Source of the DNA: Paracoccaceae bacterium
Lineage (GTDB): Bacteria > Pseudomonadota > Alphaproteobacteria > Rhodobacterales > Rhodobacteraceae
Reading direction: 5' to 3'
NCBI GenBank assembly: GCA_947504705.1
Contig: CANNIA010000001.1
Coordinates: 124,001-188,000 of the forward strand
DNA length: 64,000 nt
Under the pieces are notes generated by a model, which ran no database searches, was not told where the DNA came from, and saw nothing but the letters and a program-made list of their open reading frames with translations. Position 1 is the first letter of the stretch, and every line of letters begins with the position of its first letter. This document shows, piece after piece, positions 1-64,000 of this stretch. The position numbers and the translations under genes are program-made.

Positions 1-403
1 ACAGCGCGGGTTGCCAGTGGTCCAGGAAACGCGCCAAATAGCGTGGGGCGTCGAGGGGCAGGAACTGATGCCGTGTGCGGGGCGGCAGGTTTCCGGCCAT
101 AACCTCGGCCGATCCGCGGGTGGTAGAGGTGACCAGAAATTCCGCCTCTGGCACACGGGCCGCCATGGCCGCAATCAGCCCGCGCAGGGCCAGCACTTCC
201 CCCAGGCCCACGGCATGCAGCCAGACCAGCGGGACTTCGGGCCGGGGCAGAGACGCCTCACCCAGCTTTTCCCGCCAGCGGCCAGGGATTTCCTTGCCTC
301 GGGCAAGACGACGCCTCAGCAGCACCGGCGCAGCCAAGGGAATAGCCCGCGACACGGCCAGATAGGCCCTTAGGCCAAGGCCCTTTGGCTTAGGCGATGT
401 CAC
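1..403 (-). CDS. WaaA-like (Kdo transferase family) glycosyltransferase, partial
   Basis: Runs off the left edge; 134 N-terminal residues are visible. A GTG start at 401-403 gives a protein beginning VTSPKPKGLG and overlaps the end of neuC by 14 nt, so the two genes are probably translationally coupled. Residues 41-48 read GRWREKLG and 63-69 read HAVGLGE, the signature of the WaaA/KdtA (GT30) N-terminal domain, whose final Glu is the catalytic base in the family; a following LVTSTTRGSAEV stretch also fits. WaaA normally moves Kdo from CMP-Kdo to lipid A. Placement beside neuC suggests a paralogue acting on another CMP-activated ulosonic acid; that is inference. The C-terminal half is not in the window. 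Confidence 0.8.
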   Translation of the reverse strand, partial: MTSPKPKGLGLRAYLAVSRAIPLAAPVLLRRRLARGKEIPGRWREKLGEASLPRPEVPLVWLHAVGLGEVLALRGLIAAMAARVPEAEFLVTSTTRGSAEVMAGNLPPRTRHQFLPLDAPRYLARFLDHWQPAL

Positions 404-1511
404 GGAAGGCCTTTTGCAGGCTGAGGTTCCAGAAGTCGGGCCGGGCCAACACTTCGACGAAGCGTTCCGCCGCCGAGCCTTGGCCGAAGCCGTGATGCGG
501 CGTGGCCACCCTGCCCCAATGGTCGCGCAGGAAACCAAGGATCGCAGCCCGGTCCCCGGCATCGCAGGCGGTAACCGACGGCGCATCTGACCGGTTCGTT
601 TGCCGGGTGCCGATATCCAGCGACGGCAAGCCCAGGAACGGAGCCTCGCGTACCCCAGCGCTGGAATTGCCGACCATGCAGGCGGCGCTTTTCATCAGTT
701 CGCTAAAATGCGCGAACCGCATCGAGGGCAGCAGCCGGAACCGATCCTTCGGCAGGCGTTCCATCACGGCGAAGATATCCTGCGATCCGGGGTCATTGTT
801 CGGCGCGATCACAACGAACTGCCGCCCCGAGGCCTCCAATGCCCCGAAAAGGCCCTGGGCCTGCGCACCAATCGTATCCTGCTCTGAGGTGACAGGATGA
901 AAGGTCACGATCCCATAATCCGGGAAGGCAATCTCATAACGCGCGCGCACCTCCGCCAACGTCACACCCGAGGGCCGCGCGTGGAAATCCAGTTCGGGTG
1001 AGCCGATGGCGTGAATGGTTTCCGCCGGTTCGCCCAAGGCCATGACCCGGCGGGCGGCGGCGTCCGAGGACACAAAATGATAGGTGCAAAGCTTGGTGTT
1101 GCAGTGCCGAAACACCTCATCAATCGTGCCCGACACCTCGCCCCCCTCGATATGGGCCGAGCGGACATAGTTCGTGGCCGCGACCAATGCCCCCGCCAAC
1201 GCCTCGATCCGGTCGCCGTGCAATACGATCAAGTCGGGCTTCGAAGCTGCGACATAGGCGGAAAACCCGGCTACCGTGCGCGCAAGGATCAGGTCCTGCG
1301 GATCGCCTTCGGACTGGTTGACGAATTCCTCGACCCCCACCCCCGACATGCGCCGCACTTCGTTCCGGGTCAGCCCGTAACGCTCCATCATGTGCATGCC
1401 GGTGACGAAGAAGGTCACCCGATGCCCGGCATCGCGGGCGGCAATCGCCAAGGGCTCCAGCTTGCCGAAATCGGCGCGGGTCCCGGTAAGGAAAAGGAGG
1501 TGACGGGTCAT
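390..1511 (-). CDS. neuC: UDP-N-acetylglucosamine 2-epimerase (hydrolysing), NeuC family
   Basis: 373 residues, full family length. It opens with TGTRADFGKLEPL (residues 9-21), the substrate-loop signature of NeuC/WecB epimerases. VLHGDRIEALA, HIEGGEVSGTIDE and a C-terminal GNSSAGVREAPFLGLP nucleotide-sugar segment follow in family order. The family hydrolyses UDP-GlcNAc (or a related UDP-sugar) to ManNAc and UDP, the first step towards sialic or other nonulosonic acids; NeuB at 6520-7548 would use the product. ATG start at 1511; the neighbouring + gene begins 113 bp away, so the interval between them should hold divergent promoters. Exact sugar specificity cannot be read from sequence. Confidence 0.9.
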   Translation of the reverse strand: MTRHLLFLTGTRADFGKLEPLAIAARDAGHRVTFFVTGMHMMERYGLTRNEVRRMSGVGVEEFVNQSEGDPQDLILARTVAGFSAYVAASKPDLIVLHGDRIEALAGALVAATNYVRSAHIEGGEVSGTIDEVFRHCNTKLCTYHFVSSDAAARRVMALGEPAETIHAIGSPELDFHARPSGVTLAEVRARYEIAFPDYGIVTFHPVTSEQDTIGAQAQGLFGALEASGRQFVVIAPNNDPGSQDIFAVMERLPKDRFRLLPSMRFAHFSELMKSAACMVGNSSAGVREAPFLGLPSLDIGTRQTNRSDAPSVTACDAGDRAAILGFLRDHWGRVATPHHGFGQGSAAERFVEVLARPDFWNLSLQKAFRDIA

Positions 1512-1624
1512 AAGGTTGTTTTGCGCATTTGTCCGGAAACGGCAACGGCTATCGGCATTGCCGAGACTACCTTTTGCTTGGACAAAAGTGCTGTTAAGGC
1601 ACGGGCACCGAAAAGGAGCGCGTC

Positions 1625-2656
1625 TTGCAACCGAACAGGGTCGTCTTGCTTAACGATACCGATGAGGGCGGCACTCATTTCGGCTGCGCGCGCGTTATGC
1701 GCACAATCCGGACCGAACTGGCCAAGCGTGGCCTGTACGACCTGCCCTCGATCAAGGTCGGAACAGACTGGCGACGTGACCCTGCACTCGTCAAGAGGAT
1801 CGACGAAGCTGACCTGGTGGTGATCAACGGCGAGGGTACGCTGCACCATGGCAAGCGACGCGGGCGCTGGCTACTTGAAGCCGGTGCAAGGGTCAAAGCA
1901 CGCGGTGGGCGTGTGGCATTGATCAACGCCCTATGGCAGCAGAACCCGCCAGATTGGGCGCGTCTTCTGCAGGATTTCGACATACTGGCCTGTCGGGACA
2001 GTCGCTCCGCCAGCGATATGGCATCAGAAACCGGTCGTAAGGTCCTTTGGTTGGGCGACCTTTCGATGCTCCACCATTGGCATGGCCCCACATTGCCCCG
2101 ATCCGGGGTTATTGTCGGTTGCTCCGTGCACGGATCCGTAACGGAGGCCCTTGCCCGATTTGCCAAGGTGGGTGGGCATGATTTTCTGCCAGTCACCACG
2201 GCAATGAAAACAGCTCCGACCCATCTGTCGGGTTGGCGTCGACGTTTTGGCGACTGGCACGCCGATCAGAAAAACCGTGGCTTCCTTGCACGCCACGCCA
2301 ACACCCGCTTTGTCTCTAATGACGAGGCTTATCTGACACAGCTTTCGCAAAGCACTATGCTTGTCACCGGGCGGTTTCACGCGGCATGTCTTGCGGTGCT
2401 TTCCGGTACGCCCTTTCTGGCAGTGTCTTCAAACAGCTGGAAGATCGAGGCCCTGATCAAGGACATCGGCCTAGATCCTTTGCGTTTACGCACTCTCCAA
2501 TCTCTGACACAGTCGACCTTATCTGAAAGGGACTGGACCTATTCGACAGATGAACGCGCCGCGATTGCGGCAAATTTGGAAGGATGGCGCGCAACTGGAA
2601 CGTTACTTTTCGACCAGATCGCCGCACTTGAAAGCCGCGCCAGGATGCCGGCATAA
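1625..2656 (+). CDS. polysaccharide pyruvyl transferase family protein
   Basis: 343 residues. TTG start preceded by AAAGGAG (1612-1618) at good spacing. The order of motifs matches the PF04230 family: an N-terminal NDTDEGGTHFGCARVM segment, VVINGEGTLHH near residues 62-72, CRDSRS mid-protein, and VTGRFHAACLAVLSGTPFL near the C-terminus (the conserved R-x-H site). Members transfer pyruvate from PEP to hexoses, or in related branches act on other glycan donors. First gene of the + strand glycan block between neuC and neuB, so a role in decorating a surface polysaccharide is likely. The acceptor is unknown. Confidence 0.75.
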   Translation: MQPNRVVLLNDTDEGGTHFGCARVMRTIRTELAKRGLYDLPSIKVGTDWRRDPALVKRIDEADLVVINGEGTLHHGKRRGRWLLEAGARVKARGGRVALINALWQQNPPDWARLLQDFDILACRDSRSASDMASETGRKVLWLGDLSMLHHWHGPTLPRSGVIVGCSVHGSVTEALARFAKVGGHDFLPVTTAMKTAPTHLSGWRRRFGDWHADQKNRGFLARHANTRFVSNDEAYLTQLSQSTMLVTGRFHAACLAVLSGTPFLAVSSNSWKIEALIKDIGLDPLRLRTLQSLTQSTLSERDWTYSTDERAAIAANLEGWRATGTLLFDQIAALESRARMPA

Positions 2657-2758
2657 ATGTCCGAGCGATCAAGGCTTGCAACCTTGCGGATAGCGCAGCG
2701 CGTTGCCAGGGAGGGCGGCTTCCGGTAAGCAGTAAAAACACGTAGTGTCCGGACGGCC

Positions 2759-3535
2759 ATGCCAGAAATCAACTGCATCTGCATCAAGTTCGGAACCGCC
2801 TACGGGCCGGAATACGTGAACCGGCTGCGGGCCGGGCTGGCGCGGAACACGACGTCCGACCTGCGGTTTTTCTGCATGACCGACGATGCCAGCGGGACTG
2901 GACCTGGTGTCGAGCTTCTGCCTCTGCCCAAGGAACCCTTTGCCGAACGGATGCTGAAGGCGATGGAAACCGCGCCAAAACGTGGCCGGTTGCAGAAGAT
3001 AAGCCTGTTTCGTCCGGACTTGATACCCGATCTCAACGGCCCGCTTCTTGTTTTCGATCTGGATGTCGCGGTCGTCGGCCCCATTGACGATCTGCGCGAC
3101 TTTGCACCGGGAAGGCTGTGCATGCGGCGCGAGTGGAAGCATTCCAGCCGCGCGCCCTCGATTGGCCATGGCTCGGTCGAACGGTTTGATCCCAAAATGC
3201 ACAGCTATCTTTACGACTTCATGGCGCGCGACCCCGAAGCGGCTGTCGCCTTGGGGGGCGGGTCGGAACAGACCTATACCTCGGCCAGCGCCGTCAGGGC
3301 GGGCGATTTCCAGCCCTTTCCAAACGATTGGATCACCAGCTTCAAATACGACTGCCGCCCGATGCGCCCGCTGAACCTGTTTGTGGAACCGCACCTTCCC
3401 GCCAATGCGCGCGTCGTCTGTTTTCATGGCCGTCCAAAGATGGACGAGGCGGTCGACGGCTACCGCTCGGACCCGTTGCGCAGCACCCGCCCCTGCAGGT
3501 GGTTGCGCAAGGCCTGGATTGGAGACGACGCATGA
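2759..3535 (+). CDS. putative glycosyltransferase (GT-A-like)
   Basis: 258 residues. I do not recognise the exact family. The N-terminus (INCICIKFGTAYGPEYVNRL) and the central VFDLDVAVVGPID segment (near residue 100) look like a nucleotide-sugar-binding GT-A fold with a DxD-like metal motif, and VVCFHGRPKMDE lies near the end, as in several capsule/LPS transferases. Its stop overlaps the next gene as ATGA (3532-3535), implying co-translation with the GT25 enzyme. ATG start at 2759; the ribosome site is weak. About 100 bp separate it from the pyruvyltransferase-like gene. Confidence 0.6.
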   Translation: MPEINCICIKFGTAYGPEYVNRLRAGLARNTTSDLRFFCMTDDASGTGPGVELLPLPKEPFAERMLKAMETAPKRGRLQKISLFRPDLIPDLNGPLLVFDLDVAVVGPIDDLRDFAPGRLCMRREWKHSSRAPSIGHGSVERFDPKMHSYLYDFMARDPEAAVALGGGSEQTYTSASAVRAGDFQPFPNDWITSFKYDCRPMRPLNLFVEPHLPANARVVCFHGRPKMDEAVDGYRSDPLRSTRPCRWLRKAWIGDDA

Positions 3536-4329
3536 CCGACCTTTTACAGGACCTGCCGGTCTGGTTGATCAACCTGCCTCGCGCCACGGCCCGCCGCGAA
3601 AGGATGGAGGCGCGGCTGGAAAAGCTGGGCCTTGCCTACACGTTGTTTCCCGGCGTCGACGGCAAGGCGGAAGAGGCGCGTCTGCTTGCCAACGTCGATG
3701 TCCCGGCCTTTGAACGCAACGTCGGCCGCAAGGTGCTTGTCGGCGGGATCGGCTGCTACCATTCGCATCTGGCGGTGTGGGAAGCCTTTCTTGCCAGCGG
3801 CAAACCCGTGGCGCTGATCCTGGAAGATGACGTGATCTTCCATGACGATTTTTTGGCCGCTGTCCGGCTGGGTCTACAGACGGTCGCCCATTGGGATTTC
3901 CTGAAACTGAACTGCATCCGCGCCAAGCAGCCGATCTGCCAGGGGCTGGTTGGGTCTTATCGGCTGAACGCCTATCTGGGCCCCGCCACCGGAACCGGAG
4001 CCTATCTGATTACCCGCGACACGGCAGCCAAGCTTCTGCCCGGCATGCAGCGCGTCACCCGTCCCACCGATCACGAGATCAACCGGTTCTTCGTCCATGA
4101 TTTTCGCCTGCGCGGTCTGGAGCCTTTCCCCAGCCACCTTGAAGACGGCGAAAGCCTGATCGCCACCGGGCCGGGCGGATATGGTGGTATCCGAAAATTC
4201 CCCTGGTACCGACGTCTGCCAAATTACCGGCTGCGGATCGGCAATCATTTTCGCCGACTCTGGTGGCTTGTGAAGCGCCGCGAGATCCGTGCTCGATATC
4301 GCAGCCTCATTGCCGCGCCAAAACTCTGA
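3532..4329 (+). CDS. glycosyltransferase family 25 (LPS biosynthesis) protein
   Basis: 265 residues from the ATG that overlaps the preceding stop (ATGA). It starts MTDLLQDLPVWLINLPRATA, the typical GT25 opening (V-x-x-INL-x-R-x-x-R). GCYHSHLAVWEAF and LILEDDVIF (the family EDD motif) follow, then TGTGAYLITRDTAAKLL. GT25 enzymes add galactose or related sugars to LPS cores or capsules. The frame is open further upstream, but the overlap start is the one that fits the family N-terminus. Co-translated with the preceding transferase. Confidence 0.85.
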   Translation: MTDLLQDLPVWLINLPRATARRERMEARLEKLGLAYTLFPGVDGKAEEARLLANVDVPAFERNVGRKVLVGGIGCYHSHLAVWEAFLASGKPVALILEDDVIFHDDFLAAVRLGLQTVAHWDFLKLNCIRAKQPICQGLVGSYRLNAYLGPATGTGAYLITRDTAAKLLPGMQRVTRPTDHEINRFFVHDFRLRGLEPFPSHLEDGESLIATGPGGYGGIRKFPWYRRLPNYRLRIGNHFRRLWWLVKRREIRARYRSLIAAPKL

Positions 4330-4341
4330 GAGGAACGTCCG

Positions 4342-4983
4342 TTGCCTATCTATCGCATTGGCTCAACCAAAGTCCTGTTCATCCATATCCCTAAGACTGC
4401 GGGAATGGCCCTTGACTCACACCTCACGGCGCACAGTACCGCTTCGATCTTCAGCGAAAGGCTTGTCATGCCGAAAGGGGTCTTTGGCCCCAGGCACCAA
4501 CCCGCCCGGGTTCTGACCAAAGTCTTCCTTCCCGAGATGATCGATTATGCCTTCACGGTCGTCCGCCATCCCGTGGCGCGGCTGGTGTCGGAATACCGCT
4601 ACCAGCGGCGCGGAGGCCCAATCCAGCTGTCGCGCTTTCGCTTCATGGGCTTCAACACCTGGCTGCGATATTCGCTTTGGCGCATTCAAAGTCACCCGAA
4701 TTGGCGCGGCGGGCATTTCCGGCCACAGACCGACTATCTTTGCTTTGACGCACAAGTCTTCCGCTTCGAAGACGGGCTCCCCGCGGTTATGCAGGGTGTC
4801 AGCAAGGCAACCGGCATCGACATCCCCTTCCATACGCCCGAACGGAACGTCTCGGCCCCGCGCGAGGTGCGGATGTCGCAGACCAGCCTTGACCGGATCA
4901 TTCGCACCTATGCGGCAGATTTTGAACGTTTCGGCTATTCGAAGGACTTGCCGCAGATCAAGGGCGTCACCCTGACCCGCTAG
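4342..4983 (+). CDS. sulfotransferase family protein
   Basis: 213 residues. TTG start at 4342, with GAGAGGAA 8-14 nt upstream, overlapping the previous stop region. FIHIPKTAGMALDSHL (residues about 13-28) is a PAPS 5'-phosphosulfate loop, and FTVVRHPVARLVSEYRY is the 3'-phosphate-binding element of the carbohydrate-sulfotransferase (PF03567-like) fold. Such enzymes move sulfate from PAPS to a glycan hydroxyl. The setting among glycosyltransferases suggests sulfation of the same surface glycan. It is only distantly like the tandem pair that follows. Confidence 0.75.
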   Translation: MPIYRIGSTKVLFIHIPKTAGMALDSHLTAHSTASIFSERLVMPKGVFGPRHQPARVLTKVFLPEMIDYAFTVVRHPVARLVSEYRYQRRGGPIQLSRFRFMGFNTWLRYSLWRIQSHPNWRGGHFRPQTDYLCFDAQVFRFEDGLPAVMQGVSKATGIDIPFHTPERNVSAPREVRMSQTSLDRIIRTYAADFERFGYSKDLPQIKGVTLTR

Positions 4984-5091
4984 CCGACCCGAACGCAGGC
5001 CCGTGCCAGGTACCGCGGCCAATCAGGTCGACAGCCTCGGGGACTGGTCATATAGAGACTGCTGGATCGACTTTGCGCAAAGGCTGAAGAG

Positions 5092-5790
5092 ATGAACCTT
5101 GTCAGACGGCCCAATGGGCCCTTCGGGTTGATTGATCACCTTCATGGCCTGCAGTCGATCGTTGCAAAATGGTGGGGTCGTCCCACATCCGGCATGCTGA
5201 CCGACCTGATCATCGCCGGCAGCCCTGTTATCTTTCTTCACAATCCCAAGACCGGCGGCAAATCCCTGCGCGATTTCCTGCACGTCAAGCGATCCTCACA
5301 CACCTTTGCCAGCGAACGTCTTTCGTCCGGGCAATGGCACGCGACCTTCTCGATTGCAGCCGTAAGGCAGCCGTTCGAGCGGTTCTTGTCGGGCTACTAC
5401 GACCGGATCCTCGGGGCGGCAGAGAATGGCCTGGTCAAAATGTATGGCCCCGAGATCAAGAAGATCAGCCCGTTCGAATTCCTTGAGGTCATCGAGTTGA
5501 ACCCAAAGTTCAGCGGTCGGCAGATCCAATGGACGGATTACCCCTCCTCAACCAAACCGCGCGCCGATCTGATCCTTCGGCATGAAACGATCGGGACCTG
5601 GAAGGAACAGATGCTGCAAGCCGGGCTTGATGTTTCCAGCCGGTCGTTCCCACACCTGAACCGCAGCAAGCGGGCCGAGGCCAACCATCTGGAAACACTG
5701 AAGATGTCGCCTGAAGACTTTGCGCGGCTTGAGTTGGCGGTGAAAGACTATTTCCGCTGTGATTATGAGGCCTTTGGCTATCCGCTCTGA
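5092..5790 (+). CDS. sulfotransferase family protein, tandem copy 1
   Basis: 232 residues, ATG start with AAGAG just upstream. IFLHNPKTGGKSLRDFLHV is a PAPS 5'-phosphosulfate loop and FSIAAVRQPFERFLSGYYDR a 3'-phosphate loop, so this is a small PAPS-dependent sulfotransferase-like protein. It aligns end to end with the next gene: shared stretches include the N-terminal RRP-x-GPFGL, KPRADLILR, and NRSKR near the C-terminus. The two lie 26 bp apart and have the same length, so they are a tandem duplication. Substrate unknown. Confidence 0.75.
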   Translation: MNLVRRPNGPFGLIDHLHGLQSIVAKWWGRPTSGMLTDLIIAGSPVIFLHNPKTGGKSLRDFLHVKRSSHTFASERLSSGQWHATFSIAAVRQPFERFLSGYYDRILGAAENGLVKMYGPEIKKISPFEFLEVIELNPKFSGRQIQWTDYPSSTKPRADLILRHETIGTWKEQMLQAGLDVSSRSFPHLNRSKRAEANHLETLKMSPEDFARLELAVKDYFRCDYEAFGYPL

Positions 5791-5816
5791 CCCGCACCGA
5801 TTGGCAGGAGGTGACC

Positions 5817-6515
5817 TTGACCCTGAAACGGCGACCCAAAGGCCCCTTCGGTCTTGTCGATCACGTCCACACTGTTCAGGCGGCCCTGGCAAAATTGTGG
5901 GGCCGCCCCACCGATGCGATGCGCACTGACCTTGTCTGCGACGGTAAGCCGCTGATTTTTCTGCACAACCCGAAAACCGGCGGAAAATCCCTGCGCCAGT
6001 TCCTGCATGTCAAACGCGACTCCCACGCCTTCGCCAGCGAGAGGCTTTCACCACGGCAGTGGCAGGCCTGCTTTTCCATCACTGCCGTGCGTGAACCCTT
6101 TGAACGCTTTCTGTCGAACTACTATGACCGGGTGCTGAAGCAGAACGACAATGCTCTGGTCCGGCTCTTTGGCCCCGAATTCAAGCGGATCGACGCCTTC
6201 GACTTTCTTGATGTGCTGAAGGAATTACCCGTCTTCGGTGGCCCGCAAGTGCTGTGGACCGATTATCCGCTTGCCGCCAAACCCCGGGCGGACCTGATCC
6301 TTCGCTATGAAACGATTGCCACATGGCAGGACCAACTGGTCGCGTCAGGTTTGGCCGTCGCCGACCGCAATCTGCCGCATGTCAACCGAAGCAAACGGTC
6401 CGAGTCGAACCATCTCGAAGCCCTGCGCCTGTCGCAAGCCGATTTCGATCGGTTAGAGGCGGCGGTGAAGGATCACTTCCACGCCGACTACGCGGCATTC
6501 GGCTACCCGCTTTAA
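5817..6515 (+). CDS. sulfotransferase family protein, tandem copy 2
   Basis: 232 residues from a TTG start at 5817. A GTG at 5811 is in frame, but the AGGAG at 5806-5810 abuts it; the TTG sits 6 nt after AGGAG, and its product (MTLKRRPKGPFGL) aligns residue for residue with copy 1 (MNLVRRPNGPFGL), so I chose it. FLHNPKTGGKSLRQFLHV and ITAVREPFERFLSNYYDR are the PAPS-binding loops. The copies have diverged in the middle, so substrate preferences may differ. Its stop lies 4 bp from the end of convergent neuB. Confidence 0.75.
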   Translation: MTLKRRPKGPFGLVDHVHTVQAALAKLWGRPTDAMRTDLVCDGKPLIFLHNPKTGGKSLRQFLHVKRDSHAFASERLSPRQWQACFSITAVREPFERFLSNYYDRVLKQNDNALVRLFGPEFKRIDAFDFLDVLKELPVFGGPQVLWTDYPLAAKPRADLILRYETIATWQDQLVASGLAVADRNLPHVNRSKRSESNHLEALRLSQADFDRLEAAVKDHFHADYAAFGYPL

Positions 6516-6519
6516 CCTC

Positions 6520-7548
6520 TCAAACGAAATCCGACCATGCCAGCTGCGTGTTCCGGGTCACGGCCCGGTTGAGCCGCTTGCCCAGAACCTTGTCGAAATC
6601 ATAGGCCGCAATCTCCCCGGACCCCGGACGCCGCGCCCAGATGTCCTGTTCGCGGATCACATGGCCCTTGGCCAAATCGGTATCCGCCACGACCGAGCCA
6701 CGGGCAAAGCGGTAGACATCCTCTTCCGGCGCGGACCGTTGCTTCGGGTTGTTCGCCGCGATCCAGATTTCCTTCGACCGGTCAATCAGGAACCGCAGTT
6801 CCGCCGGGTCCATCGAGCAGGTGATGTCCGGCCCTTTGCGATAACGGCTGTCGGTATAGTGCCGCTCCAGAATGCAGGCCCCCAGCGCCACCGAGGCCAG
6901 CGCCATTTCCGGCCCGATAGAATGGTCGCTGAACCCGACGACGGCCTTGGGGAATGCGTTCTTCAGATCAGTCACGCCGCGCAGGGACACAATTTCCGCC
7001 GGGCTTGGGTAAAGGTTGGTGCATTCCAGCAGCGCATACTCCACCCCGGCCTTGTCCAGAATATCTACCGAGGCGCGAATGGTTTCAATGGTTTGCATCC
7101 CCGTCGACAGGATCACGGGCTTGCCCTTGCGCGCGATGTGGCGGATCAGCGGCAGATTGTCCGCCTCACCTGAGCCGATCTTGTAGGCCGGCACATCCTG
7201 CGTCTCCAGCCAGTCGGCGGCGGCGCGCGAAAAGGGCGTCGAAATCCAGATCAGCCCAAGGCTTTCGGTATAGCGCTTCAGTTCTGCCTCTTCCTCCAGC
7301 TTCAGCGCACACCGTTCCATCACATGCCAGATCGACACATCGGCATTCGGCGGGAAGATCGACTTCGCCTCCTCGGTCATCTCGTCTTCGATGATATGGG
7401 TCTGGTGCTTGATCATCTCGCAGCCCGCACCCGCTGCCAGCCGCACCATTTCCTTGGCCACCGCCAGATCGCCGCCATGGTTGATGCCGATCTCGGCAAT
7501 GACCAAAGGCGGGTGGTTCGGTCCGATCTCGCGGTTGGCAATCTTCAT
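6520..7548 (-). CDS. neuB: N-acetylneuraminate (nonulosonate) synthase, NeuB family
   Basis: 342 residues from the ATG at 7548, preceded by AAGGGAG at 7-nt spacing; longer in-frame starts lack a site and add a non-family leader. LVIAEIGINHGGD at the N-terminus is the NeuB TIM-barrel opening; GSGEADNLPLI, GFSDHSIG and ILERHYTDSRYRKGPD are family core motifs. The last ~65 residues form an antifreeze-like SAF domain (LAKGHVIREQDI). The enzyme condenses PEP with ManNAc or a related hexosamine to give a nine-carbon ulosonic acid. It uses the NeuC product; no CMP-transferase (NeuA) gene is in the window. Confidence 0.92.
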   Translation of the reverse strand: MKIANREIGPNHPPLVIAEIGINHGGDLAVAKEMVRLAAGAGCEMIKHQTHIIEDEMTEEAKSIFPPNADVSIWHVMERCALKLEEEAELKRYTESLGLIWISTPFSRAAADWLETQDVPAYKIGSGEADNLPLIRHIARKGKPVILSTGMQTIETIRASVDILDKAGVEYALLECTNLYPSPAEIVSLRGVTDLKNAFPKAVVGFSDHSIGPEMALASVALGACILERHYTDSRYRKGPDITCSMDPAELRFLIDRSKEIWIAANNPKQRSAPEEDVYRFARGSVVADTDLAKGHVIREQDIWARRPGSGEIAAYDFDKVLGKRLNRAVTRNTQLAWSDFV

Positions 7549-7809
7549 CTGGAAGCTCCCTTGTTTGACCCCGTGCTGCATGAGCCGCCCCACCCTGTCA
7601 AGCCAGCGGATGGCGCGCAGCAGGCGACACTAAGAGAGGCACAGAAATTGGGCAAAGCGGACATATCCCTGAGTGAAACGCCCAAGGTATGGAAATCCAG
7701 CTATGTGTGTCAGCAATTGCGCGGAAAATCGCTGTAAATCAGCGCTTGTGCGTGCCATAGTCCCCGAACGGAAATCGAGCAGGGCCAGACCCGGAAACCG
7801 GGCGGCATT

Positions 7810-8289
7810 ATGGGCGTGATCATGGGTCGTCGGGAAGAAGTCGCGGCACCAGGTGCCGATACAGACGCAGTACGGATGCAATATGCCGCGCTTTGCTGGC
7901 GTGAAGGCGAGGCGGGGGTCGAGGTCCTCTTGATCACCAGTCGCGATACTGGCCGCTGGGTCATTCCCAAGGGCTGGCCAATGACGGGCCTGTCACCGGA
8001 AGATGCCGCCGCGCGCGAAGCCTGGGAAGAAGCCGGCGTCGAAGGCGTGGTCAGCCCTATCAGCCTTGGCCGCTTTGGCTATCTCAAGGAAATGGCAGCA
8101 AATCCTGCGGTGCCCTGCGCGGTGGCAGTGTTCGGCCTGCGGGTGGAAAACCTTGCCAGCAAGTTCCCGGAAAGGGCCGAACGCAAGCGTCAGTGGTTCC
8201 GCCCCGATGAAGCCGCAACCTTGGTCCGCGAGCCTGACCTGGCAGCGCTGATCGAGGGGTTCGCCCCAACGGCCGAAGGCCGCCGGTGA
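7810..8289 (+). CDS. Nudix hydrolase (DIPP-like)
   Basis: 159 residues. WVIPKGWPMTGLSPEDAAAR followed by EAWEEAGV forms the Nudix box with the REAWEEAGV metal-binding core. The KGWPM variant is common in alphaproteobacterial diphosphoinositol-polyphosphate-phosphohydrolase-like Nudix proteins. Hydrolyses a nucleoside-diphosphate-X compound; the substrate is not determinable. A second in-frame ATG at 7822 is possible. Single gene facing away from neuB. Confidence 0.85.
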   Translation: MGVIMGRREEVAAPGADTDAVRMQYAALCWREGEAGVEVLLITSRDTGRWVIPKGWPMTGLSPEDAAAREAWEEAGVEGVVSPISLGRFGYLKEMAANPAVPCAVAVFGLRVENLASKFPERAERKRQWFRPDEAATLVREPDLAALIEGFAPTAEGRR

Positions 8290-8385
8290 CCGGAGCAAGC
8301 CCCCAGCGCTAGGCCTGACCCGCCCCATTGACCTTTCCGGCGAAAGCCCTAGCTTTTGCAGGCTCGCCATGAAACGACGCCGCAT

Positions 8386-8826
8386 ATGATCCGCTACAGT
8401 CTGAAATGCCCGTCCGGGCACCGTTTTGAAAGCTGGTTCCAGAATGCTGATGCATTCGGAACGCTTGAAATGGCTGGTCAGCTTTCCTGTGCGATCTGCG
8501 GCGACACCCCGGTCGAAAAAGACCTGATGAGCCCCGGGCTCCAATCCGGCACCCCGGCCGTAACCAGCCAAACCCCCGCCCTGCCCGACCTGTCACGGCC
8601 GGACTCCGACCTGGAAAAGGCCATCACCGCCTGGCGCAAGCATGTCGAGACGAATTCGGAATATGTCGGCGTTCAGTTTGCCAGCGAAGTCCGCCGCATC
8701 CATGAAGGTGATGCCCCGGAACGGCTGATCCACGGCGAAGCCCGCCCGGAGGAGGCCCGCAAGCTTATCGAGGACGGTCTGCCCATCGCGCCCCTGCCAT
8801 TCATGCCCACGCGCAAGGTCAACTAG
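8386..8826 (+). CDS. DUF1178 family protein
   Basis: 146 residues from the ATG at 8386, where the conserved MIRYSLKCPSGHRFESWF opening begins. Two Cys pairs are suggested by C8 and the CAICG further on, a small zinc-ribbon-like N-terminus; a charged helical C-terminus follows (REVRRIHEGDAPERLI-type). DUF1178 proteins are widespread in alphaproteobacteria and have no firm function. Follows the Nudix gene by about 95 bp on the same strand. Confidence 0.85.
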   Translation: MIRYSLKCPSGHRFESWFQNADAFGTLEMAGQLSCAICGDTPVEKDLMSPGLQSGTPAVTSQTPALPDLSRPDSDLEKAITAWRKHVETNSEYVGVQFASEVRRIHEGDAPERLIHGEARPEEARKLIEDGLPIAPLPFMPTRKVN

Positions 8827-8906
8827 ATCGGCCTGCCCACGCGGGATGGGATTATGTTTCCTTGCAACATCCAACAGTTGCCTGTGGACATCTGCGCTGG
8901 ACGGAT

Positions 8907-9916
8907 TCAAGACCCAAGTGCAACGTTTTGAGCGAAGCTGGCGAATTCATCTGCGAGAGCTTCGGCGGGAGTCTTCCATCCGAGGGTTTTGCGGGGGCGT
9001 TCGTTCATGAGGGTTGCGATGGTGTCTTGGTCTTTCTGGGAGTGCTGGCTTAGGTCTGAGCCTTTGGGCATGAACTGGCGCAGGAGGCCATTGGTGTTTT
9101 CGTTCGAGCCGCGCTGCCATGGGGCGTGGGGGTCGCAGAACCAGATGTCGATCTTCAGATGGCGGGCGAGTTCGGGGTGGCAGGCCATCTCGAGCCCCCG
9201 GTCATAGGTCAGGCTCTTGCGCAAGCGCGCAGGCAGGCGTTTCATCTGGCGGGTGAAACCCTCGAGGGCCGCCTCGGCCCCGTTGCCGCCCGTCTTGCTG
9301 AAGAGGACGAGAAGGGTCTTGCGCTCGACCAGGGAGCCCACCGAGAAGCGGTTGAAGGCACCCTTGATCACGTCTCCCTCCTGTTAGCCGGCAGGCGATT
9401 GTCTTCCAATCGCCGTAGGGCCAGTGCCTGGGGATCAGGCGGGCGGCGACCTCTTCCGGGCGGTACAGAATCTTCAAGGATTTCGGGACGATGGCACTGC
9501 CCGCCAGGGTCCGACGTCGGGTGCCGCGCTTTGGCTTTGCCTGGCGCAGGGCCTCGATCATCGCGGCTTTCAACCCCCCGCGGGCCTGCGCATAGATCAT
9601 CGCATAGATCGTCTGGTGGCTGACGCGAGTTGCGGGATCATCGGGATGCATGCGCGCCAGTGTCACCGCGATCTGTTCGGGCGACCAACGAAAATGCAGA
9701 AGCTGGCGGCAGACAAGTCGCCACAGCGCCCCGCCTGGCACCAGCTTCTGCCGAGGCCTGCACCGCCGCCGACGCCGTACGTGCTCCTCCGCGCTGCGCT
9801 GCGGGCAATAGGCGCCCTCGCCGCCCTCCGGCGAACGTCCCCGCCGAAGCTCCCGACAGATCGTGCTCGCCGACCGACCCAAGAGCCGCGCGATCTTGCG
9901 CTGACTGCTCCCGCGA
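8907..9916 (-). pseudogene. IS30-family transposase, truncated and frameshifted
   Basis: The helix-turn-helix SQRKIARLLGRSASTICREL lies near 9830-9900 and WSPEQIA, VSHQTIYAMIY and RPEEVAARLIP follow. The catalytic C-terminal part continues in another frame from about 9380: VERKTLLVLFSK, SLTYDRGLEMA, FCDPHAPWQRGSNENTNGLL (DDE region) and LNxRPRKTLGWKTP-like (here MNERPRKTLGWKTP). A 40-bp insertion at 9381-9420 splits the family HW-EGD motif and shifts the frame. The first ~25 residues are missing because the IS3 element begins at 9917. The gene cannot make an intact transposase. Confidence 0.85.
9381..9420 (-). repeat. 40-bp hairpin insertion inside the IS30 transposase
   Basis: Read on the minus strand, the codons for His-Trp (ending at 9421) should be followed by Glu-Gly-Asp (starting at 9380), as in all IS30 transposases I know; exactly 40 extra bases intervene. 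The insert carries a perfect stem, GGCGATT then a 7-nt loop then AATCGCC. 40 is not a multiple of three, so it frameshifts the gene. The origin of the insert is unknown. Confidence 0.7.
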
Positions 9917-9979
9917 TGGTCTTGTCGCGGTTTGGTTCCACTCCTTTGATAGGGTAATGCGCAGCAAAGGCGATGAACC

Positions 9980-10255
9980 TTGGGCACAGTCAGGACGGAT
10001 GAATTTCGCAAGGATGCAGCGCGGATCGCGCTGACCAGCGGGCTTTCACGCAAACAGATTGCCGACGATCTTGGTGTCGGGATGTCAACGCTGAACAAAT
10101 GGATCACGGCGCATCGTGACACGGATGTGGTGTCGCACGAGGATCGCGAACTTGCGCGTGAGAACGAACGCCTTCGGCGCGAAAACCGCATACTGCGCGA
10201 GGAGAGGGACATCCTTAAGAAGGCCACCCAGTTCTTCGCGAGCCAAAAGCCGTGA
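9980..10255 (+). CDS. IS3-family transposase OrfA (helix-turn-helix subunit)
   Basis: 91 residues from a TTG start (uncertain; the frame opens close to the element end). Residues 18-50 form a helix-turn-helix (LTSGLSRKQIADDLGVGMST) and the C-terminus is a leucine-zipper-like coil (ENERLRRENRILREERDILK) that ends KKATQFFASQKP, the standard OrfA tail. OrfA binds the IS ends. It overlaps orfB, which lies in the -1 frame, with CCAAAAG just before the overlap as a possible slippery site for an OrfAB fusion. Confidence 0.88.
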   Translation: MGTVRTDEFRKDAARIALTSGLSRKQIADDLGVGMSTLNKWITAHRDTDVVSHEDRELARENERLRRENRILREERDILKKATQFFASQKP

Positions 10256-11145
10256 GGTTTAGGTTCGTCGAGGAACATCGTGGCAGCTTTGCAACGGATC
10301 GGTTGTGTCAGGTCATGAACGTCAGCCCACGCGGTTTGCGGGCCTTTCGCAGCCGCCCTGCCAGCCGCAGGCAGCACACAGACATGGTTGTTCTGGCCCA
10401 TATCAAGGAACAGTCGCGCCTGAGCCTGGGCAGCTATGGCAGGCCCAGGATGACGGAGGAGTTGAAAGAGGTCGGGTTAGATGTTGGTCATCGCCGTGTA
10501 GGGCGGCTGATGCGCGAGAACGGGATCGTCGTTGAAAGAACACGTAAATTCAAGGCGACCACAGACAGCGACCATACGTTCAACATCGCGCCAAACCTGC
10601 TGGATCGTGACTTCCATGCGCCCGAGCCGAACCAGAAATGGGCAGGCGATATCAGTTACATCTGGACCCGCGAGGGCTGGCTGTATCTGGCTGTGATCCT
10701 GGACCTGCATTCGCGGCGCGTCATCGGTTGGGCCGTCAGCAACCGCATGAAGCGAGATCTGGCGATCCGGGCGCTGAAGATGGCCATCGCCCTGCGATCA
10801 CCGCACAAGGGCTGCATCTTCCACAGCGATCGCGGCAGCCAATACTGTTCACACGACTATCAGAAGGTCCTGCGCGAGCATGGCCTCAGAGCGTCGATGA
10901 GCGGAAAAGGCAACTGCTATGATAACGCCGCCGTCGAGACCTTCTTCAAAACCATCAAGGCCGAACTGATCTGGCGCAGGCCTTGGGAAACGTGTCGCCA
11001 GGCCGAAACCGCGTTCGGGCATTCCTTCGGACCATTGGCAGTAATGCCCTCACTCCAATACATCAACGGCTTCTATTACCCACGCCGCCGACATTCAGCA
11101 TTGGGAGGGAAAAGCCCATTGGCCTTCGAACGCCAAGTGGCCTAA
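10252..11145 (+). CDS. IS3-family transposase OrfB (DDE integrase core)
   Basis: 297 residues; GTG start overlapping the orfA stop (GTGA), in the -1 frame. The catalytic triad is complete: D133 in AGDISYIWT, D193 in HSDRGSQY and E229 in DNAAVETFFK, with the family 35-residue D-to-E gap. The C-terminal INGFYYPRRRHSALGGKSPL is intact. Between AETA (251-254) and QYING there are about 13 residues more than I remember in this family; the extra DNA contains a 7-bp inverted repeat (11017-11023 with 11043-11049). Whether the copy is still active is unclear. Confidence 0.88.
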   Translation: MRFRFVEEHRGSFATDRLCQVMNVSPRGLRAFRSRPASRRQHTDMVVLAHIKEQSRLSLGSYGRPRMTEELKEVGLDVGHRRVGRLMRENGIVVERTRKFKATTDSDHTFNIAPNLLDRDFHAPEPNQKWAGDISYIWTREGWLYLAVILDLHSRRVIGWAVSNRMKRDLAIRALKMAIALRSPHKGCIFHSDRGSQYCSHDYQKVLREHGLRASMSGKGNCYDNAAVETFFKTIKAELIWRRPWETCRQAETAFGHSFGPLAVMPSLQYINGFYYPRRRHSALGGKSPLAFERQVA

Positions 11146-11267
11146 ACGAGCACTTGGAGCGGCACAAATACGCGACAAGATCAAAAATGCTCCGTTCTAT
11201 GTTGGAGTTCAGGTTTTGGAAAGCATGACTTCGGCTTGACCGCCCCTGCAAGATTAAACACCCCCGC

Positions 11268-11292
11268 CCATTCCTCTTGGCCCAAATACTCC
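11268..11292 (-). repeat. recurrent GAGTATTT/AAGAGGAA intergenic element, copy 1
   Basis: On the minus strand it reads GGAGTATTTGGGCC then AAGAGGAATGG, about 77 nt after the MarR gene's stop. Almost the same 24 bases occur at 40929-40952, and looser versions at 27338-27360 and 48688-48712. Function unknown; it tends to follow gene ends. Confidence 0.6.
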
Positions 11293-11368
11293 CCGCGCGG
11301 AGCGCACCCGAGCCAGTTGCGGCCCTGCCGCAGAGGCGAGACGGAAAGCTTGCGACCGCCCCCGGACC

Positions 11369-11866
11369 TTAGTAAATATAGCGGATCTGGTCGGTCCAAT
11401 ACCGCTCCATCCGCTTCAAGCCGGTGTTGATGTCGTCCAAGGTCGACGTGCTGATCAGGCTGCGTTTCTCCATCCCCTCGGCATGCCGCGCGAACAAGTC
11501 CGCCACCAGACCACGCGTCTTGCGGCCCTTTTCCGTCAACCGCACCCGCACCGAGCGTCGATCAATCTCGGACCGCTGATGGTGCATATAGCCCAGTTCG
11601 ACCAGCTTCTTCAGATTGTAGCTGACGTTCGAGCCTTGATAATAGCCGCGCGACTTCAACTCGCCCGCGGTCACCTCATTCTCGCCGATGTTGAACAACA
11701 ACAGCGCCTGTACCGAGTTGATCTCAAGAATTCCAAGGCGTTCGAATTCATCCTTGATCACATCCAACAGCAGCCGGTGCAGCCGTTCGACCAAAGCAAG
11801 GTTATCAAGGTAGCAAGACAGGAAGGCGCGAAGCGATCCGTCAAGCAGCGGGGCGTGATGCGTCAT
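11369..11866 (-). CDS. MarR-family winged-helix transcriptional regulator
   Basis: 165 residues. The core is a MarR winged helix: VQALLLFNIGENEVTAGELK, recognition region YYQGSNVSYNLKKLVELGYM and the wing RSEIDRRSVRVRLTEKGR. N- and C-terminal helices supply the dimer interface. The YQGSNVSYNLKKL stretch resembles the LdtR-type branch found in Rhizobiales and Rhodobacterales, but I would not name it on that alone. Ligand and targets are unknown. Transcribed away from sdhE's upstream side, next to the IS cluster. Confidence 0.85.
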   Translation of the reverse strand: MTHHAPLLDGSLRAFLSCYLDNLALVERLHRLLLDVIKDEFERLGILEINSVQALLLFNIGENEVTAGELKSRGYYQGSNVSYNLKKLVELGYMHHQRSEIDRRSVRVRLTEKGRKTRGLVADLFARHAEGMEKRSLISTSTLDDINTGLKRMERYWTDQIRYIY

Positions 11867-11943
11867 ACCAGGTCTCCACCAGACTTACCGGCACAGAATC
11901 AGCACAAAGCGCAAACATTCCGTAAACTCGCGTCGATTTCTTC

Positions 11944-12219
11944 CTATCGGCCCTTGGCCAGCCGGTCCCGCGCGAAAGCGGTGATCCTACCAAGCAGGGG
12001 GCCCATCCCCACGGGGGCCGGTGTCGGCCCCAAGATCCATGACATCAGGTCCTGATCGTTTTCGGCCAGCAGCACTTCGTATTCGTCAAGCTCGGCCTCG
12101 GACAGCCCGGCCAGATGCGCATCGGCCCAGGGGCCCAGCACAAGGTCCATCTCTTTGGTCCCGCGCCGCCATGACCGCATCTTCATCCGCTTCAGGCGCG
12201 CTTCAGCCGTCTCGTGCAT
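11944..12219 (-). CDS. sdhE: FAD assembly factor SdhE (DUF339)
   Basis: 91 residues, the usual length. Residues 18-24 (RRGTKEM) contain the R-G-x-x-E motif essential for flavinylation of succinate dehydrogenase; the acidic helix LSEAELDEYEVLLAENDQDL and the MSWILG tail are also diagnostic. It helps attach FAD covalently to SdhA in the cytoplasm. Divergent from the aspartate aminotransferase gene (84 bp gap). Confidence 0.9.
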   Translation of the reverse strand: MHETAEARLKRMKMRSWRRGTKEMDLVLGPWADAHLAGLSEAELDEYEVLLAENDQDLMSWILGPTPAPVGMGPLLGRITAFARDRLAKGR

Positions 12220-12240
12220 CGCCCCACCATTGCCGCTTGA

Positions 12241-13506
<1,266 letters not shown>

Positions 13507-13627
13507 CGGGCGGGGTGACTCTCTTTTCTGTCCTGATGCGATCCGGGTTGACTACACCCCTAGGCTCGGGAAGGAATGTTTGGGCCGGGGCTTCTGGCGT
13601 CACGAATTCTTGATCAAGGCTTAGACG

Positions 13628-14035
13628 ATGACGGCTGACCTTCCGAACTACTATTTCCGGGTGCGCGAAAACGGGGCGACCGTGTTTCGGGTCAATACCG
13701 AAAACCGTCAGCGTCGGATCGAGATGGACGAAATCGCGGTCATCAACGTAAAGAACGGCAATATCAAACCGCATGGCGATGCCGAGCTGACCCAGGCCGA
13801 CACTGCCGCAATCGGCGCATGGGTCGAGGCCCGCCAGACCCAGCTTGCCGCGCGTGAGGTCGACGACATCCTGCGCACGGTCGACCATCTGAACCTGACC
13901 ACGCAATGGGCGCAGTCCCGCGCGACCGAGGCCCAGCTTGAAGCGGTCACCGACTCGCTTCTGATGGCCATGCATGACCTGCGCAGCACCTTGGTGCGCA
14001 AGAAGGCCGACACTCTGATGAAGCCGCAGGGCTAA
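13628..14035 (+). CDS. conserved hypothetical protein
   Basis: 135 residues; I do not recognise a named domain. The N-terminal half looks like a small beta domain (YYFRVRENGATVFRVNTENR) and the C-terminal half is helical (VDDILRTVDHLNLTTQWAQS). No signal peptide or membrane segment. It is probably a Rhodobacterales cytoplasmic protein. ATG start with AAGGCTTAGACG upstream (weak). Its TAA stop is the first part of the long inverted repeat at 14033-14125. Confidence 0.7.
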   Translation: MTADLPNYYFRVRENGATVFRVNTENRQRRIEMDEIAVINVKNGNIKPHGDAELTQADTAAIGAWVEARQTQLAAREVDDILRTVDHLNLTTQWAQSRATEAQLEAVTDSLLMAMHDLRSTLVRKKADTLMKPQG

Positions 14036-14125
14036 AGCGGTTCAGGTCTTCTCGGAAACGGCGAGGATCGGAATTCGAACGCTCTTGGTTTGAATTCTGA
14101 TTCCATCGCGACCTGAACCGCTTTA
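14033..14125. repeat. 93-bp long inverted repeat with nested hairpin
   Basis: The outer 16-bp arms are perfect: TAAAGCGGTTCAGGTC at 14033-14048 and its reverse complement at 14110-14125. Inside lies a second, imperfect stem built on two GAATTC boxes (GGAATTCGAAC / GTTTGAATTCTG). It joins the stop codon of the preceding gene to the region just past the ferredoxin stop (14137). It may terminate both convergent genes, or be a small mobile palindromic repeat; there is no clear T-tract. Confidence 0.7.
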
Positions 14126-14136
14126 AGGCTACAGCC

Positions 14137-15627
<1,491 letters not shown>

Positions 15628-15634
15628 CCTGACA

Positions 15635-15787
15635 CCGATTTCTTCGAAGAAATCGGACCGGAGCCTTCGAAGGCTCCGATGCGGAATTTTCGAAAATTCC
15701 GCGCCCCGGACATGGATCGGTCTGCCGCAAACCAAAATCCTTAAGCAAGGATTTTGACAAATTTCTTCCTTAAAAAATTTGGCGGCA
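15635..15787. repeat. cluster of consecutive perfect palindromes
   Basis: In 178 bp without a gene there are at least five back-to-back inverted repeats. Perfect palindromes with a TTCGAA centre lie at 15635-15656 (22 bp), 15659-15678 (20 bp) and 15681-15702 (22 bp). A stem with AAGC loop is at 15733-15756 (CAAAATCCTT/AAGGATTTTG) and an AT-rich one (CAAATTT/AAATTTG) is at 15758-15781, within an outer TGCCGC/GCGGCA pair. It sits between the dnaE2 fragment and a convergent lipoprotein gene. Confidence 0.85.
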
Positions 15788-15805
15788 AGAATGCATGCCG
15801 TGCTC

Positions 15806-16135
15806 TCAAAGGACTCCGAAGAAACCGGTAATGTCAAACCAGATATCCTTCGTCTGGCCCGCCTTCGAGATCGTTAGAATATCAAAGTAACGGCCCCCAT
15901 CACCAGCAAGAGCCTGGCTTCGGATTTTCCAACCAGGATAGTTCTGATTGATCCAGTCATGCTCGGCCCGGATCCCGGTAAACTCGGTATGACCTTTGCC
16001 AATCACGACCGCTGTTTCTTGGCTTTCCCCCAGGCCAAGCTTGGGCGCATCGGCAGGGGCAGGATCACTGGTCTGACACCCAGCAAGAATGAAGATCAAG
16101 GCGATGGATGAAAGAAACTGGCGGCTGAAAGACAT
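15806..16135 (-). CDS. putative lipoprotein
   Basis: 109 residues. The N-terminus is a type II signal peptide: MSFSRQFLSSIALIFILAGC with lipobox LAGC (Cys20), so it should be lipid-anchored in the envelope. The mature part is small and soluble, with AVVIGKGHTEFTGIRAEHDW and a C-terminal KDIWFDITGFFGVL. The later part resembles small secreted immunity/bacterial-surface proteins only loosely; no family recognised. GC is lower than in its neighbours and it borders the palindrome cluster. Confidence 0.75.
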   Translation of the reverse strand: MSFSRQFLSSIALIFILAGCQTSDPAPADAPKLGLGESQETAVVIGKGHTEFTGIRAEHDWINQNYPGWKIRSQALAGDGGRYFDILTISKAGQTKDIWFDITGFFGVL

Positions 16136-16215
16136 GGCAATCCTCTGCGATAATGGGAATCCAAATTAATCTCGGTCCTTTCCGCAAATCAAGACAAAGC
16201 ATTATGAAAAGAAAT

Positions 16216-16238
16216 GGCGGCAGGGATGCCCCGCCGCC
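16216..16238 (-). terminator. putative intrinsic terminator of the DegP-like gene
   Basis: On the minus strand GGCGGC...GCCGCC (16233-16238 with 16216-16221) forms a stem and is followed by ATTTCTTTTC. It starts 22 nt after the protease stop codon. Confidence 0.5.
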
Positions 16239-16260
16239 ACTGAAAGCCCCGTAGCCGCGC

Positions 16261-17712
16261 TTACTCGATCGACAGCGCCACGAACCGTGGGTCGCCGCCC
16301 CGGCGCACCAGAAGCAGGATCGACTTGCGACCTGCATCCTTGGCCCCCTGGATCCGGTCCTGCAGATCCTGCAGCCCAGCGATCTGCGCCTGACCCGCTT
16401 CGGTGATCACGTCGCCCTCGGCCAAGCCTTTGGTAAAGGCCTCCGACGCCTGATCGACCCCGATGACGACCAGCCCCTCGGCCGAAGCATCCAGCCCCAG
16501 CCGCGTCCGCAGCTCGTCATTCAACGGCGACAGCGTCATGCCCAAGAGGTCCATCTCGGTCGGCGCTTCCGGTGCGGTGGCAGATGCCGGCATCGTCTCG
16601 GCTTCGGCCTCTTCGCGGCGGCCAAGCGACACCTGGATCGTCTCGGACTTGCCTGCGCGCAGCAAGACCACTGGCACTGCTTCACCCACCGGGGCATCGG
16701 CAACCCGCCGCGTCAAATCGTCGGCATCCTTGATCTCTTGACCCGAGAAGCTGGTGATCACGTCGCCAGCCAAAATCCCGGCATCCTTGGCCGGACCATC
16801 CGGCACATCGGTCACCAACGCGCCCTTGGCATCAGCCAAGCCCATGGCTTCGGCCACATCCGGGGTCACGTCCTGGATTCGCACGCCCAGCCAGCCGCGC
16901 CGCGTTTCGCCGAACTGTTTCAGCTGATCAACGACCTTGGACACCACGTTCGACGACATCGAGAAGCCGATCCCGATCGACCCCCCGCTCTGGCTTAGGA
17001 TCGCGGTGTTCAGCCCGATCACCTGGCCATCCATGTTGAACAAAGGCCCACCCGAGTTGCCCTGGTTGATCGCGGCATCGGTCTGGATGAAATCATCATA
17101 GGCACCGGGGTTCAATTCCCGACCCCGGGCCGACACGATCCCAGCCGAAACCGAAAAGCCCTGCCCCAGCGGGTTGCCCATCGCCACAACCCAGTCGCCG
17201 ACGCGCATCAGGTCCGAGTTGCCAAAGCTTACAAAGGCCAGCGGCTTGTCGCTTTCCACCTTCAGAAGGGCCACGTCGGTCTTCAGGTCAGTACCGACCA
17301 GCTTGGCTTTCAGCTTCTCGCCCGAGAACAGCTCGATCTCGATTTCATCGGCACCTTCGATCACGTGGTTGTTGGTGACGATATAGCCGTCCGCGCTGAC
17401 GATAAAGCCGGACCCCAGCGCGCCTTCGCGGTGCATGCCACCATCAGGAGCGTTGAAATCCTTGAACAGATCCTCAAAGGGGCTTCCCTCGGGAACCATC
17501 GGCATGCCGTCAGCAGGGCCAGCGACCATGGCGCTGGTGGTGATGTTCACCACCGCCGGGCTGAACTTTTCGGCCAGATCGGCAAAGCTTTCCGGCGCGT
17601 CAAAGGCCAGAACCTGACTTGCCGGGGCAAGACCCAGGCCAAGCCCAAAAGCCAGCGCCAGCGCGGGCCCGGTAAGAAGGGTTGAACGGAAAGAAGGGAT
17701 CAAGCCGGACAC
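16261..17712 (-). CDS. DegP/DegQ-family periplasmic serine protease
   Basis: 483 residues from a GTG at 17712 (AGGAG 8 nt upstream). Order: signal peptide (about residues 1-36, ending VLAFDAP), trypsin-like domain with triad H116 (TNNHVIEG), D146 (LKTDVALL) and S220 (NQGNSGGPLF), then two PDZ domains (about 275-365 and 390-480, the second ending LLVRRGGDPRFVALSIE). Degrades or chaperones misfolded envelope proteins. Upstream of the hflKC operon in the same direction after a gap. MucD/DegP type; the exact paralogue is not resolvable. Confidence 0.92.
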   Translation of the reverse strand: MSGLIPSFRSTLLTGPALALAFGLGLGLAPASQVLAFDAPESFADLAEKFSPAVVNITTSAMVAGPADGMPMVPEGSPFEDLFKDFNAPDGGMHREGALGSGFIVSADGYIVTNNHVIEGADEIEIELFSGEKLKAKLVGTDLKTDVALLKVESDKPLAFVSFGNSDLMRVGDWVVAMGNPLGQGFSVSAGIVSARGRELNPGAYDDFIQTDAAINQGNSGGPLFNMDGQVIGLNTAILSQSGGSIGIGFSMSSNVVSKVVDQLKQFGETRRGWLGVRIQDVTPDVAEAMGLADAKGALVTDVPDGPAKDAGILAGDVITSFSGQEIKDADDLTRRVADAPVGEAVPVVLLRAGKSETIQVSLGRREEAEAETMPASATAPEAPTEMDLLGMTLSPLNDELRTRLGLDASAEGLVVIGVDQASEAFTKGLAEGDVITEAGQAQIAGLQDLQDRIQGAKDAGRKSILLLVRRGGDPRFVALSIE

Positions 17713-17744
17713 GATGCGAACTCCTGTTCTTCAGATCATGCGAC

Positions 17745-17762
17745 GGGAAACGCTTGTTTCCC
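17745..17762. promoter_or_regulatory. inverted repeat upstream of the DegP-like gene
   Basis: GGGAAAC-GCTT-GTTTCCC, perfect 7-bp arms, 33-50 bp before the protease start. Position fits an operator or an early-leader hairpin; the regulator is unknown. Confidence 0.35.
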
Positions 17763-17856
17763 CTATCGCGGCACTTTGCAGCAAACAGTTAGAGCAAGCG
17801 ACATGCAATGCAAACCCGGTCGCAAGTTTTCAAAGCCGCGTGAAGGGATTTGTCAT

Positions 17857-18048
17857 TCAGTGATGGGTCAGCCAGACAAGCCCCACGCCGAGCGCCATCG
17901 CCGCCAGTCCGACCGCCCGCCTTTGGTCCAGCCGCAACGCCGAAATGAACCGCAAGGCATCTTCAACGCGGCGAGGGGCCAGTGCAAGCACCAGCCCCTC
18001 CACCGTCAGAACCAGCCCAAGCGCCAGCCCGGCCGCGCCCCAGGTCAT
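17857..18048 (-). CDS. DUF2065 small membrane protein
   Basis: 63 residues with two hydrophobic helices (about 5-27 and 44-60) joined by a basic loop with ALRFISALRLDQRR. Matches the DUF2065 (YjeT-like) family, often found after hflC. ATGA overlap with the end of hflC (18045-18048) shows co-translation. Inner membrane; function unknown. Confidence 0.8.
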   Translation of the reverse strand: MTWGAAGLALGLVLTVEGLVLALAPRRVEDALRFISALRLDQRRAVGLAAMALGVGLVWLTHH

Positions 18049-18938
18049 GGGGCAGGCGCTTCCGCCGGAACAGCACCCGTGCTTGACCGCAGATAGGTAA
18101 AGAACTCGCTGTCGGGCCGCAGCACGATCGATGAGTTTTCGCCCTTCATGCTGGTCTCATAGGCCAGAAGCGACCGGAAGAAGGCAAAGAACTCTGGATC
18201 GCGGCCATAGGCCTCGGCCAGAATACGGTTTCGCTCGGCATCCGCCTCGCCGCGGATCACATCGGCCTGCCGCTGCGCGTCCGAGGTCAACTCGACCTTT
18301 TCCCGATCCGCCGCCGCCCGCACCTTCTGCGCCGCTTCGCCACCGCGTGCCTTTTCGTCCGCCGCTTCGCGTTCGCGTTCGGCCCGCATCCGCGCGAATG
18401 TCGCTTCAAGGTTCTGCGCCGGCAGTTCCGTCCGGGTCAGACGCACGTCGATCACGTCGATCCCCAGCGCCCCGCCTTCGCGTTTCGCAATCGTCAGGAT
18501 CTGGTTCATCAGCGCGTTCCGGTCCTGGCTCAGGACCTGGGCTTGCGTCGCGTTGCCCAGAACGTCCGGGATCGCCTGGCTAAGGATACCATCCAAAAGC
18601 TGCTGCGCCCGTGCCTCGCCCTCGGCGCCGACCGCCTGACGAAACTTGATCAGATCGGTAATCCGCCAGCGGGCGAAGGCATCGACCTCCAGCCGCCGGT
18701 CACCCGACAGGGTCACGGTGATCGTGCTGGTCTGCAGGCCAAGGATCCGGTCCTCGTAGTAGACCACGTCCTGAATGAAGGGCAGCTTGAAGCCAAGGCC
18801 CGCATCCTCTTTGGTCTGGACGACCTCGCCGAACTGCAGGACCAGCGCCTTCTTGCGTTCGTCGACGATGAAGACCGAGGACAGCGCCAGCGCGCCAAGC
18901 CCGAAAAGGACCGGAATGATGACATAGGTCGCGCGCAT
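18045..18938 (-). CDS. hflC: HflC, SPFH-domain regulator of FtsH
   Basis: 297 residues: an N-terminal membrane anchor (residues 4-24), an SPFH/band-7 domain (VLQFGEVVQTKEDAGLGFKL, WRITDLIKFRQ), a charged coiled coil (RAEREREAADEKARGGEAAQ) and a QADVIRGEADAERNRILAEA segment typical of HflC. With HflK it forms a periplasmic cage around the FtsH protease and limits its activity. The start overlaps the hflK stop (TGATG). Confidence 0.93.
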   Translation of the reverse strand: MRATYVIIPVLFGLGALALSSVFIVDERKKALVLQFGEVVQTKEDAGLGFKLPFIQDVVYYEDRILGLQTSTITVTLSGDRRLEVDAFARWRITDLIKFRQAVGAEGEARAQQLLDGILSQAIPDVLGNATQAQVLSQDRNALMNQILTIAKREGGALGIDVIDVRLTRTELPAQNLEATFARMRAEREREAADEKARGGEAAQKVRAAADREKVELTSDAQRQADVIRGEADAERNRILAEAYGRDPEFFAFFRSLLAYETSMKGENSSIVLRPDSEFFTYLRSSTGAVPAEAPAP

Positions 18939-20086
18939 CAGTTGGTCCCCCCGACTGCTGCAGCCGGGGCAGTGCCCATGCGGCCAAGCTCGGTCAAGGG
19001 CAGGAAGGGCACCACGCCTTGGCCCGCCTCACCGCCCGAAACGCCATCAAGGATCACCTTGTTCATACCGCCAAGCACCCGCTCCATGGTTTCGATATAC
19101 AGCCGTTGCCGGGTGATTTCCGGGGCCTTCACATATTCCTCATAGACCGAGATGAAGCGCGCAGCCTCGCCCTTGGCAGAGTTCACGGCTTGGGCCCGAT
19201 AGGCCTCGGCCTCTTCCAGCATCTGTGCCGCCTCACCGCGCGCGCCTGCCGTCACCTTGTTGGCATAGGCGTCGGCCTCTTTTTCCAGCCGGTCGCGTTC
19301 TTGCTGCGCCGATTGCACGGCGTTGAAGGCATCGATCACCTCTGCCGGGGCCTGCGCCATCTTCAGGTTGACCCGGATCACGTTGATCCCGGAATTATAG
19401 GCTTCCAGCGACAGCTGAACGGCAGTCCGCAGATCCCGCGCGATCACACCTCGGTCGCGGTTCAGGATCGGCGAAAGCTGGCTTTGGGCAATGATGTCGC
19501 GCATCGCACTTTCGCTGACCGCGCGGATGGTGTTTTCCGGATCAGCAAGGTTGAACAGGTACTTCTCGGGGTCGGCAATGTTCCAGACCACCTGGAACCC
19601 GATGTCGACCACGTTCTGATCCCCGGTCAGCATCCGGCTGGCACCGCTTGCATCATCGCCCTGAGGGATGTCGGTCGTCCGCTCGCCGGTCACAAGGACC
19701 TTTTCATAAGTGACAATCGGCCAGGGCGCGAAGTTCAGCCCCGGCTCGCCCACGCCCGCGCTTTCGCCCAGGAACAGCTCGACCGAGCGCTCTTCGGTCC
19801 GCACCGAATAGAACGACATGAAAGCCCAAAGCGCGACCAGCGCCAGCACGCCAAGCGCGATGCCCTGCTTGGTCAGCATCGGCCCGCCACTGTCGCCGCC
19901 TGTCGGACCACCCGATCCGCGCCCGCCCATCAGCACGCGCAGCTGTTCCTGCCCGCGCTTTACCAACTGGTCGATCTCCGAGCCCCCAGTCGGACCGGGC
20001 CTTGCGCCCCGACGGTCATCCTCATCGTCGTCACGCTTACCGCCCGAGCCGCCACCGCCGCCCCAGGGACCGCCACTTCCTGCCAT
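18938..20086 (-). CDS. hflK: HflK, SPFH-domain regulator of FtsH
   Basis: 382 residues. It has a Gly/Pro/Asp-rich cytoplasmic N-terminus (GGPWGGGGGSGGKRDDDEDD), a single membrane helix near residues 75-95 (LGVLALVALWAFMSFYSV), an SPFH domain (NVVDIGFQVVWNIADPEKYL) and a long coil with QRLYIETMERVLGGMNKVIL. Partner of HflC in the FtsH-HflKC complex. First gene of hflK-hflC-DUF2065. AAGGAAGG upstream of ATG 20086. Confidence 0.93.
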   Translation of the reverse strand: MAGSGGPWGGGGGSGGKRDDDEDDRRGARPGPTGGSEIDQLVKRGQEQLRVLMGGRGSGGPTGGDSGGPMLTKQGIALGVLALVALWAFMSFYSVRTEERSVELFLGESAGVGEPGLNFAPWPIVTYEKVLVTGERTTDIPQGDDASGASRMLTGDQNVVDIGFQVVWNIADPEKYLFNLADPENTIRAVSESAMRDIIAQSQLSPILNRDRGVIARDLRTAVQLSLEAYNSGINVIRVNLKMAQAPAEVIDAFNAVQSAQQERDRLEKEADAYANKVTAGARGEAAQMLEEAEAYRAQAVNSAKGEAARFISVYEEYVKAPEITRQRLYIETMERVLGGMNKVILDGVSGGEAGQGVVPFLPLTELGRMGTAPAAAVGGTN

Positions 20087-20174
20087 GGATCAGAACCTTC
20101 CTTCTTCACATTGTCCCTAAGCTGGTCATAACCGCCGGGAATTCAAGCCGTCTAAGGCCAATTTGAGCCGTTTC

Positions 20175-21533
20175 TCAGCCCTTGCGGACCGGTTTGCGCA
20201 TCGTGACCAGTTCTTCGGCCATGGTGGGGTGCACCGCACAGGTCCGGTCAAAGTCTTCCTTCGTCGCCCTCATGCCAATCGCGATGGCCGCCAGCTGGAT
20301 CATCACGCCCGCTTCCGGCCCGACGATATGGCAGCCCAGCACCTTCCGCGTGGCCTGAGATACGACCAGCTTCATCAGCACCCGGTCCTGCTTGCCCGCG
20401 AAAACGGTCTTCATCGGCCGGAACGCCGCCGAGTAGACCTCGATCGGTCCGGTTTCCCGCGCGGCCTCTTCGCTTAACCCCACCGAGCCAAGTTCCGGCT
20501 GCGTGAAGACGGCTGAGGCGACCAGCGCGTGGTCAAAGAAGGTCGGCTTCGCCCCGAAAACCGTATCGGCAAAGGCATGCCCCTCGCGGATCGCGACCGG
20601 CGTCAGGTTCACCCGCCCAGTCACATCGCCCACCGCATAGATCGAGGGCACAGCCGTCTGGCTATAGCGGTCCACCACCACCTGCCCCTCGCGCCCAAGC
20701 TCTACGCCCAACGCTTCCAGCCCAAGGCCACCGGTATTCGGCCGTCGCCCGGTCGCATACAGCACCAGATCAAACTCTCGCTCGGTCCCATCCGTCGCCA
20801 CTGCCTTGATGCCGCCCGTTGCCTTCTCCAACCGCATCACATCGGTGCCGCAGTGGATGTCGATCCCGCCCGCCCGCATCGCGTTCGACACATGGCCGCG
20901 CGCTTCTTCGTCAAAGCCCCGCAGGATCTGCGCGCCCCGGTAATACTGGCTGACCTTCACGCCCAAGCCGTTCAGAATGCAGGCAAACTCGCTGGCGATA
21001 TAGCCCCCGCCTACCACCAGCGCCCGCCCCGGCAGCGCGTCCAGATGGAACATCTCGTTCGAGGTGACGGCCAGTTCCGCCCCCGGAATCTTTGGCACAA
21101 AGGGCCACCCCCCAGTCGCGATCAGAATATGCTTTGCGCTGAACTCCTCCCCCGAGGCCAGCCGCACCCGATGCGCATCCACCACCACCGCGCGGGCATC
21201 ATGCATCACGACGCCCGCGTTCTTCAGCGTGTTGCGATAGGCCGCTTCCAGCCGATCCAACTCGGCCTCCAAGGACGTCCGAAACGCTGCCCAATCAAAC
21301 CGGGCACCGGTAACCTCCCAGCCATAGCCCCGCGCCTCTTCGAAAGCCGCCGGAAAACTGGAGGCAAAAACCATCAGCTTCTTCGGCACGCAGCCCCGGA
21401 TGACGCAGGTGCCGCCCATCCGGCTTTCCTCGGCCAGCCCCACCTTCGCGCCATACTCGCCCGAAGCAATCCGCGCAGCGCGCACCCCGCCCGAACCGCC
21501 ACCAATGACGAAAAGATCATAGTCGAATGCCAT
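20175..21533 (-). CDS. gor: glutathione-disulfide reductase
   Basis: 452 residues from the ATG at 21533, which begins the conserved AFDYDLFVIGGGSGGVRAAR FAD-binding segment; the open frame extends further but adds a non-family leader. The redox pair is in GGTCVIRGCVPKKL, an NADPH-binding VVGGGYIASEFA motif follows, ATGRRPNTGGLGL and YAVGDVTGRVNLTPVAIREG are standard, and HPTMAEELVTM with the active-site His is at the C-terminus. Reduces GSSG with NADPH. Confidence 0.93.
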   Translation of the reverse strand: MAFDYDLFVIGGGSGGVRAARIASGEYGAKVGLAEESRMGGTCVIRGCVPKKLMVFASSFPAAFEEARGYGWEVTGARFDWAAFRTSLEAELDRLEAAYRNTLKNAGVVMHDARAVVVDAHRVRLASGEEFSAKHILIATGGWPFVPKIPGAELAVTSNEMFHLDALPGRALVVGGGYIASEFACILNGLGVKVSQYYRGAQILRGFDEEARGHVSNAMRAGGIDIHCGTDVMRLEKATGGIKAVATDGTEREFDLVLYATGRRPNTGGLGLEALGVELGREGQVVVDRYSQTAVPSIYAVGDVTGRVNLTPVAIREGHAFADTVFGAKPTFFDHALVASAVFTQPELGSVGLSEEAARETGPIEVYSAAFRPMKTVFAGKQDRVLMKLVVSQATRKVLGCHIVGPEAGVMIQLAAIAIGMRATKEDFDRTCAVHPTMAEELVTMRKPVRKG

Positions 21534-21653
21534 CTGCCGCCCTGCCATCTTCCGAACTAACGCCAAAACACCCGACCCGACCTAAGCACAATCGCGCCAA
21601 AGCGAAAGACGCCAAGGCGCTTTTCCCGTCACCATAGGGTGACCGGTCCAGCC

Positions 21654-22439
21654 CTATTCCAGATCGGCGAAGATGTTGCCGCTTTGGGTCAGATCGACCC
21701 GGCTCTCATCCGCCTGGCCAGAACTGATGTCGCGCACAACGACCCGCCCATCGGCATGGCCAATGATCGCCACATCGCAGATGTCGACGAAAAGCCCGTT
21801 TTCGACCACACCCGGGATCTGGTTCAACACCAGCGCCAACTGCCTGGGGTTGCCGATCCGCTGCAGATGCAGGTCCAGAATGAAATGCCCCTCATCCGTC
21901 CGTAGGGGTGCCCCATCCTGCAAGCGCAGGGTTGAGGACCGCTCGGACACATCCAGACTGAACAGCGTCTCTTCGATCAGGGCCTGCGTGGTCTTCCAGC
22001 CGAACGGCACCACCTCGACCGGCAGCGGGAATGCCCCCAGTGTCGCCACTTCCTTGGCCGCATCGGCAATCACGATCATCCGGTCGCTGGCCGTCGCCAC
22101 GATCTTTTCTTGCAACAGCGCCGCCCCGCCGCCCTTGATCAGGTTCAGTGCGGGGTCAATCTCATCCGCCCCGTCAATGGTCAGGTCCAGCCAGGTCACT
22201 TCGTCCATGGTGACGACCTTCAACCCCAGCTCCCGCCCCAAAGCGGCCGTCCGGGTCGAGGTGGAAACGCAAGTGACCTTCAACCCCTCTTCCCGCACCC
22301 GCTCGGCCAGGCAGCGCACCATCCAGGCAGCCGTCGAGCCGGTGCCAAGACCCAGCTTCATCCCATCTTCGACAAAATCCACCGACCGCCGCGATGCGAC
22401 ATATTTGGCCCGGTCAATCGGCGAAAGCTCGGCCACCAT
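21654..22439 (-). CDS. rpiA: ribose-5-phosphate isomerase A
   Basis: 261 residues from ATG 22439 (GAGGGAG upstream; a GTG at 22442 is also possible). GLGTGSTAAWMVRCL is the phosphate-binding loop; DGADEIDPALNLIKGGGAAL is the catalytic signature (Asp, Glu, Lys). Interconverts ribose 5-phosphate and ribulose 5-phosphate. Same strand as gor, about 120 bp downstream of the gor start side, so they may share transcription. Confidence 0.93.
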   Translation of the reverse strand: MVAELSPIDRAKYVASRRSVDFVEDGMKLGLGTGSTAAWMVRCLAERVREEGLKVTCVSTSTRTAALGRELGLKVVTMDEVTWLDLTIDGADEIDPALNLIKGGGAALLQEKIVATASDRMIVIADAAKEVATLGAFPLPVEVVPFGWKTTQALIEETLFSLDVSERSSTLRLQDGAPLRTDEGHFILDLHLQRIGNPRQLALVLNQIPGVVENGLFVDICDVAIIGHADGRVVVRDISSGQADESRVDLTQSGNIFADLE

Positions 22440-22548
22440 CACGAAATCTCCCTCTTTGGCGCAAGTTTACCGCAAACCCAAACGGGGGGCGAGTGCAAAG
22501 ACCACCTCTTTGCCACCGCGCTTTTGCACATCGGTCGGCTTCTTTGGG

Positions 22549-23478
22549 TCAGCTGTGACCCTTGTCACCGTCAGGGCGCTTTGCCTTGGGGGGCGGAGCC
22601 TCTTGGCCCGTCATCGCGGCCAGTTTCCGGTTCAAGTATTGCAGGAACCTCGTGTCGAGGTTTGGCTTTTTTGGTTTTGCGCTGACCGGTGCCGGGTTTG
22701 TCTGCTGTAGCGCCTTCGCCTGCTGTGGGGGAGGCTTTATGGTCCTGCTTGCAAGCTCAAGTGCTTCATCGGAAAACAGGGACATGAAGCGATCTGCGGG
22801 AACCAGCCGCAGCAACTGGCCGTGCTCTGCTTCGAACAGGGTATAGGCAAGATCGGCGTCGTCCTTGACGTCGAACCAGCGGGCAACCAGATCCTCGGGC
22901 GGCCTGGGCGGAAGCCATCCACCAGGTTCATCCTGCCCAAGAACAGCATCAAAGGCCCGGTTCTTGATGATCATCCCGCAGCCGTGATCGCCATCCAGAG
23001 CGAAATAATCAAGCGACGGATTTTGCAACACAAAATCCAGAAAGGCCTTGTAGGAAAGACCCCACCAAGCCCCACGTCGGAACCTTGGTGATGCCCCTTC
23101 GCGCGGTTCCGGGATGCAATCATGCACCACCAGCACCCCACCGTCCGACAGCAGATCGAACATCTCTACAAGATCGCGATTGGCGTTTTTATAGGTGTGC
23201 CACCCGTCCACCAGGCAGATGTCCACTGTTCGGCCCGAAGCCCTGAAATCCTCCAAGACCCCGCTGATGTCCTCATCCGGCGAACGGAAGTCGACCTTCA
23301 TGCCGTCATCATAAACGAACGGGGTCACGTACATCATACGGGCAACGTGCGCGAAATAATCACGGTCGATCTGGGAATAAAAGCTGCCCGTGCTTGGCGT
23401 TGCCAATTCCAGGTAGCTCTTGAATTCAAACCTGCGGCCAAGAAGATTGGCGATCATCATCTTCTTTAACTGACTCAT
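22549..23478 (-). CDS. class I methyltransferase-like protein
   Basis: 309 residues from ATG 23478 (MSQLKKMM). The frame is open to 23526, but this start sits at a better place. The N-terminal SYLELATPSTGSFYSQIDRD is a divergent SAM-binding loop; TVDICLVDGWHTYKNANRDL and LSDGGVLVVHDC fit the Methyltransf_24-type core (LVD-x-x-H-xY and a late HDC). The C-terminal ~90 residues are basic and Pro-rich (APPPKAKRPDGDKG). Substrate unknown; possibly glycan-related. Confidence 0.55.
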   Translation of the reverse strand: MSQLKKMMIANLLGRRFEFKSYLELATPSTGSFYSQIDRDYFAHVARMMYVTPFVYDDGMKVDFRSPDEDISGVLEDFRASGRTVDICLVDGWHTYKNANRDLVEMFDLLSDGGVLVVHDCIPEPREGASPRFRRGAWWGLSYKAFLDFVLQNPSLDYFALDGDHGCGMIIKNRAFDAVLGQDEPGGWLPPRPPEDLVARWFDVKDDADLAYTLFEAEHGQLLRLVPADRFMSLFSDEALELASRTIKPPPQQAKALQQTNPAPVSAKPKKPNLDTRFLQYLNRKLAAMTGQEAPPPKAKRPDGDKGHS

Positions 23479-23915
23479 GATAGCCCCATATTCCCTTGTA
23501 TGGGCGGCCCACAAATGGCCGACCATTGATGCACAGACGTTTGCGTCATCTCAGCAAGGTTAAGGCGTTGGCTAAGCCACCAATCCTGAACCCCAAGCCA
23601 CCCTGTCCCGTACTGGCGCCCCCACCTCATCGCCAACAAACTCCTCTCGGGTCCAGCCTGTCAAGCCGACCCTTCGGCACGGCGCGTTGAAGCACGCCTG
23701 ACAATCCCCCAATCCAATTCTTAAGAAATCCTTTCCGACCACCCGCAACCCTTTGATCCTACTACATTGTCAAAACCCGCCCACCGCGGACACCAAACCA
23801 AGGCGCTGCGGCCCCCATCCCCTACTCCCTGTCCCAATCGTCGCCGAGGGGGTCGCTTTTCACCCGGCACCCAGGTTAGATATGGGCAAGTCTTGCCCCA
23901 AACTCCAAGGCCGCG
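23479..23915. other. 437-bp divergent intergenic region
   Basis: Upstream of both the methyltransferase-like gene (minus) and the first glutathione-transferase gene (plus). I see no protein-like frame, RNA gene or long repeat; there is a short AATTCTTAAGAAAT palindrome near 23717-23730. It must hold both promoters. Confidence 0.5.
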
Positions 23916-24596
23916 ATGTATACCCTTCATTACGCCCCCGATAACGCCTCGCTGATCATCCGCCTTGTCCTTGACGGGGCCGGGATCCCCTATCGCACGG
24001 CCCTCATAAACCGGGCCGCCCGCCAGCAGGACAGCCCGGCCTTTCGCAAGCTGAACCCGACCGGCATGATCCCGGTGCTGGAAACCCCGCAAGGCCCGCT
24101 GGCCGAAACCGGGGCGATCCTCCTGTGGCTGACCGACACCCACCACCTTGGCCCGCAGCCAGGCGACCCAGATCGCGGCCCGTTCCTGCAGTGGCTGTTT
24201 TTCCTGTCGAACACCGCCCACGCCGAGCTGCGGACGATCTTCTACCCGCACAACTATTCCCCGACCGAGGCGCATCCCGCCCATCTGGAAATCATGTCGG
24301 CCCGGATGCTCCGCCATTTCACCCTGATCGACGCCGCGATCCGCCAGCACCCCCAGCTTTTTGCCCCGGCGAAACCCTTGGGGGCCTATGCCGTCGTCCT
24401 GTCCCGTTGGTCGCATCTTTACCCCGCCGATGCCCCGCGCTGGATGACGCTGGCCGCTTTCCCTGCCCTTGAGGCCCTAGCCCAAGCGCAGGAAGCGCGG
24501 GTTGAAACGCCGGTCATCGCCCGGGCCGAGGGGCTGGGGGCGCACCCCTTCACCGACCCCGAACAGCCAAACCCGCCGGAAGGATCCGTCTATTGA
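23916..24596 (+). CDS. glutathione S-transferase family protein, copy 1
   Basis: 226 residues. Thioredoxin-fold N-terminus (MYTLHYAPDNASLIIRLVLD, KLNPTGMIPVLETPQGPLAE with the cis-Pro and the glutathione-binding E-T/S pair), then an alpha-helical C-terminal domain (FLQWLFFLSNTAHAELRTIF). ATG start; short intergenic site. First of three consecutive paralogues whose ends overlap, so it is probably an operon with sdaA. Enzyme substrate unknown. Confidence 0.88.
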   Translation: MYTLHYAPDNASLIIRLVLDGAGIPYRTALINRAARQQDSPAFRKLNPTGMIPVLETPQGPLAETGAILLWLTDTHHLGPQPGDPDRGPFLQWLFFLSNTAHAELRTIFYPHNYSPTEAHPAHLEIMSARMLRHFTLIDAAIRQHPQLFAPAKPLGAYAVVLSRWSHLYPADAPRWMTLAAFPALEALAQAQEARVETPVIARAEGLGAHPFTDPEQPNPPEGSVY

Positions 24597-25270
24597 CCGA
24601 TACCCTGACCCTTTATCACATCCCCGACTGGGGCTCCTCGATCATTCGGCTGGCGCTGGAAGAGATTGGGCAGCCCTACACCATCAAAGCCATGGACTGG
24701 GACGCGGGCGATTTCGACGCCCCTTGGTTCCGGGCGATGAACCCGCAGGGGCTGATCCCGGTCCTTGACACGCCCGGCGGCCCGATCTTCGAGACCGTCG
24801 CCATTCTTCTGTGGCTGAATGAAACCTACGGCGGGCTGGGACCGCGCGCGGGTGAGCGTGACCGGCAGGCCTTTCTGAGCTGGCTTTCCTTCGTGTCGAC
24901 CACCCTGCAGCCCACCGTCCACGCGATCATCCATCCCGAACGGGTCGGCGGGGCAGAGGCGGCACCGGAAGTGCAGCGGCTGTCACTGGAACGTCTGAAC
25001 ACGCAGGCTGGCTGGCTGGAGACGCTGATCACCACCCAGAACCCTGACTGGCTGTCGACCCGCCAAACCGGTGCGGTCGGCTATCAGCTTGGGGTGATCC
25101 TGCGCTGGACGATGTATCTGCCCAAAGACCCCGGCATGCGCTTTTCACTGCGACCTTTCCCGGCACTAAGGTCTGTTCTGGCTGCCCATGAAACCACCCC
25201 CGCTTCCCGTCGCATGACCGAGGAAGAAGGGTTTGGCCCCCATCCCTTTACCGCCCCGAAAGGTGCCTGA
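24593..25270 (+). CDS. glutathione S-transferase family protein, copy 2
   Basis: 225 residues from a TTG at 24593 that overlaps the previous stop; GGAAGGATC lies upstream. GST N-domain: LTLYHIPDWGSSIIRLALEE, AMNPQGLIPVLDTPGGPIFE, TVAILLWLNETYG; C-domain FLSWLSFVSTTLQPTVHAII. Clearly homologous to copies 1 and 3 along the whole length. Confidence 0.88.
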   Translation: MTDTLTLYHIPDWGSSIIRLALEEIGQPYTIKAMDWDAGDFDAPWFRAMNPQGLIPVLDTPGGPIFETVAILLWLNETYGGLGPRAGERDRQAFLSWLSFVSTTLQPTVHAIIHPERVGGAEAAPEVQRLSLERLNTQAGWLETLITTQNPDWLSTRQTGAVGYQLGVILRWTMYLPKDPGMRFSLRPFPALRSVLAAHETTPASRRMTEEEGFGPHPFTAPKGA

Positions 25271-25273
25271 CCG

Positions 25274-25939
25274 ATGAACCTGACCCTGCATCACGCCCCC
25301 GATTTCGCCTCGACCATCGTCCGCATGGCGCTGGAGGAGCTGGAGCTTCCACATACCCTTGCCATCGTCGACTTTGCCGCGGGGGCACATCAGACCGATC
25401 AATATCGCCGGATCAACCCGGTCGGCCTGATTCCGGCACTCGAAACCGACGATGGCCCGATGTTCGAAACCGCCGCCATCCTTTTGTGGCTGGTCGACAA
25501 GACCGGTCGCCTTGGGCCGGGTCCGAATGATCCCGACCGCGCCGCCTTTCTGTCTTGGCTTTTCTTCACCTCCAACGCCTTGCACCAATCGGCGCTGGCG
25601 ATGTTCTATCCGCAACGCCCGGCGGGAGAGGCGAATACCGATGTCGCCCGGGCTGTCGGACATGATCAGGTCGTCGCGCGCCTTGGACTGATCGAAAGCC
25701 TGATTGCCAGCCAGCATCCGCGCTGGTTGTCGGCTGATCATCCCGGCGTTCTGGGCTTTTACATCGGGGTCCTCATCCGCTGGTTGACCTCGCTGCCGCC
25801 CGATCCCTTCCGGATCAACCTTACCCAGTTCCCGAACCTGCGCGCCGTTCTTGCCGCGCATGAAGCCCGTGCTTCGGTACAGCGCGTTGCAGCTGACGAA
25901 GGCCTTGGGACTCACCCCTTCACCGAAGCGACTTCCTGA
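25274..25939 (+). CDS. glutathione S-transferase family protein, copy 3
   Basis: 221 residues from ATG 25274, 3 bp after copy 2. NLTLHHAPDFASTIVRMALE, INPVGLIPALETDDGPMFET, AILLWLVDKTGRLGPGPND are the GST N-domain, followed by the helical FLSWLFFTSNALHQSALAMF. Stop TGA overlaps the sdaA ATG (TGATG at 25937-25941). Confidence 0.88.
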   Translation: MNLTLHHAPDFASTIVRMALEELELPHTLAIVDFAAGAHQTDQYRRINPVGLIPALETDDGPMFETAAILLWLVDKTGRLGPGPNDPDRAAFLSWLFFTSNALHQSALAMFYPQRPAGEANTDVARAVGHDQVVARLGLIESLIASQHPRWLSADHPGVLGFYIGVLIRWLTSLPPDPFRINLTQFPNLRAVLAAHEARASVQRVAADEGLGTHPFTEATS

Positions 25940-27318
25940 TGTTTCTTTCTGTCTTCGATATGTTCAAGGTCGGCATCGGCCCCTCGTCCAGCCATACGAT
26001 GGGCCCGATGGTTGCCGCTGCGCGCTTTCTTGACAGCTTGCGCGCCTCTCCGTTCCACTTCTACGGGCTGAGGGCATCGTTGCATGGCTCGCTGGCCTTT
26101 ACCGGGGTTGGCCATGCCACCGACCGAGCGACGATCCTTGGTCTGGCGGGGTTCGAACCCGCGACATATGACGCCGAAAAGGCCGAGGCGGCGCTGGCCC
26201 GGATCAAGGAAACCACGGTGATCGAGGCCCCGGGCCTTGGCCCACTGGCGTTTGATCCTGCCAAGGACCTGCTGTTCGACTATGGCCCCTCGCTGTCCGG
26301 CCATGCCAATGGGATGATCCTGAAGGCCACGGATGCGCAGGGCGACGTGATCCTTGAGGAAACCTATTACTCCATCGGTGGCGGCTTCGTCTTGACCGCG
26401 GCAGAGTTGGCCGAGGCTGCGGGCGCCAAGTCCACCGCCCGGGCCGATGTGCCATACCCCTTTGAAACCGCCGCCGAAATGCTTGAGATGGCGGGGAAAT
26501 CCGGCATGACCATCGCCGCGATGAAACGGGCGAATGAGCTGAAATTCCGCTCGGCTGCCGAACTTGACGCCGGGATCAACCGGCTTTGGCAAGTGATGAA
26601 CGACTGCATCTCGCGCGGGATGTTGGGCGAGGGGATCCTGCCGGGTGGCCTGAAAGTCCGCCGCCGCGCCAAGGGAATTCATGACGCGCTGATGGCCGAG
26701 CGTGGTTTGAACCAGACTCCGCCGCACACGATCAACGACTGGATGTCGCTTTATGCCATGGCAGTGAACGAGGAAAACGCCGCTGGGGGCCAGGTTGTGA
26801 CCGCGCCCACCAATGGCGCGGCGGGTGTGGTTCCTGCCGTCCTTCGCTACTACCTCGACCATGTCCCGGGGGCCTCACCCGCCAAGGTCGGGGAGTTCTT
26901 GCTGACGGCGTCTGCCATCGGCGGGCTTTGCAAGCACAATGCCAGCATCTCGGGCGCGGAATGCGGCTGTCAGGCCGAGGTTGGATCGGCTGCCGCAATG
27001 GGGGCTGCTGGCCTTGCCGCTGTGCTGGGTGGAACGCCCGAGCAGATTGAAAACGCAGCAGAAATCGCGCTGGAGCATCACCTTGGCATGACTTGTGACC
27101 CGGTCAAGGGGCTGGTTCAAGTGCCCTGCATTGAACGCAACGGCCTTGGTGCGATCAAGGCGGTGTCCGCTGCCAGCCTGTCCTTGCGCGGCGACGGTCA
27201 GCACCTTGTCAGCCTGGATGTCTGCATCGAAACGATGCGCCAGACCGGGCATGACATGCATCAGAAATACAAAGAAACCAGCCTTGGCGGGTTGGCGGTG
27301 AACGTTCCGAACTGCTGA
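25939..27318 (+). CDS. sdaA: L-serine ammonia-lyase (single-chain)
   Basis: 459 residues. The N-terminal beta domain opens [20 protein letters not shown], the diagnostic iron-sulfur L-serine dehydratase start. The C-terminal alpha domain has the cluster-binding Cys residues in [30 protein letters not shown]. Converts L-serine to pyruvate and ammonia with a [4Fe-4S] cluster. Translationally coupled to the third glutathione-transferase gene. Confidence 0.93.
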
Positions 27319-27337
27319 CCTCGGGTAAGCCTCAGGC

Positions 27338-27360
27338 CGGGATATTTGCAGAAGAGAAAG
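27338..27360 (+). repeat. recurrent GAGTATTT/AAGAGGAA-like element, copy 2
   Basis: CGGGATATTTGCAGAAGAGAAAG, 20 nt after the sdaA stop. A looser match to the copies at 11268-11292 and 40929-40952. Confidence 0.4.
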
Positions 27361-27420
27361 CCGCTTCTGCCATGTCGCTTTCGGGCGGGCTGGCAAGGGC
27401 TGGCAGGGCTAGGCAGGGGC

Positions 27421-28335
27421 ATGACCCGCGATACCACTTTGCAGGGCGTCATCCTGATGCTCATCTTTTGCGCGTTTGCGCCGCTTCTAGACGTGGCATC
27501 GAAGTTGGCTGCAGAAAACAATGTGCCGGTTGGGCAGATCGCATCCGCGCGGTTCGTGGTGCAAGCCGCGCTGATGCTGCCGGTCGTCTTTATCATGCGC
27601 CTGTCGCTGCGCCTGACGCCGCGGGCGCTGTTCCTGACAACGATGCGCGCGCTGTTCCTGCTGGTTTCGACCTATGCCTTCGTGTCCGGCGTCAAGGTGA
27701 TGCCGATTGCCGACACACTTGCCATTGTCTTCGTCGAGCCCTTCATCCTTTTGATCCTTGGCAGTCTGATTTTTGGCGACCATGTCGGCCCCCGCCGCAT
27801 CGCCGCCTGTGCGGTCGGGTTCTGCGGGGCGATGCTGGTGATCCAGCCCTCGCTGGCAGTCTTTGGCCTTGTGGCACTTTGGCCACTGGCAACCGCGTTC
27901 CTGTTCGCCTTCTACATGCTGGTCACACGCGCGCTCTCGGCCTGGATGCATCCGGTTACCATGCAATTTCACACCTCATGGACCGGGATTCTTTTGTGCC
28001 TGCCGGTGATGATCCTGGCCAATGGCTCTGGTCACCCCGAGCTTGACCCGATCTGGCCGGAAGGCTGGAACTGGCTTTGGCTGTTCGGGGTCGGGTTCTG
28101 GGCGGCTGTCAGCCATATGGCGATGACCTATGCGCTGAAATACGCCCCCGCTTCGACCCTGGCACCCCTGCATTACTCCGAGATCATCACCGCCGTGATC
28201 TTTGGCTATCTGATCTTTGATGACTTCCCCAATGCCCTGACCTGGACCGGGATCGCGATCATCGTGTCCTCGGGGCTTTATGTCATTCACCGCGAACGGC
28301 TGGCAGCCCGCGTCAAGCGCACAGAAGCGCCCTGA
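27421..28335 (+). CDS. EamA/RhaT-type drug-metabolite transporter
   Basis: 304 residues from ATG 27421 (GGCAGGGGC upstream). About ten hydrophobic segments, in two EamA repeats: GVILMLIFCAFAPLLDVASK, RALFLLVSTYAFVSGVKVMP and the second-half FWAAVSHMAMTYALKYAPAS, LAPLHYSEIITAVIFGYLIF. Inner-membrane transporter of small metabolites, substrate unknown. Follows sdaA by about 100 bp. Its last 23 bases overlap the end of the convergent thiN. Confidence 0.88.
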   Translation: MTRDTTLQGVILMLIFCAFAPLLDVASKLAAENNVPVGQIASARFVVQAALMLPVVFIMRLSLRLTPRALFLTTMRALFLLVSTYAFVSGVKVMPIADTLAIVFVEPFILLILGSLIFGDHVGPRRIAACAVGFCGAMLVIQPSLAVFGLVALWPLATAFLFAFYMLVTRALSAWMHPVTMQFHTSWTGILLCLPVMILANGSGHPELDPIWPEGWNWLWLFGVGFWAAVSHMAMTYALKYAPASTLAPLHYSEIITAVIFGYLIFDDFPNALTWTGIAIIVSSGLYVIHRERLAARVKRTEAP

Positions 28336-28978
28336 TCGCGGCGTCAAGCCGACGGCGCGGCAAGATCACCAGCATTCCGGGGCGGTCGAATTCCAGCACG
28401 ACTGTCTGCGAAATGACCCGGTTCGAGGTTCCGATCCGACCGTCCGGCGCAAAATCTAGGCCCGAGATCGGCCATTCCAGACCGTCGCTTTGGCCCCTGA
28501 CCGGAGCCATGGGGAACAGCGAAAACGGTTCCCCCGGAACCAGATCAAGCCGCAATCGGGCGGGGGGGGCAAAGCAGATATCCTTCGGCCCGATCAGGAT
28601 GCAGCGCTGATTGGCCCGTGCGATCAATGTGTTGAAGGCCGCAAGCCCGTGGTCCAGCCGCGCGCCTGCAAAGCCCAAGGCCAGGACAAACGGCGCCGAG
28701 ATCATCCGCAGCGCCTTGTCGAAATCGGTAGTCTCTTGTTCGGCAACAGGATGCTGGCGGTCCGCCGGGATACGCTTCCTTGCGTCTACGGACAGCGAGT
28801 CGAAATCGCCGATCACCGCCCCAGGCATCACCCCATGTCGCAAAAGCCGGTCAGCACCGCCGTCTGCAGCGACAGCAATCGGCGCGCGCTTCAGGCAAAG
28901 CGCCAGATCCCGGCCCGTGAAGGGACCGCCTCCGGCAAGGGTTATCCCCTGAAGTGTTTGGACAATCAGCGAATTCAT
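28313..28978 (-). CDS. thiamine pyrophosphokinase
   Basis: 221 residues. AADGGADRLLRHGVMPGAVI then GDFDSL is the ATP/thiamine-binding region; EQETTDFDKAL and GFAGARLDHGLAAFNTL complete the catalytic domain, with a C-terminal beta domain. Phosphorylates thiamine to thiamine diphosphate (TPK/ThiN family). ATG start at 28978. Confidence 0.85.
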   Translation of the reverse strand: MNSLIVQTLQGITLAGGGPFTGRDLALCLKRAPIAVAADGGADRLLRHGVMPGAVIGDFDSLSVDARKRIPADRQHPVAEQETTDFDKALRMISAPFVLALGFAGARLDHGLAAFNTLIARANQRCILIGPKDICFAPPARLRLDLVPGEPFSLFPMAPVRGQSDGLEWPISGLDFAPDGRIGTSNRVISQTVVLEFDRPGMLVILPRRRLDAAIRALLCA

Positions 28979-29125
28979 GCAAAACTGTATCCGATTATGG
29001 CAAGAATCTCTCCTGCGGCCACAATCAGTCCATCAAATTACCCCGGTCTGTCTATGGGATAGGGTAGTCTGCAGACAAAATTCGCAGGAAACTTGCGCAG
29101 TGCGCTCGGCAAGAGGTCTTCAGAG

Positions 29126-31252
29126 ATGACCAGTGAAAGCAAGGTTCTGACCGTTTCCTACGGGGCGTTCAGCTGCACACTGGAAGGGTTCGACAACCCT
29201 TTCGATACGATGAAGGTTATCGCTGAATATTTCCGTGGCCTTGCCGAAGGCGACCGCTATTTTGGTGCTGAACCTCCGCAACCCGATGCCGCGCTCTTGC
29301 ACCGGGCCGCCGAACATGAGGTCGCCCGCCTGATCGAAAAGCGCTTGACCGAACCAAACAGGTCAGTTTCGCCGGACCAGGGTGAAGCCAGCTCCGGGCC
29401 GGCTGCAGCCGAGGCCGTGCCCGATGCTTCCCCTGCCGTGGCCGGCAGGGAAGACCCGGTCCGGCCCGCTGAGGACCTGATCGTCGGGGTCGTGGCCGAG
29501 GCTTATACGTCTGCGGTTGCGGCCCCTGCGCCCGATAGTGCGGTTGCTTCTTCAGATGAACCGCAGTTGCACGACGAAATGCCTAAGGGGTTTTCGGCCC
29601 GACTTGCGCGCATTCGCGCCTCGTCCACGCCGCCCCCGACGACGACGACTTTGCCGGAAGACCAACTTCAGGCGTTTATGCCCGAACTGCCCGAGGCCAT
29701 GTCAGACGCTGCCGCGCCGGATGATGCGCTTGACCGTTTGGGGGCTTTGATCAAGTCGCCAGATGTGCCCGAAGCGTTTGAAGCGCCGCCGGCTTTGGCG
29801 GCATCAGATTATTCCGACGCCGAGGCTCCCTCCGACCTGACAGCGGCGGAAGCCGAGGAAGCTCTGGCCGAAGCAATCAGTGCCCTTGACCAAACCATCG
29901 TCGCGGACCCCGATGCGGCGCGCGAAATGAACGCTGACCCCGCGCCTATCGCCGACAGCTTGGACGACCTGGTCAAATCGGTCCTGCCGGATGAATCGAC
30001 CTTAGTTGAAGCTGCGGAAACCGCCAATTCAGCCAACCTTCAGACCACAGTTTTGGCCGTTTTTGCTGACGATCTTGCCGAAGACGCCTTTATCGAGGTC
30101 GAAGACACAAGCCCCCCGGCCGACTGTGTTGCAGTTGATGCGGAATCGGCCCCAATCGTTGAGGCACTCGAGGCAGAGCTTCCCGAAAGGACTTCGGGCG
30201 GCAAGACAAACAGCCGTTACCAAAGGGTCAGTTCGCGGGTGGTGCGGCTTCGACCAGAAGATGATGGGACGGGTGAAACTGCCACCGACGCCTCCAATCA
30301 GACCGAGGATCCGAACGCGACCCGGATCGTTCGCAAGCGCGGTGCTGACGCCGAAATGTCACGGCTTCTGCGCCAGGCCGAAAGTGTCATGGCCGACGAA
30401 GACAACCGGCGTCGTCTTGACACAATCGCCTTGATGAAGGCGGCGGTGGTCGTGGCCGAAACGGATCGAGCCACGTCAGACGACGAGGCACCGGTTGCCG
30501 AGGACAAGCGTGATCCCTATCGGGATGATCTTGCTCAGGCGGTCGAGCCGCTGCCAGTGCCTGAGACCGAGGCCAAGCGTGCGCAATCCAAGCGCCGCAA
30601 GACTAGGTCGGTCCGCCTACCCGAAACGCGCCCAGGCGCGGCTTGGCCAAATTCCTTCAGCCCACCGCCGCTTGTCTTGGTGACGGAACAACGTGTGGAT
30701 CGCGCCCCGCCGCCGCTGGCACCGCCAGCGATGCCAACCCCGGTCGTTGCGGCAACTGCCGATGCAGCGGTCTATTCACGCAATTCCCAACCCAAGGTCG
30801 CGCTGCGCACCGGACGCCTGACAGGTGCCATCGGCATCGGCTCGACTGCCTCGCTCATGGTTTCGGCTGAGCCACGGTTGCATCTTGATCAGGCTTACCC
30901 TGTTGGCCAAACCGAAACAGAGGACGAGGACGAGTTTCACGAAGCCCTGTCACCCGAGGTCGAGATGGGACTGGTCCGGTTTTCTGAGCGTCTGGGGCTT
31001 ACGTCCACCGTCGAAATGCTGGAAGCGGCAGCGGCATTTTCGACCTGCGTGGAAAATCGCAGCCAGTTCACCCGTCCGCAGCTTATGCGGCGGCTGATGG
31101 CGAGTGCACCCAAAGGGGCAATCGGTCGGGAAGATGGGTTGCGCAGTTTTGGGACCTTGCTGCGCACCGGCCGGATCGAAAAGATCGGTCGCGGAAATTA
31201 CGCACTGTCGCAAAACTCGTCGTTCCTTAAGGAAGCGCGCCGGTTCACCTGA
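29126..31252 (+). CDS. large acidic hypothetical protein with conserved ends
   Basis: 708 residues from ATG 29126 (AAGAGG upstream); the frame is open further but starts poorly. The first ~60 residues are compact and conserved-looking (VLTVSYGAFSCTLEGFDNPF, VIAEYFRGLAEGDRYFGAEP). Then ~500 residues rich in Ala, Asp, Glu and Pro look disordered. The last ~100 residues (EVEMGLVRFSERLGLTSTVE, FTRPQLMRRLMAS, LRSFGTLLRTGRIEKIGRGN) look like a small helical/winged-helix domain. I recall related proteins in Rhodobacterales, but no established function. No signal peptide. Confidence 0.8.
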   Translation: MTSESKVLTVSYGAFSCTLEGFDNPFDTMKVIAEYFRGLAEGDRYFGAEPPQPDAALLHRAAEHEVARLIEKRLTEPNRSVSPDQGEASSGPAAAEAVPDASPAVAGREDPVRPAEDLIVGVVAEAYTSAVAAPAPDSAVASSDEPQLHDEMPKGFSARLARIRASSTPPPTTTTLPEDQLQAFMPELPEAMSDAAAPDDALDRLGALIKSPDVPEAFEAPPALAASDYSDAEAPSDLTAAEAEEALAEAISALDQTIVADPDAAREMNADPAPIADSLDDLVKSVLPDESTLVEAAETANSANLQTTVLAVFADDLAEDAFIEVEDTSPPADCVAVDAESAPIVEALEAELPERTSGGKTNSRYQRVSSRVVRLRPEDDGTGETATDASNQTEDPNATRIVRKRGADAEMSRLLRQAESVMADEDNRRRLDTIALMKAAVVVAETDRATSDDEAPVAEDKRDPYRDDLAQAVEPLPVPETEAKRAQSKRRKTRSVRLPETRPGAAWPNSFSPPPLVLVTEQRVDRAPPPLAPPAMPTPVVAATADAAVYSRNSQPKVALRTGRLTGAIGIGSTASLMVSAEPRLHLDQAYPVGQTETEDEDEFHEALSPEVEMGLVRFSERLGLTSTVEMLEAAAAFSTCVENRSQFTRPQLMRRLMASAPKGAIGREDGLRSFGTLLRTGRIEKIGRGNYALSQNSSFLKEARRFT

Positions 31253-31262
31253 CCAGCGGGCT

Positions 31263-31508
31263 TTAGTCCGGCTGATCCGTCCCGGGCGCAGGGATAGACT
31301 CCGGATCCGGCTGGCCGATCCCCCGGAAGATAAAGCGGAACGGCAGGGCCCAAAGGACGCCCAGCGTTACATAGACGGCAAGCTCCAATAGGACCGAGGG
31401 TCGGCTGATCTGATCAACAAGGTTCACCGCAACGACCACATAGGCGGGCAGTCCGATCAAAAGGATGATCAGCGCCCAGCGTTTTCTGGCCTTGTAGCTT
31501 AGCGCCAT
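31263..31508 (-). CDS. DUF2842 small membrane protein
   Basis: 81 residues, two predicted membrane helices (about 11-31 and 38-58: WALIILLIGLPAYVVVAVNL; VLLELAVYVTLGVLWALPF) with a basic N-terminus and the PFRFIFRGIGQPDP tail typical of DUF2842. Function unknown. Follows purA by 9 bp on the same strand. Confidence 0.85.
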   Translation of the reverse strand: MALSYKARKRWALIILLIGLPAYVVVAVNLVDQISRPSVLLELAVYVTLGVLWALPFRFIFRGIGQPDPESIPAPGTDQPD

Positions 31509-31517
31509 GGTGGCACC

Positions 31518-32810
31518 TCAGTCGGCAAAGGGATCGGTGACAAGAATGGTGTCGTCCCGTTCGGGCGAGGTGGACAGAAGCGCGACCGGGCACTGGATCA
31601 GCTCTTCAATCCGGCGCACGTATTTGATCGCCGCCCCAGGCAGATCGGCCCAGGACCGCGCCCCGGCGGTGGTTTCGGACCAGCCTTCCAACTCTTCGTA
31701 GATCGGCGTGCAACGTGCCTGTTCATCGGCGGCAATCGGCAGGTAATCCATCCGCTTGCCGTCCAGATCATAGGCAACGCAGATCTTCAGCGTCTTGAAC
31801 CCGTCCAGCACGTCCAGCTTGGTCAGCGCGATGCCCGACACACCGCTTGTGGCGCAGGTCTGGCGCACCAGTACCGCATCGAACCAGCCGCAGCGCCGCT
31901 TGCGCCCGGTGACAGTGCCAAACTCATGCCCGCGTTCGCCCAGACGCTCACCATCGGCGTCGTGCAGTTCCGCCGGGAACGGACCTTCGCCGACGCGGGT
32001 GGTATAGGCCTTGACGATCCCCAGCACGAAATCAATCGCGGTGGGTCCAAGCCCCGTACCGGTCGCCGCCTGCCCCGCGATGGTGTTCGACGAGGTGACA
32101 TAGGGATAGGTCCCAAAGTCGACATCCAAAAGCGCACCTTGAGCGCCTTCGAACAGGATACGCTTTCCGGCGCGTCGCGCTTCGTGCAGCACTTTCCAGA
32201 CCGGGCCGGCATAGGGTTTCAGCTTCGGCGCAATCTCGACCAGCGCAGCCTTCAGGGCAGCAGGCTCCACCGGCTCCAGCCCAAGGCCCGCCCGCAGCGC
32301 GTTGTGATGCGCTAAAAGCCGCCCGATCCGCGTGTCCAGGGTCGAGGCGTCAAAGAGGTCCGCCACCCGAATGGCCCGCCGACCTACCTTGTCTTCATAG
32401 GCTGGGCCAATCCCGCGCCCCGTCGTCCCGATCTTGGCGACCGAGGTCTGCGACTCGCGGCCCCGGTCCAGCTCGCCATGGATCGGCAGGATCAGCGAGG
32501 CGTTCTCGGCCACCATCAGGTTCTCGGGCGAGATATCGACGCCCTGCCCGCGCAGCTTTTCGATCTCGGCCACCAGATGCCAGGGGTCAACCACCACGCC
32601 ATTGCCGATCACCGAAAGCTTGCCACCGCGCACGATGCCCGAAGGTAGCAGCGACAGCTTGTAGACTTTGCCGGCGATGACCAGCGTATGACCGGCGTTA
32701 TGACCACCCTGAAAACGCGCGATCACATCGGCGCGCTCGGAAAGCCAGTCGACGATCTTGCCCTTGCCCTCATCGCCCCACTGGGCACCCACGACGACAA
32801 CGTTGGCCAT
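31518..32810 (-). CDS. purA: adenylosuccinate synthetase
   Basis: 430 residues. [18 protein letters not shown] is the GTP-binding loop, with the catalytic Asp; [12 protein letters not shown] has the catalytic His; [14 protein letters not shown] and [20 protein letters not shown] follow, and KLDVLDGF is the GTP-specificity motif. Condenses IMP and aspartate to adenylosuccinate using GTP, the committed step to AMP. ATG start 32810. Confidence 0.95.
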
Positions 32811-32904
32811 GCTTTGATCCTTTGGCTTTCCAAACCGTCTGTCCTATAGCGGTCCCGGCACGGCGGGGGAACAGCAAATCCGCGTCATGGGGGCAGAATG
32901 AAAA

Positions 32905-32928
32905 GGGGCGCGCCGTATGGCACGCCCC
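32905..32928 (-). terminator. intrinsic terminator downstream of the outer-membrane protein gene
   Basis: On the minus strand GGGGCGTGCC-ATAC-GGCGCGCCCC followed by TTTTCATT: a 10-bp stem with one G-U pair and a T-tract. It lies 28 nt after the stop of the gene at 32956-33843. A perfect TCGCGGTACCGCGA palindrome (32941-32954) sits between. Confidence 0.75.
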
Positions 32929-32955
32929 GATCCTGTCAAATCGCGGTACCGCGAC

Positions 32956-33843
32956 TTAGAAGCCCGCAGTGATCCCGGCGTTGAACGCACCATGACGCGG
33001 GTGCAGGATCGCATCGGCGACCGAGTTCATCGGCAGCACCGGGCCCGGCTTGCCCAGCGGAATGGTCAGGCCAAGACGCACGACATTTGCCGAACTGCCC
33101 TGCGAGGTCCGGCCAAGTTCAATCGAAACGCTGGACGCAAAGCCCATCTTCGCCCCAAGGTCATAGCTGACACCAAGCCCGAAACTGTCGATGCCTGATC
33201 CCGAATTTGCCATGTCAAGCGTGCCGACACCACCGAAGACCATGATGGCCGGGGTGGCAAGATAGGTGGCCGCGACACCCTTGAAGTCCATGTCGACCGA
33301 GTTCGAACCCTGCGACTGTGTTGCCCTCAGGAACGCAGCACCGACGTCAAGGCCTTCCATGCCAGTGTAATGTCCGGTGATGCCGTAGTTCTTGATGTCG
33401 AACGGCAGCGGAACGTTGAGGCTGGTCTTGCCAAAGAAGGCTTCGGCCTCGAACCCGCTGCCTTCATAGCCAAAGGTCAGGCCATTGGTGCTGAGCGTGA
33501 TGTCGATGGGGGCGATCCCCGCACCGAACGTCAGGCGATCCGCGAAAACACCTGCGCGCATCCCGCCGCCAAAGCCATACGAGGCCTCAAGCGAGTAGAA
33601 TTCGGCATTGACGTCAAACGGTACCCCGTCCTGCGACATGGTGCTGTGACCGATGTCGAACCCGAAGCGCAGGCCATTGTCCATGTCGATGGCAAGACGA
33701 CCGTCAAGGCCGGTCGTGTTTATGTCAAAAGAATCCTGGCTGTGCTGGGTGTAGGACAGCGTCAACCCGCCCGTGATGGAGTCGGCCTGCGCGGCGATTG
33801 GCGCGGCGGAAATGAGCAGTGCAAGCAGAGCAGTTTTTTTCAT
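32956..33843 (-). CDS. outer-membrane beta-barrel protein
   Basis: 295 residues. Signal peptide MKKTALLALLISAAPIAAQA (cleavage near residue 20). The mature part alternates hydrophobic and polar residues in many short strands (SITGGLTLSYTQHSQD, LRFGFDIGHSTMSQDG, VGAAFLRATQ) and ends in Phe, the usual outer-membrane insertion signal. It looks like a porin-like or autotransporter-barrel protein; I cannot assign a named family. Possibly regulated by the repeats at 33861-33890. Confidence 0.75.
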   Translation of the reverse strand: MKKTALLALLISAAPIAAQADSITGGLTLSYTQHSQDSFDINTTGLDGRLAIDMDNGLRFGFDIGHSTMSQDGVPFDVNAEFYSLEASYGFGGGMRAGVFADRLTFGAGIAPIDITLSTNGLTFGYEGSGFEAEAFFGKTSLNVPLPFDIKNYGITGHYTGMEGLDVGAAFLRATQSQGSNSVDMDFKGVAATYLATPAIMVFGGVGTLDMANSGSGIDSFGLGVSYDLGAKMGFASSVSIELGRTSQGSSANVVRLGLTIPLGKPGPVLPMNSVADAILHPRHGAFNAGITAGF

Positions 33844-33860
33844 AGTTCCCCCCCTAGGGA

Positions 33861-33890
33861 TTCATTCACGGAATGAAGATTTACTAATCT
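33861..33890. promoter_or_regulatory. two inverted repeats upstream of the outer-membrane protein gene
   Basis: TTCATTC-ACG-GAATGAA (33861-33877) and AGATT-TACT-AATCT (33877-33890) abut, 18 to 47 bp before the ATG at 33843. They overlap the likely promoter or leader, so they may be operators. Confidence 0.4.
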
Positions 33891-34075
33891 ATATGTTTCA
33901 GCGATGCAATCCGCCCGGACCAACTCGCTGTGGGTAAATGCCGACTGTTGCTTGGCGGACACAGTGTCGCGGTCTTGTTGGCGCTACCATTGCAGATGGA
34001 TCGGTGTGCGACTCACTGGACAAGGGCAGGGCGATTTGCCACCCCTTGCTTTAGGCTTACGGAAAGGGCGATCTC

Positions 34076-34471
34076 ATGGGCATTCTGCTGCGCTGGCTGG
34101 GCGCTTTCCTTCTTCTTGCCGCCATCTTCAACCCAACGTGGTGGAACTATGTCACCTGGGCGCGCCAGTCCTGGGCCGATCAGATGCCGCTGATCGTCTT
34201 TTCCGGCTTGATCCTTGCGGTCGTGGCGATGGTCTATCTGGTTGCCACCATGCGCTCGATTGGCCTTTTGGGGGCGCTGGTTATTGCCGCGATCTTCGGT
34301 GCCGGGCTTTGGGTTCTGACCGATTGGGGCCTCTTAGCGTTGGGGAATTCCGCGCTGAACACCTGGCTTGGCATTCTGGCCCTGTCGCTGATCCTTGGAG
34401 TTGGCATGTCCTGGTCGATCCTGCGCCAGCGGCTTTCCGGGCAAGCCTCGGTGGATGAAGTCGATGTCTGA
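34076..34471 (+). CDS. DUF6524 membrane protein
   Basis: 131 residues with four hydrophobic segments (MGILLRWLGAFLLLAAIFNP; LIVFSGLILAVVAMVYLVAT; LLGALVIAAIFGAGLWVLTD; LGILALSLILGVGMSWSILR). The NPTWWNYVTWA motif after the first segment is typical of this alphaproteobacterial family. Inner-membrane protein of unknown role. It overlaps the next gene. Confidence 0.8.
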   Translation: MGILLRWLGAFLLLAAIFNPTWWNYVTWARQSWADQMPLIVFSGLILAVVAMVYLVATMRSIGLLGALVIAAIFGAGLWVLTDWGLLALGNSALNTWLGILALSLILGVGMSWSILRQRLSGQASVDEVDV

Positions 34472-34856
34472 AACCTTCCTCTACATCACCCTTGGCACCA
34501 ATGATCTGGCGCGCGCCGCAAGGTTCTATGATGCGGCACTGGCCCCGCTTGGCCTGATCCGACGGGCGACCTATGACGACGAAGTCGGATATGGCTTCAA
34601 GAATGACCAGCGCACGCGGCTTTGGATTACACGCCCTTACGATGGAAGGCCTGCGACAGTTGGTAATGGCTCGATGCTGGCCCTTGACGCAGCTGACCAG
34701 CAGACCGTGGACGCCTTTCACAAGGCAGCCCTTGCCGCTGGCGGGACGGATGAGGGCGCACCCGGTCTGCGCCCCTATGGGCCAAGCTTCTATGCCGCCT
34801 ATGTTCGCGACCCCGATGGCAACAAGCTTTCGGCAGTACATGAGAGACAGGTTTGA
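34464..34856 (+). CDS. VOC-family (glyoxalase/dioxygenase fold) protein
   Basis: 130 residues from ATG 34464, which overlaps the DUF6524 stop by 8 nt. TLGTNDLARAARFYDAALAP, GNGSMLALDAADQQTVDAFH and YAAYVRDPDGNKLSAVHE form the two beta-alpha-beta units of the VOC fold; the PDGNK turn is diagnostic. Metal-binding ligands are not obvious. Function unknown. Confidence 0.85.
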   Translation: MSETFLYITLGTNDLARAARFYDAALAPLGLIRRATYDDEVGYGFKNDQRTRLWITRPYDGRPATVGNGSMLALDAADQQTVDAFHKAALAAGGTDEGAPGLRPYGPSFYAAYVRDPDGNKLSAVHERQV

Positions 34857-34916
34857 CAACCCTTGCAACCCGTTGCCCTTCCGCCTAGATAGGCGCGTCA
34901 GCTTTCCGGAAGGCCC

Positions 34917-35315
34917 ATGGAAAACGTAATCCTTACCATCCACCTGATCCTCGCGCTGCTTTTGATCGGCGTCGTTTTGTTGCAACGATCTGAAGGCGGT
35001 GGCCTTGGTATCGGCGGCGGCGGCAATGGCGCAATCTCGGCGCGTGGTGCGGCGACTGCCATGACCAAGCTGACCTGGATTTTCGCGACCGCCTTCATCA
35101 TCACCTCGATGACCCTGACAGTGCTGGCCACCAACGGCTCCAAGACTGGATCGGTCGTCGATGCCCTTGCTGGCGATGCAACAACCACCGAAGCCCCTGC
35201 TGCGGATGCCCCGGCGAATCCCGCGCTTAGCGGCGACCTGACCCCGCCAAGTGCCGAGGATGCGCCTTCCGCCCCGCCCCCGGCGGATGGCACTGCGCCC
35301 GCAACGACCCCCTAA
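34917..35315 (+). CDS. secG: preprotein translocase subunit SecG
   Basis: 132 residues: membrane helix (about 5-22, ILTIHLILALLLIGVVLLQR), the SEGGGLGIGGGGNGAISARG loop typical of SecG, a second helix (about 52-72) and a long Ala/Pro-rich C-terminal tail, usual in alphaproteobacteria. Accessory subunit of the SecYEG channel. Upstream of pyrG. Confidence 0.9.
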   Translation: MENVILTIHLILALLLIGVVLLQRSEGGGLGIGGGGNGAISARGAATAMTKLTWIFATAFIITSMTLTVLATNGSKTGSVVDALAGDATTTEAPAADAPANPALSGDLTPPSAEDAPSAPPPADGTAPATTP

Positions 35316-35383
35316 ACCTACAACTGATTGAAGCGTTTCAAGTGTCGTCCGCATCATCTTGCGGCGGGCGTTGCCTAATGTCT

Positions 35384-35457
35384 CGGGAGTCGCTATATCT
35401 CAGCTCCCGTGGTGATGCGATTCCACCCAAGCCGAATCGCGGCTGAAATCACGGGAG
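35384..35457 (+). promoter_or_regulatory. pyrG leader with mutually exclusive hairpins
   Basis: Segment 1 CGGGAG (35384-35389) can pair with segment 2 CTCCCG (35404-35409). Segment 2 extended (CTCCCGTG, 35404-35411) can instead pair with segment 3 CACGGGAG (35450-35457), which includes the GGGAGG ribosome site of pyrG (start TTG 35464). A nested stem GCGATTC/GAATCGC (35417-35423 with 35434-35440) supports the second fold. Architecture of an attenuator/translation switch; experimental role unknown. Confidence 0.5.
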
Positions 35458-35463
35458 GCCACC

Positions 35464-37107
35464 TTGGCGCGCTATATCTTCATCACCGGCGGCGTCGTGT
35501 CTTCGCTTGGCAAAGGCCTTGCTTCTGCGGCCCTTGGGGCTCTTTTGCAGGCCCGTGGCTATACGGTTCGCCTGCGCAAGCTTGACCCCTATCTGAACGT
35601 CGACCCCGGCACGATGTCGCCCTTTGAACACGGCGAGGTTTTCGTCACCGACGACGGTGCCGAGACCGACCTTGACCTTGGCCATTACGAACGCTTCACC
35701 GGCGTCCATGCCCGCCAGACGGATTCCATTTCCTCGGGTAGGATCTATTCCAACGTGTTGGAGAAAGAACGCCGCGGCGATTACCTGGGCAAGACCATCC
35801 AAGTCATTCCCCACGTCACCAACGAGATCAAAGACTTTCTTCGCATCGGCGATGATGAGGTCGACTTCATGCTGTGTGAAATCGGCGGTACGGTCGGCGA
35901 TATCGAGGGCTTGCCGTTCTTCGAGTCCATCCGGCAGTTCATCCACGAACGCCCGCGCGGCCAGTCGATCCTGATGCACCTCACGCTGCTCCCCTACCTC
36001 GCGGCCTCCGGTGAGCTGAAGACCAAACCCACCCAACATTCGGTCAAGGAACTACAAAGCATCGGCCTTGCCCCCGATGTTCTGGTCTGCCGCAGCGAGC
36101 ACCCGATCCCGGATCGTGAGCTGGAAAAGATCGCCCTCTTCTGCAACGTCCGGAAAGAGCATGTCATCCCGGCCTATGACCTGAAGACGATCTACGAAGC
36201 CCCGCTCGCCTATCACCGTGCGGGTCTGGATCAGGCCGTGCTGGACGCCTTCGGTATCACCCCGGCCCCGAAGCCGAACCTGACCCGCTGGGAAGACGTG
36301 ATGGACCGCATCACCCACCCCGAGGGCGAGGTTCGGATCGCCATTGTCGGCAAATACACCCAGCTTGAGGACGCCTACAAAAGCATCGCCGAAGCCCTGA
36401 CTCACGGCGGCATGGCGAACCGGACCAAGGTTCGGGCGGAATGGATCGACGCCGAGATATTCGAACGCGAAGAACCCGCCCCCTATCTTGAAAACTTCCA
36501 CGCCATCCTCGTCCCCGGCGGGTTTGGGGAACGCGGCACCGAAGGCAAGATCAAGGCTGCCGAGTTCGCGCGGACCCGCAAAATCCCCTACCTTGGCATC
36601 TGTCTGGGCATGCAGATGGCTGTCATTGAAGCCGCGCGGAACCTGGTCGGCGTCAAGAATGCCGGGTCGGAGGAATTCGACCACGAATCCGGCGAAAAAC
36701 GGTTCACTCCGGTCGTCTATCACCTGAAAGAATGGGTGCAGGGCAACCACACGGTCCGCCGGAAAGCTGACGATGCCAAGGGCGGCACGATGCGGCTGGG
36801 GGCCTATACGGCGAACCTGAAGGATGGGTCGGCGGTGGCCCGGATCTATGGGACCACGGTGATCGAAGAACGGCACCGGCACCGGTATGAGGTGGATATC
36901 CAGTACCGCGACAAGCTGGAGAAATGCGGGCTGATCTTTTCCGGCATGTCCCCCGACGGCAAGCTGCCCGAGATTGTCGAGGTTAAGGATCACCCCTGGT
37001 TCATCGGGGTCCAGTTCCACCCGGAACTGAAATCCAAACCCTTCGCCCCGCACCCCCTGTTCGCCGATTTCGTCCGGGCGGCGGTTGAGGTATCCCGGCT
37101 GGTCTGA
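35464..37107 (+). CDS. pyrG: CTP synthase
   Basis: 547 residues from a TTG with GGGAGG 5-10 nt upstream. The N-terminal synthetase domain has [20 protein letters not shown]; the C-terminal glutamine amidotransferase domain has [11 protein letters not shown] (nucleophile Cys) and [10 protein letters not shown] (His and Glu of the triad). Converts UTP to CTP with ATP and glutamine. Follows secG after a 148-bp leader. Confidence 0.95.
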
Positions 37108-37192
37108 TCCTGTCCACGCGGGACAGCCTTGCCAATCCCATTTGGATCAATGGCTTACGCGTGGACGTTTAGCTTTTGTTAACGCCTGCGCG

Positions 37193-37471
37193 TCACTGCT
37201 TTGGCGGCGATTTCCAGCTCCACCGCCAGGGGCCGTCGGTCTTTTTCTTGGCGATGATCAGAAAGGCGACAATCGCCGCCGTCTCGATCCCGATGAAGGC
37301 CAACACCTGCCCCGGCGCGGGCTCTTCGCCCCGCAGGGCGGGCAAGAGGACCATGAAGGTGACCAGCACAAGGATCACCAACCCCAACACGCCAATGGCC
37401 GCCCAGCCCTTCCAGTTCGACGGGGTCGCCCCAATTCCGTAGGTCTTCGGCTTGAACCAGTAGTCGGACAT
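37193..37471 (-). CDS. hypothetical membrane protein
   Basis: 92 residues from ATG 37471 (GGAGGG upstream). MSDYWFKPKTYGIGATPSNW is a cytoplasmic start; two helices follow (WAAIGVLGLVILVLVTFMVL and QVLAFIGIETAAIVAFLIIA), then a basic end KTDGPWRWSWKSPPKQ. Known from Rhodobacterales, no function assigned. Confidence 0.65.
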   Translation of the reverse strand: MSDYWFKPKTYGIGATPSNWKGWAAIGVLGLVILVLVTFMVLLPALRGEEPAPGQVLAFIGIETAAIVAFLIIAKKKTDGPWRWSWKSPPKQ

Positions 37472-37546
37472 CATGCCCTCCATGACCGGATGGTTTCGGG
37501 CCACAATTTAGTCCTGAGCCGGGGGAAGGTCAAAGGAAACCGGGAA

Positions 37547-37918
37547 TCATCCAGCCTTGTCGCGCAGCCAGTCGGCAAGGTCGCCATCCTCCATCAGCCC
37601 TTGGGCACAGCGGATGATGATCTGGCCCACGTCGTCAGCGGACCAAGTGATCTCGATCCCGTTCAGGGCAAGACAAGTATCCATCGACTGGTGCGCAGTG
37701 CGCTTGTTGCCGTCGTTGAAGCAATGACCCCGCGCGATGGCCATGGCATAGGCGGCGGCCAGATCAAAGACATCCGCAACCATGCCATAGGCAAGACGGT
37801 TGTCGACACGGGCAAGGGCTGCCTCCAGCGACTTGTCCCGCGCCCGGCCGGGAAGTTCGCCGGGGTTCAGGATGGCACCGTGGACCGCCTCGACCAGTTC
37901 GGGCGAGAGGAGGCGCAT
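37547..37918 (-). CDS. doc: type II toxin Doc (Fic fold)
   Basis: 123 residues. HCFNDGNKRT (residues 65-74) is the Fic/Doc catalytic motif H-x-F-x-(D/N)-G-N-K-R. Doc proteins of this sub-branch phosphorylate EF-Tu and stop translation. ATG 37918 abuts the phd stop, so toxin follows antitoxin in one operon. Confidence 0.88.
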   Translation of the reverse strand: MRLLSPELVEAVHGAILNPGELPGRARDKSLEAALARVDNRLAYGMVADVFDLAAAYAMAIARGHCFNDGNKRTAHQSMDTCLALNGIEITWSADDVGQIIIRCAQGLMEDGDLADWLRDKAG

Positions 37919-38167
37919 TTACTTGTCCTTGAGGTAGTCCAGCACCGGCTGGTTGATGGCGCGGCGGCGGTTCATCGCCTCCATCACCTCCTCCAACGTG
38001 GCGACGCGGTGATCGCCGGTATCCACCGCCTCGTTCGGAACAAGATAGCCGACCACGGCGGAGTTCTTGAGGATCGCCACCGGCTTGCCACCCGAGCGTT
38101 CAAAGACTTTATGCGGCTCGCGCAGCTCGGTCATCGTGGCGATATGGGGGGTGAGGAGGCGGGTCAT
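37919..38167 (-). CDS. phd: type II antitoxin Phd family
   Basis: 82 residues. RLLTPHIATMTELREPHKVF and GGKPVAILKNSAVVGYLVPN are the Phd/YefM DNA-binding fold; the C-terminal NRRRAINQPVLDYLKDK would bind Doc. Adjacent to doc with no gap. It should autorepress from the promoter to its right. Confidence 0.85.
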   Translation of the reverse strand: MTRLLTPHIATMTELREPHKVFERSGGKPVAILKNSAVVGYLVPNEAVDTGDHRVATLEEVMEAMNRRRAINQPVLDYLKDK

Positions 38168-38241
38168 GGTTTGTGTCCTGTGATGTATGGTGGAATGTAT
38201 ATTGAAATGCAGGTTTTGGCAAGGTGGGGGCGGGCGGTCGT

Positions 38242-38311
38242 GTCATCCCCGCGCAGGCGGGGATCCATGGGGGTGCCGCAGAAGATGGGTCCCCGCTTTC
38301 GCGGGGATGAC
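38242..38311. repeat. 70-bp REP-like palindrome in a 335-bp gene-poor gap
   Basis: Outer arms GTCATCCCCGCG / CGCGGGGATGAC (38242-38253 with 38300-38311). Each half folds on itself: CCCCGC-GCAG-GCGGGG and CCCCGC-TTTC-GCGGGG. This GTCATCCCCGCG type is a widespread proteobacterial repeat. It lies between phd and the DUF2158 gene; the rest of 38168-38502 shows no protein-like frame I trust. Confidence 0.75.
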
Positions 38312-38502
38312 AGGGGGGAGTGAGGCGCAGGGGATGGTCGGGCATACGGGGGAGAGACTGTTTTCAGCCGCGAACGCCCGAGCACGCTTGCGAGGGCTGG
38401 GGGTGGTGGGGGTGGGTTGGCGGGCAGGCTACGCTTGCTACGTCATGCTTGCTTCATCGACACCAGATGTATAAATATCGGCCATCAGCAATGGAGAACA
38501 GC

Positions 38503-38676
38503 ATGTCCAATTTTAACCCTGGCGATCAAGTAATGCTGAAGTCTGGCGGCCCACTTATGACTGTTGAGACCATTGAAGGTGGAATGATTAAGTGTATGTG
38601 GTTTGAAGGCAAATCGCCATCGCAGAAAGTTGTGGCTCATAGTTTTCCAGAAGTAGTTCTTGAACTATACACTTAA
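38503..38676 (+). CDS. DUF2158 (YodC-like) small protein
   Basis: 57 residues from ATG 38503; GGAG 6 nt upstream supports this start over an upstream ATG at 38491. FNPGDQVMLKSGGPLMTVET and GGMIKCMWFEGKSPSQKVVA match DUF2158/YodC, a small SH3-like family of unknown function. Lower GC than its surroundings, suggesting transfer. Confidence 0.8.
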   Translation: MSNFNPGDQVMLKSGGPLMTVETIEGGMIKCMWFEGKSPSQKVVAHSFPEVVLELYT

Positions 38677-38680
38677 AGGC

Positions 38681-39493
38681 CTACATGCCCGTTTGATAGC
38701 CAATCTTTGGTGTTATCTCCGTCATAGCGTAATGAACAAATTGCTGCCCGAGTGCCGTTAATTCGTATCCCTCGTCTCGATCAAATGCTGAAATCATTGT
38801 TCCACCGCTGCTTCCTTTTGGTCGCGGCTCTTTCCTTATGAAATTCCCTCGATAATCCTTCTCTCTGTGCTGGCGAATTATTGACCCCATTGAAAGATCA
38901 CGGATAAGCAATTTGAAGAGATCGGCGTCGGCAGAATCCTCCGGAACCCGAGCGCGCCCCACTTTGTCCCAGATACCGCCGCGAGATATTCCATTGGAAT
39001 TGTACACAGCGGCGATAACTTCAAAGTGGAATGGTGAGTAAGTTCCGAGCCAATCGATAAACAGGCGGACGACATCATCACTTGAAACTGTTGATGCTGC
39101 AGCGTTGGAAAGCAAGTTCCTAAGCAAAACTCGCTTTTCTTCACTTTCCGCCGCAGGCCACTCGCGAAAGCTTTTCTTTACGAGGCTTTGAAATGAATCC
39201 GAAGTTATTCGGTCGGAGATTTTTTCGTCATGAAGATCTAAACGCGCAGTGATTTCGAGTATCGTTTTCTCTTTTTCGTGAATTTCATCGTGAAGCATCT
39301 GAATCCAGCTTCGGAGGAATTCATTTGCCTTTTCTTCTTCTTGCTCGCCCCAGTATCCGGCTGCTGCAGAAATCAATCCCCCCGCGAATGGGACAGCGCC
39401 TCCCAACACATTGAGCGCTGCGCGACCCGCTTTGGCTCGCATTGAAGCGGGCAACTTTTCAGGCAGCTTCTTATCTCCTTCACTCACCCCCAA
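38681..39493 (-). CDS. hypothetical protein of unknown family, low GC
   Basis: 270 residues. It starts with a Gly/Ala-rich hydrophobic stretch ([20 protein letters not shown]) that may insert in a membrane, then a long charged helix ([20 protein letters not shown]), a [20 protein letters not shown] region and a C-terminal [20 protein letters not shown]. The C-terminal half resembles winged-helix ends of DNA-binding or phage-defence proteins, but I recognise no named family. GC is well below the window average. It overlaps the thyX end by 10 nt, on the same strand. Confidence 0.7.
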
Positions 39494-40389
39494 ACCCCCT
39501 CAAACTCCCGCCACTCGCCTTTGCTCATGCCGGAAGTCTCCTGTGTTACCGTCTCACCCGTTAACATTCTCTTAACCACGGCAATCGCCTTGCCCGAGAG
39601 CGTCACGCCGCCCATCCGGTAGTCCTCGAAGGCCGCATAGGCCAGCGGCACCCAGTCCTTCACACAAGCCGCAATCGCCTCGGCGTAGACGCGGATTTCG
39701 TATTGGGCGTGGGGGTCGGCGCGCAGGCGGAGGAAGTGGAAGAGGTTGTGCAGGTCGACCTTCCAGTACCATTGGGTGTAGATGTTGGCGGGCAGGTTCA
39801 TCCGGGCCAGTTCGCGGGCAAGGCCCTGCTGGCCGTCTTGGGACAGCATCGCCTCGTAATGGTCATAGGCGCGGTTGGCGTCGGATTTGAGGAGGTCAAG
39901 GACGCGGGCGGCTTCCTCGCCGGACAGTACTTCCCCCCTGCCCTGGTTGTTCACCACAGATTGTGCCGCAAGCTGTTCGGGGGCCGGGATATAGAATTCG
40001 CGGTCCAGCACTGAATAGCGGGCAGAGTATTCGTTGACGTTGGCGGTGCGGTGGCGGATCCACTGGCGGGCGACGAAGACGGGGAGTTTGACGTGGAGCT
40101 TGACTTCACACATCTCGAACGGGGTGGAGTGCCAGTGGCGCATGAGGTAGCGGATCAGGCCTTCGTCGTTCTGGACGTGTTTGGTTCCGGCCCCATATGA
40201 GACGCGGGCGGCCTGCACGATGGCGGCATCGTCGCCCATGTAGTCGATGACGCGGATGAAGCCGTGGTCAAGGACGGGGTGGGCGCGGTAGAGGTGCGCC
40301 TCCATCCCTTCGGAGACGGCGCGGAGGGTTTGGCGGGGGGTCTGCCTTGCGGCCTCGATTTCGGCCAGTTGTTCGGGGGTGAGCGGCAT
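39484..40389 (-). CDS. thyX: FAD-dependent thymidylate synthase
   Basis: 301 residues. [15 protein letters not shown] matches the RHRx7S ThyX signature; [20 protein letters not shown] and [20 protein letters not shown] are also core ThyX. Makes dTMP from dUMP with methylene-tetrahydrofolate and FAD/NADPH. GGAGG before ATG 40389. Sits among accessory genes. Confidence 0.93.
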
Positions 40390-40484
40390 CGCGGCCTCCG
40401 TTAAGATGCGAGTCGGGGACGACTATAGCTTGCGGGCCGGGGCGGGGATACCGCAAGATGTCTGCATGTCACGGGGAGAGAATG

Positions 40485-40913
40485 ATGACGATCAGGTATT
40501 TGCACACGATGGTCCGGGTGAAGGATCTGGATAAGTCGATAGCGTTCTATGCCCTGTTGGGGCTGGTGGAAACGCGGCGCTATGTGAATGACGGGGGCCG
40601 GTTCACGCTGGTCTTCATGGCACCCCCGGGGCAGGAGGATTGCCCGGTGGAGCTGACCTATAACTGGGATGGCGATACGGGCCTGCCGTCGGATGGGCGG
40701 CATTTCGGGCATCTGGCCTATGAGGTGGACGACATCTATGCGCTGTGCGCCCATCTGCAGGCGCATGGGGTGCTGATCAACCGCCCGCCACGGGATGGGC
40801 GGATGGCGTTTGTCCGCTCGCCGGACAACGTGTCGGTGGAATTGCTGCAGAAGGGTGCGGCGAAGGCGGTGGCGGAGCCTTGGGCGAGCATGGCCTCGAC
40901 CGGGCATTGGTAA
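40485..40913 (+). CDS. gloA: lactoylglutathione lyase (glyoxalase I)
   Basis: 142 residues from ATG 40485 (GGGGAG 6-7 nt upstream; ATG 40482 and an upstream 40458 are in frame). RYLHTMVRVKDLDKSIAFYA has the first metal His, VELTYNWD the Glu, HFGHLAYEVDD the second His and VSVELLQK the last Glu. Converts the methylglyoxal-glutathione hemithioacetal to lactoylglutathione. Confidence 0.88.
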   Translation: MTIRYLHTMVRVKDLDKSIAFYALLGLVETRRYVNDGGRFTLVFMAPPGQEDCPVELTYNWDGDTGLPSDGRHFGHLAYEVDDIYALCAHLQAHGVLINRPPRDGRMAFVRSPDNVSVELLQKGAAKAVAEPWASMASTGHW

Positions 40914-40928
40914 AAGCACCTTCGGCGA

Positions 40929-40952
40929 GAGTATTTGCGCCAAGAGGAATGG
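40929..40952 (+). repeat. recurrent GAGTATTT/AAGAGGAA element, copy 3
   Basis: GAGTATTTGCGCC then AAGAGGAATGG, 15 nt after the gloA stop and up against the convergent ribD end. Nearly identical to the 11268-11292 copy, which is on the other strand. Confidence 0.65.
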
Positions 40953-42050
40953 TCAGAGGGACCAGAGGCTGAAGTGATCGCGGCCTAGCGTCTGAGCCTC
41001 GCGTAGGGTCGGCCTTGGGGCATCGGCGAGGGCGGCGAGGTGTAGGGTGCCAAGGGTCGGATGGCCTTCGGACCCGATAAGTTTGCCGCCTGAAAACATC
41101 ACCAGTTCGTCCACAAGCCCCGCCTTGATCAGCGCCGCTGCGAGGGTACTGCCACCTTCGCTGAAGATGCGGGTGAGGCCTTTCTGCGCCAGCGCCTGCA
41201 GGGCGGCGGTCAGGTCGAGGTGGCCTGCGATTTCGGGGGTCTCGATCAGGGTGGCTTCGGTAGCTTCCCATGCGCTGCGCGCTGCTGCGGGCGCTGAGGG
41301 GCTGTGGAGGAGCCAGACGGGGTGGTCTTTTGCGGTGCGGCCGAGGCGGCTTTCGGAGGAGTGTTTGAGGAGGCGGTCTAGGACGACGCGCACCGGTTGC
41401 CTCACTGCCCCCATGTCACGCACCGTCAGGTCGGGGTCATCGGCCAAGGCCGTGCCAGAGCCGACCATGACGGCGTCGTGGCTTAGGCGGAGAGCGTGGA
41501 CTTTGCGGCGGGCTTCGGGGCCGGTGATCCAGCGGCTTTCGCCAGTTGCGGTGGCGGTGCGGCCGTCGAGACTGGCTGCGAGTTTCAGGGTGACGAAGGG
41601 GAGGCCTTGGGTCACGCGTTTCAAGAAACCGGCGTTGAGAGTGGTGGCCTCAGGGGTCAGGACACCTTCGGTCACCTCGATCCTGGCAGCGCGGAGCATC
41701 TGGTGGCCTTTACCCGAGACGCGGGGGTCGGGGTCGGTCAGGGCAGTCACGACGCGGGCAACTTTGCCTGCAATCAGCGCTTCGGCGCAGGGTGGGGTTT
41801 TGCCATGGTGGGCGCAGGGTTCAAGGGTGACATAGGCTGTCGCGCCGAGGGCGGCATCCCCGGCCTGTTCCAGCGCGCGCGCTTCGGCATGGGGGCGGCC
41901 CCCCGGTTGGGTCCAGCCGCGACCGACGATCAGGCCATTGCGGACCAGAACGCAGCCCACAGCCGGGTTGGGCCAGCAATTGCCCAAGCCCCGCGCGGCA
42001 AGGCGCAGGGCATGGGCCATGTGTTGGGCATCTTCGGGACGCGTCGTCAC
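40953..42050 (-). CDS. ribD: riboflavin biosynthesis deaminase/reductase RibD
   Basis: 365 residues; GTG start overlaps the nrdR stop (GTGA). N-terminal deaminase: [30 protein letters not shown] (zinc Cys/His). C-terminal reductase: [27 protein letters not shown] and [15 protein letters not shown]. Performs two steps from the GTP-derived pyrimidine to the ribitylamino intermediate. Common nrdR-ribD operon. Confidence 0.93.
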
Positions 42051-42514
42051 TCGTCGCCAGTGGCGCCGGGCCGAAGCTCGGAGACGAAGCCGTCGAAGTC
42101 ATCCGCCGTCTGGAAGTTCTTGTAAACGCTGGCAAAGCGCACATACGCGACGGTGTCGATCCGGGCCAGGCTTTCCATCACGATCTCGCCGATGATCTTG
42201 GACGAAATGTCGGTATCGCCCAAGGACTCCAGCCGCCGAACGATGCCAGAGATCATCTGGTCGATGCGTTCCGGGTCGATGGGCCGCTTTTGCATCGCAA
42301 TGCGGATCGAGCGTTCCAGTTTCGTGCGGTCGAAATCCTCACGCTTGCCGGAAGATTTGATGACGACAAGATCGCGCAGCTGGACACGTTCGTAAGTTGT
42401 GAAGCGGCCGCCACAGGCCGGACAGAACCGGCGTCGACGGATCGAGACGTGATCCTCCGCTGGCCGCGAATCCTTCACTTGCGTGTCGATGTTGCCACAG
42501 AATGGGCAGCGCAT
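42047..42514 (-). CDS. nrdR: transcriptional repressor NrdR
   Basis: 155 residues. Zinc ribbon MRCPFCGN...[16 protein letters not shown] and an ATP-cone ([20 protein letters not shown]) as expected. Represses ribonucleotide reductase genes by sensing (d)ATP. ATG start 42514; translationally coupled to ribD. Confidence 0.94.
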
Positions 42515-42711
42515 CGGCCCCCTCCTTGCTGTTATGGTTGGTCTGCCTCAAGGCTCGGGTGTTCCCCCGGGTCCGTGCCGCCAAGTATAGGGGCAGGTCG
42601 ATGATTTGGGGAAGCGCTATATTCGCGCCACCGCATATAGGTGGGGATGTGTTGCAAAGGGGACTCAGTTTTGGCCCGGTTGGGGCGGGTCAGCCCCCGA
42701 TCACCCGCCGA

Positions 42712-43200
42712 TCACCCGTTGTCGCAGGTGGTTTTCCAGCTTTGGCTGCCGAACTCCCAGCAAAGCCCGACGGATTCCTTCAGGTCCCAGATCCCGTCAA
42801 GCGATTGCAAGGGCGTGCCTTGGTCGCATTCCAACTCTGCCACCGTCTCTTCCCCCTGCAGCACCCGGACCCCGCCGTGCCGACCTTCGGTGGACTCGGG
42901 GTCGCGTTCGACAGAGGTCCAGACCTCATAGGCGTAGTCGTCGTTCACGAAGACCACGGTTTCCCAGATCGCCGAACCCACGCCCGGCCATGGGGTGAAG
43001 TTCACCGTCAGAAGGGGTTCGGTGATCGTCAGGTCCGGTGTGCCCTTGGGTCCGAAGGCATAGGTCAGGTCGTCGCCGATGTGGCAAAGTTCCAGCGCCT
43101 TTGCGCCGATCTGGCAGGTGAAGACCTCCTCTCCGCCCGTGCAATCGGCAGCGGCGGGAAGGGGGAGGAGGGTCAGGAGAAGGACGGGGGCGATGCGCAT
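42712..43200 (-). CDS. secreted hypothetical protein
   Basis: 162 residues from ATG 43200 (upstream in-frame ATG at 43248 is less likely). Signal peptide MRIAPVLLLTLLPLPAAADC with a cleavage near 18-19; the Cys that follows is not in a canonical lipobox (AAADC). The mature part has six or more Cys (CTGGEEVFTC, ELCHIG, ELECDQG, SVGLCWEFGS, TTCDNG) so disulfides are likely. Family unknown. Confidence 0.7.
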   Translation of the reverse strand: MRIAPVLLLTLLPLPAAADCTGGEEVFTCQIGAKALELCHIGDDLTYAFGPKGTPDLTITEPLLTVNFTPWPGVGSAIWETVVFVNDDYAYEVWTSVERDPESTEGRHGGVRVLQGEETVAELECDQGTPLQSLDGIWDLKESVGLCWEFGSQSWKTTCDNG

Positions 43201-43326
43201 GGCGGCTCTTGTGTTTCTTGGGGAGTGTGCGTCGCGGATTTCGGCCATGCAAGGGGTGAGGGCCGGGTTTCGTGCCCGGTCCTTGGGAAGGGAGCCGGGC
43301 TGAAGACCGACCTGCGGGCCGTTGTC

Positions 43327-43626
43327 TTAGCCCAGATGCAGCGCGACCTCGCCGACCCAGGGTTCGGTGACACCCCTGCCGCCGCCAAGGTCCTCAAGGA
43401 TCGGGCGGATCTTGTCGAGGTTGGCAATCATCGCCGGACGGGCGGCGGCCATGGCCTCCATGCTGTCCCATTCGCCGACGACGATAAAGCTGCGCTCGCC
43501 CGACTTGACCAGCCAGAAATTGCGCATCCCCGGCATCGCTGCGGCCCGCATCGCCTCATGCGCCGCCAGATAGGCAGCCTCCTGCCCCGGCTTCACGCGC
43601 ATATGCACGACATTCATCACGGTCAT
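43327..43626 (-). CDS. ABM-domain (antibiotic biosynthesis monooxygenase-like) protein
   Basis: 99 residues from ATG 43626 (GAGAGGGAA upstream). NVVHMRVKPGQEAAYLAAHE and SGERSFIVVGEWDSMEAMAA are the dimeric ferredoxin-like ABM fold. Could be a heme- or quinone-related monooxygenase; substrate unknown. Confidence 0.8.
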   Translation of the reverse strand: MTVMNVVHMRVKPGQEAAYLAAHEAMRAAAMPGMRNFWLVKSGERSFIVVGEWDSMEAMAAARPAMIANLDKIRPILEDLGGGRGVTEPWVGEVALHLG

Positions 43627-43755
43627 GGTGGTTCCCTCTCCACGGTGTTGAGGGGGGAAGGGTAGCACGGATTAGAGTGAGTCGGGTGTTTGGCATTAGG
43701 GGCCGGTTAACTTTGATCGGCGAGGCTTCGCGGGGCAGGTCAACGCGGGGCAACC

Positions 43756-43977
43756 ATGCCGGTGGTGAAAATCAGGATCGTGTTGCGGATGCTGGCCGAT
43801 GATGGCTGGGTTCTGGTGGCCACGCGCGGCAGCCACCGTCAGTTCGAGCATCCGGTCAAGACGGGCCGCGTGACGGTGGCGGGCAAGGACAGCGACGACT
43901 TGGCACCGGGGACATTTGGGCTCTATCTTGAAGCAAGCCAAGCTGAAGGGGCACTAGGATGCGCTATGCGGTCGTGA
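43756..43977 (+). CDS. hicA: HicA toxin-like protein with C-terminal frameshift
   Basis: 73 residues as read. RMLADDGWVLVATRGSHRQF, RVTVAGKDSDDLAPGT is HicA with the active-site His in GSHRQF. The expected HicA ending, SILKQAKLKGH, is encoded in the +1 frame at 43922-43957, with its TAG just before the hicB ATG. One extra base around 43917-43921 shifts the frame, giving an altered tail that runs into hicB. It may be inactive, or a sequencing/assembly error. Confidence 0.7.
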   Translation: MPVVKIRIVLRMLADDGWVLVATRGSHRQFEHPVKTGRVTVAGKDSDDLAPGTFGLYLEASQAEGALGCAMRS

Positions 43978-44165
43978 TCGAGAAGGCGGGGAAGGGTTTT
44001 TCGGGCTATGTGCCCGACTTGCCGGGCTGCGTGGCGGCAGGGGCGACGGTGGCCAAGGTCAAGGCCGCGCTGGCGGAGGTGATCCCGTTTCATCTGGAGG
44101 GGTTGCGGGCTGGAGGTGAGCCGGTGCCGGGGGCAGAGAGCTTGGTGGAGTGGGTGGAGGTGTAG
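43959..44165 (+). CDS. hicB: HicB-family antitoxin
   Basis: 68 residues. MRYAVVIEKAGKGFSGYVPD, LPGCVAAGATVAKVKAALAE is the degenerate RNase-H-like HicB fold. It lacks an obvious DNA-binding domain. ATG lies 1 nt after the expected hicA stop; AAGGGG lies upstream. Confidence 0.8.
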   Translation: MRYAVVIEKAGKGFSGYVPDLPGCVAAGATVAKVKAALAEVIPFHLEGLRAGGEPVPGAESLVEWVEV

Positions 44166-44174
44166 GGGCGAGCC

Positions 44175-44210
44175 AACCCACCATTGCCGTGACGGTGGGT
44201 TACACCCACC
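44175..44210. repeat. GGTGGGTT hairpins between convergent genes
   Basis: AACCCACC (44175-44182) pairs with GGTGGGTT (44194-44201), and GGTGGGT (44194-44200) can pair with ACCCACC (44204-44210). A type of repeat frequent in Rhodobacterales genomes; may act as a terminator. Confidence 0.5.
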
Positions 44211-44220
44211 CAACGGCTTG

Positions 44221-44625
44221 CTAACCCCTGAACAATCGCAGGATCTTTGAGATCAAGTACCCATTGGCGAACAACCAAAGGAGAAATGGAATCAGAAGCA
44301 TGAACAAAGACATGACTAGAATAAATGCGCCCAAGTCTGCGAGTGAACCGAAAGGAAAATTGTTGCACATCGCGATCTTGCTTCGCATCCCGGCGTCAAA
44401 GCCGGTTCGACAACCGATGGCGAAAAATACGGGCGTCGTGCTTGCAAAGATGGTTACTATTCCCTCAAACGTGACGAACCACCGTCTGCTAAAAACACTA
44501 GGCCATTCTGCTCCCGGTACTTTTTTCTCAAGAAACAATCGGTCTATCAGCACCGCTACACAGAGAATGGTACCGGTGATCAGACCATAAGCACCGATCC
44601 AATCAAGCAATTCGGCCATCATCAC
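44221..44625 (-). CDS. hypothetical membrane protein, low GC
   Basis: 134 residues with about three to four hydrophobic segments ([60 protein letters not shown]) and a basic end KILRLFRG. No family recognised. GC is lower than in neighbours. It overlaps the start of the rpoD end region by 4 nt (44622-44625). Confidence 0.6.
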
Positions 44626-46613
44626 TGATCCAAGAAACTCCTCAACTTCCTTGACCGGCTCGGATGCTTCAGCTTCCGCAGCGCCTTCGCCTCGATCTGG
44701 CGGATGCGTTCGCGGGTGACGCTGAACTGCTGGCCGACCTCCTCCAGCGTGTGGTCGGTGTTCATGCCGATGCCAAAGCGCATGCGCAGGACGCGTTCTT
44801 CGCGCGGCGTCAGGCTTGCCAGAACCCGCGTCGTGGTTTCCTTCAGATTTTCCTGAATGGCGGATTCCAGTGGCAGGATCGCGTTCTTGTCTTCGATGAA
44901 GTCGCCAAGCTGGCTGTCTTCCTCATCCCCAATCGGGGTTTCCAAGGAAATCGGTTCCTTGGCGATCTTCATCACCTTGCGGACCTTTTCCAGCGGCATC
45001 TGCAGCTTTTCGGCCAGTTCCTCGGGCGTCGGTTCGCGGCCGATTTCGTGCAGCATCTGGCGGCCGGTGCGGACCAGTTTGTTGATCGTCTCGATCATAT
45101 GCACCGGAATCCGGATCGTGCGGGCCTGATCGGCGATGGAGCGGGTGATCGCCTGACGGATCCACCAGGTCGCGTAGGTGGAGAATTTATAGCCGCGACG
45201 GTATTCGAACTTGTCGACGGCCTTCATCAGGCCGATGTTGCCTTCCTGAATAAGATCAAGAAATTGCAGGCCACGGTTGGTGTATTTCTTGGCAATCGAG
45301 ATCACCAGACGCAGGTTCGCTTCGACCATTTCCTTCTTGGCCTGGCGCGCCTCTTTCTCGCCCTTCTGGACCTGGTTCACGATCCGGCGGAATTCGCTGA
45401 TGTCGACGCCGACGTATTGGCCGACCTGCGCCATTTCGGTGCGCAGCTCTTCAACCTTTTCGCGGCTGCGTTCGATCAGCGCCTGCCAGCCACGGCCGGG
45501 TTTCAGGCCCATGCGCTCCAGCCAGGTCGGGTCAAGTTCGTAGCCCTGGTATTCCTGGATGAATTCCTGACGGTTGATCCGGGCGGCATCGGCCAGTTTC
45601 ACCATGCCGGAATTGATCGCCATGATGCGCTTGTTGATGCCGTAAAGCTGGTCGATCAGCGCTTCGATACGGGAGTTGTTGAGGTGAAGTTCGTTGACTA
45701 GAAGCACGATTTCTGACCGCAGCTTCTGATAGGCAGCCTCATCCGTGGTCGAGAACTGCTGGGTGGAGGACAGCGTCGCGTCCATCCGCAACTGCTGCAT
45801 TCCGGCCAGCTTGTCGTAATCGCGCGCGATCAGGTCGAGGGTTTCCAGAACGCCCGGCTTCAGTGCGGCTTCCATCGCGGCCAGCGACATGTTCGAGGCT
45901 TCGTCATCCTCGTCATCGTCGGTCTCGCGCTGGATCGGGTTGCCGTCGGCGTCAAGCTCGGGCTCGGCACCACCGGCATGGCGTGGGGCGGCATCGACGC
46001 CCACCTCGTCCAGCGGCGCGCCCTCAAGGTCTTCTTCGCCATCAAGGCTGCGGCCAAAGGTGGCCTCAAGGTCGATGACGTCGCGCAGCAGGATGTCTTC
46101 GGACAGAAGTTCGTCGCGCCAGATGATGATGGCCTGGAACGTGAGCGGGCTTTCGCACAGCCCGGCAATCATCGTGTTGCGGCCAGCCTCGATCCGCTTG
46201 GCGATGGCAATCTCGCCCTCGCGGGACAAAAGTTCGACCGACCCCATTTCGCGCAGGTACATGCGGACCGGGTCATCGGTGCGGTCAAGCGCTTCGGTCG
46301 AGGTGCCCGCAACCGCAACTTCGCGGCTGGTCGAGGTTTCGACCAGCTCGCCGCCGACGGGGGCCTCGCCTTCTTCGACTTCCTCATCCTCGATGACGTT
46401 GATGCCCATCTCGGAGAGCATCGACATCACGTCTTCGATCTGCTCCGAGGCGACCTGTTCCGGCGGCAAAACCGTGTTCAGCTGGTCATAGGTGATGTAG
46501 CCGCGCTCTTTGGCGTCGGCGATCATCTTCTTGACCGCAGCCTGGCTCATGTCCAGCGAGACATCAGCTTCTTCGGCCTCTGGCTTGTCGTCGTCGGTGT
46601 CCTTGGCGGCCAT
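44622..46613 (-). CDS. rpoD: RNA polymerase primary sigma factor RpoD (sigma-70)
   Basis: 663 residues. An N-terminal acidic region 1.1, a long non-conserved insert, then region 2 ([60 protein letters not shown]), region 3 and region 4 ([40 protein letters not shown]) are complete. Housekeeping sigma factor. Follows dnaG, the classic macromolecular-synthesis order. Confidence 0.96.
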
Positions 46614-46685
46614 GTGGTCTCCTAAAGGCGAATCGGGTGCGGTTTGCGAATCAATAGCGCGAATCAGGGCGGGATACAGGCCGAA

Positions 46686-48620
46686 TCAGCGAGTTTTCTT
46701 GACCCAGACCTGGCTATCGATCAGCGATTGCAGATGTCTTGACAGGGCGGCCCGATCTTCGCCCAGATCGGCGCTGTCGGTTGGGCCGGTTTTTTCCGAC
46801 CGGTGTCGGGCTTCGGCGGCCTGGGTCAGGCGCCAGGTGAGGCCTTCGTCGGGCAATCCATCCATATCCTCCATCGCATCTTCGATCTCACGCCGTGCGC
46901 CCCGGCGGGCCTCAAGCTTGGCGAGCTCCTCAGCCAAGCAGAGGGCGGCGAGGTCATCGTCGGCAATATTGCGGACCGGGGGGGCAATGGCGACATGGGG
47001 GCGCGTCATCAGCGCGTCAAGGGCATGGGGTGCCGACACTTGGATCTTGGCATGAAGGTCGGGCAGGTCGGCCCCGGCAAGGATCATCTGGCGCAGCGTG
47101 TCATGGTCGTCGCCGGTCAGGTCCAGCCGTTCCAGCGCGGAGGAGAAGCGGTGGATCAGGGCGGGGTGCAGGATCAGCGTGGCAAGGATGACCGCCTCGC
47201 GCAGCGTTTCTTCGACCGGGCCTTGGCCTTGGGCTAGAAGGGACGATCGCGTGCTGGCCAGTGCGCCGCCGGGGGGGGCGAATTTGCGGCCGGGGCGGAA
47301 GGGGCCGGGCTGGAAGGGGCGGTAAGCTTGGGCATTGGTGCAGAACAACTCGGCCCGGAGGCGTTTGATCGCGTCGGCATAGTGGTTGCGGATCGAGGGG
47401 TCCGCGATCCGGGCCAGGTGGCCGCGTAAGATTTTGTCCAGCGCTGCGCGGCGTTCCGGGCTGTCGATGCTGCGGCCTTCGGTTTCGCGCTGCCAAAGGA
47501 GGTGAACCATGGGTTTGGCTTGGTCGAGGACCGCCTGCATCGCGGGGGCACCTTGCGCCTTGATCAGGTCATCGGGGTCCATGCCGCCGGGCAGGATGGC
47601 AAAGCGCAGGCCCTTGCCGGCCTCCAGCATCGGCAGCGACAGGTCGATCACCCGTTGCGCGGCCCGGATACCGGCGGTGTCACCGTCCAGCGCGATGATC
47701 GGTTCATCACTGATGCGCCAGATCAGGCGAAGCTGGTCTTCGGTGACAGCCGTGCCAAGGGGGGCGACGGCAGCGGTGAAACCGGCCTCAGAGAGGGCTA
47801 TCACGTCCATATAGCCTTCGGCGACAATCAGGGGCTTGCCCTTGCCGGCAGCATCCCGCGCGGGGGATTGGTTGAAGAGGTTGCGGCCTTTGTCGAAAAG
47901 CTCGGTCTCGGGGCCGTTCAGGTATTTGGCGCGGGCATTGGGGTCGAGGCTGCGGCCGCCGAGAGAGATCAGCCGGCCTCGCCCATCACGGATTGGAAAG
48001 ATGATGCGGGCGTGGAAGCGGTCGTACATGCGTCCGCTGTCGGACTTGGCCACGACGCCAGAGGCGGTCATGAGGTCGGGGGCGATGCCCTTGGCTTGCA
48101 GGTGGTCAACAATGGCCTGCGCGTTGTCAGGCGACCAGCCGATATCCCAGCGGTCCCAGGCCTGTTCGTTGAGGCGGCGTTTCTGGGACAGATACTTGCG
48201 TGCCTCGGCCCCTGCCCCGGTCTTGAGTTGCAGGCGGTAGAATTTCACCGCCTCGTCCATCACTTGCGCCAAAAGCGTCCGGCGGTCGGCCTGTTCGGCG
48301 GCGCGCGGGTCGCGGGCGGGCATGGTCATCCCGGCTTCGCGGGCCAGCGATTCGACGGCCTCGATGAAGCTGAGGTTCTCGGCTTCCTTCACGAAGGTGA
48401 CGGCGTCGCCCTTCGCGTGGCAGCCGAAGCAATAGTAAAACCCCTTGCGATCATCGACGTGGAAGCTGGCGGATTTCTCTTGATGGAACGGGCACGGCGC
48501 CCAAAAATCGCCCTTGGCCATGTTCGATTTGCGCATGTCCCAGGTGACCTTCTTCCCCACGATGGAAGAAAGCGTGACGCGGGTGCGCAGTTCGTCGAGG
48601 AATCCGTTCGGCAGCGACAT
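46686..48620 (-). CDS. dnaG: DNA primase
   Basis: 644 residues. N-terminal CHC2 zinc finger (CPFHQEKSASFHVDDRKGFY then YCFGCHAKGDA), TOPRIM domain (LIVAEGYMDVIALSEAG, IALDGDTAGIRAAQR) and a C-terminal helicase-binding region. Makes RNA primers. 72 bp upstream of rpoD. Confidence 0.95.
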   Translation of the reverse strand: MSLPNGFLDELRTRVTLSSIVGKKVTWDMRKSNMAKGDFWAPCPFHQEKSASFHVDDRKGFYYCFGCHAKGDAVTFVKEAENLSFIEAVESLAREAGMTMPARDPRAAEQADRRTLLAQVMDEAVKFYRLQLKTGAGAEARKYLSQKRRLNEQAWDRWDIGWSPDNAQAIVDHLQAKGIAPDLMTASGVVAKSDSGRMYDRFHARIIFPIRDGRGRLISLGGRSLDPNARAKYLNGPETELFDKGRNLFNQSPARDAAGKGKPLIVAEGYMDVIALSEAGFTAAVAPLGTAVTEDQLRLIWRISDEPIIALDGDTAGIRAAQRVIDLSLPMLEAGKGLRFAILPGGMDPDDLIKAQGAPAMQAVLDQAKPMVHLLWQRETEGRSIDSPERRAALDKILRGHLARIADPSIRNHYADAIKRLRAELFCTNAQAYRPFQPGPFRPGRKFAPPGGALASTRSSLLAQGQGPVEETLREAVILATLILHPALIHRFSSALERLDLTGDDHDTLRQMILAGADLPDLHAKIQVSAPHALDALMTRPHVAIAPPVRNIADDDLAALCLAEELAKLEARRGARREIEDAMEDMDGLPDEGLTWRLTQAAEARHRSEKTGPTDSADLGEDRAALSRHLQSLIDSQVWVKKTR

Positions 48621-48658
48621 GCGCCCGTTATAGCAGACCGCGCGTCCGTTGCAGCCCC

Positions 48659-48712
48659 CCGGGGGCGCTTCGCCCCCCGGACCCCCAGAGGATATTTTGA
48701 AACAGAAGAATG
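48659..48712 (+). repeat. GC hairpin plus GAGGATATTTT element, copy 4
   Basis: GGGGGCG-CTT-CGCCCCC stem (48661-48667 with 48671-48677) followed by GGACCCCC and GAGGATATTTTGAAACAG then AAGAATG. It sits between dnaG and the oxidoreductase gene, but in the orientation opposite to both. A loose relative of the copies at 11268 and 40929. Confidence 0.5.
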
Positions 48713-48717
48713 CGAGG

Positions 48718-50025
48718 TTAGAGACCGAGACGGTCGCGGAGCGAATACCAGGTCATCGCCATGACGAGCATCGGCCAGCGCAAGGTCGCCCCGCCGGGGA
48801 ATCGCATCTGCGGGATATTGGCCAGAAGGTCGAAGCCTTCGGCGTTGCCCTGCACGGTCTGGGCCAGGATCTTGCCGGTCAGGGTCGACAGCGCCACCCC
48901 GTGGCCGGAGCAAGCGGACCCCATCAGCACATTCGGGTGCGGGCGCATCAGCGCGGGCATCCGGTTGGTGGTGATTGCCAAGGTGCCGCCCCAGGCGTGG
49001 GTGATCTTCACATCGGCCAGATGCGGGTAGATCTTCAGCATCGGCTTGCGCGTTGTCTTCACCAGATCGGGGAAGCGGTAGCCATAGCTTTCGCCCCCGC
49101 CGAAAAGGAGGCGGTTGTCATCCGACAGGCGCCAGTAGTTCACGACGAAATTGCTGTCGGCCACGGCGATGGGTTCGGCTAGCACGTCCTTCGCGCGGTC
49201 GCCCAAGGGTTCGGTCGCGAGAATGAAGTTGTTGATCGGCATGACGCGCGAAGGGTAGCTCGGCTCCAGGCCGCCGATATAGCCGTTCCCGGCAAGGATC
49301 ACGTTATCGGCGATGACTTGGCCAATTGCGGTGCGCAGGGTGACCTTGGGGCCGGGGATCAGCTCCAGCACCTCGCTCATCTCATGGACGCGCGCCCCTG
49401 CCCGGGCGGCGGCTTTGGCAAGGCCGATGGCGAAGTTCAAGGGGTGGATATGGCCCGCGCCGCGGTCGACACTGCCACCGGCAAAGCTGTCCGAGCCGAT
49501 CAGGGCGCGGATGGCGGGGCGGTCCAGCACCTCGACCTGATCATAGTCGTAGGCCTTGGCCAAGTGATCGGCGTAGCTGCGGGCGTGTGTAACTTCGGCG
49601 TCGGTATAGCAAGCATGGGCGACACCTGGGCGGAAGGTGACGGGCATCTGATGCTGGGCGATCAGGTCGCGCAGCAGGGTCTTGGCGTCTTCGGCCATGT
49701 CCCATAGACGGCGGGCGTGGTCCTTGCCCACTGTTTTCTCAAGCCAGTCCTGATCCTGCCTTTGGCCGGACCCGACCTGCCCGCCGTTCCGCCCACTTGC
49801 GCCAAAACCGACGCGATGGGCCTCCAGCACCACTACGGACAGCCCGGCCTGCGCCAGATGCAGTGCTGCGGACAGGCCCATGAAGCCAGCCCCGACAATA
49901 GCGACATCGGCCCTCGCCTCCCCAGCCAGCGCAGGGAAGGGATCAAGCGGGGTTCGGGTCGCGGCGTAATAGCTGGCGGGGTATTCGCCCCGCCGGTCGT
50001 TTGCGTGCAGAAGGTTCAGCGACAT
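48718..50025 (-). CDS. gamma-glutamylputrescine oxidase-like FAD oxidoreductase (PuuB)
   Basis: 435 residues from ATG 50025, overlapping the previous stop (TGATG). ADVAIVGAGFMGLSAALHLA is the FAD Rossmann loop; GFGASGRNGGQVGSGQRQDQ and the C-terminal GSACSGHGVALSTLTGKILA are DAO/PuuB-family motifs. Oxidises gamma-glutamyl-putrescine or a similar amine. Last gene of the GS-GATase-GS-PuuB cluster. Confidence 0.85.
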   Translation of the reverse strand: MSLNLLHANDRRGEYPASYYAATRTPLDPFPALAGEARADVAIVGAGFMGLSAALHLAQAGLSVVVLEAHRVGFGASGRNGGQVGSGQRQDQDWLEKTVGKDHARRLWDMAEDAKTLLRDLIAQHQMPVTFRPGVAHACYTDAEVTHARSYADHLAKAYDYDQVEVLDRPAIRALIGSDSFAGGSVDRGAGHIHPLNFAIGLAKAAARAGARVHEMSEVLELIPGPKVTLRTAIGQVIADNVILAGNGYIGGLEPSYPSRVMPINNFILATEPLGDRAKDVLAEPIAVADSNFVVNYWRLSDDNRLLFGGGESYGYRFPDLVKTTRKPMLKIYPHLADVKITHAWGGTLAITTNRMPALMRPHPNVLMGSACSGHGVALSTLTGKILAQTVQGNAEGFDLLANIPQMRFPGGATLRWPMLVMAMTWYSLRDRLGL

Positions 50026-51380
50026 CACACGTTCAACAGGAGATGCTCCCGCTCCCACGGGCTGATGACTTGCAGGAACTCTTTGTATTCGTTCCGCTTT
50101 ACAGAGTCATAGACCTTGATGAAATCGACACCCATCACCTCGTGCAACGCCTTGTCCTCGTCCAGCAGGTCCAGCGCGTCACCCAGGTTCACCGGGATAT
50201 CCTCGTTGTCGATATAGGCCGAGCCGATGAATTCCGGCCGTGCCCCGGTCTTGTTCATCAACCCCAGATAGCCGCAGGCCAGGGTAGAGGCGATGCCGAG
50301 ATAGGGGTTGCAATCCATCCCCGGCAGGCGGTTTTCGACCCGGCGGGCGGCGGCGCTGCTGATCGGGATCCGCAGGCCCGTGGTCCGGTTGTCGCGGCCC
50401 CATTCCAGGTTGATCGGCGCGGCAAAGTCCGGGACGTAGCGGCGGTAGCTGTTCACGTAAGGCGCAAACAGCGCTACACTGGCACCTAGATGCTTTTGCA
50501 TCCCGCCGATGAAATGCAGGAAAGCATCGGTCTCGACCCCTTTCGGGCCGGAGAAGATGTTCTTGCCGGTCTTGGTGTCGACAACCGAGGTGTGGATATG
50601 CATGGCGCTTCCGGGTTCACCCGCGATCGGCTTGGCCATGAAGGTGGCAAAGCAGTCGTGGCGCAGCGCCGCCTCACGGATCAGGCGTTTGAAGAAGAAG
50701 ACCTCGTCGGCCAGCCGGATCGGGTCGCCATGGGCAAGGTTCAGCTCGATCTGGCCCGCGCCGCCTTCTTGCAGGATGCCGTCGATTTCCAGACCCTGCG
50801 CTTCGGCATAGTCGTAAAGGTCGTCAATGACCTTGCCGTATTCGTCGATGGCCGACAGGCTGTAGGCCTGTTTGCCGGCTGCCCGGCGGCCAGACCGCCC
50901 CATCGGCGGAATGACCGGCTGGTTCGGGTCGATGTTGCGGGCGGTCAGGAAGAACTCCATCTCGGGCGCGACGACCGGTTTCCAGCCTTGGGCGGCGTAT
51001 AGGTCAACGATGCGGCGCAACACGTTGCGCGGGCTGAAGGCGACAAGGTTGCCCTCTTGGTCCTTGGCGTCATGGATGACTTGCAGCGTCACATCGGCAG
51101 TCCAGGGCGCGGCTGTCGCGGTGGACCAGTCGGGTTCAAGGATCATGTCTGGTTCGGTGAAGGCGTCAAAGGGGTTGTCGGCCCATTCGCCGGTGATCGT
51201 TTGCAGGAAGATCGAGTTCGGCAGGAAGTAGTTGGTCTGCTTGCCGAATTTCGCGGCGGGCATCGCCTTGCCCCGCGCCACCCCGGCGATGTCGCCGATG
51301 ATGCATTCCACTTCGTCTACCCGGCGGTTGCCGATGTAGTCGCGCGCTGCCTGCGGCAGCTGGTCGGTCCATTTGGACAT
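50025..51380 (-). CDS. glutamine synthetase family (glutamate-polyamine ligase-like, PuuA)
   Basis: 451 residues from ATG 51380 (three residues inside a longer frame). Beta-Grasp N-domain, then the catalytic GS domain: EMEFFLTARNIDPNQPVIPP, QEGGAGQIELNLAHGDPIRL, MHIHTSVVDTKTGKNIFSGP and the NRTTGLRIPIS substrate region. Probably joins glutamate to a polyamine amine group. Co-translated with PuuB. Confidence 0.82.
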   Translation of the reverse strand: MSKWTDQLPQAARDYIGNRRVDEVECIIGDIAGVARGKAMPAAKFGKQTNYFLPNSIFLQTITGEWADNPFDAFTEPDMILEPDWSTATAAPWTADVTLQVIHDAKDQEGNLVAFSPRNVLRRIVDLYAAQGWKPVVAPEMEFFLTARNIDPNQPVIPPMGRSGRRAAGKQAYSLSAIDEYGKVIDDLYDYAEAQGLEIDGILQEGGAGQIELNLAHGDPIRLADEVFFFKRLIREAALRHDCFATFMAKPIAGEPGSAMHIHTSVVDTKTGKNIFSGPKGVETDAFLHFIGGMQKHLGASVALFAPYVNSYRRYVPDFAAPINLEWGRDNRTTGLRIPISSAAARRVENRLPGMDCNPYLGIASTLACGYLGLMNKTGARPEFIGSAYIDNEDIPVNLGDALDLLDEDKALHEVMGVDFIKVYDSVKRNEYKEFLQVISPWEREHLLLNV

Positions 51381-51423
51381 GAAGATCACACGTTTTTTGG
51401 GGGGTGGCCCCCGCGACTGACAA

Positions 51424-52131
51424 TCAGGCGCGGAGCTTCTCGGCCCCAGTTTTCGCTGGTCGGGTCAGAAAGAATTGGGATATCCGTTCGGCCATCGACG
51501 GGCTGTCGAGGGTCGTGTCGATGCGGTTGGTTGCATCGGCAAGGATTGCGTCGGGGACCAGACCCGGGCCCCGGAATTTGATCAGCCCCGCCATGAACTC
51601 CTTGCGGAACTCCGGGTGGGGTTGGACGGTAAGCATGCGGTCATCGTAAAGCAGCGCCGCATTCTCGCAAAACTCGGTAGAGGCAAGAACCTTGGCCCCC
51701 TCCGGCTTTTGGGTGACCTGGTCCTGATGCCAAGCATTCAGCGTCACCTTGTGATCGCCGAAATCGTATTCGGTGGGGCCGACCGACCAGCCACCCGGGT
51801 ATTTTTCAACCTTGCCGCCCATCGCTTGCGCGATGATCTGGTGGCCGAAGCAGACGCCGACCATCGGGACATGCTCGGCAAAGGCCTTACGGATGAAGTC
51901 TTCCAAGGGCGGGATCCAGGGGTGATCCTCATAGGCCCCGAAACGCGAGCCGGTGATCAGCCAGCCTTCGCAGTCATGCACATCCTTCGGGAATTCGCTG
52001 CGCAGGACGGCATAGCGGCTGAAGGTCAGGCCCCGCCCGGCAAGCAGGGTCTCGAAGAAATCCGGGTAATCGCCCATATCGGCGCGCAAAGCGTCGGGGG
52101 ATTCGCCGGTTTGAAGGATGCCGATATGCAT
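51424..52131 (-). CDS. class I glutamine amidotransferase-like hydrolase
   Basis: 235 residues from ATG 52131 (MHIGILQTGESPDALRADMG). GVCFGHQIIAQAMGGKVEKY contains the nucleophile Cys; QPHPEFRKEFM the catalytic His/Glu. In the polyamine pathway a hydrolase of this fold (PuuD-like) releases gamma-aminobutyrate from the gamma-glutamyl intermediate, but PuuD belongs to a different subfamily; context assigns the role. Lies between the two GS-like genes. Confidence 0.7.
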   Translation of the reverse strand: MHIGILQTGESPDALRADMGDYPDFFETLLAGRGLTFSRYAVLRSEFPKDVHDCEGWLITGSRFGAYEDHPWIPPLEDFIRKAFAEHVPMVGVCFGHQIIAQAMGGKVEKYPGGWSVGPTEYDFGDHKVTLNAWHQDQVTQKPEGAKVLASTEFCENAALLYDDRMLTVQPHPEFRKEFMAGLIKFRGPGLVPDAILADATNRIDTTLDSPSMAERISQFFLTRPAKTGAEKLRA

Positions 52132-52206
52132 CGTTTGGGTCCCGTGGTTTTCTCTAAGGTGGCCGCAAGGCCCCCCTTCGGTCAAGGGGGCCTTGTTTAG
52201 GATCGG

Positions 52207-53565
52207 TCAGACGGTGTCGAGGTAAAGCTCGATCCGCTCTTCCGGAGTAAGCTCGTTAATATAGTGCAGTTCCTGGCGCTTGGTCTGCACCAAGTTGCGG
52301 ATCAGCTCTTTCGGCAGGAAACGCGACAAGATGTCGGAATGCTCGAACGCATCAATCGCTTCTTCCCAAGTGCCGGGGATCTGATCCAAGTCCATCGCAT
52401 AGGCGTTGCCGGTCACCGGCGGCGGCGGTTCCACCGCGTCTTCCAGCCCGGTCAGCGCTGCCCCAAGGATGGCGGCAAGCATCAGATAGGGGTTCACGTC
52501 GCCACCGGCCACGCGATGTTCGATCCGGCGGGCCGACGGGTTCCCGGCCGGGATACGGATCGCCGAGGTGCGGTTTTCATAGCCCCAGCTGATCGCGGTC
52601 GGGGCATGCTTGTCGGGCACCAGACGGTCATAGCTGTTCATGTGCGGCGCAAACAGCAGCGTGCTGTCATGCATCGCCGACAAGCAGCCGGCCACAGCGT
52701 GACGCAGTTGCGCAGTACCTTTCGGACCGCCCGAGTCAAAGATGTTCTCGCCCTTGTCGTCCAGGATCGAGAAGTGGGTGTGCAGACCCGACCCCGAATA
52801 TTCCAGATAAGGCTTGGCCATGAAGCTGGCAGCAAAGCCATGGCGACGGGCAAGGCCCTTGACCAACATCTTGAACAACCAGGCATCATCGGCAGCGCGC
52901 AGCGCGTCGTCGCAGTGCATCAGGTTCACTTCGAACTGGCCCAGACCGGTTTCCGACGTGGTGGTGTCGGCCGGGATGTCCATCGCTTCGCAGGCATCAT
53001 AAAGGTCGGTGAAGAAGGTGTCGAAAGCGTCCAGCGCGCGGATCGACAGCGTCTCGGCGGCCTTGCGGCGCTTGCCCGAGCGGGGGCTGGCGGGGACCTG
53101 CATGGTCTTGCCGCTGTCGTCGATCAGAAAGAATTCCAGCTCCATCGCGCAGACCGGGGTCAGGCCCTTGGCCTTGTAACGGTCAACCACAGCGCGCAGC
53201 GCATGGCGGGGGTCACCGTCGTAAGGTTGGCCGTTTTCGCGGAACATCCAGATCGGGAGGAGTGCTGTCGGCGCCTCAAGCCAAGGCATCGGCATGAAGC
53301 CGCGCTCGGTGGGCTTCAACACGCCATCGGCGTCGCCCTGTTCAAAGACCAGCGGGCTATCGTCAATATCCTCGCCCCAGATGTCGAGGTTCAGGACCGA
53401 GAAGGGGAACCGGGTTCCGTCCTTCACGACCTTGTCGGCAAATCGGGCGGGCACACGTTTGCCACGGGCTTGGCCGTTCAGATCCACGGCGGCCACGCGA
53501 ATGGTCCGCACGTCGGGGTGCTTGCGCAGGTAGTCTTTCATCATCATTTTTCGAGGCAGAGGCAC
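52207..53565 (-). CDS. glutamine synthetase family protein (PuuA-like), second copy
   Basis: 452 residues if it starts at the GTG 53565; ATGs 18-24 nt further in (53541-53547) are equally possible. RTIRVAAVDLNGQARGKRVP opens the family; CAMELEFFLIDDSGKTMQVP, TSETGLGQFEVNLMHCDDAL, LHTHFSILDDKGENIFDSGG and NRTSAIRIPAGNPSARRIEH are the GS core. Paralogue of the gene at 50025-51380; likely a ligase of glutamate with amines rather than ammonia. First gene of the cluster. Confidence 0.8.
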   Translation of the reverse strand: MPLPRKMMMKDYLRKHPDVRTIRVAAVDLNGQARGKRVPARFADKVVKDGTRFPFSVLNLDIWGEDIDDSPLVFEQGDADGVLKPTERGFMPMPWLEAPTALLPIWMFRENGQPYDGDPRHALRAVVDRYKAKGLTPVCAMELEFFLIDDSGKTMQVPASPRSGKRRKAAETLSIRALDAFDTFFTDLYDACEAMDIPADTTTSETGLGQFEVNLMHCDDALRAADDAWLFKMLVKGLARRHGFAASFMAKPYLEYSGSGLHTHFSILDDKGENIFDSGGPKGTAQLRHAVAGCLSAMHDSTLLFAPHMNSYDRLVPDKHAPTAISWGYENRTSAIRIPAGNPSARRIEHRVAGGDVNPYLMLAAILGAALTGLEDAVEPPPPVTGNAYAMDLDQIPGTWEEAIDAFEHSDILSRFLPKELIRNLVQTKRQELHYINELTPEERIELYLDTV

Positions 53566-53790
53566 GGTCTACCCGCGCCATCGGAGCCCGAAAGGCCCGC
53601 CTGATGCGCAGGATGCGGACCATGCCCTTGGTCCTTCTCCTGGTTTTGATCGCCTTCCCGACACCGCCATGTAGGCCAAGGCGCGGGTCCGGGCGGGTGC
53701 CCAGATAATTTGATCAAATCAAACCTACCCTTGGATGTGGCTCGGACGCAAGCAGATTCTGTTGGCTTTTGTTGGATGACACGGATCACA

Positions 53791-54495
53791 TTAGAACCAG
53801 CGGTCCTCCAACCGGTCGAGCGTGCCGTCCAGTCGCAAGGCATCCAACGTGGCATTCAGGCTGTCGAGAAGCTGGGTATTCCCTTTGCAGACGGCCATCG
53901 CGATGCCATCGTCAGGGATCATTTCCGAATACAGGAATTGCAGGCCATTGGCGTCGGCAAAGTCCTGCATATCGCTGCGCGACGAAAACGGGCCAAGCGC
54001 AAGATCGGCCCTGCCGTCCAAAAGGGCCTGCAGCACCTCTGGTTCGGTCGGGAAGGTGATGGTGCGATAGCCAAGTTTGCGCAGATGGGTTTCATGCACG
54101 GTGCCCGACTGCACAGCGATCAGCGCCTCGGCGGGTGGCAAGGCCTCAGGCGGGCCAAGATACCATTCCTCAGGGTCGGAACTGTCGATCGCTTGGGTGA
54201 AATCGACCAGATCGCGCCGCTCATCTGTCACGGCAATGCCGCCAATGATGATGTCGAACCGCCCCGACATGACGCCGGGGATCAATTCGTCGAAGTGGAC
54301 GTTCTGCCATGTGCAGCGCCAAGCGAGGCGCGTGCAAATGTCATCCATCAGATCGCGGTCATGGCCAGTGATCGTGCCTTGGTCATCCACATAGGTATAG
54401 GCGGGAAACGGGGCTTCGGTCCCGATGACCACGGGTTCGGACGCCGCAAGGGTCAGGCCCGCCACAATCCCCGCAAAGGCTCCAAGGCACGACAT
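53791..54495 (-). CDS. amino-acid-type periplasmic solute-binding protein
   Basis: 234 residues. Hydrophobic leader MSCLGAFAGIVAGLTLAASE (signal peptide or short lipoprotein-like), then VIGTEAPFPAYTYVDDQGTI, FDIIIGGIAVTDERRDLVDF and LRLDGTLDRLEDRWF, the SBP_bac_3 fold of polar-amino-acid ABC uptake. No permease or ATPase gene lies nearby, so its partner is elsewhere or it acts alone. Confidence 0.75.
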   Translation of the reverse strand: MSCLGAFAGIVAGLTLAASEPVVIGTEAPFPAYTYVDDQGTITGHDRDLMDDICTRLAWRCTWQNVHFDELIPGVMSGRFDIIIGGIAVTDERRDLVDFTQAIDSSDPEEWYLGPPEALPPAEALIAVQSGTVHETHLRKLGYRTITFPTEPEVLQALLDGRADLALGPFSSRSDMQDFADANGLQFLYSEMIPDDGIAMAVCKGNTQLLDSLNATLDALRLDGTLDRLEDRWF

Positions 54496-54663
54496 CAGGC
54501 GGCCCTTGCCACAGGGAGGCCCGGTCTGGCCTGAGTTTCACGCGGGGGGCTGGTTCTGACGGGCACGCTTTCTTCCAGCTGGTTGATCATTCGACTGCGC
54601 ATAGTTGCTGTCACAGGCCGTAAGGGAAGTAGGGCGAAGAACGCGGCGCATTGCAACGTCGAA

Positions 54664-55434
54664 TCAGGTCTGCCCGGCGATCTGGTCAGGCGAGGGCGGG
54701 TTCGGCACCGCCAGATAGGCGTCGACCGGAATCCTTGTCAGACCTTGCAGGCCAAGCGTGGCGCGGTCGGCGGGGGAAAGCGCCGCGATGGCCTCGCTTG
54801 CGGCAGCGAAGATCGGCTCGGGGTCCCGACCCTGCGCCGTGATATAAGGCAGACCGGGCGTCGGGTCGGTCAGGCCCACGGGTTTAAGGGCGGCCATCAT
54901 CGGGTCATGCGCCTGCAACAGCCGGAAGGTCACCGCATCTAAAGCTGCGATATCAGCGCGACCCTCGGCGACAGCTAGGGCAGAAAGCCGATGCCCGCCG
55001 GACTGTAACGCAGGGGGAAGCCGGGTGCCAAGTTTGGCCGCATGGGTCTGCGGCGCGGCCCAGCCGGATTGGGACAGCGCTTCGTTATAGGCGAAGCGCG
55101 CGCCGTCGAAGTCGGCTACAGTGCCGCGCGGGTCATCGGCGCGAGAGACGAACACCGAACGGTAGTAACCGGGCGCACAGCCCTCGACCCCGAAATCGGG
55201 GGTGCCAACATAGGTGACCTGGCCATGGAGCCGGGAGCGGAACGGATAGCCACAGGTTTGCGACAGCAGCAGATCGGGCGACTGCCATGCCTGCCAATAG
55301 GCCCCTTCACCCCGGGTCAGCGCATCCGGTGCCTCGGCACCGGCCTTGCGCAAGTTGTCACGGATCAGCGCCCAAAGCCGGTCATTGACCGCCATCAACG
55401 GGCCGAAATCGTACATTCCAAGGCTGGCGATCAT
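54664..55434 (-). CDS. PhnD-like phosphate/phosphonate-type binding protein
   Basis: 256 residues. MIASLGMYDFGPLMAVNDRL then SQTCGYPFRSRLHGQVTYVG, ARFAYNEALSQSGWAAPQTH and RADIAALDAVTFRLLQAHDP match the PhnD/SsuA-type periplasmic-binding fold, but there is no signal peptide. No transporter genes adjoin. Start overlaps the terB-like stop as ATGA (55431-55434). Confidence 0.65.
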   Translation of the reverse strand: MIASLGMYDFGPLMAVNDRLWALIRDNLRKAGAEAPDALTRGEGAYWQAWQSPDLLLSQTCGYPFRSRLHGQVTYVGTPDFGVEGCAPGYYRSVFVSRADDPRGTVADFDGARFAYNEALSQSGWAAPQTHAAKLGTRLPPALQSGGHRLSALAVAEGRADIAALDAVTFRLLQAHDPMMAALKPVGLTDPTPGLPYITAQGRDPEPIFAAASEAIAALSPADRATLGLQGLTRIPVDAYLAVPNPPSPDQIAGQT

Positions 55435-55865
55435 TCCTGCTCTGCCCTCTGCCGGGCCAGTGCGGATTCGACATCCGTCAGCCCCAAAAGGTTCGAGACC
55501 AGCCGCAGCACCTGATCTTCATGGGCGTCGCGGAACCCATCGGCCAGCGCCACCGACCAAAGCGCAGTCATCAGCGCGGCGCGGTCCTCCAGCGCCACCG
55601 CCTCTTTCAGCGCGCGGGTGAAGCGCACGGTATCGGGGGCCTCTGCCTCAACCGCTTCCGCGTCGGCGCGCAACCGGGCGGCAGCAAAAGCGTCAAGTCC
55701 GTGGCGAAGTGCCAGAACTCGATCGATCCGTTCAACCTCTTCCGCAGAGTAAAGCCCGTCGGTTCGGGCAACACGCACCAGAAGTGCTGCCAGTGCAAGG
55801 CGCGCATCAGGTGGGGCCAAGCGGTCCGGGGTCGGGGCCAAAAGGCGGCGAAGAATGTCGATCAT
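55431..55865 (-). CDS. TerB-family protein
   Basis: 144 residues, all helical. RLALAALLVRVARTDGLYSA and SVALADGFRDAHEDQVLRLV contain the two TerB-type acidic DG motifs that bind a metal. Family linked to tellurite resistance and envelope stress, but precise role unknown. ATGA overlap with the PhnD-like gene. Confidence 0.8.
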   Translation of the reverse strand: MIDILRRLLAPTPDRLAPPDARLALAALLVRVARTDGLYSAEEVERIDRVLALRHGLDAFAAARLRADAEAVEAEAPDTVRFTRALKEAVALEDRAALMTALWSVALADGFRDAHEDQVLRLVSNLLGLTDVESALARQRAEQE

Positions 55866-55874
55866 GGCGGGACC

Positions 55875-56672
55875 CTAGGCCTTTGCAGCAAGCTTGGAAA
55901 GTCGGACGAACCGGGCCGTCATAGCCGCCAGTTCCTGATCCAGCCCATAGGGCGGATTGACGATGAACAGACCCGAGCCTTCCATCCGGTGTCCTTCGCG
56001 GGCCGGGGGGAAGCGGACCTCGTGGCGCAGACCCTCGGGGAATACCTCGGCCAGTGCCTGCAGCATCGGCCCGTGCGATCCCCCGCGCAGGATCGGATAC
56101 CAAAGGATCAGAAGGCCCACGTTCCACTTTGCGCTGATCGCCGCCATTTGGCGGGGAATCACCTCGTAATCGGCCTTCACCTCATAGGACGGATCAATCA
56201 GCATCAGCCCCCGGCGCGGGGTGGGCGGCGTCAGCGCCAGCGCCAGGTCTAACCCATCACGCTGATAGACAGTCGCGCCCCACTCCTTGGCCTCGGCCTT
56301 CAGATGGGCAAATTCCTGCGGATGCAACTCGGCCAGATGCAGCGAGTCGCTTTCCCGCAGACCCAAGGCCGCAATCAGGGGCGAACCGGGATAGGCCGCA
56401 GGCCCGTAAGCCGCGCGCGCCTCCTCCAGCCGTTGGCGGTAGGGGTGGTCGGCAGGAAACAGGCCCTCGGCCAGCTCGATCCCCGCGGCAGCCTCGCCGG
56501 TCTTGATCGCCTCATCCGCGCCAAGGTCATAAACGCCACGACCGGCATGCGTCTCAATATAGCTCAGCGGCTTGTCTTTAAGTGTCAGGTAATCCAGCAC
56601 CCAGGCCAGAACGCCATGCTTGTGGACATCGGCCAGATTCCCGGCGTGATAGAGATGTTGATAGGACAGCAT
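55875..56672 (-). CDS. rlmJ: 23S rRNA (adenine-2030-N6) methyltransferase
   Basis: 265 residues. MLSYQHLYHAGNLADVHKHG, SYIETHAGRGVYDLGADEAI is the RlmJ N-terminus and SAM site; LMLIDPSYEVKADYEVIPRQ contains the DPPY-type catalytic loop (here DPSYE). Methylates A2030 of 23S rRNA. Probably cotranscribed with the TerB-like gene after a 9-bp gap. Confidence 0.88.
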   Translation of the reverse strand: MLSYQHLYHAGNLADVHKHGVLAWVLDYLTLKDKPLSYIETHAGRGVYDLGADEAIKTGEAAAGIELAEGLFPADHPYRQRLEEARAAYGPAAYPGSPLIAALGLRESDSLHLAELHPQEFAHLKAEAKEWGATVYQRDGLDLALALTPPTPRRGLMLIDPSYEVKADYEVIPRQMAAISAKWNVGLLILWYPILRGGSHGPMLQALAEVFPEGLRHEVRFPPAREGHRMEGSGLFIVNPPYGLDQELAAMTARFVRLSKLAAKA

Positions 56673-56774
56673 CGCCCTGCCCTACCCGCCTTTGACCAGC
56701 TTGAAAAGCGGTGGCCGCTTGATCACTTGTAGCTGGCAGCGTAGGAGCGGCGAAGAACGCGCAGCGGAGGCGAG

Positions 56775-57443
56775 ATGGAAATCTTTACCTATGAGGGCTT
56801 TGTCGCCCTGATGCAGGTCATCGGCATCGATCTGGTTCTGGCCGGAGACAATGCCATCGTCATCGGCCTTGCTGCCGCAGGCCTGCCCAAGGACCTGCGC
56901 GCCAAGGCGATTCTGGTCGGGATCGGGGCTGCGACAGTGATGCGCATTGGCTTTGCGCTGATCACCACCCAGCTTCTGGCCATCGTCGGACTGCTCTTGG
57001 CCGGTGGCATCCTTTTGCTTTGGGTCTGCTGGAAGATGTGGCAGGAACTGCGCGCTGGTGCCCATGAGCATGACATCGAGGCGATGGAAGCGCTGGCCAA
57101 TCAGGACATCGACGCCGATGGTGCGATTGCCGACGACGCGCCGAAAAAGACCTTTGCCCAGGCCGCCTGGCAGATCGTGATCGCCGACGTGTCGATGAGC
57201 CTTGATAACGTGCTGGCCGTGGCGGGTGCTGCCAAGGATCACCCGACAGTGCTGATCATCGGGCTTGTCCTGTCGATCGCCATGATGGGCCTTGCGGCAA
57301 GTTACATTGCCAATCTGCTGAACAAGTTCCGCTGGATCGCCTATATCGGCCTCTTGATCATCCTTTACGTCGCCTTGAAGATGATGTGGGAAGGCTGGCA
57401 CGAGATCGAACCGTGGTTCTGGGCCTGGTGGGCGGGGGCATGA
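56775..57443 (+). CDS. TerC-family membrane protein
   Basis: 222 residues, about seven hydrophobic helices; IGIDLVLAGDNAIVIGLAAA and IVIADVSMSLDNVLAVAGAA carry the two conserved Asp-containing GDN/LDN motifs of TerC. TerC (YjbE/YceF) proteins help metalate exported proteins, probably with manganese. ATGA overlap with the next gene. Confidence 0.88.
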   Translation: MEIFTYEGFVALMQVIGIDLVLAGDNAIVIGLAAAGLPKDLRAKAILVGIGAATVMRIGFALITTQLLAIVGLLLAGGILLLWVCWKMWQELRAGAHEHDIEAMEALANQDIDADGAIADDAPKKTFAQAAWQIVIADVSMSLDNVLAVAGAAKDHPTVLIIGLVLSIAMMGLAASYIANLLNKFRWIAYIGLLIILYVALKMMWEGWHEIEPWFWAWWAGA

Positions 57444-57766
57444 TCCTTTACGGCATTTCCACCTGCGACACCTGCAAGAAGGCGCTGAAGGCGCTGGAAC
57501 TCGCGGGGCGTGAGGTAACGTTCCGCGATATTCGGGCCGACCCGCTGGAGCAGGCCGAGATCGACCGGATCGTGCAGGAATTCGGCTCGCGGGCGGTGAA
57601 CACGCAGTCGACCACCTACCGCAGCTTCAATGATTTCCTCAAAGCGTCCGAGCCCGAGGCTCAGATCGCCGCTCAGCCGGCCGTCATGAAACGACCGGTG
57701 ATCCAGGATGGGGATCGCTGGTATCTAGGCTGGGACGCTGCTGTCGAAGCCGCGCTGACTGCTTAA
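57440..57766 (+). CDS. ArsC/Spx-family protein
   Basis: 108 residues from ATG 57440, overlapping the terC stop. ILYGISTCDTCKKALKALEL has the C9-x-x-C12 motif; FRDIRADPLEQAEIDRIVQE and MKRPVIQDGDRWYLGWD complete the Spx/ArsC-like fold (YffB type). Arsenate reductase or regulator role not distinguishable. Confidence 0.82.
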   Translation: MILYGISTCDTCKKALKALELAGREVTFRDIRADPLEQAEIDRIVQEFGSRAVNTQSTTYRSFNDFLKASEPEAQIAAQPAVMKRPVIQDGDRWYLGWDAAVEAALTA

Positions 57767-57969
57767 AGCAGACGCAGGTCGCCAGCCGATTCCTTGCCGT
57801 CGCGGCCCGCCTGAAGCTCGAAGCCGATCTTCTGGTTGTCGCTCAGGCCCTTAAGCCCGGCACGTTCGACCGCCGAGATATGGACGAAAACATCCTTGCC
57901 GCCATCATCGGGGGCAATGAACCCGTAACCCTTGGTAGAGTTGAACCACTTCACGGTGCCAGTTGGCAT
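57763..57969 (-). CDS. cold-shock domain protein
   Basis: 68 residues from ATG 57969 (AGGAG upstream); the longer open frame begins in the leader. MPTGTVKWFNSTKGYGFIAP and DVFVHISAVERAGLKGLSDN contain RNP1 (KGYGFI) and RNP2 (VFVHI). Nucleic-acid chaperone; a long leader to ~58080 may be temperature-responsive, as in other csp genes. Confidence 0.92.
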   Translation of the reverse strand: MPTGTVKWFNSTKGYGFIAPDDGGKDVFVHISAVERAGLKGLSDNQKIGFELQAGRDGKESAGDLRLL

Positions 57970-58106
57970 GCCGCTTCTCCTATCAGAACCCCCCCGAGGC
58001 GACATTGCCGCGGGTCGTGCCATCAGCACTTCCAGGGCCTTCGTTCCGAGAGGCGGTCAGGAAATCTGCGTCACTGCCGATAATGATGCCTAGGATTGAA
58101 TGAAAA

Positions 58107-58646
58107 TCAAGCCGGAAGGCGGGGTGAGGCCTGGTGGAGGATCCGATCCACCGACAACGGGCCCGCCCCTTTCAAGGCAAGCACAACCAGAAGCAGAACC
58201 CAGAACGCCCGCTGGTCCAGAATCAACCCGTCCGACGCCCGGTCAAACCACGCCCCGGCCTCGACCCCGTGGCCGTAGACATCGGTCAGACTTTGCACCG
58301 CAACAAAGCCCATCATCCCAAGCGCGGCCAGTCGGGTGAAAAGCCCCAGCACGATCAGCACCGGCAGCGCAAATTCCGCCCATGCCCCGGCAACGGCCAC
58401 AGCCCAATGCCACAGACCCAACTGGCTTTCGTCGAAGCCAACCGCCTCGAAGGCGCGCGGGAATATCTGACCATACGCCCCGGCTGTCGGGCTGAACGGC
58501 CCGACAAGCTTGGTCGCAGCCGAGGCCCAGAAATAGCCCAGCAGCACCCCGGCGAAGACCAGCCGCGCTAGGCAGGGCAACAGCCAGTCGCTCTGGCGGT
58601 CGGCAAGACGCGCGGCGCGGTCGTAAAGGGCAAGAAGACGGGTCAT
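58107..58646 (-). CDS. DoxX-family membrane protein
   Basis: 179 residues, four hydrophobic helices; WLLPCLARLVFAGVLLGYFW, FALPVLIVLGLFTRLAALGM fit DoxX. Often the last gene of DUF692/DUF2063 operons, where its role is thought to be in the membrane part of the system. ATGA overlap with the DUF2063 gene. Confidence 0.85.
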   Translation of the reverse strand: MTRLLALYDRAARLADRQSDWLLPCLARLVFAGVLLGYFWASAATKLVGPFSPTAGAYGQIFPRAFEAVGFDESQLGLWHWAVAVAGAWAEFALPVLIVLGLFTRLAALGMMGFVAVQSLTDVYGHGVEAGAWFDRASDGLILDQRAFWVLLLVVLALKGAGPLSVDRILHQASPRLPA

Positions 58647-59374
58647 TTCGTCACTCCGACAATAGCGCGGCCCGCGATCAGCAAGCCCAGGATCGCGGCC
58701 AGATCAATCGGCCCCGTGGCAAGGTCCAGGCTTTCGCCCAGCGTCTTTCCGGCCAAAAGCCCGGCGATGAATTCCGCCCCACCCGTCGGCAAAAGATGCG
58801 GCGCTGGGTCAAACTCCGGGCGCAGGATCACCACGTCCTCGGCCGCCGGCTTCGGGGCCGGACCTCCCGCATGATTGGCCGCAAAGATCGAGGCCACCGG
58901 CCAGCGCGACCGCACCAGCCGCAGGCTGGGGGCCAGCGTCAACCGCAGCGCGGCGATGTCCTGGCCCAGAAGCTGCTGGAAGTCGGCTTCCGGCAAAGGC
59001 GCACTGTCGGCCGAATGGTAGCTTTCCCGCAAAGCCTGATCGACTCGGGCGATGTCCGCCAGGTAGCCCAGATGGGCAACCGGCTGAAATTCCTCTAGAA
59101 AACTCGGAAGATCGCCGCCATACAGCATCAAGATCCGCGACTTGGGCGGATGCGCGCGCAGGAAGACCAGCGCCATCGCAGAGAAGAACTCCTCGCCCAA
59201 AAGCTTCACCAAAGTCGGGAAACCAGCCTTCAGCGCGTCGATCAGTGAGCTTGCGACAGTGTTGCGATAAACAGCAAACCGCTTCGGCGCGGGGCGGCCC
59301 AGCGGGTCGATGATCCCACGCGGCAGGGGCGCGTCGGGGTCCAGAAGGGCCGCGGCAAAGAGACTCTGGTTCAT
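58643..59374 (-). CDS. DUF2063 protein (BufC/HvfC-like partner)
   Basis: 243 residues. [40 protein letters not shown] are the DUF2063 core (HvfC). In bufferin-type systems the DUF2063 protein binds the precursor and works with the DUF692 enzyme. ATGA overlaps on both sides show tight coupling. Confidence 0.9.
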
Positions 59375-60216
59375 CCCACCGGCTCCAGAATCCGCGCCGC
59401 GCGTGCAGCTTCGGCGGCCAGTTCCGGCCAGTCCGGCACATCATTGTCCCATTCGATCAACGTCGGCAGTGGCCCGGCGCGGTCGATCACCCGGGCGTAA
59501 AGCTCCCAGACCGGACCCAACACTTCGGCCCCGTGACTGTCGATCAACAGCCGCTTGCCGTGATCGTCGCTGTCTTCATGATGGCCGCCCAGATGCACTT
59601 CGCCTACCAGATGCAGCGGGAAGGCGTCAAGATAGCCGACCGGATCGTAATTCTGGTTGGTGCCCGAGACATAGACGTTGTTCACATCCAGCAGCAGGCC
59701 GCAGCCGGTGCGCCTGGCAACCTCGGACAGGAAATCAACCTCACCCATCGCGGTCTCGGCGAATGCGATATAGGTCGAGGGGTTTTCCAGCAGCATCCGT
59801 CGCCCCAGAGCCTCTTGCACCTCGTCGATATGATCGGCCACCCGGGCCAAAGTCACCATCGTATAGGGCACCGGCAACAGGTCGTTCAGAAAGGCCCCGT
59901 CATGGGTCGACCAGGCCAGATGTTCGGAAAAGCTGGCCGGGTTCAGCCAGTCGCAAAGGTGGCGCAGGCGCTGCAGATGGTCGCGGTCCAGCGGGCCTTC
60001 GCCACCAATCGAAAGCCCCACGCCATGGACCGAAATCGGAAACCGCTCAACCAGATGGCGAAGTTGAGCCAGGGGCCGTCCGCCCGCACCCATGTAATTC
60101 TCGGCATGAATCTCCAGCCAGCCCACCGGGTTGGCATTGTCGAGAATCGCCTGAAAGTGCTGCGGCTTGTAACCGACGCCGGGTTTTGCGGGCAGGCCTT
60201 GCGCGTAATCGAACAT
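59371..60216 (-). CDS. DUF692 multinuclear non-heme iron enzyme (BufB/HvfB-like)
   Basis: 281 residues from ATG 60216 (AAGGGGAATGAG upstream). [73 protein letters not shown] and [11 protein letters not shown] give the TIM-barrel ligands for two or three irons, as in MbnB. In known systems it converts precursor cysteines to thiooxazole/oxazolone groups. Confidence 0.92.
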
Positions 60217-60233
60217 CTCATTCCCCTTGATAG

Positions 60234-60255
60234 CCCCCGGCCCGAAGGCCGGGGG
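60234..60255 (-). promoter_or_regulatory. stable UUCG hairpin between bufA- and bufB-like genes
   Basis: Minus strand: CCCCCGGCC-TTCG-GGCCGGGGG, a 9-bp GC stem with cUUCGg tetraloop, in the 47-nt gap after the precursor stop. No T-tract follows, so it more likely protects the upstream transcript or modulates downstream expression than ends transcription. Confidence 0.65.
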
Positions 60256-60263
60256 TCGCTGCC

Positions 60264-60572
60264 TCATGCTTCCGGCAGATCGCGCATCAGCTCTTCCATC
60301 GCGCCGTTGCGCATCATGCCAGCGCCGTCCGCCGGCAGTTCCATGGTCATGCAGGTGCCAGCCGGAACGAACTTCCACGAGTTGCCCTGAAAGTCGACCT
60401 TCGAGGTCCCCGCACAGGTGGTGCCTTCGCCAGCCTTGCAGTCGTTCTGACCCGCAAGCGCCACGCCGAAGCACTTTTCCATGGCATCCTCAGCCGAGGC
60501 GACCGTGGCAACCGAGCAAAGCGCCGCAGTCAGGGCACCGGCGATGATCAGAGATTTGGATTGAATGGACAT
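60264..60572 (-). CDS. DUF2282 precursor peptide, bufferin-1-like (BufA1/HvfA)
   Basis: 102 residues from ATG 60572 (AGGGGAAG upstream). Signal peptide [20 protein letters not shown], cleavage near 27. The mature chain has four Cys (34, 45, 53, 74) in the DUF2282 order: [46 protein letters not shown]2282 proteins are RiPP precursors modified by the DUF692 enzyme and exported to bind copper. Confidence 0.9.
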
Positions 60573-60701
60573 GAGAACTTCCCCTTTGGTTTTTTGATCG
60601 CTGTGTTGCGATGAGGGAAGGTTTAAGGGGAAGCGACGCTCACAAGACAGGCACGGGCGCGTGAAGCACGGCGACGTGACCCTGCATTTTGCGGGCACAG
60701 A

Positions 60702-60737
60702 AATGAAAAGCCCCGCATCGCTGCGGGGCTTTTCATT
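60702..60737 (-). terminator. intrinsic terminator of thrS
   Basis: Perfect 16-bp stem with TCGC loop: arms 60702-60717 and 60722-60737 (AATGAAAAGCCCCGCA and its complement). Transcribed from thrS (stop at 60756-60758), the GC stem is followed by TTTTCATT. It also insulates the bufferin-type operon downstream. Confidence 0.85.
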
Positions 60738-60755
60738 CTTTATCAGCGCTTTGGC

Positions 60756-62702
60756 TTAGTTGCCCGACGGGGGCAGCGCCTCAAACCCAAAGCTTGCTAT
60801 CGCCGCATCAAGCGAGATTGTTTCAGTGCGCGTCTCGCCCAGACGGCGAACTGAAACAGTTCTCGCCTCGACCTCTTGCATGCCAATCGCAAGGATCACG
60901 GGAACTTTTCCAACCGAGTGCTCGCGGACCTTGTAGTTGATCTTTTCGTTGCGCGTATCCGCCTCGGCCCGCACGCCCACCTTGCGCAAGCTTGCCACAA
61001 CTTCATTCACGAACGGATCGGCATCCGACACAATCGAGGCCACGACAACCTGCCGCGGGGCCAGCCAGAACGGCAGACGCCCGGCATAGTTCTCCAGCAG
61101 TATGCCGATAAAGCGCTCGAACGAACCCAGGATCGCGCGGTGCAGCATATAGGGGCGGTGCTTCATCCCATCTTCGGCCACATATTCCGCACCCAGCCGC
61201 GTCGGCAGGTTTGGGTCGACCTGAAACGTCCCGCACTGCCATTTGCGGCCAATCGCATCAGTCAGCTTAAAGTCAAGCTTCGGGCCGTAGAAAGCGCCTT
61301 CGCCGGGGTCGATTTCATAGGGGACGCCAGCGGCCTTGACGGCCGCCTCCAACATACCCTCGACCTTGTCCCAAGTCTCATCCGAACCGATCCGCACGTC
61401 TGGACGCGTCGAGAACTTGATCTCGAACCCGTCAAATCCCAGGTCCTTGTAGACCGACGCCAGCAGCTTGATGAAGCTTTCGCATTCGGCTCCGATCTGA
61501 TCCTCGGTGCAGAAGATATGCGCGTCGTCCTGGGTAAAGCCGCGCACCCGCATCAGCCCGTGCATCGACCCGGAGGATTCATAACGGTGGCAGGACCCGA
61601 ATTCCGCCAGCCGCAGCGGCAGATCGCGGTAAGACTTCAGACCCTGGTTGAAGACCTGCACATGGCAGGGGCAGTTCATCGGCTTCAGCGCGTTGATGCG
61701 CTTTTCCTTGGCACCGTCCTCGTCCACTTCGACGATGAACATGTTCTCGCGGTAGGCCTCCCAGTGGCCGGACTTCTCCCACAACACCCGGTCCACGACC
61801 TGCGGCGTCTTGATTTCCTTGTAGCCCGCGCTGCGCAGCCGTCCGCGCATGTAATCCTCAAGCTGGCGATAGATCGTCCAGCCGTTCGGGTGCCAGAAGA
61901 CCATGCCGGGCGCTTCTTCCTGCAGATGGAACAGCTCCATCTCTTTGCCAAGCTTGCGGTGGTCGCGCTTGGCGGCCTCCTCCAGCATGGTCAGATGCGC
62001 CTTCAGGTCATCGCGGTTACGGAAGGCCACACCATAGATGCGTTGCAGCATGGGCCGCGAGGCATCGCCCAGCCAATAAGCCCCTGCGACATGCGTCAGC
62101 TTGAACCCATCAGCGGGCACCTGCCCCGTGTGCTGCAGATGAGGCCCCCGGCACAGGTCCTGCCAGTCGCCGTGCCAATACATCCGCAGATCCTCGCCTT
62201 CGGGGATGCGGTCGATCAGCTCCAGCTTGAAGGGCTCGCGGCGGCCCCGGTAGTATTCGACGGCCTTCTCGCGCGGCCACACCTCGGTCTTCACCGGATC
62301 GCGGGCATTGATGATCTGCTTCATCTTCGCTTCGATGGCACCCAGGTCTTCCGGCGTGAACGGCTCCTCGCGGTCAAAGTCGTAGAACCAACCGTAGTCG
62401 CGGACCGGCCCAATGGTGACGCGCACATCCGGCCACAGCTCCTGCACCGCGCGGGCCATGATATGCGCCAGATCGTGGCGGATCAGCTCCAGCGCCGCGG
62501 CCTCGTCCTTCACCGTGTTGAGGCTGATTGTCGCATCCGACGGGATCGGCCAGGCTAGGTCCCAATGCTTGCCGTTCACCTGCGCCGAAATCGCCGCCTT
62601 GGCCAGCGAGGGCGCGATGGATTGCGCCACCTCAAACGGAGTCACACCCGCCGAATATTGGCGCTGGTTGCCGTCAGGAAATGTCAGGGAAATCTGGCCC
62701 AT
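60756..62702 (-). CDS. thrS: threonyl-tRNA synthetase
   Basis: 648 residues. N-terminal TGS and second-additional domain ([20 protein letters not shown] with the editing HxxxH), class II motifs in the core ([60 protein letters not shown]) and an anticodon domain ([20 protein letters not shown]). Charges tRNA-Thr. Confidence 0.95.
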
Positions 62703-62867
62703 GGCCGTCCTCCTCGTCAGTTTGGCGCCTACGAAACGCCCGGTTGCGGGTTATATGTCGGGCAGTTTCTGCCCCGCAGCGCTGGCGAAGTCAAGCCATC
62801 GGCAAGCTTCCGCCAGCGGCGCGGCTGGGGCCTCATTGCGGCCCGGTTCCATTCCTATATCGCAAGC

Positions 62868-63605
62868 ATGACGATATATCTCACCACTCCGCAAGGCCGC
62901 CACATCGCCTATCTCAAGACGCAAGGTCGGGAACCTGGGGTCGTGTTTCTTGGCGGGTTCCGGTCCGACATGACCGGGTCCAAGGCCCTGCACCTGCAGG
63001 CCTGGGCCGAGGAAACCGGCCGCGCCTTCCTGCGGTTCGACTATTCCGGCCACGGTGCCTCGCGCGGGCTATTCGAGGACGGCGCGATCAGCGACTGGCT
63101 GCAGGACGCCGAGGCGGTGGTCCACGCCCTGACCGAAGGGCCGCAGATCCTTGTCGGCTCCTCCATGGGCGGCTGGATCGCGCTTTTGCTGGCGCGCTCC
63201 AGGCCGGGCACGGTGGCAGGTCTGGTGACCATCGCCGCAGCCCCCGATTTCACCCGCCGAATGCGCGATGTCGAATTTTCCGCCGCCGACCGGGCTCGGC
63301 TGAAGTCGGCAGGGCAGATCGAACGCCCCTCGGACTACTCCGACACGCCCTATATCATCACCCGCCGCCTGATCGAGGATGGCGAAGCGAACCTGGTCCT
63401 TGACCAGCCACTTGCCCTGCCGATGCCCGTTCGCTTCCTGCAGGGAACCGCCGATATCGACGTGCCACCTTCCGTCGCGCAGGGTCTTTTCGATCATGCC
63501 GAGGGCTCGGATATCCGCCTGACTCTGGTGAAAGGTGCCGACCACCGGTTTTCAACACCCGAATGCCTGAACCTGATCACGGATACGATTGTCGCGTTGC
63601 TTTAG
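62868..63605 (+). CDS. alpha/beta hydrolase
   Basis: 245 residues from ATG 62868. GVVFLGGFRSDMTGSKALHL (oxyanion loop), FDYSGHGAS, ILVGSSMGGWIALLLAR (nucleophile Ser in GSSMGG), and a late LVKGADHRFSTPECL with the catalytic His. Likely esterase or carboxylic-ester hydrolase of the palmitoyl-thioesterase-ABHD10 type; substrate unknown. Confidence 0.87.
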   Translation: MTIYLTTPQGRHIAYLKTQGREPGVVFLGGFRSDMTGSKALHLQAWAEETGRAFLRFDYSGHGASRGLFEDGAISDWLQDAEAVVHALTEGPQILVGSSMGGWIALLLARSRPGTVAGLVTIAAAPDFTRRMRDVEFSAADRARLKSAGQIERPSDYSDTPYIITRRLIEDGEANLVLDQPLALPMPVRFLQGTADIDVPPSVAQGLFDHAEGSDIRLTLVKGADHRFSTPECLNLITDTIVALL

Positions 63606-63797
63606 CCTTGCTAAGGCAATCGAAGTTTCGAACGGCATCTGCACTAATCAAACCAAAGTTTAGAAAGCCAATGCAAAGGGTATTTCCTAGCTTCCCTGAT
63701 TCCTGCTTTAAATGCATCGACTTATACGGTAATCTGTAAGAATGGCGAAATCGAGCGGCCTTCACTTTTCCTGCACCGCGCACCCAGGACCTTGGGC

Positions 63798-64000
63798 GTG
63801 AAGGACCATGTCGTCCTGATCTCGGGTTTCATGGCCGACGCACGGGTCTTCATGCCGCAGATCGTCCGGTTCGGGCTTGATCGGCCAGTCACGATCTTCA
63901 CCCTTGGCATGGGCGAGACAGTCGAGAAGCTATCCCTGGAAATCGCCCCCCTTTTGCCCAACCGTTGCGCGGTTATCGGCCATGGGTTGGGCGGTAATAT
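63798..64000 (+). CDS. alpha/beta hydrolase, partial (runs off right edge)
   Basis: About 67 residues visible: VKDHVVLISGFMADARVFMP, FTLGMGETVEKLSLEIAPLL, RCAVIGHGLGGN, ending at the nucleophile elbow (G-H-G-x-G-G; the usual Ser is replaced by Gly at this elbow position in the visible sequence, or the elbow is still to come). GTG 63798 is the likely start; TTG 63792 is an alternative. Confidence 0.65.
   Translation, partial: MKDHVVLISGFMADARVFMPQIVRFGLDRPVTIFTLGMGETVEKLSLEIAPLLPNRCAVIGHGLGGN

What the first reader, a model, noticed from the sequence alone, without database searches (positions are those of the whole stretch)
58107..60572. Bufferin-type operon: DUF2282 precursor, DUF692 enzyme, DUF2063 partner, DoxX
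Seen: a signal-peptide-bearing four-Cys peptide, an MNIO (DUF692) enzyme, DUF2063 and DoxX with ATGA overlaps between the last three. Known: such operons make copper-binding RiPPs in which precursor cysteines are modified to thiooxazole or oxazolone groups. Inference: this strain makes one. The signature peptide here has Cys34, 45, 53 and 74. The system class is described, but this particular member is not, as far as I know.
Basis: partly seen in the sequence, partly recalled or inferred. Interest (0 to 1): 0.7.

Follow-up and report, generated by a model that had tools for sequence, protein, structure and literature searches.

The report
Ordinary bufferin operon, unassigned upstream boxes
This bacterium carries a standard, already described four-gene set for making a copper-binding modified peptide; the less ordinary parts are DNA signals around the genes, shared by many relatives, whose regulator is unknown.

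Summary
Minus strand: bufA (DUF2282, 60264-60572), bufB (MNIO, 59371-60216), bufC (DUF2063, 58643-59374), doxX (58107-58646), with two ATGA overlaps. BufB passes NCBI's curated bufferin-maturase cut-off (378.8 vs 310 bits). This is a Buf1 bufferin operon in a Tabrizicola-like Rhodobacteraceae genome, between thrS and a cold-shock gene; in 80 fetched relatives each missing partner gene lies at a contig end. It is a new member of a known kind. Corrections: published work expects modification of the two central Cys only (45, 53), as 5-thiooxazoles, with Cys34-Cys74 as a disulfide. Not described in the sections I saw: (1) a tandem palindrome upstream of bufA (60652-60678), a similar site beating all 60 shuffles in 53 of 71 further relatives; in the genus it alternates with a SigF-type promoter, which goes with the NrsF anti-sigma gene (12 of 12 vs 1 of 11; independence from descent not shown); (2) a bufA-bufB hairpin, recurrent in relatives (40 of 73 gaps with a perfect stem of 8 or more pairs); (3) a precursor tail with RD[LIVM] in 92 of 93 distinct precursors. 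Chemistry, copper response and regulator were not tested.

The parts
60264..60572 (-). bufA: DUF2282 (Buf1) bufferin precursor, 102 aa; signal-peptide-like N-terminus (cleavage expected after Ala27, by eye), four mature Cys (34, 45, 53, 74), C-terminal tail [13 protein letters not shown]
59371..60216 (-). bufB: MNIO-family (formerly DUF692) bufferin maturase, 281 aa from the ATG
58643..59374 (-). bufC: DUF2063 partner protein, 243 aa; ATGA overlap with bufB; confident model (pLDDT 93.6)
58107..58646 (-). doxX-family membrane protein gene, 179 aa; ATGA overlap with bufC
60234..60255 (-). hairpin between bufA and bufB (9 bp stem, UUCG loop), not followed by a T run here
60652..60678 (.). tandem palindrome CACG-N4-CGTG-N3-CACG-N4-CGTG, 80-106 bases before the bufA start; candidate operator
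60706..60733 (.). strong hairpin between the thrS stop and the bufA upstream region, probable end of the thrS transcript
   Evidence: the consensus terminator scan did not list it

Best explanation
A Buf1-type bufferin operon. bufA makes a precursor with an N-terminal export signal; in the cytoplasm BufC (DUF2063) presents it to the iron enzyme BufB, which oxidises the two central cysteines (Cys45, Cys53) to 5-thiooxazoles; the peptide is then exported by Sec, cut after about Ala27, closed by a Cys34-Cys74 disulfide, and chelates excess copper in the periplasm. DoxX is an accessory membrane protein of unknown role. Shown here: the genes, their families, order, conservation and single copy. Inferred from characterised relatives: chemistry, export, copper binding. 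Inferred from comparison: transcription is governed by an unidentified factor at the tandem palindrome rather than by SigF, and the bufA-bufB hairpin gives more precursor than enzyme.
For: Families over curated cut-offs. BufB matches solved DUF692/MNIO chains (3bww 6.2e-42; 8hci, 'DUF692 family protein', 8.7e-19; MbnB 7dz9 1.3e-10). Residues H64, H99, E144, D177, N179, N180, H208, D226, H228, E255 and D257 are kept in at least 98% of 76 full-length sequences, the window's included; D257 aligns with the Asp of 3bww 'ERD', taken here as the counterpart of the FonB-Asp249 base (PMC13097082). A bufA match in 23 of 32 genomes of the genus. Published Caulobacter Buf1 operons are copper-induced and a sigF mutant is copper-sensitive (PMC8224329, passages); the Cupriavidus gig operon, called a bufferin cluster in PMC12452194, is copper-induced and is reported to contribute to copper resistance (PMC10304878, passages).
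Against: No chemical, expression or copper data for this strain. Nine of 32 genus genomes have no bufA match, so it is dispensable (some of these genomes are incomplete). In Microbulbifer a related MNIO-DUF2063 peptide gave only a slight, not robust, protection against copper in E. coli and its genes were not seen expressed (PMC12538549, passages); PMC8224329 cites earlier work in which the Cupriavidus cluster did not affect copper resistance (passage). So a copper role is not automatic. No copper-responsive regulator was identified.
Confidence: 0.9

Rival explanations
1. The operon makes a DUF2282 peptide with the same thiooxazoles but its main task is another metal (gold, silver, cadmium, chromate) or another stress rather than copper.
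For: Caulobacter relatives also respond to chromate and cadmium (PMC8224329 passages; chromium in PMC3511200 passages); gig operons were named for gold induction and doxX is said to suggest other stresses (PMC12452194).
Against: sigF loss in Caulobacter severely affected growth with copper, while the mutant's sensitivity to chromate and cadmium was similar to wild type; copper chelation by Buf1 is the reported activity.
Confidence: 0.12
2. A methanobactin- or oxazolin-like pathway with another precursor logic.
For: Shared MNIO superfamily: hits to TIGR04159 MbnB (49.5 bits) and HvfB NF003818 (242.3 bits).
Against: Both lie below their curated cut-offs (325 and 360) while MNIO_BufB is passed (378.8 vs 310); the precursor is DUF2282 without EGKCG repeats.
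Confidence: 0.03
3. The upstream palindrome is not an operator but chance or a structural repeat.
For: No regulator is known to bind it; at up to 2 mismatches the 11 box-class genomes together have 52 places against 44 for the reversed control pattern; one further perfect array, in G003, lies just before an msrA-like frame and looks like a short tandem repeat.
Against: Kept at a similar distance upstream of bufA: 53 of 71 further relatives beat all 60 shuffles, 51 of those at -140 to -100; 0 of the 4 with a SigF-type promoter do.
Confidence: 0.15

Closest known systems
Buf1 bufferin operon of Caulobacter vibrioides/crescentus (CCNA_03363-03366)
   Same: DUF2282 precursor, MNIO, DUF2063 and DoxX genes together (PMC3511200 and PMC8224329 passages)
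   Different: The Caulobacter operon is under SigF-NrsF with a GTAACC-N16-CGAA promoter (same passages); here no NrsF was found and a tandem palindrome stands upstream; the precursor has a C-terminal tail seen in 2 of 18 precursors sampled outside the family
gigPABT of Cupriavidus metallidurans
   Same: Same kinds of genes in one operon; copper-induced (PMC10304878 passages)
   Different: Divergent from an ECF sigma/anti-sigma pair, not present beside the window's operon
Captophorins (fontiphorin, oxazolin, gonophorin)
   Same: MNIO with DUF2063 partner; 5-thiooxazole chemistry proposed for the whole group, DUF2282 precursors included (PMC13097082)
   Different: Those three precursors have EGKCG repeats; this one is of the DUF2282 group
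Methanobactin (MbnB/MbnC)
   Same: MNIO superfamily, copper
   Different: Partner and precursor differ; MbnB model far below its cut-off

Membership tests
Buf1 bufferin operon | DUF2282 precursor | tested here: met
   PF10048 86.5 bits vs 22.4
Buf1 bufferin operon | Four conserved Cys in the mature part | tested here: met
   Four Cys after residue 22 in 93 of 93 distinct precursors, the window's included
Buf1 bufferin operon | Sec signal peptide | not testable with these tools
   No predictor on hand; by eye K6, hydrophobic stretch, ASA before residue 28
Buf1 bufferin operon | MNIO of the BufB type | tested here: met
   NF050167 MNIO_BufB 378.8 bits vs 310
Buf1 bufferin operon | DUF2063 partner (PME type 1) | tested here: met
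   PF09836 87.4 bits vs 27.2
Buf1 bufferin operon | RRE-type domain fused to DUF2063 | tested here: inconclusive
   Confident model: helices to about residue 134, then alpha/beta 144-242; no sequence match to solved chains; fold comparison could not be run
Buf1 bufferin operon | DoxX gene in the operon | tested here: met
   PF07681 36.0 bits vs 23.6; ATGA overlap
Buf1 bufferin operon | 5-thiooxazoles on the central Cys | not testable with these tools
   Needs mass spectrometry / NMR
Buf1 bufferin operon | Copper induction and copper tolerance | not testable with these tools
   Needs expression and deletion data
SigF-NrsF-controlled Buf1 operon (optional subtype) | NrsF anti-sigma gene and GTAACC-N16-CGAA-type promoter | tested here: not met
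   No NrsF match in the genome; no such promoter in the 300 bases upstream
Oxazolin/HvfABC | HvfB-type MNIO | tested here: not met
   NF003818 242.3 bits vs 360
Methanobactin | MbnB-type MNIO | tested here: not met
   TIGR04159 49.5 bits vs 325

The most novel reading that the evidence does not exclude
Rhodobacteraceae bufferin operons are run by a dedicated, still unnamed transcription factor that binds a tandem palindrome (consensus T.ACGc...cGTGa..CACGggc.cGTGA) upstream of bufA. In this genus the operon has switched, apparently more than once, between that control and the SigF-NrsF sigma-factor control known from Caulobacter, mostly while staying beside thrS.
Probability: 0.5. Interest if true: 0.45.

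Novelty: new member of a known kind. Interest (0 to 1): 0.28.

Why it matters
As a bufferin operon it adds one more example of a widespread copper-buffering system. What could matter is regulatory: a conserved candidate operator in a large bacterial family gives a handle for finding a new metal-responsive regulator, and the two promoter classes inside one genus make a natural comparison of sigma-factor and operator control of the same operon. The conserved tail of the precursor could be tested for a role in recognition, export or copper binding.

Tried and rejected
Considered and rejected: methanobactin or oxazolin pathway; defence function (no PADLOC match for any of the four proteins); known RNA family in 57000-61500 (0 matches at gathering threshold); sigma-70 consensus promoter in 57700-60900 (0 found). 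A regulator gene kept beside the operon: clustering the frames of 80 loci and reading the 25 clusters listed (those present in 5 or more loci), by eye, showed thrS, the buf genes, the cold-shock gene and an alpha/beta-hydrolase-like frame as the widely kept neighbours; the only regulator-like cluster I recognised is an ArsR-like frame in 9 of 80 loci, too rare to explain the element (not followed up). Further tandem palindromes in the own genome: only the buf site at 0 mismatches, one other place at 2 mismatches.

Led nowhere: the structure model of BufA is poor (mean pLDDT 56.2), so nothing is said about the fold of the peptide or its tail. The hairpin of the window alone is not remarkable for its composition (z -1.51; 15 of 200 shuffles fold as well); only its recurrence is. 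Outside the family the hairpin reached z below -2 in 4 of 9 gaps tested (9 further loci had no MNIO found next to bufA or a gap under 15 bases, own-family loci not counted in either number). The promoter-class/NrsF link is not shown to be independent of descent: only 2 well-supported independent pairs.

Bookkeeping of counts: a first tail count used a faulty pattern (0 of 93) and was replaced. L001, L002 (copies of the window) and L106 (weak second hit, 22 bits) were dropped before counting precursors. Of the 30 loci given, L002 is the window itself; of the other 29 my pattern found no precursor in 5, which are not in the tail counts. In one search one of the 73 gaps (L078) contains a run of N and its z is meaningless. 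The tree holds 20 of the 23 genus loci: L105 was not given, L098 and L104 were lost by my pattern, and L103 is a 58-residue fragment.

Full report
What is there. On the minus strand of 58107-60572 lie four genes in one direction: bufA 60264-60572, bufB 59371-60216, bufC 58643-59374 and doxX 58107-58646. The bufB/bufC and bufC/doxX junctions are ATGA overlaps. All four proteins pass Pfam's gathering scores for DUF2282, MbnB_TglH_ChrH (the MNIO family), DUF2063 and DoxX, and BufB passes NCBIfam's curated cut-off for the 'MNIO family bufferin maturase' (378.8 vs 310 bits) while falling short of those of HvfB, MbnB, ApyH and ChrH. In the whole genome this is the only DUF2282 and the only MNIO match.

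Host and neighbourhood. The nearest named relatives are Tabrizicola and other Rhodobacteraceae: BufB identity 89% to a MAG labelled only Pseudomonadota, 85, 84 and 83% to three MAGs labelled Tabrizicola, and 74% to a fourth. Of 80 named loci fetched with BufB, bufB was found in 80, bufA in 78, bufC in 79 and doxX in 77, and each absence is at a contig end. By a mechanical clustering of reading frames a thrS frame is present in 65 of the 80 loci and a cold-shock protein frame in 33 (lower bounds, since loci are cut at contig ends and frames were chosen by length). In the window thrS is 60756-62702 and the cold-shock gene 57763-57972. So the operon sits at a family-typical place. Within the genus 23 of 32 genomes have a bufA match; the end of thrS was seen upstream in 18 of 22 genus loci looked at (missing in L089, L092, L098 and L104, of which L098 and L104 lie about 4 kb from nrsF instead).

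How it most likely works. From PMC12452194 (abstract, sections 4, 14, 18 and 21, and passages) and PMC13097082 (abstract, sections 5, 10, 13 and 14): MNIO plus DUF2063 partner turn Cys of a signal-peptide-bearing precursor into 5-thiooxazoles; in Buf1 the central Cys are the targets and the outer two form a disulfide; the product chelates copper in the periplasm. Applied here: Cys45 and Cys53 modified, Cys34-Cys74 disulfide. The mature peptide 28-102 would be 7876.46 unmodified, 7868.40 with two losses of 4 H, 7866.39 with the disulfide as well. Residues kept in at least 98% of 76 full-length BufB sequences include H64, H99, E144, D177, N180, H208, D226, H228 and D257; that several of these are the iron ligands is my recall, not a test. 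D257 aligns with the Asp of the 3bww 'ERD' motif, which I take as the counterpart of the FonB-Asp249 base; the next residue is Asn, where FonB has Phe250, and K17-P18 stand where 3bww has two Arg, in line with the loss of conservation the paper reports for DUF2282-type enzymes. BufC gives a confident model (pLDDT 93.6), compatible with DUF2063 plus an RRE-type domain, but the fold comparison could not be run. All chemistry and physiology is inferred.

Upstream element. In the window the 27 bases 60652-60678 read as two palindromes CACG-N4-CGTG with centres 15 bases apart, 80-106 bases before the bufA start. It is the only perfect site in the genome. In the genus, 23 loci fall into two classes: 11 with the tandem element (7 with both palindromes perfect, 4 with one base changed) and 12 with a sequence GTAA-N17/18-CGAA, the form of the Caulobacter SigF promoter (GTAACC-N16-CGAA, PMC3511200 passage). 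The Caulobacter spacing is exact in 3 of the 12 and one base shorter in 9; 5 of the 12 keep a single perfect palindrome further upstream. The anti-sigma gene nrsF is found in 12 of the 12 genomes of the second class and in 1 of 11 of the first (G005), and in 1 of the 9 genomes without bufA; Fisher's p for 12/12 vs 1/11 is 9.6e-6. That number ignores descent: on a bufB tree of 20 of the 23 loci the class changes at least 5 times, but only two independent pairs rest on well-supported branches. In 8 of 14 nrsF loci of the genus the same promoter form stands just upstream of the frame preceding nrsF (in L160 inside an over-long mechanical frame), which I take by position to be sigF; this supports the reading of the motif.

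Further relatives. A weight matrix from seven genus sites was run over the 220 bases upstream of bufA of 71 named loci that are not twins of the genus loci (no contig length in common; a few, such as L054 labelled Tabrizicola, may still belong to the genus). The best site beats all 60 shuffles in 53, and 51 of these start at -140 to -100; in all, 62 of 71 best sites lie there against 15.2 expected for even spread; 0 of the 4 loci with a SigF-type promoter are among the 53; the consensus is T.ACGc...cGTGa..CACGggc.cGTGA. Of the 18 loci without a significant site, 14 have neither that nor a recognised SigF-type promoter. The shuffles were mononucleotide and the loci are related, so this is a strong hint of a family-wide operator, not a proof. 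At up to two mismatches the 11 box-class genomes hold 52 places against 44 for the reversed control, so no wider regulon was detected. The binding protein is unknown; the only regulator-like frame recognised among recurrent neighbours, an ArsR-like one, is in 9 of 80 loci.

Hairpin between bufA and bufB. The 47-base gap folds into a 9 bp stem with a UUCG loop (-23 kcal/mol). Alone it is unremarkable for its composition (z -1.51; 15 of 200 shuffles as good). Across 73 gaps (window plus 72 loci) 40 have a perfect stem of at least 8 pairs, with 39 different 5' arms, and in 38 at most 1 of 100 dinucleotide shuffles does as well; 35 do not. By energy against mononucleotide shuffles 56 of 73 gaps have z below -2, one of them invalid because of N. 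Only 21 of 73 are followed by a T-rich stretch, and the window's is not, so a transcript-stabilising or leaky-stop role that yields more precursor than enzyme is a guess from other operons (search listing only), not a result.

Tail. After the last Cys, 92 of 93 distinct precursors carry a tail with RD[LIVM] near the end; the exception (L105) is the SigF-linked outlier. In the sample of the phylum it is present in 4 of 6 precursors of the own family and 2 of 18 outside it. Of the 16 others, 9 end in GSL followed by T or K and a few residues (counted by eye). The DUF2282 model match ends before the tail (residue 79). Function unknown.

Comparison with print. The bufferin class, its gene set and the sigma/anti-sigma association are published. 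The words promoter, terminator, hairpin and Rhodobacter do not occur in the main text of PMC12452194. Papers holding DUF2282: 9, of which 8 are listed, none on Rhodobacteraceae by title, 0 of the 15 listed papers (of 4,134) hold DUF2282; none of the 5 listed holds Rhodobacter, and none of the 10 listed (of 665) holds DUF692 or DUF2063. The original bufferin paper (reference 31 of PMC12452194) was not read. Most subscription journals are not held, so the element, hairpin and tail may be described elsewhere.

Verdict. The finding is correct and the system is known: a new member of a known kind. The regulatory element is the part worth following.

Noticed in passing
L165 (G003:C22:403396-403452): An array of the same CACG/CGTG palindromes at 15-base steps (three overlapping hits with 0-1 mismatches) just before an msrA-like frame (by eye); may be a short tandem repeat. 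In Caulobacter a methionine-sulfoxide repair system is in the SigF regulon (PMC8224329 passage), so a link is conceivable.
   Followed up: partly
L105 and L149 (G025:C5:50037-51632): A genus member whose bufA is a divergent DUF2282 without the RD[LIVM] tail, close to and divergent from a frame and nrsF: a Caulobacter-like arrangement.
   Followed up: partly
60706-60733: Very strong palindromic hairpin (z -7.2) between thrS and the buf upstream region, not listed by the consensus terminator scan.
   Followed up: partly
56775-57443 and 57416-57766: TerC-family membrane protein and an ArsC-family protein on the plus strand, near the cold-shock gene; not taken as part of the operon.
   Followed up: no
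L106 (G022:C146:6241-6435): A weak second DUF2282-like match (22 bits, E 5e-4) in one genus member; not examined.
   Followed up: no
L031:173-947 and 8 other loci: An ArsR-like regulator frame about 4 kb upstream of bufA, beyond thrS, in 9 of 80 loci.
   Followed up: no
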